From a virus, in IMG/VR virus record IMGVR_UViG_3300036830_000151, positions 1 to 32,430 of that record: a stretch of DNA of 32,430 nt, one strand, 5' to 3'. Below are positions 1 through 32,430 of this stretch, in pieces. The notes beneath the pieces were generated by a model that did no database searches, was not told the origin of the DNA, and worked only from the letters and a program-made list of their open reading frames with translations. Made by a program: the position numbers and the translations under genes. Each line of letters opens with the position of its first letter. Positions within the stretch are counted from its first letter, which is position 1.

Positions 1-42
1 CACTTTCACTCTCAGCTTGATTTCAAAGTCAAATTCGATCAT
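1..42 (-). CDS. 5' end of a small early gene, cut by the window edge
   Basis: An ATG at 42 opens a frame that reads MIEFDFEIKLRVKV and runs off the left edge. GAAAGG lies about 9 bases upstream as a plausible ribosome-binding site, and the preceding gene stops 18 bases away, as expected for the next member of this operon. Only 14 residues are visible, so no family can be assigned. Confidence 0.45.
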   Translation of the reverse strand, partial: MIEFDFEIKLRVKV

Positions 43-60
43 TAGTTTCAGCCTTTCTTT

Positions 61-267
61 TTATCGCAGCGCCGCCAGGCATACGGCGGCGATCGCCACG
101 CCGCACAGGATCCACGCGGAGATCACCCTTGTGAGCTCCCAGCGTCGGGCGCGTCGCTTTTCGGCGAAGTGGAACCGATAGAGCAGACTGTCCGGCGGAT
201 CGCTCGCCGGCGGATCGCCTTGCACGTCCTCGTAATCTCGGATATGTATTTTCACTCGCATCTCCAT
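61..267 (-). CDS. small single-pass membrane protein, unknown function
   Basis: The product is 68 aa if it starts at 267, or 66 aa from the second ATG at 261, which has GGAG just before it. The N-terminal half is charged and soluble (IHIRDYEDVQGDPP). Residues about 48-66 form one hydrophobic helix (ISAWILCGVAIAAVCLAAL) that ends almost at the C-terminus, so a tail-anchored topology is likely. It sits 6 bases after the stop of the zinc-motif gene at 274-546 in the leftward early operon. I do not recognise the family; the reading frame is supported by position and by a clean transmembrane segment. Confidence 0.55.
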   Translation of the reverse strand: MEMRVKIHIRDYEDVQGDPPASDPPDSLLYRFHFAEKRRARRWELTRVISAWILCGVAIAAVCLAALR

Positions 268-273
268 TTTGTT

Positions 274-546
274 TCAGCCCGCCGCGATCGCGAGGGCGCG
301 CTTGTGCTGCTTCACCAGGAATTCCGCCACTCCCAGCGCGATATTGATCGTGCGGGCATCGTCGCAGCGGAGTTTTATGTCGTCCGCCATTCGCAGAAAG
401 CAGCCAGGGCAGACCAGCTCGCCGGCGCCGAGCAGCAGGCGATCGACCACGGTGATTTCTTCCGGGCAGTGCGAGCACCGCGCCCGCACCGCCGATACGC
501 ACGGATTCCGATTGATCCAAAACCCGCACACGATCACGTCGTTCAT
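274..546 (-). CDS. small CxxC...CxxC zinc-ribbon-like protein
   Basis: This is a 90-aa protein with two Cys pairs (CSHC near residue 24 and CPGC near residue 46) separated by about 20 residues, the spacing of a zinc ribbon. A helical C-terminal half follows (RTINIALGVAEFLVKQHKRALAIAAG). Its ATG overlaps the stop of the upstream 54-aa gene by four bases (ATGA at 543-546), so translation is probably coupled. Zinc-ribbon miniproteins are common in phage early regions and often bind nucleic acid or host proteins. The specific role here is unknown. Confidence 0.6.
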   Translation of the reverse strand: MNDVIVCGFWINRNPCVSAVRARCSHCPEEITVVDRLLLGAGELVCPGCFLRMADDIKLRCDDARTINIALGVAEFLVKQHKRALAIAAG

Positions 547-707
547 CCGCGGCTCTCGGCGGCTCTCGGCGCGCGCACGTCGGCGCGCGCATTCTCATCG
601 ACGGATTTAAGCAATCCGGCGAGCAGCCTGACCGTTTCGACAGTCGCGTTCTCCTCGTTGGTCATCAGGAAGTTCAGCGCCATTTCGTACCACTGATCCA
701 TCGGCAT
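543..707 (-). CDS. 54-aa early protein, unknown
   Basis: The ATG at 707 is preceded by an excellent Shine-Dalgarno (AAGGAGGAGCGA). The product begins MPMDQWYEMALNFLMTNEEN, is mostly amphipathic helix, and ends in a basic Ala/Arg-rich tail. The stop overlaps the start of the next gene (ATGA). It is shorter than 60 codons and so easy to miss, but the SD, the coupled overlap and the codon usage (mostly G or C in third positions) all support it. The function cannot be told from sequence. Confidence 0.7.
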   Translation of the reverse strand: MPMDQWYEMALNFLMTNEENATVETVRLLAGLLKSVDENARADVRAPRAAESRG

Positions 708-717
708 TCGCTCCTCC

Positions 718-930
718 TTAGTCGTGCCACTCCGTTTCGATGTTGTGGTCGTAGTTCAATCGCTCGATGCGTTCGGAGAGTGTTTTCGCCGCGGCGCGCG
801 CCAGGATCCAGAGATCCATGATTTCTCGGCACGTGACGCAGCCGCCTTTGATCGCCGCCTCGCCGTGCATCGGATCGAACTTCGGATGCTTCCTGCACTT
901 CGCTCGCGCTCGAATTGAGATTTTCAGCAT
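718..930 (-). CDS. small Cys/His zinc-motif phage protein
   Basis: This is a 70-aa protein starting at the ATG at 930, inside the last codons of the upstream gene (7-base overlap). It contains C-x3-H-P-K-F near residue 12 and C-V-T-C near residue 31, resembling the short CxxHP...CxxC motif of many small phage early proteins. A charged helix follows (LARAAAKTLSERIERLNYDHN). The likely role is a zinc-stabilised miniprotein with an unknown partner. The longer reading from 1032 would run through the upstream gene and is not favoured. Confidence 0.6.
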   Translation of the reverse strand: MLKISIRARAKCRKHPKFDPMHGEAAIKGGCVTCREIMDLWILARAAAKTLSERIERLNYDHNIETEWHD

Positions 931-1166
931 TCTCCGCACCAGAGCTTTCGAGCGCGAGTGAATCCTCGCTCCGCTATCACCAATCGCTCGACGATATGAA
1001 GTTTTCGCAGCGCCCTTCCGCACCCAAAGCACCTACGCAACTCGATTTTCTGGCGTTGCCGCGCTTCGTAATATTTCCTATAAAGCAGCTTCACTCTCGT
1101 CGGATTTTCCCGACGCCACTCGCGCATATAGAGCCGGTTGTACGTCCGCCGCTCGTCGCCGCTCAT
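924..1166 (-). CDS. small basic protein with C-terminal Cys pairs
   Basis: The 80-aa product begins MSGDERRTYNRLYMREWRRE. The Tyr/Arg-rich helix (YNRLYMREWRRENP, then LLYRKYYEARQRQK) is a pattern seen in small phage DNA-associated proteins. The C-terminus has CFGC (near residue 49) and ends WCGEC, enough for one zinc site. The ATG at 1166 overlaps the stop of the larger gene at 1163-1876 (ATGA), which fixes the start. It could be a degenerate HNH-like or zinc-finger protein, but no HNH catalytic triad is visible. Confidence 0.6.
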   Translation of the reverse strand: MSGDERRTYNRLYMREWRRENPTRVKLLYRKYYEARQRQKIELRRCFGCGRALRKLHIVERLVIAERGFTRARKLWCGEC

Positions 1167-1876
1167 CCCGCGCGCTCCTCTTGCCAGCCCGTCGTCTGCA
1201 GCTCCGCGTAGAGCAGATCGATCCGCTGATCGCGCCGCGCCAGGTCCGCGGGATCGAACGAGCCGGCATAGATTTCGCAAATTCGGTCGATTTCACCCAG
1301 GATCCGCCGCGCCGCCATTTTCTGGCCCTGGGAAATCGCGCGCGGCTTTTGCGCGCGGGTGTTGCTTGTTTCGGTGGTGGGTTCTCTAACTTCTTTGTGC
1401 GGCCACTTGTGGCCACTCTGACTGGCCACTTTTGGCCTATCTCGATACTGGTAATCCACAGGTTTTTCCACAGACCGAGACTGCAGTACCTCGCGATCTC
1501 GATCGCGGACCGACGGAAAGACGCGCACCGCTGGCGGCGCGAACAGGGAAAGCTGCGTGGCCCACTTCCGTGAGTTCGTAAGCCGCAGTTTGAATCCCTC
1601 GCGCCGGCGAAGCGAAACCACTTCCCCGCGCTCCACTAGAATTGCCATCCAGCGACGCAGCGTCCGTGCCGGAGGGGGATTAGGAACGAGCGACCGGATC
1701 CACTTGTATGTGATCGTCCGGTGGTAATAGACCTTCCCGTCCGGGCTGGTCTGCTTTGCCTTCAGAACATCGAGTAGGTGCTCGGCCGGCCCCAACCCTT
1801 TGGCGCGTCCGCCTTTCCAGCGGCGGCCGTCGAGCTCGTCATGCGTCTTCCCGATAAACGGGTGCGCGCGTCTCAC
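1163..1876 (-). CDS. winged-helix DNA-binding protein, possible replication initiator
   Basis: This 237-aa protein starts at a GTG with AAGGA about 9 bases upstream. Residues about 50-95 (YYHRTITYKWIRSLVPNPPP, then a basic helix with RTLRRWMAILVERGEVVSLRR) look like a helix-turn-helix/winged-helix: a recognition helix followed by a short wing. A long charged linker (about 115-185) and a helical C-terminus (GQKMAARRILGEIDRICEIYAG) follow. This domain order resembles phage O-type replication initiators and DnaA-loading proteins, but the identification rests on fold-like pattern only. It is the largest gene of the leftward early operon and the best candidate there for a replication or transcription regulator. 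Confidence 0.6.
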   Translation of the reverse strand: MRRAHPFIGKTHDELDGRRWKGGRAKGLGPAEHLLDVLKAKQTSPDGKVYYHRTITYKWIRSLVPNPPPARTLRRWMAILVERGEVVSLRRREGFKLRLTNSRKWATQLSLFAPPAVRVFPSVRDRDREVLQSRSVEKPVDYQYRDRPKVASQSGHKWPHKEVREPTTETSNTRAQKPRAISQGQKMAARRILGEIDRICEIYAGSFDPADLARRDQRIDLLYAELQTTGWQEERAG

Positions 1877-1889
1877 GCCGCCTTATCCT

Positions 1890-2342
1890 TCATTTCGAAA
1901 TAGCCTCCATGCGCTCGATGATTTCCGTTAGCGCATCCCGCTTTTGCCGAAGCGATGCGAGCTCGACCGCGAGCAATCCATTGAAGCCGCCCCCGTGGTT
2001 CATGCGGCCCTTCGATGTAGTTTTTCTTCGGTCGGTCGGTCGGTCGGTCGGTCGGTCGGTCGGTCGGCGCGTTTTTCCGTTTGCGTGCGTTCGCGTGTAG
2101 ATAGTCGGATTCGAGACTTTGTACTTCCCTACCAGATCGGACACCGGAATGCCGGCGTCGCGATCGCGCTGGACGGCGTCCCAATCAACCTCGATTCTTT
2201 TTGGCACTTTGTTCTCCTTTTCGCGCGGCGGCTGGCCGAGCCTGCTCGCGTAATGCCTCTTGCAGAATCCTCGGCCGTTAATCCGATATTCCGGAGCGAC
2301 CAGCCGTCCCGTGTCTTTGCAATCGATACAAAATTCAGGCAA
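1890..2342 (-). CDS. zinc-finger/HTH protein containing a (TDRP)n repeat
   Basis: This 150-aa protein starts at a TTG (2342) with AGGG seven bases upstream and an in-frame stop just before it. Residues 5-31 hold C-x2-C and C-x2-H (CIDC ... FCKRH), a likely zinc site. Residues about 47-85 (WDAVQRDRDAGIPVSDLVGK, then NPTIYTR) look like a homeodomain-like HTH. Then comes TDRPTDRPTDR, encoded by a tetranucleotide repeat, and a C-terminal coiled coil (LLAVELASLRQKRDALTEII). A second good site (AAAGGAGAACAAA before GTG at 2207) could give a shorter HTH-only form. A change of one repeat unit would shift the C-terminal coil out of frame. Probably a DNA-binding regulator. Confidence 0.6.
   Translation of the reverse strand: MPEFCIDCKDTGRLVAPEYRINGRGFCKRHYASRLGQPPREKENKVPKRIEVDWDAVQRDRDAGIPVSDLVGKYKVSNPTIYTRTHANGKTRRPTDRPTDRPTDRRKTTSKGRMNHGGGFNGLLAVELASLRQKRDALTEIIERMEAISK
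2029..2067. repeat. (CGGT)9 tetranucleotide microsatellite
   Basis: There are nine perfect CGGT units followed by CGG, 39 bp in all, inside the gene at 1890-2342. Read on the minus strand (ACCG repeat), all three frames encode cyclic permutations of the same tetrapeptide T-D-R-P, so the repeat itself always stays open. Slippage by one unit changes the downstream frame. This is the structure of phase-variable contingency loci in bacteria. Confidence 0.9.
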
Positions 2343-2424
2343 GAGTCCGCCCTAGCGCACCGGATGCGTTCGGCGCTTGAGATTTTTTCCCGCATGTTTG
2401 AGGAATTCGATCCTCGAAATGGGT

Positions 2425-2598
2425 TCAGGCCGCGCGAACTTCTTCCGGCGTGATCACGGTGGGCAGGCCCTTGGCGCGCGCCAGGCGGCCGCATCGCGAT
2501 AGCACTTCCTGTTCCGGCTTCGCCGCCGGCTGCGCGCGCATCAAGCGCTTCGGAGAATCCTTTCGTCGCAGTGATTGCCGCGTATTATTTCTGGCCAT
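2425..2598 (-). CDS. 57-aa basic early protein, unknown
   Basis: The ATG at 2598 is preceded by GGGAGG at a good distance. The product starts MARNNTRQSLRRKDSPKRLM, is strongly basic for about 25 residues, and ends with an acidic/hydrophobic tail (GLPTVITPEEVRAA). It overlaps the end of the upstream Cys-rich gene by 14 bases. No family is recognised; the basic N-terminus suggests contact with nucleic acid. The codons are mostly GC-ended and there is no competing frame here. Confidence 0.65.
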   Translation of the reverse strand: MARNNTRQSLRRKDSPKRLMRAQPAAKPEQEVLSRCGRLARAKGLPTVITPEEVRAA

Positions 2599-2788
2599 GT
2601 TCGCCTCCCAAAAGCCGATCGATTCTTTCCTCGTGGAGCGCGTCGAGGATCTGCACCGCGTCGTCCTCGATTTCCGTCGTCCACGCCTGGCATCCGCAAA
2701 GTTCGCCGAGCCCGTGCTCGCATCCCTCGATCCCGTGTTCCTCGATAGGGTGACCGCATTCCTCGCACGGAGCTTTCAGGTCCGCCAT
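2585..2788 (-). CDS. small acidic zinc-knuckle-like protein
   Basis: The 67-aa product begins MADLKAPCEECGHPIEEHG. It has C-x2-C-x-H, a second His, then C-E-H and C-G-C, so six or more metal ligands in the first 40 residues. An acidic helix follows (IEDDAVQILDALHEERIDRLL). Similar CxxCGHxxxxH miniproteins are common in phage early operons. The ATG at 2788 lies one base after the upstream stop. A longer frame from 2824 is possible but would overlap the upstream gene. Confidence 0.6.
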   Translation of the reverse strand: MADLKAPCEECGHPIEEHGIEGCEHGLGELCGCQAWTTEIEDDAVQILDALHEERIDRLLGGEHGQK

Positions 2789-2789
2789 T

Positions 2790-3002
2790 TCATCCCCCGG
2801 TCCCCGAGTCCACAAGATCGCCAACGTCCAGCGCGTTCTCTAATCGCCGCTCGAGTACTCCGCAGGCGGAGCAGTCGAAGAACTCATCCAAATCTTCGGT
2901 GCCGTGCGTTTCCCTGCGATGCTCGCGCAAAGCGAGTTCAGCTTCCGCTTTCGTGCGGATCACCACTTCTTTCGACCTACCTTGAAATGGGCTGATCGTC
3001 AT
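2790..3002 (-). CDS. small early protein with one CxxC
   Basis: This is a 70-aa protein starting MTISPFQGRSKEVVIRTKAE. A charged helical N-terminal half is followed by FFDCSACGVLERRLENALDV, with one Cys pair. The ATG at 3002 forms an ATGA overlap with the stop at 2999. The protein is acidic overall and of unknown function. A single CxxC could bind zinc as a dimer or may not bind metal. The upstream extension to a GTG at 3095 reads as non-coding in codon preference. Confidence 0.55.
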   Translation of the reverse strand: MTISPFQGRSKEVVIRTKAEAELALREHRRETHGTEDLDEFFDCSACGVLERRLENALDVGDLVDSGTGG

Positions 3003-3289
3003 CGGCGTCTTCCGTAGCCGGCCATCGCGTAGGCATGGGCCAGCAAGCGGCTTCGCGTGCTCGGCGCCAGGCGTAAGAGCTTCGCCGGATCGCACTTCAG
3101 GACTTTATTTAGGAGAGCGGAGATCCGATTGCGATTAGATCTCCGCTCTGCGATTCGGAGCGCCCGGGGCCGACACGCTGCGCGGCCTTCGCCCCGAAAT
3201 TCTCGGGCGCGGCGCTGGGTGCGAAGTGGGCCGTCCAGTGCCAGCTCACGTCGATCGCCGCGCCCGTTCCCTGGGAGGGAAATCCTCAT
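2999..3289 (-). CDS. uncertain early ORF; coding frame appears to change inside it
   Basis: The open frame of 96 codons starts with an ATGA overlap at 3289 and ends at 2999. Its last 40 residues (VLKCDPAKLLRLAPSTRSRL, then LAHAYAMAGYGRRR) look convincingly coding. Between about 3110 and 3285, however, this frame is Arg-rich and poor. Another frame there reads smoothly (VSWHWTAHFAPSAAPENFG ... DLIAIGSPLS) and stops near 3109. That alternative would be a roughly 46-aa protein from a GTG with no clear Shine-Dalgarno. Either there are two small genes, or a frameshift, or one unusual protein. A 12-bp inverted repeat lies at the switch point. Confidence 0.35.
   Translation of the reverse strand: MRISLPGNGRGDRRELALDGPLRTQRRAREFRGEGRAACRPRALRIAERRSNRNRISALLNKVLKCDPAKLLRLAPSTRSRLLAHAYAMAGYGRRR
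3114..3149. repeat. perfect 12-bp inverted repeat with 12-nt loop
   Basis: AGAGCGGAGATC (3114-3125) and GATCTCCGCTCT (3138-3149) are exact reverse complements around a 12-base loop. No T-run follows on either strand, so it is not a standard Rho-independent terminator. It falls where the better-looking coding frame changes in the early operon. Possible roles are an operator, an RNA processing or translational-control hairpin, or an origin-associated iteron. Confidence 0.75.
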
Positions 3290-3501
3290 ACCGTCTCTGC
3301 CCCGGGATCTTCATACTTCGGATACTTCTCTCGGATCTGCTGCAAAGCCGGACGCAGAATGCAATAGTTCGCCGAATCAGCACGCAGTGCGGCCTCGGCC
3401 AGCGAGTCCAGAAAGTCGCCCGCAGGAGTCGGTTTTTCATTCGCGATTCCCAAAAGCCAGGGGAGCAGCTCGGGATCCTCGTGCGCCGTCAGATACGCCA
3501 T
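3286..3501 (-). CDS. small conserved-looking early protein
   Basis: This 71-aa, mostly helical protein starts MAYLTAHEDPELLPWLLGIA. The centre reads GDFLDSLAEAALRADSANY and the end LRPALQQIREKYPKY, a pattern I associate with short phage or genomic-island proteins downstream of excisionase-like genes; this is recall, not a search. Its ATG shares one base with the upstream stop (TGATG at 3501). Function unknown. Its stop codon is in frame with the alternative small reading frame that follows, so an ancestral longer protein is conceivable. Confidence 0.6.
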   Translation of the reverse strand: MAYLTAHEDPELLPWLLGIANEKPTPAGDFLDSLAEAALRADSANYCILRPALQQIREKYPKYEDPGAETV

Positions 3502-3743
3502 CACGCCACCGCCCTGTTGCGCGTCTTGCCGTTGAGCTTTTCGGGCCACACGGACGGCGAATCCTGCTGCGCAATGCGCCGGCCGCATTTCTCGATCTCG
3601 TCGCGGTGAATCAGCACCCGCCGCCCCAGGTGAACCGCGCGCAGCATTCCGCTACCGATCATCACGTTGAGCGTAGAGAGTGACAGCGCCAGGGCGCGCG
3701 CCGCCTCTGCCCGCGAATAAAGAACCTTCGGCGCCGGATCCAT
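3501..3743 (-). CDS. excisionase/MerR-like helix-turn-helix protein
   Basis: This is an 80-aa protein. Residues about 8-52 (VLYSRAEAARALALSLST, then MIGSGMLRAVHLGRRVLIH) fit the compact winged-helix of the excisionase / HTH_17 family: a YSRxEAA helix, a recognition helix, then GRRxLI followed by RDEIE. Such proteins bend att-site DNA for excision or act as small repressors. It lies directly behind the RHH regulator and close to the integrase, which supports a recombination-directionality role. Its ATG immediately follows the upstream TAA. A purely transcriptional role cannot be excluded. Confidence 0.75.
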   Translation of the reverse strand: MDPAPKVLYSRAEAARALALSLSTLNVMIGSGMLRAVHLGRRVLIHRDEIEKCGRRIAQQDSPSVWPEKLNGKTRNRAVA

Positions 3744-3923
3744 TTACGCTACCTTCCGCTGGACGTATTCCTTCAGCGCGTCACGCATGTGATCGGAAAG
3801 ATCGCGTCCGTCTCGTTCCGCGAGCTGTTCGAGCTGGCGACGAAGTTCGATATCGATCCGGACAGCCGTCTGGAAGGATTTGCGCTTCGTCGCGGATTTT
3901 GGGGGCCTTCCTATCCTCGCCAT
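3744..3923 (-). CDS. ribbon-helix-helix (CopG/Arc-like) regulator
   Basis: The 59-aa product begins MARIGRPPKSATKRKSFQTA. The segment FQTAVRIDIELRRQLEQLA, with RDGRDLSDHMRDALKEYV after it, is a classical RHH unit: a short beta strand carrying the DNA-contact residues (TAVRID), helix A, a turn, then helix B. RHH dimers insert the strands into the major groove and often repress their own promoter. A palindromic site lies 8 bases in front of the ATG, between the -35 and -10 boxes. The start at 3923 is chosen because the alternative at 3959 lies upstream of the promoter. It heads the early operon and is a candidate lysogeny or copy-control switch. Confidence 0.8.
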   Translation of the reverse strand: MARIGRPPKSATKRKSFQTAVRIDIELRRQLEQLAERDGRDLSDHMRDALKEYVQRKVA

Positions 3924-3930
3924 GCCGCGC

Positions 3931-3959
3931 AGTCTAGATAGTCTAGACTTGCATGTCAA
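3931..3959 (-). promoter_or_regulatory. early leftward promoter overlapped by a palindromic operator
   Basis: On the minus strand, TTGACA (3959-3954) and TAGACT (3936-3931) are separated by exactly 17 bases, a strong sigma70-type promoter. The perfect palindrome AGTCTAGA-tag-TCTAGACT (3931-3949) covers the -10 and part of the spacer. It can also be read as two GTCTAGA direct repeats 9 bp apart, typical of RHH operators. The -10 ends 7 bases before the regulator's ATG, so transcription should start at or next to the start codon, giving a leaderless mRNA. Confidence 0.75.
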
Positions 3960-4003
3960 GCAAAAAAGTACATAAAGTCTGAGGATGCTTGTGGTAATCT
4001 CTC

Positions 4004-4414
4004 GTGCCTAAATCGAAGCATGCTCCCCGCAAGGCGGACACGGTTAAGGACCGCAAAAAGAGTCAGCTCAACATCTGGCTGGGCAAGCAGAATGGGCCGG
4101 AGATCGATGAACTGGCCGCGCGTGAGCAGAGCCTCACGGGGCGCACCACCACGCGCACTGATTTCGGGCGAGAACTTTTCGTTTGGGCGCTCGATCGCTA
4201 TCGCGAGGCCGGATCGCTTGCCAACCTCAAAGCGCAGACGCCGCAGCGTCCCGTCGCCATGGTAGGTATCTCTCGGGTCAGCGCCGAAACCCAGGAGCAG
4301 ACCTTCACCGGCCTGCGAGTGATTTTCGGAAACGCGCCTTCAAGTGTCATCGAACGCGTCGTGGAATACGTCTCCGAACGCGCGGCGCGATATGCGGAGT
4401 CTTCCCGTGCCTGA
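4004..4414 (+). CDS. small RHH-like or accessory protein upstream of the integrase
   Basis: This 136-aa protein starts at a GTG (4004) with no clear Shine-Dalgarno. The N-terminus is Lys/Arg-rich (PKSKHAPRKADTVKDRKKSQ). It is followed by LNIWLGKQNGPEIDELAARE and RTDFGRELFVWALDRYREA, which could form an RHH-type strand-helix-helix. The C-terminal third ends in a helix (SVIERVVEYVSERAARYA). It diverges from the early operon across an 80-bp control region and overlaps the integrase start by 23 bases, so the two are probably co-transcribed. It may regulate the integrase or assist recombination; this is inferred from context. Confidence 0.65.
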   Translation: MPKSKHAPRKADTVKDRKKSQLNIWLGKQNGPEIDELAAREQSLTGRTTTRTDFGRELFVWALDRYREAGSLANLKAQTPQRPVAMVGISRVSAETQEQTFTGLRVIFGNAPSSVIERVVEYVSERAARYAESSRA

Positions 4415-5519
4415 ACATGCTCCCCAGCGCGGCGTATTCGAACGTCCCAAGGGCTCGGGAATCTGGTGGATCAATTACTACGATTCCGATGGCCATCGGC
4501 ACCGCGAAAAGATCGGCCGGGAGAGCGTAGCCCTTAACGCTTATATCCAGCGGCGATCGGAAGTGAGAGATGGACGCTTCGCGGCGCCGCGATCGGGAAC
4601 GAAACTTAAGTTTCGCGAGCTGGCCGAAGATGCGCTGGCCAATAAGAAGCTCCGCCTGGCGCCGCGCTCCTGGAAAACCGACAAACTAAGGCTCGCCGCG
4701 GTGAAAGAAGTCTTCGGCGAAATGCCGGCCAGCGGGATCTCGCCGGCGAAGATCGAATCCTTCCTGGCCGCACTCCGAGAAAAAGGGCGGTCGACTTCCA
4801 CACTTAATCGCTATAGATCGCTGCTCAGCAGCATTTTTTCTTTCGGCGTGCGCACAGGGAAAAGTAGGACAAACCCGGTCGCCAAAGTAGGCCGGTTCCA
4901 GGAAAACGAGCATCGTGTCCGCTTTCTCAGCGCCGGCGAAGAGGAAGCTTTGCGAAAGGCGGTGCGCGCGATCTCCGCGGAACGCGAGGCCGAAATGGAC
5001 CTGGCGCTTCACACCGGCATGAGGCGAGGCGAGCAATACGGGCTCGCCTGGGCCGACGTTGACCTCGAGCGCGGGATCCTCACGGTTCATGGAAAGACAG
5101 GCCGGCGCTTCGTGGTCCTGAATTCCGTGGCGAAGGACGCGCTCGAAATTCTTTGGGAAATTTCCAACGGCTCAAAGTTCGTCTGCCCGGATAAGCGGCG
5201 GGACGATCAGCAGGATTGGCGGCGATGGTTCGAAGAGGCCTGCGAAAGTGCGAAGGTAGACAATTTTCGCTGGCACGATCTGAGGCATACCTTTGCGTCG
5301 CGCCTGGTGATGGCGGGCGTCGATCTGAGCACGGTGCAGAAGCTTCTCGGGCACCGCTCGATCGTGACGACCATGCGTTACGCGCACCTGTCGCCCGATC
5401 ACCTGCAGTCGGCCGTGGGAAAGCTGGTATCCGCCAACTGGCACCAGGACGGCACCAGAGCGCTGCAGCGTAGGAGCAAAGCGCAGCAAATCCTTCAGTT
5501 TCATGCCACGGGCCCGTAG
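4392..5519 (+). CDS. int: tyrosine integrase, full length
   Basis: This 375-aa site-specific recombinase starts at the ATG at 4392 (a GTG at 4407 or an ATG at 4344 are alternatives). The N-terminus (GVFERPKGSGIWWINYYDSD ... HREKIG) is an arm-type DNA-binding domain. Residues about 70-165 form the core-binding domain and about 175-345 the catalytic domain. All catalytic residues are visible: Arg211 (TGMRRGE), Lys235 (HGKTGR), His295-x2-Arg298 (WHDLRHTF), His321 (LGHRS) and Tyr330 (MRYAHLS). It should integrate and excise the element at the adjacent tRNA-like core. The last four codons and the stop lie inside the tRNA-derived sequence, and the C-terminal WHQDGT codons form one copy of a direct repeat found again beyond the core. 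Confidence 0.95.
   Translation: MRSLPVPEHAPQRGVFERPKGSGIWWINYYDSDGHRHREKIGRESVALNAYIQRRSEVRDGRFAAPRSGTKLKFRELAEDALANKKLRLAPRSWKTDKLRLAAVKEVFGEMPASGISPAKIESFLAALREKGRSTSTLNRYRSLLSSIFSFGVRTGKSRTNPVAKVGRFQENEHRVRFLSAGEEEALRKAVRAISAEREAEMDLALHTGMRRGEQYGLAWADVDLERGILTVHGKTGRRFVVLNSVAKDALEILWEISNGSKFVCPDKRRDDQQDWRRWFEEACESAKVDNFRWHDLRHTFASRLVMAGVDLSTVQKLLGHRSIVTTMRYAHLSPDHLQSAVGKLVSANWHQDGTRALQRRSKAQQILQFHATGP
5438..5456 (+). repeat. left copy of 19-bp direct repeat, possible integrase arm site
   Basis: CTGGCACCAGGACGGCACC matches the sequence at 5642-5660 in 17 of 19 positions. Each copy contains GGCACC twice, 11 bp apart, about one helical turn. The copy lies inside the 3' end of the integrase gene, 53 bp left of the tRNA-like core. 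Flanking an att core with repeated arm-type sites is the known layout of tyrosine-integrase attP sites, but binding here is inferred. Confidence 0.5.
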
Positions 5520-5551
5520 CTCAGCTGGTTAGAGCAGCGGACTCATAATCC
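5510..5551 (+). other. tRNA(CAU) 5'-half fragment; probable attachment-site core
   Basis: GGGCCCGTAGCTCAG opens a segment with the 5' acceptor strand, a complete D-arm (GCTC, loop, GAGC), the 5' anticodon stem (GCGGA), the loop CTCATAA with anticodon CAU, and TCC of the 3' stem. Identity to a tRNA then stops: no variable loop, T-arm or 3' acceptor follows. The anticodon CAU fits elongator Met or lysidine-type Ile tRNA. The 7-base anticodon loop is a usual crossover place for tyrosine integrases. The integrase ends within the fragment. It is not a functional tRNA gene. Confidence 0.8.
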
Positions 5552-5641
5552 TTCGCGCGTGCGTGCGGGATAGTGCGGGAGAAGTAAACAATGCAAATTT
5601 CGAAAATCAGCATGCGGCGCGGAGCGGGAGAGTTCGTCGCG

Positions 5642-5660
5642 TTGGCACCAGGATGGCACC
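5642..5660 (+). repeat. right copy of 19-bp direct repeat, possible integrase arm site
   Basis: TTGGCACCAGGATGGCACC lies 90 bp right of the tRNA-like core. In one frame it encodes WHQDGT, the same residues as the integrase C-terminus, so it could instead be a scrap of a second integrase tail. A further small direct repeat, TGCGGGA twice at 10-bp spacing (5564-5580), lies between it and the core. The stretch 5552-5684 otherwise holds no gene. Confidence 0.5.
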
Positions 5661-5684
5661 GAACTTCATTCGCCGTCCGTTCGC

Positions 5685-5712
5685 TTGACAAACCCAAGCG
5701 CTCGGGTATAGG
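5685..5712 (+). promoter_or_regulatory. rightward promoter of the cargo operon
   Basis: TTGACA (5685-5690, perfect consensus), a 16-base spacer and TATAGG (5707-5712) form a sigma70-type promoter. The -10 ends 9 bases before the ATG at 5722, leaving no room for a Shine-Dalgarno in the transcript, so the first gene is probably leaderless or nearly so. It lies outside the integrase and structural operons and points away from the integrase, consistent with independent expression in the lysogen. Confidence 0.7.
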
Positions 5713-5721
5713 ATTCCGCGC

Positions 5722-5850
5722 ATGAAGAATCCCGCGGCGGTCGCTCTAGGAAAACTCGGTGGATCGGCGAAGAGCGGTCGCAAATCCGCGGCGGCCCGGA
5801 AGAATGGCAAAAAGGGCGGCCGGCCGAAGGCCGCTGAGAGAAAACAATGA
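5722..5850 (+). CDS. 42-aa basic Gly/Lys/Ala-rich protein with KKGGRPK motif
   Basis: The product starts MKNPAAVALGKLGGSAKSGR and contains AARKNGKKGGRPKAAE. Short proteins with the ALGxxGG ... ARKNGxxGGRPK pattern are widespread in bacteria and mobile elements and resemble a minimal AT-hook-like basic tail; their role is not established. It is the first gene after a strong promoter and its stop overlaps the next start (ATGA at 5847-5850), so it is translationally coupled to the membrane hydroxylase. It may act as a DNA- or RNA-binding leader regulator of the cargo operon. That role is speculation; the gene itself is well supported. Confidence 0.65.
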   Translation: MKNPAAVALGKLGGSAKSGRKSAAARKNGKKGGRPKAAERKQ

Positions 5851-6716
5851 TGCTACTCCACCAGATTGTCGGCATTATGGGGGGCAGGATGTGGGCCGCG
5901 TTTTGGCTATTTCTCTTGGTCCTCGGCATCGAGCAGCTGCTCCCGGTCGAAAGAATTCTCGATGGGCCCGGCCTTTTCCTTAATTGCGCGGCAGGCTTTT
6001 TCTATTTCTTCGCGGGGAGCCTGGCGTCCCTGGTCGCGAGCTCCCTGCTCCTACACGTCCCGCTCGGGAGAATTTCGGCCTTCGCCGTTACCGACGGAGG
6101 AGACATCGCAAAAGCCTTGGCGCTTTCTTTCGGCTCTCTGGCCGTGAGAGATTTCTTCTACTATTGGTTCCATCGCCTCCAGCACGGTTCGAAATGGCTG
6201 TGGGCGGAGCATGCCCTTCATCATACCGACGAACACATGAACATCACCACAAGCGTGAGACATCACTGGCTGGAAATGCCGCTAGAGGCGCTCTTCGTGG
6301 ACATACCGCTGGTACTTCTTTTTCGACCCCCGATCATCACGCTTGGCATCGTTGCGTGGGCATTAAGCATGGTCGCGACGACAAACCACATGAACTTCCG
6401 ATTTGGCCTCGGCCGCTTCGGTTGGCTGATAGCCACTCCGCAGCTCCATCGGATTCATCATTCCGCGGCTGAAGAGCACTTCGACAAGAATTTTGCCGCG
6501 TTCTTCCCTTTGTGGGACGTGGTTTTCGGCACCTACTATGCTCCGCGAAAGGGCGAATATCCCGCCACCGGCCTCGCTTCCGGCGAGCGCGTGCGAACCA
6601 TCGGGCAGGCGCTCGTTCTTCCGTTCATCATGTGGAGAAAACTCTGGCGCGCGCGATCGGCGCCCTCGTTGCCCGTGCCTGCCGAGGTCGCGCGCGTTTC
6701 AGTGTCCGCGGACTGA
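5847..6716 (+). CDS. sterol desaturase / fatty acid hydroxylase family membrane enzyme
   Basis: This 289-aa integral membrane protein has hydrophobic segments at about 15-35, 45-70, 90-108 and 150-178. The histidine boxes of the di-iron family are intact: His109-x3-His113 (HRLQH), His122-x2-His125-His126 (HALHH), His139-His140, and His201-x2-His204-His205 (HRIHH). The family uses O2 to hydroxylate or desaturate lipids, sterols, carotenoids or ether lipids; which substrate applies cannot be read here. Finding it between an att site and phage lysis genes is unusual. It may be a lysogenic-conversion gene altering the host membrane, or a host gene captured with the element. It is followed 28 bases later by an Imm-like membrane protein on the same strand. 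Confidence 0.9.
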   Translation: MMLLHQIVGIMGGRMWAAFWLFLLVLGIEQLLPVERILDGPGLFLNCAAGFFYFFAGSLASLVASSLLLHVPLGRISAFAVTDGGDIAKALALSFGSLAVRDFFYYWFHRLQHGSKWLWAEHALHHTDEHMNITTSVRHHWLEMPLEALFVDIPLVLLFRPPIITLGIVAWALSMVATTNHMNFRFGLGRFGWLIATPQLHRIHHSAAEEHFDKNFAAFFPLWDVVFGTYYAPRKGEYPATGLASGERVRTIGQALVLPFIMWRKLWRARSAPSLPVPAEVARVSVSAD

Positions 6717-6744
6717 CGGTCCATTCTGAAAAAGGAGAATCCGG

Positions 6745-7233
6745 ATGAAACGGGGTCTAGCTACCGCGCTCGTGATTGCGGGCCTGGCATTCGTGCTCCT
6801 AGCGTCGATCGAGGTTCGACATCCCGCCGCGATCAGTCCTTCGGTCAGGGCTGCTGCGAATACGATTGGGCCGTCGACGTCGTTCGACGGCTATGGCGCA
6901 GGCGACGCCCTCGGCATGGGAATCATCCTGATCTTGGGTCTGCTTCTCTACTTCCTGCCGAGCATCATCGGAAAGAACAAACGAAATTCTGGCGCGATTC
7001 TCGCCGTGAATTTTTTCCTCGGCTGGACGTTCGTTGGATGGGTTCTTGCACTTGTGTGGGCACTGATGAAGGACGAAGAGGGCGCGCGCGTGATCGTGAA
7101 TCAGACACCGACCGCGGCAGTGCTCTGCTCGAGCTGCGGGAAATATTCAGTCGCCGGCGCGCAATTCTGTCCGCACTGCGGCGGGGGATTTGCAACGAGG
7201 ATAGCCGCCAGCGAAGCGCGGCCGGAGAATTAG
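6745..7233 (+). CDS. Imm-like superinfection-immunity membrane protein with C-terminal zinc ribbon
   Basis: This 162-aa protein has AAGGAGAA in front of its ATG. Hydrophobic segments lie at about 5-22, 55-77 and 86-107. The last pair contains NFFLGWTFVGWVLALVWAL, the signature I know from the phage T4 Imm superinfection-immunity family (a GWT-x2-GWV-x-AL-x-WA core). In T4, Imm sits in the inner membrane and blocks DNA entry of superinfecting phages. The C-terminus adds a zinc ribbon: Cys128-x2-Cys131 (CSSCGK) and Cys142-x2-Cys145 (CPHCGG). Members of this family also occur in bacterial chromosomes with unknown roles, so an exclusion function is inferred from family and location beside attP. 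Confidence 0.75.
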   Translation: MKRGLATALVIAGLAFVLLASIEVRHPAAISPSVRAAANTIGPSTSFDGYGAGDALGMGIILILGLLLYFLPSIIGKNKRNSGAILAVNFFLGWTFVGWVLALVWALMKDEEGARVIVNQTPTAAVLCSSCGKYSVAGAQFCPHCGGGFATRIAASEARPEN

Positions 7234-7270
7234 AGGTAACAAAACACCGAAATGTGCGGAGGCCTTCGAA

Positions 7271-7483
7271 ATGGAATGGATTAAGCTGCCGTCGATCGTG
7301 ATCGTCTCTCATCCCGTAACGCGGATTCTCACGCGGGCTGAGTGCGCAGAGTTGGCGCTGAATCAGTTTGGAGTCGCACTATTGGAGCTTTCGAGGGTCT
7401 CCGAGGAAGGCGCAGAGGCGATGCGGAGGGCGATCGCCGAAATGAGCCGCCGCACATTACCGGAGAGGCCCGCACAAAACTAG
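7271..7483 (+). CDS. 70-aa protein closing the cargo operon, unknown
   Basis: The ATG is preceded by GGAGG at 8 bases. The product starts MEWIKLPSIVIVSHPVTRIL and contains an amphipathic helix (VALLELSRVSEEGAEAMRRA). It follows the Imm-like gene by 37 bases on the same strand. Its stop overlaps, tail to tail, the stop of the recombinase on the other strand (shared CTAG at 7480-7483), marking the right edge of the rightward operon. No family is recognised. Confidence 0.55.
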   Translation: MEWIKLPSIVIVSHPVTRILTRAECAELALNQFGVALLELSRVSEEGAEAMRRAIAEMSRRTLPERPAQN

Positions 7484-8142
7484 GAATTGAGCGGCTTCTT
7501 GCCACGGGCGGCCGCGGCGATCGCCGAGCTGGCCGCGTCATCGCTCACCTTCAGATACTCCCCAGTCGACGAGATCGAGCGATGCCCGAGATACTGCCGG
7601 ACGTTCTCTATTCCTGCCTCCCTGATCGATTGCATGGCGATGGAGTGCTTCAGCACGTGCGGGTGGCAGAGATGCTGCGGCAGGCCGGCTGCGCGGCCGT
7701 AGCGCCGCATGAGGCGGTAGAACTGGAACCTGGTGACCGGGAAGAGCCTCTTTCCGCGTCCATCGCCGCTATGGGCGGTTTTGTGGCGCGCGAGCCACAT
7801 TTCGATGGCTCCGCGCTCGTTCAGCAGCTCATCCGGGTCTTCGACGAGCGGCTGCGTAGTCCGCATCGATCCCTTGAGGCGCTGGATGGTGAGGAAGCCG
7901 TCGGCGAAATGCTCCGGTGTAAGGCTCAGGGCTTCGCTGGCACGCAGCCCGTGCCAAAAGGAGACGAGCAGCAGCACCCAATCGCGTTCACGCGCGGCTT
8001 TGGCTTCGCGAAGCACACTGACGAGCTGCTCGCGGCTGAGATGCTCCACGGGATTCCACGGAAGGAAAGGGGCCGCCCAGGTCGACGGCCAGTCGAGCCT
8101 GGGGAAACTTGATTGGCCCGGCGGGAGTTCCCTTTCGCACAC
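7480..8142 (-). CDS. catalytic-domain-only tyrosine recombinase, HxxR changed to HxxK
   Basis: The product is 220 aa and starts at a GTG. It lacks the N-terminal arm and most of the core-binding domain seen in the integrase. Catalytic positions: Arg67 (HGLRASEAL), Lys90 (RLKGS), His162-x2-Lys165 (HPHVLKHS), His187 (LGHRS) and Tyr196 (GEYLKV). The second catalytic Arg is thus Lys. The compact size recalls FimB/FimE inversion recombinases and dimer-resolving enzymes. It could resolve multimers, invert a nearby segment, drive a second integrative unit, or be weakened. It lies between the cargo operon and the lysis genes, transcribed with the late strand. Confidence 0.85.
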   Translation of the reverse strand: MCERELPPGQSSFPRLDWPSTWAAPFLPWNPVEHLSREQLVSVLREAKAARERDWVLLLVSFWHGLRASEALSLTPEHFADGFLTIQRLKGSMRTTQPLVEDPDELLNERGAIEMWLARHKTAHSGDGRGKRLFPVTRFQFYRLMRRYGRAAGLPQHLCHPHVLKHSIAMQSIREAGIENVRQYLGHRSISSTGEYLKVSDDAASSAIAAAARGKKPLNS

Positions 8143-8214
8143 CCCAGACCGCCGGTCGAAAACTGTGCGCCAGTGTTCCTGCCCCGCGGCGCCGGGCCAA
8201 CTGAGAGTAGCACG

Positions 8215-8412
8215 TTACTCGAAGGGCAACTGCAACTGCGCGGATTTCGCGTGGCGCCGGTCGTCACGTGCACGCGGAGTTACTGATCCGGTTGTGAGCG
8301 TGGCCGGCCTGGTCAGCCGGCAGAGCTCGTTCCAATCCTCCAGGCGCGGGATCTCCGCGCGCGGCACGGCGCCCGGGGGAACTTTCTCCGATCGCTGGCT
8401 CGGCTTGGACAT
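8215..8412 (-). CDS. 65-aa basic protein upstream of the recombinase
   Basis: The product starts MSKPSQRSEKVPPGAVPRAE (an ATG two codons earlier, at 8418, is possible) and ends SAQLQLPFE. It is Arg/Pro-rich without an obvious fold, apart from a short helix around EDWNELCRLT. It precedes the recombinase by 72 bases on the same strand. The C-terminal QLPFE is reminiscent of short phage DNA-processing accessory proteins and clamp-binding peptides, but this is weak. The 60 bases up to 8472 hold no gene; a CATAAT box near 8431-8436 on the minus strand has no good -35. Confidence 0.45.
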   Translation of the reverse strand: MSKPSQRSEKVPPGAVPRAEIPRLEDWNELCRLTRPATLTTGSVTPRARDDRRHAKSAQLQLPFE

Positions 8413-8472
8413 GCACAAATCTCAGGAATATTATGCCCGCCGTTTGTGCGCGCCGATGCTTGCTCGGGCAGG

Positions 8473-8784
8473 CTATTTCTTGAGCTGCGACGTCTGGAAC
8501 CGCGCGAGATTATCGGCGTCGAGTAAATCCTTCGGCACAGTGAGGCAGAGAAACCCTTTGCCCTGGAGCTGCTGAAGCGAAAGGTACATCACCGTGGCCG
8601 CGTCCTTCATGGCCTGGCCCTCGCCGATGAACATCGCCCACTTCGACGACCCCGACCGCCACATGGCCGCGATCCACGCGCTGTAGCTCGTGCTGACGAG
8701 CGAGTTCATCACCTCGCGCTCGAGGCCCGCCGTCTTCGCGCCCTCGAAGATCGATACCGGATCCGGAAGGTCGATCAGGCCCAC
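8473..8784 (-). CDS. 103-aa late protein, unknown
   Basis: The product starts MGLIDLPDPVSIFEGAKTAG and has a helical centre (SLVSTSYSAWIAAMWRSGSS) and a mixed C-terminus (GFLCLTVPKDLLDADNLARF). It follows the next upstream gene by one base, so it belongs to the late operon, and it is the operon's last clearly late gene. No transmembrane helix or catalytic motif is obvious. Position after the holin/endolysin genes suggests a lysis accessory or virion-associated role, but nothing in the sequence proves it. Confidence 0.6.
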   Translation of the reverse strand: MGLIDLPDPVSIFEGAKTAGLEREVMNSLVSTSYSAWIAAMWRSGSSKWAMFIGEGQAMKDAATVMYLSLQQLQGKGFLCLTVPKDLLDADNLARFQTSQLKK

Positions 8785-8785
8785 C

Positions 8786-9139
8786 TTAGACCTCGGCTCC
8801 GAAGGTTCCCTTCACCGCTTGCACCGCGAGCTCGATCAGCATGTTCACCACCGAGGTTTCGACGTCGAGGCCGGACGCCTTCGCTTGCATGCCGATCTCG
8901 GCGAATGCGGCCGCGTGCTTCAGCTCGCCAGAGGCGAGGCCTTCGGCCGCCTTTACCGCTGCCACTGCGATCTTGCCGAGGTCCGTCTTCACGATCGCTT
9001 CCACGCCCGTGGCGAAGGCCTTCGCCTGAGCCTGGCCGACCAGCTTAACGAAGGCTGCGGAGACGTCGACTGCTGCGGTGTGAAAAAATGCTTCGACCTT
9101 CTGGAAGAAACTTGGTTTCGCTGCTGCGGTGTCTGTCAT
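8786..9139 (-). CDS. helical phage protein near the lysis cassette
   Basis: This 117-aa, almost entirely helical, Ala-rich protein starts MTDTAAAKPSFFQKVEAFFH and ends VNMLIELAVQAVKGTFGAEV. AAAGG precedes the ATG. The periodic hydrophobic pattern suggests amphipathic helices rather than classical membrane spans. Similar Ala-rich helical proteins with an LIELAVQ-type ending occur in tailed-phage late operons, though I recall no proven function. Its place between the holin-like gene and the operon end makes a lysis-timing or virion accessory role possible. Confidence 0.6.
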   Translation of the reverse strand: MTDTAAAKPSFFQKVEAFFHTAAVDVSAAFVKLVGQAQAKAFATGVEAIVKTDLGKIAVAAVKAAEGLASGELKHAAAFAEIGMQAKASGLDVETSVVNMLIELAVQAVKGTFGAEV

Positions 9140-9198
9140 GGTTTTGCCTTTCGATTTAGATTTGTTGAATCTTGTTCGAGCCCATTGCTACATCCCGT

Positions 9199-9378
9199 CT
9201 ACTGCTTCGGCGATCTGATCCAGTGATTGACGATGGCCAGGCCGAGCGCTCCGAAAAGTCCTGCCATCGTGAAGTGCGGATGCCCGGCCAGATAATCCTT
9301 GCCGGACTGAGCGACAATGCCGGCGACGGCAAGCGCCACCGGCACGATCGAAGGAAGATATTTCTTCAGCGTGTTCAT
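9199..9378 (-). CDS. small holin-like membrane protein
   Basis: The 59-aa product starts MNTLKKYLPSIVPVALAVAG at an ATG preceded by a strong GGAGGT. It has two hydrophobic segments (about 9-23 and 37-52) separated by a polar turn (AQSGKDYLAGHPHF), and charged ends, the size and topology of a class II holin. It directly follows the endolysin gene (4-base overlap). Holins form lesions in the cytoplasmic membrane and time lysis. Small phage membrane proteins diverge quickly, so the assignment rests on topology and neighbourhood. The longer frame from 9522 overlaps the endolysin and is rejected. Confidence 0.7.
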   Translation of the reverse strand: MNTLKKYLPSIVPVALAVAGIVAQSGKDYLAGHPHFTMAGLFGALGLAIVNHWIRSPKQ

Positions 9379-9974
9379 GTTTTTACCTCCGGTGAATTTG
9401 TGATTGGTGATGCCGCAACCTGCGGGACCTGCTTGAGCGCTGCGACGAGCTTTTGCGCGGCCGAGATGAAACGCGGCCAGCTGGCCAGGCCGCCATTCAC
9501 GCGGCGCCGGACCATTTCCCAATTCCCCGCGTCGGCGTAAGCGGGCACGCCTCGCTCATGGAAGTAAAGCGCCAGGATCTCCGCGGAGATTTGTGGATCG
9601 AGCGCCAGATCCGGATTGGCCACCAGGTCGCGGCCGAGCTCCTGGCCGAAATGCGTGTAGTCCCAGCGGCCGGTGATCTGGACGAATCCACGCCCTCGGA
9701 AGCGCACGCCGTCGCCCACTGCGGTATTGCCGAGATCCTTCCGGCCTTCGTACAAATCGGCGAGATAGCTGGGGCCGCCGCGTTCTTTCACCGGCGCGAA
9801 GGCGCCCGTTTCCACGCTTACAGTAGCGATCGCGGCCACGGCCGTGAGATCGGAATAGATCGAGCGCGCCAGCAGTTCCCTTTCGAGAATCGGCCAGTTC
9901 GCGCGCACGTTCACGATCGGACCCGCCGTGCCGAGCGCTTCGGAAATAGTTTCAGGCGAAAGAGGGAAAGTCAT
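9375..9974 (-). CDS. GH19-type (chitinase-like) endolysin
   Basis: This 199-aa cell-wall hydrolase starts at ATG 9974, which overlaps the preceding stop (ATGA); a longer start at 10073 would run through the upstream gene. The first catalytic Glu is in VETGAF (Glu55). LYEGRKDLGNT, then GDGVRFRGRGFVQITGRWDY and a late NGG (RRRVNGG) match the lysozyme-like GH19 fold used by many phage endolysins. It should cleave the glycan strands of peptidoglycan. No signal peptide is seen, so release depends on a holin. It forms a lysis cassette with its small membrane-protein neighbours. Confidence 0.9.
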   Translation of the reverse strand: MTFPLSPETISEALGTAGPIVNVRANWPILERELLARSIYSDLTAVAAIATVSVETGAFAPVKERGGPSYLADLYEGRKDLGNTAVGDGVRFRGRGFVQITGRWDYTHFGQELGRDLVANPDLALDPQISAEILALYFHERGVPAYADAGNWEMVRRRVNGGLASWPRFISAAQKLVAALKQVPQVAASPITNSPEVKT

Positions 9975-10180
9975 CGAGGCCCTCGGATCGAATCCAGCAG
10001 CAGGCATCCCAAGGAGATCGCGACAGTCACGGTCAGCAAATAGAGCAGCCAGTGCCGCGCGATCCATTCCCAAATCTGCGCGAAGATCCCGGGCTCTTCG
10101 GGAATTTGGTATTTGGCGGTAGGCGGCGGCCGCCGTTCGCGCGTAAGAGCCTCGTAACTGGCCCAGTTAGTTCTCGTCAC
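9971..10180 (-). CDS. small membrane protein of the lysis cassette
   Basis: The product is 69 aa from a GTG (10180) with AAAGGAG 8 bases upstream; an ATG at 10198 is less likely because the Shine-Dalgarno lies after it. The N-terminal half is soluble (TNWASYEALTRERRPPPTAK). Residues about 45-63 form one hydrophobic helix (HWLLYLLTVTVAISLGCLL) with a short basic tail. It may be a holin partner or a spanin-like component, but there is no lipobox and no long coiled coil. The stop is coupled to the endolysin start. Confidence 0.6.
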   Translation of the reverse strand: MTRTNWASYEALTRERRPPPTAKYQIPEEPGIFAQIWEWIARHWLLYLLTVTVAISLGCLLLDSIRGPR

Positions 10181-10236
10181 GTGCGTTTCTCCTTTCATCT
10201 GGTCCGCCGCGGCGCTTGGTAATTGGCGGTAGCCCG

Positions 10237-10470
10237 TCACTGCTGCCTCAGCAGATCGGCCAGGCGCTGGCGGTCCTCGCGCTTCTCGTGGATCACCATC
10301 AGGGCGAGCATGGAATTCCAGCGATCGCGGCGCTGCACGGCGCCGATGCCGTTCAAATCTTTTCGCATGCGCTGGAAAACTGCCCAGGCTCCGCCCGCTC
10401 CGAAGATCAAGCCGATCACGGTGCTAAGCAGCCACGTGAAGATCTGGGGCGGAAGACTGACCTGGTTCAC
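10237..10470 (-). CDS. N-terminally anchored small protein, possible lysis accessory
   Basis: This 77-aa protein starts at a GTG that overlaps the previous stop (GTGA). Residues about 10-30 are a membrane anchor (FTWLLSTVIGLIFGAGGAWA). The rest is a charged helix (FQRMRKDLNGIGAVQRRDRW ... HEKREDRQRLADLLRQQ). This anchor-plus-helix plan fits i-spanin-like or holin-regulator proteins, and an RKDLNGIGxxxRR segment recurs in phage lysis regions as I recall. No partner outer-membrane lipoprotein gene is visible, so i-spanin is only one option. Confidence 0.6.
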   Translation of the reverse strand: MNQVSLPPQIFTWLLSTVIGLIFGAGGAWAVFQRMRKDLNGIGAVQRRDRWNSMLALMVIHEKREDRQRLADLLRQQ

Positions 10471-10745
10471 TTGTTCTTAGGATCGTCGTCGTGCAGAAGC
10501 GTGAAAGCTGAAACTTTTCCCGAGCGCCGCGGCCGGGGAACCGGGGTAGGCTCGATGGGCGGCCGCGAATTCGTCCAAATCTCGCGCCACAGCATCAGAG
10601 CCACTTCGCGCCAGGCCTGCCGCTGCTCCGGCGGAAGCTGGTCGAAGTGCCGCACCGGTAGCTTGGCGCCGTCGGTCCAATCGCGGTAAGTGCGATAGGC
10701 CGTCCGCGCCAGATATTCAACACCTGAACTTTCTGGACCATCCAC
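10467..10745 (-). CDS. 92-aa phage protein with DQLPPEQRQAWR motif
   Basis: The start is the GTG at 10745, chosen because the upstream gene ends at 10763; the longer frame from 10904 lies inside that gene. The centre reads ARTAYRTYRDWTDGAKLPVR, then DQLPPEQRQAWREVALMLW. The pattern 'A..Y......W..L...Q..AW..A' is common in short conserved phage proteins near the end of tail or lysis regions. The C-terminus is Pro/Arg-rich and likely flexible. Function unknown. Confidence 0.6.
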   Translation of the reverse strand: MDGPESSGVEYLARTAYRTYRDWTDGAKLPVRHFDQLPPEQRQAWREVALMLWREIWTNSRPPIEPTPVPRPRRSGKVSAFTLLHDDDPKNK

Positions 10746-10762
10746 GTTGCCCGCGAGTCTAC

Positions 10763-11188
10763 CTAGGAAACCCAGCCGTAATTGGAAGCCGCCGCCCCAT
10801 CGATCACCAAAGTGATTGAAGTTGAATCGGATCCCAGCGAATTCGTCGCGGTCAGAGTGAACGTATAGCTGCCGGACGTCGTGGGCGTGCCGCTGATTTT
10901 CCACTCGCGCGAACTATCCGGAGAGGAAAGCGAAAGTCCCGGTGGCAAACTTCCGCTAGAAATCGAATACGTGATCGGAGCGAGCACGCTCGGAGGGTCG
11001 ATCGTGGCCTCGACAGAATACGGAACAAGAACCGTCCCATCCGGCAGCAGAATCGGGCCGAGGTACGGCTTCGATGGAATCGGCGTGGGCGTCCCGCCTC
11101 CCTGGTAGCCGGTGAGTAGAACATTCACATTGACGATGTAGGAATCGCCGATGCTTGCGTTGCCGGATTGAAATGAAGTGAATGGCAT
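10763..11188 (-). CDS. virion protein with a putative Ig-like (He_PIG-type) domain
   Basis: This is a 141-aa protein. Residues about 60-132 (ATIDPPSVLAPITYSISSGS, LPPGLSLSS ... ISGTPTTSGSYTFTLTATNS) carry the YS...GSLPPGLSL...GTPTTSGSYTFTLTA signature of He_PIG-type bacterial Ig folds, common in surface proteins. The N-terminal 40 residues (SFQSGNASIGDSYIVNVNVL) may be the virion attachment part. Placed right after the tail hub and another tail-tip protein, it is probably a small distal tail or adhesion protein binding weakly to cell-surface sugars. No signal peptide is present, in contrast to some neighbours. Confidence 0.7.
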   Translation of the reverse strand: MPFTSFQSGNASIGDSYIVNVNVLLTGYQGGGTPTPIPSKPYLGPILLPDGTVLVPYSVEATIDPPSVLAPITYSISSGSLPPGLSLSSPDSSREWKISGTPTTSGSYTFTLTATNSLGSDSTSITLVIDGAAASNYGWVS

Positions 11189-11191
11189 CGG

Positions 11192-12067
11192 TTACTCGTA
11201 CAACATTCCGGCGGCTCCGCCCACGCCGTTAGGATTGACCTCTCCCCAGAGGGTCAGGTCGCCCTGCTTTGAAAAAAGATAGGAGTGGTTGGATCCGTAG
11301 ATGTTGACCGTCGCGGGGGTTCCGTTCGATTCGTTCACGTCCGCCGCCACCGCCGCGACAAATCCCAGCATCTGGTTGCCGGGATAGCCGACGATCGGTA
11401 TTACCGGGAAGGCCGCGACCTTCCCCGTCGCCGTCGCAAAGGCCGTCGCAACCGAGCCGTTCGAGCTGTTGATTGCTCCTCCTGCGGGACAGACGGTGGG
11501 ACTTCCCGAAACCATGGTTTGCTGGTGCCAAGCGCCGCCAGTCGAATTCGCCGCAGCCATCAACGCGGTCACGTAATCGGTCGTCTCGGCTCCACTGGTG
11601 TCCCTGCTTCTCTCAATGCCGAAAACAGTGCAGCCCAGGGTGAAGGTCTGCCACATCATCAGGCGGAACGTGCCCGCGTCGCCGCTGAAGTAGCAGTTAA
11701 AGGTCGTCGCTCCCTGGTTGGCCAGGCCGGTCGTAGCCCAGGGCCCGATCACTGACCCGGTTATTGTCCCGCTGCCATTTGATCCGCTTCCTACCGTTAC
11801 CCGGAACGCCACGCTCGCGCTGCTGAACCCATACTCGAATTTCACGAATATCGGCGTGGTGGATGAGGCCGAGTCAGCGGCTTCCCAGATTTCGTAGACG
11901 TAAGTGCTCGAAGGCACGCTCGCGATCGTGCTCCAATTCACCTGGCCCGTGTCGGCCGTCTGCGTCCAGCCGAGTGTTGAGAATGCGCTCGAGATTGCCT
12001 GCGCCCACGATTTGAAATTCGCGAGCGTCGAATTGTCGCAAACCACAGTGGCTGTTGCTGTCGCCAT
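11192..12067 (-). CDS. distal tail / fibre-like structural protein
   Basis: This 291-aa protein starts MATATATVVCDNSTLANFKS. The sequence is rich in Ser, Thr, Gly and Ala with beta-type alternation (YVYEIWEAADSASSTTPIFV; FEYGFSSASVAFRVTVGSGS). It ends with hydrophobic/Gly segments typical of trimeric tail appendages. The N-terminal LANFKSWAQAISSAFSTLGW is probably a short helix. It lies 4 bases after the hub gene and before the Ig-like gene, the usual place of receptor-binding or tail-tip proteins. No enzymatic motif is visible. The name is inferred from composition and position. Confidence 0.6.
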   Translation of the reverse strand: MATATATVVCDNSTLANFKSWAQAISSAFSTLGWTQTADTGQVNWSTIASVPSSTYVYEIWEAADSASSTTPIFVKFEYGFSSASVAFRVTVGSGSNGSGTITGSVIGPWATTGLANQGATTFNCYFSGDAGTFRLMMWQTFTLGCTVFGIERSRDTSGAETTDYVTALMAAANSTGGAWHQQTMVSGSPTVCPAGGAINSSNGSVATAFATATGKVAAFPVIPIVGYPGNQMLGFVAAVAADVNESNGTPATVNIYGSNHSYLFSKQGDLTLWGEVNPNGVGGAAGMLYE

Positions 12068-12071
12068 TCGC

Positions 12072-15000
12072 TTACTCCAATTGCGTGGTGAATTTCCACG
12101 CGCCCGAGCCGCTGGTGATGTCGATCGTGAACTTGTCGTCCGCCGCTACCGGCAACGGGGAGGAAGTCAGCGCGGTGAATGTGAAAAGCGTTCCGCCGGC
12201 CGTGCCGTGCGCGATCGTGGGATCGGAAGAAAATACATCCACGCCGTTCTGATTGATCTTGAAGGTGAGGTCTACGGACGCATCGCTCGCTTTCACGAGG
12301 ACTTTGCATTTGCTGATCGTTCCAGGATGCGGCGCCGGAAACTCCGGGCCCACATTCGTTCCCGCGTCGCCGTCGTTGATCACGAAGCCGATCACCAGGG
12401 GACTCGATGCAGGCACCGGGACTCCTCCCGAGCCTGATTGCACGCCGCCGCCGGCGGGCAGAGCCACGATCGAGCCGATGTAGATGTTGCCTGGAGCGCC
12501 CACCAGCGCATCCGAAGTTTGCGCCGTGGCAATCAGATTCGTGGCGGATCCGGTATCGCCGAGCTGCGCCGGATCCGCGATCGTCACGTAATACGTGGTA
12601 GGCGCGGTCGGCGTGGGAATCGTGAACGTTGGAGTGTTGCTCGCGTCGCGCGCGTTATAGTTCGCCGTATTCGATGGGAAGTTCGCCGACGCTTGCGCCA
12701 TCGCCAGCGTCGTCGGCGTGGGCTGCGTGAGATCGCCGCCCGTGATCGAATAGCCCTGGTTGTTCGGGTTCTGAGCGCCGCTGGCGCAGCCGCTCGGCGT
12801 GTAGGAATACGCCGTCGCGGCCGACTGATCCTGCAAATTGTTTCCGAGTTGGTTGACGGCCGGGAATTTGAAGGAGAGCGTCTTCCCTATCCAGGCCGGA
12901 TCCATATTCAGCTTCAGGATTCCGAAGCCCAAAGGATTCAGGAATGCGAAGCGCGATCCGCTCGGATGATCCACGCCCACGCCCACCGTCGGTCCTGGCG
13001 CGCCGAAGACACCGCGGCGCAACTGATTCGTGCCGCCGCCCGTCGCCGGCAGCGTGTATTTGTTGGCGGCGGTGAGCGTCGCAATGTCGTAGGTCATCAG
13101 CTCGTAGGGAATGCAGGCTGTGCCGCCCTCCACGTAGCAGGGATAAACGAAATTGTCGCGGTCCGAGGCCGCATAGGTATCCAGCTCGCCGAGCGATTCG
13201 GAGAGGTCCACTTGAAGATCATCCGCGGTATCCGGATCGTTCGCCGCCGGCCAGTCACCCACGGTGACGCCCGTGACGGCGCTATCCTGGATCGCGCCCA
13301 CCGCGGCATAGCTGGCCCCGCCGTCGGTTGAGATCAGCACGGAACAGCCGCCATAGTTGGGACTCGCTGCCGAGACCACCAGCCAAATCTCCGCCTGGTT
13401 CTGCTGGCCATTGAGCCGCGGCACGGCCTCGAAGATGATCGGAGTATTCACGCTGCCCGGATCGCCTCCGTCTCCGGCCACGAAGGGCGCGGCGACCGTC
13501 ACTGGCAAAGCCGTGGGAGAATTCGCGCCCCACACAAACGGCTCCGCTTCCATTTCGAGCTCGTAATCCTCGTTCTCTGCAACTTTGGTAAGCCGCACAG
13601 GAAGATTCGAGATCCCGATCTTGGAATCATTTATGAGAATCAGATCGCCGGCCTCCATCGCCAGCCACTTCGCCATGGCCGTGAATTTGTACCGATTGCG
13701 CAGCAGGTTGTAGCGGTTCGCCTGAATCGCCAGAATCATGCGCGCCACGGCGGGATCCTGAATTTCGGGCAAGTCGGTGGGCGATTGCTTGCGCGGGCCG
13801 AAGAGCGCGATCGCGCCATTCAGCGGCTCGGAAGCCGTTGAGGGATTGTAGTCCGCGCCGCGATCGAAGAATTGCGCCTGGATGATGTTGTAGGAATCCA
13901 CCTGCGCTTTGCGCTCCACCACGATCAGCGGCTTTGTCGAGTCGCCGATCAGATCGTCCTCGGTGAGCGTGGCGACGGGCCCGGCGGCCGTCGGCGCGGT
14001 GTAGAGGCGTCCGTTCCCTACTGCCGAGACTTCGCTGCGCGCGATCGATTTCAGCTTGAAGCCGCTCCATACCGGGTCCGCGTTCGCGCACTGATAAAAG
14101 TCCTTCAGCCAGTCCGAAGCCGGCTTCTGCGAGTTCATGTTCACGGAGCCGATCAATCCCGTGGCCTGGCATTGCGCGCGCACCACTGCGAGGGTCGCGC
14201 GATCGAGAATATTTCCGAGCGCCTTTGGATAAGGCACGGGCTGTGATGCTGTGAGCGCCAAAAGGCCGATGGTCCAAGACGAAGCCGCGCCTATCGAGCG
14301 CGTTGTGAATTGGTAGGTTCCCGCGACGCTCACGATGCGATAAGCCACCACGTAGGTGCTGTTCGGCATGCTCGGGAAAAGAAGATTCCAGTGCGCAGGG
14401 ATCGCCGCGCTCGCGAGCGTGCTGGTTCCCTCGATATCGAGGACGGCGATAAGGAAGGCCGGTCCGGATGTGGCGATCGAGCAGGTGGCCGGCGAGCCGC
14501 TTCCGGTCGCCGTCTGCGGAGTGCCATCAACCGCGTCGGAGCCGGGATCCATCACCCAGGCGTGGGCGGCGATGTCGTAGGCGAAACCGGTCCCGCCCGT
14601 TCCAATTTGCGCATATATCTGATTTCCAGTCGGCCAATCCGCGGCCGCCACGGCGTACCAGAAGCCGCCATACATTCCCGTGTTCAGATCGAGGACGGCC
14701 GTCCAGGCGTTTCCGGCATCGTCTGAGATTGTCGGAGGCGTGGTTCCGGAATCCAGGCCTCCCCCGCCATAGCGCCAGCGCACGAAGCAGCAGAGGATCT
14801 GGCCGGCCTTAATGGGCTGCTGGAAGCCCTGAAATTCCACGCCAGTGTTTCCCGTGGGCTCGAGGTCGGTGTACTGCATCTTGTCGACGGCGCCGGGCAA
14901 ATCGTTCAGGTTCACGCCGCGCTGGATCAATCCAAGCTGTGAACCCGTTTGCAGGACTCCGCTCTTTACCGTGTCCTCGATCATGTCCGCGAAATCGGCG

Positions 15001-16136
15001 TCGCCGCGCGGATGCCAGCGCTTGTGCGACCCCACCGTTTCCAATTGAATCGAGGGAATGGCGGCGCCGCTGCCGAGGTCGATATCGGGCGAGCCCACGC
15101 CGGCGTAAGCCGGGTAGAGAATCCGCTGCGTTGCGAGCGGCGTGCTCGTGCCGTCGAAATCTCCTGTGTATTCGGGCCCATTGCCGAGAACCGGCTCGAA
15201 GGTGAGGCAGGCTCGCACCGAAGGCGGCTGCCGCCCGATCGTCGAGTTCAACTGCGCGTAGTAAGCGTGGAAGTTTCCAATCGCTCCCGGGAGCCCCAGG
15301 CCGCCTCCGGCAAACTTTTGCGTGAATGGAAAATGGAAAGTAGCGCCATCGCTGGGCGCCCATTTGTAGATCCAGGGATAGAACTTCGAATAGCCGGCGT
15401 CGATCAGATCCGGACCGTGCTGCGCGGCATTCCACAGCGGGTATTCCGAGGTGTCGTCATAGGGCATACCGACCGTGAAAATTTGAACCGTCATTCCGGT
15501 GCCGGATCCGCTCGTGGCGGCGGTCGGAATGTGGCTTGCGACCGAGTAACCGTTTCCAAATCCATCGATCGCAACCGCGGTTACGTGGCCGCCTGAGACG
15601 GCAGTCACATGCCCGAAAGCCAGGATCGAACCGCCGTTCACCGTGAACGTATCGTTCACCGCGTATCCGGAGCCGGCGTCTTGCGAGGCGTAGGTCGCAA
15701 TCGTCCCGTAGGAAGGAGAGCCATAATCGTTGAAGTCGCCTGTGTTGTGGATCTCGGCGGTGACTGCGAGCAGGAAATAGAAATCGGCGTCTGGGATCGT
15801 CACGGACTGGGTGCTGAAGACCGGCGAGAAATCGTATTTGACGAAGTTCAGCGGGAGCTTCTTCCCGTTCTGCCAGATCTGTAGTACGCCCTCGATCGGA
15901 TTGGATCCGATCAGAAAATCGACGTTCTCGACGTAGGTCGGAGGGCTTTTCTTCTTCAGCAGCTTCTTCTTTTTTCCGCGGCACGATCCCTGCCGGAGGT
16001 TCGCCGCCCAGATCGCCGATACCGACGTCTGCGTGGTGCCGTGGATCGAGGGGATCGTGAGTCCCTGCGTCGCCGCCTGGAGCAGCGTTCCGAGCGCCGT
16101 GGGCCGCAACGATGCCGGTGTTTTTCCTGAAATCAT
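12072..16136 (-). CDS. large tail-tip hub protein (GTA ORF15 / phage tail protein type)
   Basis: This 1354-aa protein is by far the longest gene. The N-terminus has the hub-like start IHGTTQTSVSAIWAANLRQG followed by a Lys-rich loop and VDFLIGSNPIEGVLQIWQNG, as in baseplate hubs. Residues about 150-223 are a Gly-rich GxGYxxND...GNGYSV insert also found in the gene at 17582. The middle (about 640-890; LGNILDRATLAVVR; PEIQDPAVARMILAIQANRY; GDLILINDSKIGISNLPVRL) matches the phage tail 'Phage-tail_3' hub region. A long beta-rich C-terminus probably forms tip or fibre domains. The ATGA overlap with NlpC/P60 supports a DUF2460-DUF2163-NlpC-hub module. Confidence 0.85.
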   Translation of the reverse strand: MISGKTPASLRPTALGTLLQAATQGLTIPSIHGTTQTSVSAIWAANLRQGSCRGKKKKLLKKKSPPTYVENVDFLIGSNPIEGVLQIWQNGKKLPLNFVKYDFSPVFSTQSVTIPDADFYFLLAVTAEIHNTGDFNDYGSPSYGTIATYASQDAGSGYAVNDTFTVNGGSILAFGHVTAVSGGHVTAVAIDGFGNGYSVASHIPTAATSGSGTGMTVQIFTVGMPYDDTSEYPLWNAAQHGPDLIDAGYSKFYPWIYKWAPSDGATFHFPFTQKFAGGGLGLPGAIGNFHAYYAQLNSTIGRQPPSVRACLTFEPVLGNGPEYTGDFDGTSTPLATQRILYPAYAGVGSPDIDLGSGAAIPSIQLETVGSHKRWHPRGDADFADMIEDTVKSGVLQTGSQLGLIQRGVNLNDLPGAVDKMQYTDLEPTGNTGVEFQGFQQPIKAGQILCCFVRWRYGGGGLDSGTTPPTISDDAGNAWTAVLDLNTGMYGGFWYAVAAADWPTGNQIYAQIGTGGTGFAYDIAAHAWVMDPGSDAVDGTPQTATGSGSPATCSIATSGPAFLIAVLDIEGTSTLASAAIPAHWNLLFPSMPNSTYVVAYRIVSVAGTYQFTTRSIGAASSWTIGLLALTASQPVPYPKALGNILDRATLAVVRAQCQATGLIGSVNMNSQKPASDWLKDFYQCANADPVWSGFKLKSIARSEVSAVGNGRLYTAPTAAGPVATLTEDDLIGDSTKPLIVVERKAQVDSYNIIQAQFFDRGADYNPSTASEPLNGAIALFGPRKQSPTDLPEIQDPAVARMILAIQANRYNLLRNRYKFTAMAKWLAMEAGDLILINDSKIGISNLPVRLTKVAENEDYELEMEAEPFVWGANSPTALPVTVAAPFVAGDGGDPGSVNTPIIFEAVPRLNGQQNQAEIWLVVSAASPNYGGCSVLISTDGGASYAAVGAIQDSAVTGVTVGDWPAANDPDTADDLQVDLSESLGELDTYAASDRDNFVYPCYVEGGTACIPYELMTYDIATLTAANKYTLPATGGGTNQLRRGVFGAPGPTVGVGVDHPSGSRFAFLNPLGFGILKLNMDPAWIGKTLSFKFPAVNQLGNNLQDQSAATAYSYTPSGCASGAQNPNNQGYSITGGDLTQPTPTTLAMAQASANFPSNTANYNARDASNTPTFTIPTPTAPTTYYVTIADPAQLGDTGSATNLIATAQTSDALVGAPGNIYIGSIVALPAGGGVQSGSGGVPVPASSPLVIGFVINDGDAGTNVGPEFPAPHPGTISKCKVLVKASDASVDLTFKINQNGVDVFSSDPTIAHGTAGGTLFTFTALTSSPLPVAADDKFTIDITSGSGAWKFTTQLE

Positions 16137-16648
16137 GCCGTAGCTGCCTCAGAGGCTTTCGCCCAGGGATCGAGGATCACTATTTCGCGGTAGCTCCACA
16201 GCCGCTGATCCATAACGCAGATTTCTTCTACTTTGCCGTAGCAGTGCAGCACGCGTGGCCACACCACGACGATTCCTCCATGGTTGTAATATTTAGAACC
16301 GACACATCGCGCGAGCACGAGATTGCCCGGAAGAGCTTTTGTGCTCGGCGCGCATACCGCTTCCGCAATCAGCTTGCCGTAACGCAGCGCACGTCGAAGG
16401 TAGCGTTCGCTGGACGCATTGGCGAACCAGTCGTGAGAGTAACGGCCCGTAACTGGCCCGCTCGGATCGCTCTCTTCGTGAGGGTCATCCGTGGGCACGA
16501 TTCCGCACGCGAGATAGACTGCATATAAATAAGTTCCGCAATCGACGCCCGCGCCTTTGACCATCTGATTTTGAGCTGCCGGGGTTCCAACCCACGAGCG
16601 CGCTTCCTTCACCACCTCCTCTCTAGTCACCATGCGCGCATAGCCCAT
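16133..16648 (-). CDS. NlpC/P60-family tail peptidoglycan peptidase
   Basis: The product is 171 aa, with ATG 16648 overlapping the upstream stop (TGATG); extending to 16951 would cover the previous gene. The catalytic Cys is Cys37 in GAGVDCGTYLYAVY and the catalytic His is His123 in YYNHGGIVV, the NlpC/P60 pattern. In siphophages and gene transfer agents this protein sits in the tail tip and cuts peptide stems during DNA entry. It is flanked by the DUF2163-like protein and the hub, as in those systems. An extra Cys (Cys99, Cys115) set is present with unknown effect. Confidence 0.9.
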   Translation of the reverse strand: MGYARMVTREEVVKEARSWVGTPAAQNQMVKGAGVDCGTYLYAVYLACGIVPTDDPHEESDPSGPVTGRYSHDWFANASSERYLRRALRYGKLIAEAVCAPSTKALPGNLVLARCVGSKYYNHGGIVVVWPRVLHCYGKVEEICVMDQRLWSYREIVILDPWAKASEAATA

Positions 16649-17580
16649 CAAATTGCCGCCAGAGGATTCGGAACGAACGGGAATCCCTGAAAGGTTTCGT
16701 TCGCCGCCTGGGCCCCGGCGAAATCCACGGCGGGCTGCAGCGAGGCGTAGAAGGTATCGCCCGGATCCGGCGCCCAGGGAAACTGCGCGAAGGTTTGAAA
16801 CTCGTTGTAGTGAATGCCGCTGCCGGCGTTGTAATTCAAATTGGCTGCGATCGGCGACCAGAAGCCCTTCAGAGATCCCGAAGTAAATTGCAGGTAGCCG
16901 CGAATGAAGCGATTGCTCGCGTAGATTGAGCCGGGGTTCGGCCCGGTGCAATCTCCCAGAATCACGTTGGTATTCGAGGGCGCCACCACCGTGAAGGTGG
17001 GGATCTTCGTCTCGCCATCCGGCGCCGAGGGGAAAGCGCCGCTGTAGCTGGCGAAGGCGTTCGAAGCTTCAATCACATTCGGAGGAACTTGCTGATTCAC
17101 CACGCTTAGAAAACTCGGCACGGTGAACTTGATGTAGCCGCGGCCGATTTCCGTATCGTTGATCCAGCCACCGAAGCGCTCACACGCCCCGATCGTATTG
17201 GCGTCGCCTGGCGTGGGCATCGCGCAGCGCCACACGCGCAGGCGCCAGTTGTCGTAGAAGCCGAGCTGCGCTTTCTGGTAGGGATTGGCGGTGGCGATCG
17301 AGGAACCGAAAGCGGTAAGGGGTGGCGACCAGGTGATCTCCATTGAGTCCACCTGCAGGCCCACCTGAGATGTGACCTTGGTGCGCGTGATTGCGGCCCT
17401 CTTGAACGTGCCCCAGAGTGGCCAGGCGAGATCGCCCTCGCAGTTCGTCAGGAAGACCGCGTTCGGATCCTCCATCTCGCCGATGAGGTAGAGATCCGCG
17501 AGAGCGAGTTTTCCTCCTGCGGCATAGGTCTTCCAAGCGGCCGTCGAGTCGTTGCCGTTTCCGTCAGTGAAAGCGAGCAT
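16648..17580 (-). CDS. DUF2163 / BR0599-like tail-tip protein
   Basis: This 310-aa protein starts at ATG 17580, one base after the upstream stop. The N-terminal part (LYLIGEMEDPNAVFLTNCEG ... TRTKVTSQVGLQVDSMEITW) has the DUF2163 tail pattern of beta strands ending in an exposed D-x-M-E-I-T-W. The C-terminal part (RFIRGYLQFTSGSLKGFWSP ... PGDTFYASLQPAVDF) resembles the BR0599 C-terminal domain. In gene transfer agents the homologue (ORF13) is a hub component next to the NlpC/P60 protein, exactly as here. Assignment is by motif layout and synteny. Confidence 0.75.
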   Translation of the reverse strand: MLAFTDGNGNDSTAAWKTYAAGGKLALADLYLIGEMEDPNAVFLTNCEGDLAWPLWGTFKRAAITRTKVTSQVGLQVDSMEITWSPPLTAFGSSIATANPYQKAQLGFYDNWRLRVWRCAMPTPGDANTIGACERFGGWINDTEIGRGYIKFTVPSFLSVVNQQVPPNVIEASNAFASYSGAFPSAPDGETKIPTFTVVAPSNTNVILGDCTGPNPGSIYASNRFIRGYLQFTSGSLKGFWSPIAANLNYNAGSGIHYNEFQTFAQFPWAPDPGDTFYASLQPAVDFAGAQAANETFQGFPFVPNPLAAI

Positions 17581-17581
17581 T

Positions 17582-19591
17582 TTAGAAAGTGCCGCAGGAC
17601 TCCGCGGTGAAGCTGCTTTCCGTAGTCGCATACGGAGGGTTCGAGCCGATGGCGGTGATCGTGTAGCAGTAGGTATGCGGGTGAGTCACCGTCGTGTCGT
17701 CGTAGCTCGTCACATTGCCAAGGCTCGCGAGCAACGTGTATGGTCCGCCGCTTTGCGTGCCGCGATAAACTTTGTATCCGGTGACGCTGCCGCTAGTCGA
17801 AGCGGTCCAGCTCAGCGAAATTTTCGTGGCTGCGGAGTGTCCCGTCCCGGTCAGCGCTTGCGTGCTGGAGCCCACGCTGCCGCCGATCGAAGTCCAGTTC
17901 AGCGTCAGCGTGGCGCTCTCGGCCGCGGTTGTCGAAGGCGTGAAGGTGAGATTGAAGCCGCAAGCCTGCCCGGGATTATTCACGCCGCCGGCGCCATTGT
18001 TGAGAAATTTGGCGTCCGCGCACGTCCCTCCCGAAAGTGCGAAGTCCGCCGCATTCGTCCCTGTCAGCGTGAAGAAGGGCGAGCTCAGCTCCATGAACGC
18101 GCGGCCATCGTTCTCTAAAGTGATCGCGCGGATAGTGGGCGTCGATTGCACCACCGTGCCGAAATCGAATCCGTCGGGATTCAGGAGCGAGCTGCCCGCG
18201 AGGAGGTCCGCGGCGCCCGTCGCTGGCACCGTCTTCGTCATGCTCAGCGGGATGGACTGCGGATTATTTGCGGCGTTGCTATTGATGGTCAGCGTGGCTG
18301 TCTCGCTCACCGAAACCGCGTAGGGGCCCTGGTCGGTCCAAACCAAGGTGTCGGGACCTTCGGCGGTGGTTCCCCCCGACTCGTTCCAGGGACCGGCCAC
18401 CGTTAAGATATCGACGGTCAGTCCAGCGCCGACGCCACTGGTATCCGTGGTGGTAAAATTCCCGACTGAGTACAGGTTAAAGGTCGAATCCAAAGCAATA
18501 CCGGTGACTGCTCCGCCGCCACCCACAGAGGTCACGTGGCCCGTTGCCCCCCCCGCTGTACCGTCCAGAGCAAAGCCGTCGCCCGCCACATAGCCTGTGC
18601 CCGCATCGTGCAGAGCTCCGGTGATCGCCCCGGAAGTTCCGGCCGTGGTCGCTTTTTGAATGTGAGGCACGGCATTCGGAACGCCGTTGCCGTTGTCGAC
18701 AATCTCAAAATTCAGCGCGTAGGAATTATTTGGCAGCCAGCCCGGCGGCGCAGCGGGAAACGCGGCGGGCGTGGCGGTCACCTGCGCGGTGCAACTGCTG
18801 CCGGCGGCCAGCGTCTTGGCATTGGCGCAGCTTCCGCCGGTTACCGCAAAATCCCCCGCATTCGGCCCGCTGATGGATTTGAAAGGCGTCGAGAGAGTGA
18901 CGGTGCCCTGCAGCGCCCGCACCGTGGCTGTTCCGTTCATCGACGTGCCGATCACCACATTCGAGAGCGATACCTGCGGCTGATCGCTTCCGATCACCGT
19001 CAAATTTGAGATCGTGCCGATCGAGCCAGCGGTGAACGCTCCGCCAAAAACGAGAATGTGGTGCGTCTGGCTTCCGGTGATCAGGCCGCTCGGTATCGTC
19101 GCGGTCAGCTCGCTCGAGGAAATGAACGTGGTGGTGAGTGGCTGCCAATCGAAAAGTATGGTGGACGCGGAATCGAAGTTCGAACCGAAGACGGCGACCG
19201 GCGTATTGACCGGATTCGTAAACTGCGCAGGCGTATAGGAAACGATTGGCAGAAGAGGCGAGAGCACGCGAAACGTAAGCCTATTCGAAAGCGTGGTGGT
19301 GCCCGCGTAGATGGAAAACGATCCGATGGCTTCGAGGCTCGTGGAGGGAATCGTCGCTGTCAGCTCGTTCGCGGAAATCGCGGTGGTTGATAGCGAGGTG
19401 CCGTTGAAGACGATCACGTTGCTGCCCGAGCCGAGGTTCTTGCCGTAGACGATGATCGGCGTATTCGCGGCGCCGGCCAGCACATGATCTGGCGAGACCT
19501 GGTTGATCTCGGGCCGCGATTGAGAGAATACGCCGGCCACGCAGCACAGCAGCAGAAACAGTGCGATGGAAAACGCGCGGCGAATATTCAT
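17582..19591 (-). CDS. signal-peptide multidomain Ig/IPT/choice-of-anchor/FN3 protein inside the tail module
   Basis: The 669-aa product starts MNIRRAFSIALFLLLCCVAG, a clear Sec signal with likely cleavage after VFS. Domains: IPT/TIG repeats at about 28-108 and 115-200 (each with ISxxELTATIPS), a choice-of-anchor/ASH-type segment at about 205-275 (STPFKSISGPNAGDFAVTGG), a GxGY insert at about 322-400 shared with the hub, a second anchor-type segment at about 475-583, and an FN3 domain at about 588-668 (SLSWTASTSGSVTGYKVYRG). The ATG overlaps the DUF2460 stop (ATGA). Cytoplasmic virion assembly and an export signal conflict, so it may be a secreted surface-modifying protein, or a captured host adhesin used as a tail decoration. 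Confidence 0.75.
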   Translation of the reverse strand: MNIRRAFSIALFLLLCCVAGVFSQSRPEINQVSPDHVLAGAANTPIIVYGKNLGSGSNVIVFNGTSLSTTAISANELTATIPSTSLEAIGSFSIYAGTTTLSNRLTFRVLSPLLPIVSYTPAQFTNPVNTPVAVFGSNFDSASTILFDWQPLTTTFISSSELTATIPSGLITGSQTHHILVFGGAFTAGSIGTISNLTVIGSDQPQVSLSNVVIGTSMNGTATVRALQGTVTLSTPFKSISGPNAGDFAVTGGSCANAKTLAAGSSCTAQVTATPAAFPAAPPGWLPNNSYALNFEIVDNGNGVPNAVPHIQKATTAGTSGAITGALHDAGTGYVAGDGFALDGTAGGATGHVTSVGGGGAVTGIALDSTFNLYSVGNFTTTDTSGVGAGLTVDILTVAGPWNESGGTTAEGPDTLVWTDQGPYAVSVSETATLTINSNAANNPQSIPLSMTKTVPATGAADLLAGSSLLNPDGFDFGTVVQSTPTIRAITLENDGRAFMELSSPFFTLTGTNAADFALSGGTCADAKFLNNGAGGVNNPGQACGFNLTFTPSTTAAESATLTLNWTSIGGSVGSSTQALTGTGHSAATKISLSWTASTSGSVTGYKVYRGTQSGGPYTLLASLGNVTSYDDTTVTHPHTYCYTITAIGSNPPYATTESSFTAESCGTF

Positions 19592-20337
19592 GCGGCAGCG
19601 GGACGCGAAGTCACCAAGGTGAGGTACTGGGAATTCGTGGCCTCCGCGCCGCCGATGGTCCAGAGCTGATAGAGCCACTTATCGAAGTCGAGCTTGTCCA
19701 TATCGAAGCGCACGCGGAAGTAGAAATTGAATTGCGCGGTCACGGGCGTAGTCGGCGCGCCGGCGCACCATTTCAGATAAAGACCTCCGAACGAGAATCC
19801 GGGAATAGAAAGCCCCGGACCGTGCAGCTCGTAGTCTCCGCCTCCGGAGCACACGTTGCCCGCGGCCTGCGTCTTCGCCACGCCATTCGCATAGACCTGG
19901 ATCCCGCCGTTGAGGTCGGTTATATCCTCGTAGAATTGCCCGCCAAGGTTGCGCTGAATCGGCGAATAGTAGTTCCCTGCCCCATCGGTCACCACCTGGA
20001 GCTGCGCCTGCAGATTCGGGCTGCTGCCGACCATCGCGGGACCCACCGAATTGTCCGTGGGATCGTCGTAGACGAAATCGTCAAACTGGCCCTGGCGCGC
20101 CAGGTAGAAGCCCATCAGCGTTTGCAGATCGGTGTAGGTAAGCCCGGCGGGAATATCGGTGGGATCGTCTTTCATCCACTCGTAGCTGAGCAGGAACGTC
20201 CACAGTGGATTATTCCTCTGCAGGATGCGCGTCTCGGAGCCCGAGGGCGCCTTCTGGACGACGGTTGAAAATTCGGGCGTCTTCGTGCTGGTGCGCGCCA
20301 GGCCTCGCACCGCGGCGGGGAAAACGGCGTTGCTCAT
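19588..20337 (-). CDS. DUF2460-like distal tail protein
   Basis: This 249-aa protein starts MSNAVFPAAVRGLARTSTKT. The N-terminal part (LSYEWMKDDPTDIPAGLTYT, then DLQTLMGFYLARQGQFDDFV) fits the DUF2460 pattern of hexameric distal tail proteins (GTA ORF12). The C-terminal FYFRVRFDMDKLDFDKWLYQ is the family's RFxxDxL region. It lies directly after the tape measure gene (4-base gap), where the distal tail protein is expected, and starts the DUF2460-DUF2163-NlpC-hub module. Internal Gly/Cys-rich stretch (CSGGGDYELHGPGLS) is an unusual insertion. Confidence 0.75.
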   Translation of the reverse strand: MSNAVFPAAVRGLARTSTKTPEFSTVVQKAPSGSETRILQRNNPLWTFLLSYEWMKDDPTDIPAGLTYTDLQTLMGFYLARQGQFDDFVYDDPTDNSVGPAMVGSSPNLQAQLQVVTDGAGNYYSPIQRNLGGQFYEDITDLNGGIQVYANGVAKTQAAGNVCSGGGDYELHGPGLSIPGFSFGGLYLKWCAGAPTTPVTAQFNFYFRVRFDMDKLDFDKWLYQLWTIGGAEATNSQYLTLVTSRPAAA

Positions 20338-20341
20338 ATTG

Positions 20342-23314
20342 TCAGTAGCCCAGGCGCATGCCGCGCCGCACGGCCGAGGAAATTTCTTCCACGCTCATCT
20401 TGCTGTTGGTTTGGTGCACGGTGATCTGCGGGCTATACGTTCTGTTGTCCACGTGCGACCCTGCGCCGGCGGCGAATTCCGGCGCATTGAGGCTCGGCAT
20501 GCGCAGATCCGAGGGCCGCGCGATCGAGCCGGTGCTGATCGCGCTGCGCAGGCCGGTACTGATATCCGCCGGCAAGATCATTTCCTTGGCGTGTGCCTGC
20601 ACCAGCATGTCTTTCGGAAGCAGCGCGCCCTTTGCTGCAAAGCCCGCCGTCGCCAGAGCTTCACTATGGGCAAAGGAGGCAAGCGCAGGTGCGGCCGCCA
20701 GGTTTGCTGGAAAGGGAATACTTTCGATTGCCTGCACGAAAACATCCGCGGCGGACTGCCCCGCATCCGCCTTGATCACCGCCGCCGCCGTCGCCACTTT
20801 TTTAGCTGCGGCGGCTTGCGAATTGTTGTCGCCCAGTCCCAAGGCCTCCATCAGCTTCTGCACCACGATGGTCGCCAGCATCTGGGCCACGATTTTCTCG
20901 AGTGACTGCACTACGGATATGCCCAGTTGAGCGAAGGCTTGGCCCACGGACTCCGTCCCGCTCATGAGCTGCGTAAATAAATTCGTGAACGATCCCGTCA
21001 GGGTGGTCTTTATCTCGGTACCGATCCGGTTCCACTGCTGTTGGAGCTGCTGCCAGATTGTTCCCTGCTGCTTTATCCCGTCGTTGAATTTTTGAATTTC
21101 TTGGATTTCCTGCTGGGCCTCGGCAATGCGTTCTTTGTTGCCACTAGCGAGCGCTGCCTTCAGCTCCAGCTCCGCCTTCTGGCGAAGCAGCGGGATCTCA
21201 CGTGCGAGGAGCGTGGTCAATTCCCTTTCGGCCTCACGCTCGCTGATTTTTCCGTCCTTAAGACGAATCTCGATATCGGCGCGTTGGATTTCCAGGCTTC
21301 GCAGTTCCTGTTGCGTCGACTTTTCCGCCCGCGAGAAATCGTCGGCCGCCGTCTTTAGCTGAGTATACTGCGCGATCATTTTGTCGATCTGCGCGACTGC
21401 CGCGGCGTCGTCCTTGACCTTGTCGCGGACGAGATTCATTTCCTGCACCTTCAGCGCGATCTCGTCCCTGGTCCCGGATGTTTGCTTTCCCTGTAGGTCG
21501 TCGATCTCCTTCTGAAACTCCAGAATCTTTTGCTGGTTGTCGGTTTGCGCCTTGAATTGCTCGGCATCGAGCGCAGTAATCTTCGTGCGCGATTCGATCT
21601 CCATCGCGGAGATGCGGGCGCTAATCTCGTCCACGCGCGCGAGCTGGCTGAGCTGTTCGGCCGCCAGGCGATCGGCCTGCCCCAGCAGACCCGACTTCTC
21701 CTCGGGGTTTTTCGCGGAGCCCGCCGCTGTTTTCTTCGCCGCAGATTGCCGGCCGGCCAGATCGGCCGCGGCCTGCACCTGGTCGCGCTCCTGCTTCAGC
21801 ACCGCGATCTCTTTCGCCGTTTCCTGCTCGATCTCCGCGCGCCGACGATCGAAATACGCTTTCAGGCTCAGCGTGCCCTTTTCGTACTCCTCTTTGTCCA
21901 CTTCCTCGCGGCCGGCCGCGCCCGCTTTCCACACCGTGAGCATGTCCTGCTGCTGCTTCAGCGAGAGCGCCAGCTCGGCCTTCGCAGCCGCGTCCAGAAG
22001 CGGGGATGCACCGTGCTTCTCTTTCTTTGCCGCTTCGAGCGCGATGATTTGCCGGAGCTGAGAAATTTCCTCGCTATATTGCTTCGCGAGCTCGGCGTTG
22101 TGGACTTTCAGCGCGGCCGCGTAGCCGGCCTCGGCGTTCTTGAGCTGGAGCTGTGCTTCGCCGCCGGCTCGTAGCACCTGCAGGCGTTCGTTTAGTTTCT
22201 CGTTCTGCGCCGCGATTTGTCCGATAGCCAGCGCATCTGCGGCCGATCCCGTGGAAACCGCGCCACCCTTTTCGGATCCCAGGGCGTCTGCAAATGACGC
22301 TGCGCCAGCTCCGGGGCCCAGGATGAAACTTTTCGCGAGCGCTTTCGCCGCGGCGCCGGGATGCGTGGCGACGTTAGCGATGAATCCCTCGAGCTCCGTG
22401 GTCGCTCCCCGGATCGAGCGCATCAGATCGTCCCAACTGCGCTTCGCCTCCATCAGGTTGGCGAGCTCGGAATCGGGGATTACATTTCCGCTCTTATCGA
22501 TCGAGGCGAGCGCATCGCGCAGAGAAAGGCCCTCGCGCGCGGCCTCTTCCATCACCTGCGCCAGCACTTTGCCGCGCGTGCCGAGCGCGGCCATCTCGAT
22601 CGCGGTCCGCGTTCCCTGGTCCGGGATCTTCGATAACTTGTCCGCGAAATCGCCGAGGATATCGTTCACCGGCCGCAGCTTCCCGTGAACGTCGATGAGG
22701 CTGATCCCCATCTCCTTCATCACGCGGACGAAGTATTGCGAGCCGCTGCCGGCGGCGCTTCCCGTGGTGATGAATTCGCCGAGCTGGGTCTGGATTCGCG
22801 CGAAAGCCATCTGCAGGCTTCCCGCGTCCACATCCATTTCCTTGGCGAGCTCGGTATACTCCTGCACCTGCTTTGTGCTCAATCCGGTGGCCGCCGCCGT
22901 GTTCTCGATGGATTGCGCCAGGTCCATCATGTGGCGCGTGACGCTAAAGGCGATTGCGCCCAGCGCCGCGAGCGCCGCGCCGGTGGCTCCGATCGCTGCC
23001 GCGGCGACGCCGAATTTCGATTCGATCCCGCTGGCGCTCTCTTCGAGCATTTTCCCCACGGGCTCGTAGGCGCGAATGGCCAGCAGGCTGCCGAAATTGC
23101 CAAGGCCGGGAATGTTCGCCAGGCGCAGCTTTACGGCCGTCAGCGCCTGCTCGGTGATGGCCTTGAACGCACTCGCAGTCTTCTGCGAGGTCGCGACAGT
23201 CTTCACCTGTTCGGATTGCAGCTTGCCGAGCTCGTTGCGGAGCTGGCCTATAGCCGCGGTAAGGCCCTGGTCTTCGGCTGTGAGCCTGACTTTTACTTCG
23301 GGGGAATCGGGCAT
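20342..23314 (-). CDS. tail tape measure protein
   Basis: This 990-aa protein has long helical regions. The start (PEVKVRLTAEDQGLTAAIGQ) is the typical tape-measure opening. Hydrophobic segments at about 108-130 (AAAAIGATGAALAALGAIAF) and weaker ones near the C-terminus are usual for the family. Residues about 375-760 are charged coiled coil (Lys/Glu/Gln-rich heptads). The C-terminus (ADISTGLRSAISTGS; VHQTNSKMSVEEISSAVRRG) is the conserved TMP end. Tail length scales with this protein: at about 0.15 nm per residue the tail would be near 150 nm (a rule of thumb). Its start directly follows the previous stop. Confidence 0.95.
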   Translation of the reverse strand: MPDSPEVKVRLTAEDQGLTAAIGQLRNELGKLQSEQVKTVATSQKTASAFKAITEQALTAVKLRLANIPGLGNFGSLLAIRAYEPVGKMLEESASGIESKFGVAAAAIGATGAALAALGAIAFSVTRHMMDLAQSIENTAAATGLSTKQVQEYTELAKEMDVDAGSLQMAFARIQTQLGEFITTGSAAGSGSQYFVRVMKEMGISLIDVHGKLRPVNDILGDFADKLSKIPDQGTRTAIEMAALGTRGKVLAQVMEEAAREGLSLRDALASIDKSGNVIPDSELANLMEAKRSWDDLMRSIRGATTELEGFIANVATHPGAAAKALAKSFILGPGAGAASFADALGSEKGGAVSTGSAADALAIGQIAAQNEKLNERLQVLRAGGEAQLQLKNAEAGYAAALKVHNAELAKQYSEEISQLRQIIALEAAKKEKHGASPLLDAAAKAELALSLKQQQDMLTVWKAGAAGREEVDKEEYEKGTLSLKAYFDRRRAEIEQETAKEIAVLKQERDQVQAAADLAGRQSAAKKTAAGSAKNPEEKSGLLGQADRLAAEQLSQLARVDEISARISAMEIESRTKITALDAEQFKAQTDNQQKILEFQKEIDDLQGKQTSGTRDEIALKVQEMNLVRDKVKDDAAAVAQIDKMIAQYTQLKTAADDFSRAEKSTQQELRSLEIQRADIEIRLKDGKISEREAERELTTLLAREIPLLRQKAELELKAALASGNKERIAEAQQEIQEIQKFNDGIKQQGTIWQQLQQQWNRIGTEIKTTLTGSFTNLFTQLMSGTESVGQAFAQLGISVVQSLEKIVAQMLATIVVQKLMEALGLGDNNSQAAAAKKVATAAAVIKADAGQSAADVFVQAIESIPFPANLAAAPALASFAHSEALATAGFAAKGALLPKDMLVQAHAKEMILPADISTGLRSAISTGSIARPSDLRMPSLNAPEFAAGAGSHVDNRTYSPQITVHQTNSKMSVEEISSAVRRGMRLGY

Positions 23315-23572
23315 TTAGTGGGTCAATATTCCGGAGCGGCCGCGGACGTCGCGGTGGAATTCCACGGTGGGAACGATCTCGGGCACGGCGCCGTCTGAAA
23401 CTTCAGAGAAGGATTCGCTTTCGACCAGCAGCGAAATCGAACTGCCTGCGACGTATGCTTCGCGCACGCGGCAATCCTGCGGCACTTCCCCGCTCGCCAC
23501 TCGATAGGAATATCCGCGTTGCAACATCGCCAGGAGCATCTCGCAGGTGATCAGCACCCAGCGAGTTTTCAA
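23315..23572 (-). CDS. 85-aa protein upstream of the tape measure
   Basis: The frame opens at a GTG (23590), but GAGGAG six bases before a TTG at 23572 suggests that as the true start. The product then begins KTRWVLITCEMLLAMLQRGY. The rest is beta-type (YVAGSSISLLVESESFSEVS). It stops directly before the tape measure ATG, so co-translation is likely. Short genes here in siphophages are chaperone- or tape-measure-associated, but no family is recognised. Confidence 0.5.
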   Translation of the reverse strand: MKTRWVLITCEMLLAMLQRGYSYRVASGEVPQDCRVREAYVAGSSISLLVESESFSEVSDGAVPEIVPTVEFHRDVRGRSGILTH

Positions 23573-23772
23573 GGATGGCTCCTCTGGCACATCCGCTGGT
23601 ACGGGCGGGCGCGCGATCGAGCGGGCCGGATTACGTGCGAGCGACGCGGCTTCTCCTCCCGCATCGGAAGAGGTTCCGATTTTCCTACCTCATTTGAGGG
23701 AGCAGAACCGGAAGCGAGCAGGTCGCTCCTGATATCTACCAGAGCCTGGATCGCCTGGGGCGGCAGGTTCAT
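23569..23772 (-). CDS. possible 67-aa protein between chaperone and tape measure genes
   Basis: The frame starts MNLPPQAIQALVDIRSDLLA, with a weak GAAAG in front of the ATG, then becomes polar and Arg-rich to the end. It overlaps the next gene by a few bases, consistent with the operon style, and fills an otherwise empty gap (23591-23830). The first half looks coding; the second half could be read-over of non-coding sequence. No function suggested. Confidence 0.35.
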   Translation of the reverse strand: MNLPPQAIQALVDIRSDLLASGSAPSNEVGKSEPLPMREEKPRRSHVIRPARSRARPYQRMCQRSHP

Positions 23773-23830
23773 ACTTTCAAAAGAATATACCGCAGAGGAT
23801 AGGTTTCAGGCTCATATACCGCAACGTACG

Positions 23831-24145
23831 TTATTTCAGAATCGCCGGCAGCGCCGGTGGCTTCGATCGCTCTTTCAGGTGCGGCGCCAGAACGGCCCAT
23901 ACCAGCATTGCCGCTCGATGCTGCTCGACGGCCGCTTCCCTGAGCCGTTCAACGAACGCGAGAAAAAGATCGCGCAGCGGCCAATCCATTACCCCATCGA
24001 GGCGGTCTGGGTCGTGGCCGGCGAGCTCGCGGATGATAGGGGCGAAGTCTCCAAGGTCCCGGGATCCGCGTTCTCGGTAGGGCGGTCCTTTTCGCTCGGG
24101 CTTGAAGATTTCTGGGAAGTCTCGGAGGATTTCGCCCCTAATGCG
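23831..24145 (-). CDS. frameshifted extension of the tail assembly chaperone (GT-like)
   Basis: This frame has no independent start that fits the operon. It joins the chaperone ORF by a -1 shift at 24145-24151, continuing RIRGEILRDFPEIFKPERKG and ending about 104 residues later (LRDLFLAFVERLREAAVEQH ... LKERSKPPALPAILK). The transframe product is 219 aa against 166 aa for the unshifted one. In lambda the analogous gpG/gpGT pair coats the tape measure and recruits the tail tube protein. The acidic/helical extension would be the tube-binding part. Confidence 0.75.
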   Translation of the reverse strand, partial: RIRGEILRDFPEIFKPERKGPPYRERGSRDLGDFAPIIRELAGHDPDRLDGVMDWPLRDLFLAFVERLREAAVEQHRAAMLVWAVLAPHLKERSKPPALPAILK

Positions 24146-24489
24146 AAAAAAAGCATCACGAAACGCACGATCGCCGCGCGCATGCGCAGCTTGTCCTCGA
24201 GGTCCGTGACCTGGGAGAAGGCGGCCGCATTGCGCTCCGCCTCCGCCCGCGACCACTTTTTCCCTATTTCGTTTAAGCAGCCGGCGAGGATGTGAAACGT
24301 CTCGCCCGAAAGCATGATCTGGGTGAGGAGCTGCTCGGCGCGCTTTTCGGCGGGTGCGCCTTCATCATCGATAATTTCAAGCGCGCCCGAACGGCGCAGA
24401 TGCGCCAGGAGGAAATCGTCCTGGGCGGCGGTGAGGGATTCGGAGATGCCGCGGAATTCGCGGCCGTCAAGCTTGAAGCTTTCGTCCAT
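23989..24489 (-). CDS. tail assembly chaperone (G-like), frame 0 product
   Basis: This 166-aa protein has an excellent GGAGGAAACAG before its ATG. It starts MDESFKLDGREFRGISESLT, and the segment TAAQDDFLLAHLRRSGALEI fits a small helical chaperone. After residue 115 the frame-0 tail is Ser/Thr/Pro-rich and disordered (KSSETSQKSSSPSEKDRPTE), typical of the unshifted gpG form. It lies between the tail tube gene and the tape measure, the canonical place. It should help tape-measure folding and set tail assembly stoichiometry. Confidence 0.85.
   Translation of the reverse strand: MDESFKLDGREFRGISESLTAAQDDFLLAHLRRSGALEIIDDEGAPAEKRAEQLLTQIMLSGETFHILAGCLNEIGKKWSRAEAERNAAAFSQVTDLEDKLRMRAAIVRFVMLFFALGAKSSETSQKSSSPSEKDRPTENADPGTLETSPLSSASSPATTQTASMG
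24145..24151 (-). promoter_or_regulatory. -1 programmed frameshift site T TTT TTC
   Basis: On the minus strand, frame 0 reads CTT TTT TTC at codons 113-115 of the chaperone. The heptamer T-TTT-TTC is a canonical X-XXY-YYZ slip site; a -1 slip places the ribosome in the frame that stays open to 23831. The position, late in the first ORF and before the tape measure gene, matches the frameshift sites known in long-tailed phages. Confidence 0.85.
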
Positions 24490-24605
24490 CTGTTTCCTCC
24501 GGTGATGGTTCCGCTAACTGCTCGCGAAAGGGCCAGGGCCGCCTCTCTCGGTCGGCTCCAGCCCTCCGCGCGTTTCATCCGCCACGAGGGACGGAAAAAA
24601 CTTCT

Positions 24606-25403
24606 TTACAGATACGTGTAGAGGTAGAAGGGATCGTTCGGGTGATTGGCCGTGTCGTCGAGCGCCGTGCCCGAAAGTTCCCAGTTGTTGTATTCGTCTG
24701 AGATCAGGCCGATCTTGCCGTCCTGTGTCAGGTTCACGCGCCACACGTCCGCCGTGATGTTCGGGCCGTCCGCCGGATTGGGCACGAAGAGGATATGGCC
24801 CTGCACGAAATTCACGGTGTGGCCATTCACTTGCGCGAATGTGCCCGCCGTGGGCGTGTAATCCGCGGTGATCTGTTCGGTGCCCGTTACGTCGATTCCC
24901 GAGGTGGTGGGGATGTAGATGATCCCGTGCACCAGATCGATCACCTTGTAATCGGTGTTCACCACCAGCGCCACCGCGTTCTGCTTCAGATCGGTGAACG
25001 TGCCGATGTTGGGCGTCGCGGTGCGGAAATATCGGCCTTTGGCGTTGGGAGTCTGCGCCGCAGCGATCAGCACCTCGTTGGTGATCGGAGTCGCCGATAC
25101 GGTGAGCGATCCCGCCGGGCTGCCGGCAAGCGAATAGATCTGCGAATGATCGGCCGAGAAGTCCGTGCCCTTGATCATGATCTTCAGGTCGCGTTTCTTA
25201 ACGGCCTGCGCGATCAGCGTGGGCGTGGGCGAAAGCGCCTGGACGAGCTCCGCTTTGTCGTCCTTCGGTTCAATTTCAAACTGCTCGCAATTTCCCAGAT
25301 GAATGAATACGCCGGTTGGGGAACCGTTGACGAACCGATCGAGCAGGACTGAACCCTTCCCCAGCGACGGGACGTGGCCAACTTGATACAGCGACGGGGC
25401 CAT
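24606..25403 (-). CDS. major tail tube protein
   Basis: This 265-aa protein has GGGAGAA before the ATG. It starts MAPSLYQVGHVPSLGKGSVL and has a long beta-rich core (CEQFEIEPKDDKAELVQALS; VNFVQGHILFVPNPADGPNI) plus a C-terminal WELSGTALDDTANHPNDPFY. A conserved 'GNCEQFEIEPK' patch and the size suit a siphophage tail tube subunit. Its place directly before the frameshifted chaperone is diagnostic. Residues about 110-190 (TSGIDVTGTEQITADYTPTA) resemble an added Ig-like or surface domain. It is likely the most abundant tail protein. The 116 bases after its stop hold only the chaperone's leader. Confidence 0.85.
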   Translation of the reverse strand: MAPSLYQVGHVPSLGKGSVLLDRFVNGSPTGVFIHLGNCEQFEIEPKDDKAELVQALSPTPTLIAQAVKKRDLKIMIKGTDFSADHSQIYSLAGSPAGSLTVSATPITNEVLIAAAQTPNAKGRYFRTATPNIGTFTDLKQNAVALVVNTDYKVIDLVHGIIYIPTTSGIDVTGTEQITADYTPTAGTFAQVNGHTVNFVQGHILFVPNPADGPNITADVWRVNLTQDGKIGLISDEYNNWELSGTALDDTANHPNDPFYLYTYL

Positions 25404-25435
25404 AATGTTTCTCCCTCAGAGCCGAATAGGACGGC

Positions 25436-25891
25436 TCAAGTCTTTGAAGTCGGATCGAGCCTTGTCGTCCGGTAACGAATAGAAAAATGAAGTGTGGCCG
25501 CGGCGATCGGCGCATCGGCCTCGCGCGATTTCCATTCGGTGCGAATCTCTTCGGCGCCCAGCGCCAGGCCGCCGAAAGTCTCGTCTACGAAGCCTCCCAT
25601 GACGGCCCAGACCAGCACGGGATCGAGCGCCTGGTCGGGCGAAATGGATGGCGAGCCCTGCGCGCGGCATTGGAGCGCGATCGCCAGGGAGCGCTCCACC
25701 AGCGGCGAGCGAAATTTCTGCTTGTCGAAGGGCTGCGGCGCGTCATCCTGGAAATAGACCATGATGGCCGGCAGCGAATCCGTCTCGATCGGGCGCGTGC
25801 GCTGCCTGTGAATCGTCAGGCCCACGATCCCGCTCGATCCGCCGAGAGCGGCGATCAGCGCCGCGGCAATTTTTTCGCGAATCGAGATCAT
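25436..25891 (-). CDS. tail terminator / tail completion-like protein
   Basis: The product is 151 aa, with ATG 25891 overlapping the upstream stop (ATGA). It starts MISIREKIAAALIAALGGSS. The layout is an N-terminal helix, a strand (LPAIMVYFQDDAPQ), ERSLAIALQCRAQ, a helical segment ending ALDPVLVWAVMGGF, and the final strand LHFSIRYRTTRLDP. This is the fold pattern of gpU-like tail terminators, which cap the finished tail tube and join it to the head. It lies just before the tube gene, the standard position. The start 22 codons further upstream is less likely. Confidence 0.7.
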   Translation of the reverse strand: MISIREKIAAALIAALGGSSGIVGLTIHRQRTRPIETDSLPAIMVYFQDDAPQPFDKQKFRSPLVERSLAIALQCRAQGSPSISPDQALDPVLVWAVMGGFVDETFGGLALGAEEIRTEWKSREADAPIAAATLHFSIRYRTTRLDPTSKT

Positions 25892-27462
25892 GGCATCGCC
25901 GACCAGGTATGGTTTATGCCGTACGCGGCCACGGATACAGGGTCGCTGCTGTCCCACGTCAGGCTATACATCCACGGCGTGATCGGAATGGTCGGAAGAT
26001 GCGCGCTGATCGTCGTGGGACTGCCCAATGCCGCGAAGGCCGATCCTCCGCTTCCTGAAGCCTGACCTATCGCCATCGTCGCCGTGCCGTTCGAAAGCGA
26101 GTGGAAATCCAGACAGACCCAATCGCCGGGGATGGGCGTCACGCTGCTGTCCGTCGCCGCGAGCGTCGTTGCGTCGGCGGTGACGTAGTTCCAGTGCGTG
26201 TCGCTCAGGTTGGTGCTGTAGCGAAATCCGATAAATTGCTTCCAATTATTGGCGCCGTTCGACGAGCAAGATTTGTTCAGTATCTGCGGAGGAATGCCGA
26301 TTAAGGATATGCCGACGGCGCAGACTTCCGCATTGGTGATCGCAGTGTTCACCGCCGCCTTCATCGCTACGGCGGAGGTATTCTCTGTCACACTTGAGCC
26401 CAGGGTCCAAGTTGGGGCATAGGCGGTGACTGCGTTCAAAAGGTAGGCTTCGGCGCCGCCCTGCGTGTCTTTGTGAAATGTGTAGCCGCCGCTGATTGAA
26501 TTGGTGCCCGCGCCGCCCTGGGCCACCTGCACGATTACGTCGTTTCCGCCCAGGGACAGGCTCATCGCCTTCTGGGTCGTCGCTGCGGTAGTGTTGTCCA
26601 CCCCGCCAGCGGTATCGAATGTCAACCCGCCGGTCGCGCTAAACTCCATGACTCCGCAGACCCACGGTCCCGTGGAATTTGCGGACAGGTTGCAGGTGAG
26701 GGTCGTCTTCCCGCCCGCCCCGCTATCCACCGTCGCTATCGCATTCATTCCCGTGGCTGCTGTATCGGTAGCGATGGCCCTATTTGTAAAAGTGTCTCCT
26801 CCGTCCGTGATGCTCGTCAGCGTGTTGGTCTGGATCGCTACTACGTTGACGTATCCGACCAGGGTGTGACCGGCACCTGTCGAAGTGATCGTCTTGGTGC
26901 ACGTCGAGGTCCCGGTCGTACACGCCTCATTCGCCGTATTCTGGACGAACGTGATGAGGTTCTTCTTCTGCCATCTGAAGAAATAATACACATGGTAATC
27001 GGCAGTCCCTGGAGTTGGAAAATTCCCGTTAGCCTGAAAATTGGTGCACGCCACCGAAGGCGTGGAATCCGCACAATTCGCCAAACCTGCGCTGGCTTCC
27101 TGCCCAGAGGTGGTGGAGTACAGATCGATTAAATTCGGATGGTTCGCATCCGGCGTAGCGTATCCATCCCGCTGAATGGCGGCGCCGCTTTGCACATCTG
27201 TAAAATAGCCATCTCCCAAAAGTCCTTCGTCGAGAGTGCCGCCAGCGAAGCCGTAGAATCGACCCGTCCAACTGGGGTCGGCCCACGTTCCGTCGCCGCG
27301 CCAGAATGTGGAGCTCGACGCGCCGGTCCCGCTGCCCAGGTGAGACACGTCGAGGTTGCCGACGACCTGCGTGGCGAGGTTGATGACCGTGGTGGCGCCC
27401 GCGAGCGCGAGCACCGCCAAAACGATCGCGCCAACCAGGACGGCCGGGTTTTTCCGTTTCAT
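25888..27462 (-). CDS. anchored fibre-like virion or surface protein
   Basis: The 524-aa product starts MKRKNPAVLVGAIVLAVLAL, a basic N-terminus plus a hydrophobic stretch typical of a signal or anchor. It continues INLATQVVGNLDVSHLGSGT and SSSTFWRGDGTWADPSWTGR, a 'SGTGASSSTFxRGDGTWA' motif frequent in phage tail fibre and collagen-like proteins. The body is Gly/Ser/Thr-rich beta structure, with a lectin- or jelly-roll-like C-terminal part (WVCLDFHSLSNGTATMAIGQ). It sits between neck genes and the tail terminator, an unusual site for a fibre, and shares its N-terminal plan with the next gene upstream. Confidence 0.65.
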   Translation of the reverse strand: MKRKNPAVLVGAIVLAVLALAGATTVINLATQVVGNLDVSHLGSGTGASSSTFWRGDGTWADPSWTGRFYGFAGGTLDEGLLGDGYFTDVQSGAAIQRDGYATPDANHPNLIDLYSTTSGQEASAGLANCADSTPSVACTNFQANGNFPTPGTADYHVYYFFRWQKKNLITFVQNTANEACTTGTSTCTKTITSTGAGHTLVGYVNVVAIQTNTLTSITDGGDTFTNRAIATDTAATGMNAIATVDSGAGGKTTLTCNLSANSTGPWVCGVMEFSATGGLTFDTAGGVDNTTAATTQKAMSLSLGGNDVIVQVAQGGAGTNSISGGYTFHKDTQGGAEAYLLNAVTAYAPTWTLGSSVTENTSAVAMKAAVNTAITNAEVCAVGISLIGIPPQILNKSCSSNGANNWKQFIGFRYSTNLSDTHWNYVTADATTLAATDSSVTPIPGDWVCLDFHSLSNGTATMAIGQASGSGGSAFAALGSPTTISAHLPTIPITPWMYSLTWDSSDPVSVAAYGINHTWSAMP

Positions 27463-27470
27463 CTCCGGAG

Positions 27471-28169
27471 CTAGTACCTGTAAAAGCAGTCGAGCGTGGA
27501 GCCGGTGGGCGGCGCGATCCCGTAGGTGATCGTACCGGTCGAGAGAGTGTAGTCCGCGCCGCCGGCGCGCTGCTGCACGCCATTTTCAAAACAATTCAGC
27601 GATCCCGCCGGGCTGGGCGTGTGCGCCAAAGTGAAGGTGACGTTGCTGCTGTTGATCGTCCCGGAAGGAACCTCTGCATCGGCGAAAGTGCCACTGAGCA
27701 CGGAGATCGTGCCGAAGGCGTGAGTGGTCCCGTTATAGGTTTCCGCCAAGGCGCCGGCGCTGGTGTCACCCAGCGTCGCCCATGCCCCGGTGGCCGCTCC
27801 CGTGGTGATCGCAACTTGATTCGCCGCGGAGTTCGTCGGAATGCTGGTGCCGTTGATCTTCGCGCAGGTAGCTACGTTGGAGCCGCTCGTGGCGCAATCG
27901 CCGGAAAGTTCCGAGGCCGTCATCGGGTTGCCGCCGCGAACCAAGCCGGTCAGCGTGGACGCTGTTCCCGTTCCGCCGTTGCCAGTGCCCAGGACGTTTC
28001 GCACCTGGTTGGTGAGATCGATGGTCGTCACCGCGCCGGTCAATCCGGCCATGCTGACGATCATCAACAGGCTCACCAGGAACGGCGCGTACTTCGCCGC
28101 GAACTGGCTTTTCGGCTTCGCCACCATCGGCCTGCCGCGGTGATCTTTGAAAACAGGTTGGGCGTTCAT
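27471..28169 (-). CDS. anchored fibre-like protein sharing a C-terminal domain with the neck protein
   Basis: The 232-aa product has AAGGAG before the ATG. Residues about 26-47 are a hydrophobic segment (YAPFLVSLLMIVSMAGLTGA). The following TTIDLTNQVRNVLGTGNGGT is the same plan as the neighbouring 524-aa protein. Residues 168-232 (VTFTLAHTPSPAGSLNCFEN; DYTLSTGTITYGIAPPTGST) match the last domain of the neck protein at 28196. The domain is of the 'F.NG....DYT...TI...PP.G....Y' type seen in virion appendages. Probably a collar or neck appendage. The hydrophobic N-terminus is odd for a purely virion protein. Confidence 0.65.
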   Translation of the reverse strand: MNAQPVFKDHRGRPMVAKPKSQFAAKYAPFLVSLLMIVSMAGLTGAVTTIDLTNQVRNVLGTGNGGTGTASTLTGLVRGGNPMTASELSGDCATSGSNVATCAKINGTSIPTNSAANQVAITTGAATGAWATLGDTSAGALAETYNGTTHAFGTISVLSGTFADAEVPSGTINSSNVTFTLAHTPSPAGSLNCFENGVQQRAGGADYTLSTGTITYGIAPPTGSTLDCFYRY

Positions 28170-28195
28170 CTTTTTTTTCTCCTTAAAGGAATCTC

Positions 28196-28747
28196 TCAGA
28201 AGCGATAATCGGCGATGAGATTGGCTCCTGGCGAGGGCGCCAATACAAACGTGATCGTGTTTCCCACCAGCGTGAAATCCACTCCCGGACTTAGCCGCTC
28301 GCCGTTAAATAGTTTCAGGCTCGTTGGCGGATTCGGAGCATTCGGCAGCGTATAGACCGTGTTCACGCCGTCGATCGCGCCGGCCGGCACGATATCGTCT
28401 GCGAAATTCACCGAGCCTCCGCCTCCGCCGCCGTCATCGGAACCCAGCACCAGTTTGGTGAGGCCGCCATCTCCGATGCGCAGGCGGCTGCGCACCGTGA
28501 AATTGAGGCTGCCGATCGCGACGGACTGATCGATCGCCGCCGCGGGGAACGCCGAGGTCTGTACCGTGAGCGTGGTGGCCAGCACGACCACCTCGCCGCG
28601 TTCCGAATCCTGGACGAGGATCTCGTCCGCCTCATCGAGAAGTCCTACGCCGGCAACGCCGCCGACGGTGATGGCGATGGCCATATCCGCCATCAGCGCG
28701 GGAATATCGGAATTGCCGAAGGCCGCGGCGCTCGAGGGAATCGGCAT
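28196..28747 (-). CDS. neck / head-tail stopper-like protein with appended beta domain
   Basis: This is a 183-aa protein. The N-terminal about 105 residues (VAGVGLLDEADEILVQDSER; LNFTVRSRLRIGDGGLTKLV) resemble head-tail joining/stopper proteins of the FII type: strand, 'GLLDEAD', strand, then 'tVR..r..DGg.T.LvL'. A Gly-rich hinge (DDGGGGGGS) leads to a second domain (113-183; YTLPNAPNPPTSLKLFNGER, DFTLVGNTITFVLAPSPGA) that is repeated in the next gene. Position two genes after the capsid protein suits a neck component. Confidence in the stopper role is moderate; the domain fusion is clear from the sequence. Confidence 0.7.
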   Translation of the reverse strand: MPIPSSAAAFGNSDIPALMADMAIAITVGGVAGVGLLDEADEILVQDSERGEVVVLATTLTVQTSAFPAAAIDQSVAIGSLNFTVRSRLRIGDGGLTKLVLGSDDGGGGGGSVNFADDIVPAGAIDGVNTVYTLPNAPNPPTSLKLFNGERLSPGVDFTLVGNTITFVLAPSPGANLIADYRF

Positions 28748-28781
28748 CGGTTTTATCTAGCGCGCTTCCCGCGCCAGGCCT

Positions 28782-29087
28782 TTATGAGCCGGACTTCGCC
28801 TTCGGTTTTCCCGGCTCTTCGTCGTCTTCCGCTTTTGCCTTTGGCTTTGGAGCGGAGCTTATCCTGCGCGGCTGCGGATCATCGTTCCGCGGCGAATGCA
28901 CCGTCAGTCCGAGCTTGTTTTCTTTGTCAGCTTCGTCGGCGCTGTCTTCGTGATATTCGGCGGAGCCCTCGCCCACCAGTTGCTGCGCGAGGTGAGTCGG
29001 ACACTCGTACACTTCGCCCGCTTCGGAATGCTTTCCCGCCAGAATGATCGATCGCATCAGCCGAATCTTTCGAGTTGCGTGTGCCAT
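28782..29087 (-). CDS. small head-completion or decoration-type protein
   Basis: This 101-aa protein has AGGAAAGG before the ATG. It starts MAHATRKIRLMRSIILAGKH, then VYECPTHLAQQLVGEGSAEY, and becomes an acidic/basic low-complexity tail (KAKAEDDEEPGKPKAKSGS). The first half resembles small head-completion proteins with an 'IRLMRSIILxG...A.VYECP..LA..LVgeG' pattern that I recall next to HK97-type capsid genes. It follows the capsid gene after a terminator, as expected. The charged tail may interact with DNA or capsid interior. Confidence 0.65.
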   Translation of the reverse strand: MAHATRKIRLMRSIILAGKHSEAGEVYECPTHLAQQLVGEGSAEYHEDSADEADKENKLGLTVHSPRNDDPQPRRISSAPKPKAKAEDDEEPGKPKAKSGS

Positions 29088-29138
29088 GGTCGAACCTTTC
29101 CTGCGGCTGCGTGCCGCAAAATAATCTGCTCATTCCTT

Positions 29139-29180
29139 AAAAAACCGCGCGGGCCGAGGAGGAGGGCTCCCAGCCCGCGC
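29139..29180 (-). terminator. Rho-independent terminator after the capsid gene
   Basis: On the minus strand GCGCGGGC (29180-29173) pairs with GCCCGCGC (29154-29147), eight perfect GC pairs with an 18-base loop, followed after GG by six Ts (29144-29139). It lies between the capsid gene and the neck genes and reads in the operon's direction. A partial terminator here would lower expression of neck and tail genes relative to capsid. Confidence 0.8.
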
Positions 29181-29199
29181 CCTGCCAGGGTGGGAGAGA

Positions 29200-31476
29200 T
29201 TAGGCGATGACGGCCGTATTGATTACGAACGCCACGGGATAGCGGAGGACCACATCGACCAGCATGAAGGTGGTCAATTCGATCATCCCCTGCTTCTTCA
29301 GGCGGTAGGGATCGACGATGAATTCGAAGCCGCTGCCCCACATGTTGATGAGCATCGTATCGAATACGCCCAGGATCAGCGTCGAGAGAGCCGTCCCGCT
29401 GCCCTTGGTGCCGTTCGAAGCCACCTGGTTGCTGGAGCGCGCCTCTTTACCGTCGATCGTGTTGTCGTCCGCCCAGATCGGCAGCCCGATGGTGTTGCCC
29501 AAGCGCGCGGTCGTCTTCCCCGAGGATTTCAGGGCCGGCGTAGTGAGCCACGCGGGATCGCCGAGCTGATCGGCGTTCGCAGTTTCGAGCAGCTTTTCCA
29601 TGGCGATGTAGTCCGCCCAGACCATCGCTCCGCCATTGCCGGCATCGGCCGCGTCGACGTAGCTCTGCACGCCGCTGGTGGCCACGATTCCCGTCGGCTG
29701 GTTCGATCCGCCGCCCTTGATGGCGACGCTATCGACGGCCAGCGCGAGATCGCGTGCCAGATCTTCGCGGACGAGAGTATCCACGTCGATCACAGCCTGC
29801 GCGAGCAATTGCCGCGAATAGCTCGAGGAAGACTGATACGTCTTCGGCGAGCTGGTGACGGACCCGAGAGTCAGGTTCGAATCGCCGACATCGCTGCCGG
29901 GATTCTCGGTGACCCACGAGCCGGTAGCGCGGCCCGTCTGCTTCGGGAAGCTCACGTTGTCGCGGAGTCCCGCGATCGTGCGCGCACCCAGCTCCTTCAC
30001 CCGCATGCGGTTGTAGAGGAACTGGATGAATTCGCCAGGCTCGGTGAAGACCAGCGTCTGGCCGACGGTCGAACCGCCGGTATACAGGCCGGCGCGCTTG
30101 CCGGGAACCACCACTTCACGCTTCGGCGGCACGAGCTGCGGGAACTTCGCCGCCATCTCGGGCGTGATGCTGTTGCGGATGGACCAGGGCATGAAGACTC
30201 CGCCTTCGTGCACTGCGTGCCCGGCCCTCCGAGCGCGCTTCCGGAGCTCGTCGGAGATTTCCATCTCCATGCAGTTTTCCTCGCCGTTTCCGTCGTGCCG
30301 ATTTGCCGACGTGAGGATCAGCCGCGCCAGATTGTATTGGCTGTTCTCGCGATCGGTAAGATCGAAGCGCTCGGTGCGCTCTTCGGCGGCCGGCTGCGCA
30401 AGCGCCTTGGCGCCGCGCTTTGCCACTTCGGCCAAGATTTCGCGAGAAGCCTGGTCGACCGTCTTCCCTTCCTCGACCATCTTCACGGTTACTTCGTGAT
30501 CGATCCCATGCGCTTTGCCGAGCCGAAAGATTTCGGCGGCGGCCGCGCGGGATTGTTCCGCTGTAATTGTTACGGGTTCCACGGTGACCTTCCTTTGTGT
30601 TGCGTCTGCCGGTGCCGCCGGCGCGGTTTGAGTCGGGGCGGCCGCGGCCGCTTCCGGAATATTTCGAACTTCTGGAGTTGAAGAACTTTCGCTGCGAGTG
30701 ACAGTTACGGAAAATAGGCGATCGCCTTCTTGCGCGCGGCCCACGCCCACGGTGGGATCGGCAGGCACGCTCACGGAGCTGGCTTCCATGGGCGTCCACC
30801 GCGAGGCGCGATAGGTATCGCCCTTTTCCTTCGATGATTCCTCGAGCTTGTATTCGTTTACCGCATAGCCCACGGAGATGAATTTGCGGATCTTGTCCCG
30901 CATATCGCGCTTCACGGCCTGCGCCGGCGCGTTGCTGCTGAAGCGCACCACCCCGCGCAGCTTTTTATCGCTAACGCGCAGGCCTTCGACGATGCCCACA
31001 ATGGCCCGCATATCGTGCGAATCGAGGAAGCTCAGGCCCAGCTTCGCGCGCGATAGATCAACAGAGTCGGGCGAATGATCGAGGATCTCGCGGCCGAACC
31101 AGCGCTCCACCGGATATTCCGAGCTGATGGTGATCGCGAAGGTGTTGCGGCCCTTTTTCTTCTTTTTCTTTTTATCCCCGGCTTTCCCCTCGGCCTCGAG
31201 CTCTTGTTTGTCGTCGTCATTGCCGCGGGGCTTGTCCGGATCGTCCAGTGGCTCGTCGGCGCCGAGATCGTCGTCACCCTCTGCGCCATCGCTGTCGTCG
31301 ACGTCGTGGATCTCGTCCGGTTCGAGCGGATCGCAATCGCGCTTCCCTGCTGCGCGCACGATGCGCACCGGCTTCATTTCTTCGATTTCGAAATTGCGGG
31401 CCAGTAAAGGCAGTTGGTTTTCGCCGGCGGCGAGCGGCTTGCGCTCTTCGGCCGCTGCTGGATTTTCGATTTTCAC
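29200..31476 (-). CDS. fused prohead protease and HK97-fold major capsid protein
   Basis: The product is 758 aa from a GTG with GGAG upstream. N-terminal protease (about 110-260): FLDSHDMRAIVGIVEGLRVS carries the catalytic His (His154), and TPMEASSVSVPADP the Ser region (Ser233-236), the U35/HK97 prohead protease layout. The capsid part (about 390-758) includes TGRATGSWVTENPGSD, DLARDLALAVDSVAIKGGGS and the C-terminal ELTTFMLVDVVLRYPVAFVI. An acidic run (residues about 55-95) followed by DKKKKKKKG lies before the protease. In several phages protease and capsid are separate; here one chain probably self-cleaves during maturation. A scaffold-like middle (about 270-390, Ala/Pro/Glu-rich) lies between them. 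Confidence 0.9.
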   Translation of the reverse strand: MKIENPAAAEERKPLAAGENQLPLLARNFEIEEMKPVRIVRAAGKRDCDPLEPDEIHDVDDSDGAEGDDDLGADEPLDDPDKPRGNDDDKQELEAEGKAGDKKKKKKKGRNTFAITISSEYPVERWFGREILDHSPDSVDLSRAKLGLSFLDSHDMRAIVGIVEGLRVSDKKLRGVVRFSSNAPAQAVKRDMRDKIRKFISVGYAVNEYKLEESSKEKGDTYRASRWTPMEASSVSVPADPTVGVGRAQEGDRLFSVTVTRSESSSTPEVRNIPEAAAAAPTQTAPAAPADATQRKVTVEPVTITAEQSRAAAAEIFRLGKAHGIDHEVTVKMVEEGKTVDQASREILAEVAKRGAKALAQPAAEERTERFDLTDRENSQYNLARLILTSANRHDGNGEENCMEMEISDELRKRARRAGHAVHEGGVFMPWSIRNSITPEMAAKFPQLVPPKREVVVPGKRAGLYTGGSTVGQTLVFTEPGEFIQFLYNRMRVKELGARTIAGLRDNVSFPKQTGRATGSWVTENPGSDVGDSNLTLGSVTSSPKTYQSSSSYSRQLLAQAVIDVDTLVREDLARDLALAVDSVAIKGGGSNQPTGIVATSGVQSYVDAADAGNGGAMVWADYIAMEKLLETANADQLGDPAWLTTPALKSSGKTTARLGNTIGLPIWADDNTIDGKEARSSNQVASNGTKGSGTALSTLILGVFDTMLINMWGSGFEFIVDPYRLKKQGMIELTTFMLVDVVLRYPVAFVINTAVIA

Positions 31477-32430
31477 TTTCGCGCTCCGAGTACCGCGAGT
31501 TTTCGGCCGCCCTTGGCTTCCACTGTGGCGTCGGGATTGGCCGGCTCTTCATCCGAGGGCGTCTCCGTTTCCTTCGGTCCCTTGTCGACCGTGGGCGCCT
31601 TCGCTTCGATCGTGAATTCCAGGCCGAGCTTTTCGGCCAGTTCCTTTTCGCGCTTGATCTGCTCGAATACTTCCTCCACGTCGCCGCCCTCTTCGCCGAT
31701 GATCTTGTCGCGCGTCTTCAGGCCGGCGCCGATACCCAGGATCGAGGCCTGCACGTCTTTGAGCGGATCCACCCAGGGCCAGCCGCGGCCTTCCCACTTC
31801 CCTTCCAGGAAGCGCGAGGGGTCGCGCGAATCGAGTTTCAGTTCCCCGGAAAGCAGGGCCATCGAGAGCCAGCTTTTGAAAACCGGCTCGAGGAAGTTTT
31901 CCTTCATGAAGCTTTGGCACATCTTCCACTGGTCGCGCTCGATCAGCAGGCCGGACCGCATCGAGCTGTAGTTCACGCCCTCGAGGTCGGCCGCCAGCGC
32001 GTTGTAGGAGACGCCGAGGCCTCCGGCAATGAAGCGCACCGCGGCCTTGATGAACATCGGGAAAGCGTTGGCGGGGTGTTCAGGATTCCACTCTTTGAAG
32101 GTGAGTCCTGGCGGGAGCTCCTCGATCACTCCGGGATTGGCTTCCATCCGGCGTGGCGCTCCATTCGACGTTTCGTCTTCATTCGGCGCTTCATAGGCCG
32201 AAGCCTCGGTGTGCTCGAGGAAACCGATCTTCGCGGCGCTCACCCGCGCAGCCACCAGCTCCGCTTCCATGTAGCCGCCCACCATGCGCATTTCAAGCAT
32301 CACCGGAGTGAACCACGGAATGCCGCGGGTCTGCTGCACGCGCAGCGGATCGTAAAGGTGCAGGATGTATTCGGCGCGAATGCGCTCGCGCAGCAGGGAC
32401 CCGCCCAGATCGGAGGGATGCGCGGGATTC
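31473..32430 (-). CDS. portal protein, C-terminal part (N-terminus beyond window)
   Basis: The frame is open through the right edge; the visible 318 codons lack the N-terminus. LHLYDPLRVQQTRGIPWFTP is the lambda-family portal signature (R.x.QxRG.P), and the FIAGGLGVSYNALAADLEGV, then YSSMRSGLLIERDQWKMCQS segment is the classic portal stem/crown region. A charged C-terminal tail (KREKELAEKLGLEFTIEAKA) follows. The dodecameric portal is the DNA entry and exit gate of the head. Terminase genes should follow to the right. The stop overlaps the protease-capsid start (GTGA). Confidence 0.95.
   Translation of the reverse strand, partial: NPAHPSDLGGSLLRERIRAEYILHLYDPLRVQQTRGIPWFTPVMLEMRMVGGYMEAELVAARVSAAKIGFLEHTEASAYEAPNEDETSNGAPRRMEANPGVIEELPPGLTFKEWNPEHPANAFPMFIKAAVRFIAGGLGVSYNALAADLEGVNYSSMRSGLLIERDQWKMCQSFMKENFLEPVFKSWLSMALLSGELKLDSRDPSRFLEGKWEGRGWPWVDPLKDVQASILGIGAGLKTRDKIIGEEGGDVEEVFEQIKREKELAEKLGLEFTIEAKAPTVDKGPKETETPSDEEPANPDATVEAKGGRKLAVLGARK

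What the first reader, a model, noticed from the sequence alone, without database searches (positions are those of the whole stretch)
5685..7483. Cargo operon beside attP: membrane hydroxylase plus Imm-like exclusion protein under a leaderless promoter
Four genes run opposite to the late operon, with their own TTGACA-N16-TATAGG promoter. They are a 42-aa KGGRPK protein, a sterol-desaturase/fatty-acid-hydroxylase with all His boxes, an Imm-like membrane protein with zinc ribbon, and a 70-aa protein. Both recognisable products act in the membrane. A prophage-expressed lipid-modifying enzyme working with a DNA-entry blocker would be a new kind of superinfection-exclusion or lysogenic-conversion module. 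This is a hypothesis; each gene's family is better supported than the joint function.
Basis: partly seen in the sequence, partly recalled or inferred. Interest (0 to 1): 0.8.

Follow-up and report, generated by a model that had tools for sequence, protein, structure and literature searches.

The report
Prophage envelope-gene cargo beside attP
A temperate virus that probably infects soil Acidobacteriota carries, at the edge of its attachment site, a small accessory operon with a lipid-hydroxylating membrane enzyme of a family not otherwise found in the phage databases searched and a T4-Imm-type protein that probably blocks other phages' DNA entry; nothing shows that the two work together.

Summary
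Four + strand ORFs (5722-7483) follow a TTGACA promoter directly beside a real attP: a tRNA-Met/Ile2 (CAT) 5' half flanked on both sides by matching paired arm sites. Three integrated elements with related integrases in Acidobacteriota genomes show the same int-arm-core-arm layout. The operon is therefore phage DNA at a prophage end. The 289-aa gene is a di-iron fatty-acid hydroxylase (PF04116) with every conserved histidine. The 162-aa gene is a PF14373 (T4 Imm family) protein with three predicted TM helices and a C-terminal zinc ribbon. Sibling phages and an integrated relative carry other genes in this slot, so it is accessory cargo. The hydroxylase is the surprise: PHROGs has no match, the only phage-record hits lie among bacterial genes, and BFVD matches are giant viruses. 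A second prophage (Pararobbsia) carries one beside an O-acetyltransferase, and a Burkholderia locus probably does too. Some Imm relatives sit directly before the tape-measure gene, fitting a block on DNA entry. Best reading: a lysogenic-conversion cassette of two separate envelope functions, expressed from its own promoter and perhaps from the captured host tRNA promoter.

The parts
4344..5519 (+). tyrosine integrase; its stop codon lies inside the tRNA-derived core
   Evidence: PF00589 4e-30, phrog_1 4e-72; 42-61% identical integrases next to intact tRNAs in Acidobacteriota genomes
5439..5456 (+). integrase arm site, int side (TGGCACCAGGACGGCACC)
   Evidence: 94% identical to 5643-5660; 0 of 60 shuffles give such a pair; paired sites at similar offsets in three integrated relatives
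5511..5551 (+). attP core: 5' half of a CAT-anticodon tRNA (Met/Ile2)
   Evidence: 3 mismatches to the first 41 nt of an intact tRNA-Met; displaced 5' tRNA fragments (nt 1-40/46) found at the far end of related elements
5643..5660 (+). integrase arm site, cargo side (TGGCACCAGGATGGCACC), 91 nt after the core
   Evidence: same offset (+93/+105) in the integrated prophage of genome G610
5685..5714 (+). sigma-70-like promoter TTGACA..TATAGG/TAGGAT
5722..5850 (+). 42-aa basic KGGRPK ORF, ATGA-coupled to the hydroxylase; function unknown
   Evidence: no family or database match
5847..6716 (+). membrane di-iron fatty-acid hydroxylase / sterol-desaturase family protein (PF04116)
   Evidence: AlphaFold model pLDDT 89.6 matches viral FA hydroxylases
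6745..7233 (+). Imm_superinfect (PF14373) protein: 3 predicted TM helices + C-terminal zinc ribbon
   Evidence: homologous to T4 Imm
7271..7483 (+). 70-aa ORF with GGAGG ribosome site; no relatives found
7480..8142 (-). single-domain (FimB/E-like) tyrosine recombinase that bounds the cargo slot
   Evidence: PF00589 2e-16; NCBIfam DNA invertase 1e-17, below cut-off; 82% and 71% identical copies in sibling phages L092, L093

Best explanation
The four genes are an accessory lysogenic-conversion ('moron') cassette in the variable slot between the cargo-side arm of attP and the lysis end of a temperate siphophage, probably of Acidobacteriota. After integration the slot becomes one end of the prophage, away from the late operon's start, so it can be transcribed while the phage is silent: from its own TTGACA promoter and possibly by read-through from the host tRNA promoter, which integration leaves upstream of it in the same orientation. 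The Imm-type protein sits in the inner membrane and most likely stops superinfecting phage DNA from crossing it. The hydroxylase most likely hydroxylates a membrane lipid and so changes the lysogen's envelope. The two are separate traits captured in one operon. Shown: phage location, attP anatomy, gene families, catalytic residues, variable slot. Inferred: expression in the lysogen, substrate, exclusion.
For: attP and phage location: arm sites on both sides of the tRNA half; prophage G610 with a 61% integrase, intact tRNA-Met at the int end and a 5' tRNA fragment 37 kb away followed by matching arm sites; two more islands with 5' fragments. Variable slot: L093 has a beta-barrel+PDZ protein and a membrane protein there; G610 only a short ORF. 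Hydroxylase: PF04116 with all invariant His; nearest NCBIfam model is ornithine-lipid hydroxylase OlsE, far below cut-off. Parallel: a Pararobbsia prophage with FA-hydroxylase beside an O-acetyltransferase and a tail-fibre gene. Imm: T4 Imm hits the same Pfam model; relatives lie directly before the tape-measure gene in L004, L007 and phage R656. [quoted passage not shown]
Against: No expression data. No close relative of the cassette exists to show selection. Two of four ORFs have no relatives. No terminator was found after 7483. In other phages the Imm gene lies in late or early regions, not at attP. About 4% of Acidobacteriota genomes also carry PF14373 genes, so the family is not phage-only.
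Confidence: 0.68

Rival explanations
1. One functional module: the hydroxylase changes lipids around the injection site and the Imm-type protein needs or exploits that lipid, so the two together exclude phages.
For: Same operon, both membrane proteins.
Against: The pair was not found anywhere else. The sibling slot holds other genes. T4 Imm acts without a lipid enzyme (own knowledge).
Confidence: 0.08
2. Lytic-cycle genes: the cassette is expressed on infection, the Imm-type protein excluding co-infecting phage as T4 Imm does and the hydroxylase remodelling the membrane for lysis or assembly.
For: T4 Imm is a gene of a lytic phage; Imm relatives sit in late tail operons of L004, L007 and R656.
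Against: Own promoter, strand opposite to the late operon, and placement at the prophage end fit lysogenic expression better.
Confidence: 0.14
3. Passenger genes picked up by imprecise excision from a host chromosome and not yet selected for anything.
For: Nearest hydroxylase is chromosomal in an Acidobacteria MAG (45-48%, tree support 100/99). GC3 of the cargo (0.63-0.71) is slightly below that of most late genes.
Against: Only 45-48% identity to any relative, all catalytic residues intact, ORFs tightly packed with ribosome sites and translational coupling, so not a fresh accident; the arm site lies between core and cargo.
Confidence: 0.1

Closest known systems
Phage T4 Imm (PF14373)
   Same: Homologous two-helix core (YxLP...GW..ALxWA); hhalign 97.6% to T4 Imm
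   Different: 162 versus 83 aa; extra N-terminal TM helix and C-terminal zinc ribbon; attP-side cargo of a temperate phage
Superinfection-exclusion membrane proteins (P22 SieA, HK97 gp15, TP-J34 Ltp)
   Same: Prophage-borne small membrane protein presumed to block DNA injection; P22 SieA is also about 162 aa with 3 TM (PMC10883804)
   Different: Homology to these was not tested here; exclusion not tested
OlsE-type ornithine-lipid hydroxylase and other PF04116 enzymes
   Same: Same superfamily, all His boxes, best NCBIfam model
   Different: 86 bits versus a cut-off of 475; substrate unknown; encoded by a phage
Serotype-conversion cassettes (O-acetyltransferase, gtr)
   Same: Prophage envelope-modifying cargo; one prophage pairs such an acetyltransferase with an FA-hydroxylase
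   Different: Here the enzyme is a lipid-type hydroxylase paired with an Imm protein

Membership tests
PF04116 fatty-acid hydroxylase superfamily | Profile match above cut-off | tested here: met
   98.3 bits versus cut-off 31
PF04116 fatty-acid hydroxylase superfamily | Conserved histidine boxes | tested here: met
   H109,H113,H122,H125,H126,H181,H201,H204,H205 invariant in 44 sequences
OlsE ornithine-lipid hydroxylase | Equivalog score | tested here: not met
   86 bits, cut-off 475
T4 Imm family (PF14373) | Profile match above cut-off, with T4 Imm as positive control | tested here: met
   49.3 bits versus cut-off 27.9; T4 Imm 58.2 bits
T4 Imm family (PF14373) | Blocks DNA entry of superinfecting phage | not testable with these tools
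   needs a challenge assay
Lysogenic-conversion moron | Accessory gene(s) absent from siblings at the same place | tested here: met
   L093 and G610 have other content in the slot
Lysogenic-conversion moron | Own promoter | tested here: inconclusive
   consensus TTGACA at the right place, not measured
Lysogenic-conversion moron | Own terminator | tested here: not met
   no + strand terminator-like site between 7233 and the convergent gene's end
tRNA-targeting integrase of the 5'-fragment type | Element carries the tRNA 5' part and displaces the host's 5' fragment to its other end | tested here: met
   met in relatives G610, G528, G466; the window has the attP form only

The most novel reading that the evidence does not exclude
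Because this integrase family swaps the 5' half of the tRNA, integration leaves the host tRNA promoter pointing into the cargo operon (170 bp away, no terminator seen between). The phage could thus have its conversion genes, including a phage-borne lipid hydroxylase, driven by a strong host promoter only in lysogens.
Probability: 0.25. Interest if true: 0.6.

Novelty: new variant of a known kind. Interest (0 to 1): 0.45.

Why it matters
Lysogenic conversion by lipid hydroxylation is, as far as these searches reach, not described for phages; here it has one clear and one probable parallel in Burkholderiaceae. It points to membrane-lipid chemistry as a target that prophages alter in soil bacteria. 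The attP anatomy also makes a testable claim: a host tRNA promoter switched onto phage cargo by integration.

Tried and rejected
Chromosomal origin of 5553-7483 (host flank of a prophage): rejected by arm sites on both sides of the core and by lysis-TR2-slot-core-int contiguity in both this contig and L093. Conserved hydroxylase + Imm module: tested in about 90 hydroxylase loci, 396 genomes, and phage and IMG/VR searches; not found. Acinetobacter 'phage MD-2021a' hydroxylase: a neighbourhood of ordinary bacterial genes labelled phage. Host by tRNA match in Acidobacteriota: no match at up to 1 mismatch in 199 genomes; the host call rests instead on integrase (46 of 369 genomes at E<=1e-60), recombinase (Tunturiibacter phage) and hydroxylase kin. 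Invertible promoter switched by the FimB-like recombinase: no inverted repeats around the promoter. PDB fold match of the hydroxylase: none significant. KGGRPK protein family: no match anywhere searched. PADLOC: nothing.

Full report
The window is a 32,430-base linear IMG/VR record. The right-hand 24 kb is a leftward late operon of a long-tailed phage: portal, major tail protein, tape measure, tail proteins, endolysin and holin-like genes. To the left lie an Arc-like regulator, an excisionase-like gene and an integrase. The cargo sits between the integrase and the lysis end.

attP. The integrase stop codon lies inside a 41-nt sequence that matches the 5' half of a CAT-anticodon tRNA; a Betaproteobacteria MAG has an intact tRNA-Met with three mismatches over it. 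An 18-nt arm site occurs on both sides of it at 94% identity; no such pair arose in 60 shuffles. Related integrases are common in Acidobacteriota genomes (46 of 369 at E<=1e-60) and commonly adjoin an intact tRNA. In genome G610 a 61% identical integrase ends next to tRNA-Met; 37 kb away, beyond xis-like and other shared genes, lies a displaced tRNA-Met 5' fragment (nt 1-46), followed by arm sites at +93/+105, against +93/+104 in the window. Two smaller elements, G528 and G466, show the same with tRNA-Leu. Both arms on one contig therefore mean attP, and 5553-7483 is phage DNA. 5'-fragment integration is a known minority type (159 of 3919 islands; PMC4383910).

Consequence (inference). In a lysogen, the host tRNA promoter and 5' fragment end up upstream of the cargo, in the same orientation, 170 bp from its first ATG. 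Among the three relatives the first gene at that end is co-directional in G466 and G610 but not in G528, so read-through is possible but not a rule.

Genes. The hydroxylase matches PF04116 at 98 bits and keeps every histidine invariant in 44 homologues. Its AlphaFold model is confident (pLDDT 89.6); in BFVD the named matches at E<=1e-3 are FA hydroxylases or desaturases of giant viruses, no phage protein. PHROGs has no match. Of 50,697 phage records only two match, both 'Acinetobacter phage MD-2021a' assemblies; the one inspected is a neighbourhood of ordinary bacterial genes. In IMG/VR one further case turned up: a Pararobbsia alpina provirus with the hydroxylase between an O-acetyltransferase (phrog_3333, 6e-58) and a tail-fibre gene. 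A Burkholderia locus, L057, has it beside phage-type genes, some only weakly matched. The pattern scan is of limited sensitivity, so these counts are lower bounds. The closest relative of the window enzyme is chromosomal, in an Acidobacteria group 1 MAG (45-48%, support 100/99). The nearest named function is OlsE, which hydroxylates the ornithine of ornithine lipids (PMC3972451), but at 86 bits against a cut-off of 475, so the substrate is open.

The Imm-type protein has the PF14373 core, as T4 Imm does, plus a further N-terminal TM helix and a CxxC...CxxC ribbon; its own model is poor (pLDDT 68.9). In L004, L007 and Pseudomonas phage R656 the PF14373 gene directly precedes the tape-measure gene; in other phages (V6Aob, Nedarya, henriette, T4) it lies elsewhere. 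Tape-measure or ejection proteins are the targets of several exclusion membrane proteins (PMC10883804). This supports a block on DNA entry, by analogy.

Slot variability. Sibling L093 (second recombinase 71%, integrase 54%) has the same order with a beta-barrel+PDZ protein and a small membrane protein in the slot. G610 has only a short ORF there. The content is accessory.

Joint function. A profile of the Imm family found no Imm gene near any other hydroxylase locus. Of 396 Acidobacteriota genomes, 12 matched the Imm protein and 37 the hydroxylase; the one genome with both has them on separate contigs.

Noticed in passing
7480-8142 (-); L092:8064-8627, L093:8070-8624: A second, single-domain FimB/E-like tyrosine recombinase with HxxK in place of HxxR is 71-84% conserved between otherwise divergent siblings, more than the integrase. 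It may act in resolution or inversion rather than integration.
   Followed up: partly
L002:6323-8534: Pararobbsia alpina prophage with an O-acetyltransferase and an FA-hydroxylase side by side between an antirepressor-like gene and tail-fibre genes: a second, independent phage-borne hydroxylase.
   Followed up: partly
L004:7944-11067, L007:7926-11181, L156:3917-7588: PF14373 genes lie directly upstream of the tape-measure gene in three long-tailed phages, a hint of functional linkage between Imm-type exclusion proteins and tape-measure proteins.
   Followed up: partly
L093:9679-10596 (-): Phage-borne outer-membrane beta-barrel plus PDZ protein in the equivalent attP slot of a sibling phage.
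   Followed up: partly
G610 contig C236 (L174, L188, L189) 938-38240: A roughly 37-kb integrated prophage of this integrase group in an Acidobacteriota genome, with both ends marked by tRNA-Met and its 5' fragment; a good reference for the group.
   Followed up: partly
window 2028-2071: Short tandem repeat (TCGG)n inside the early region.
   Followed up: no
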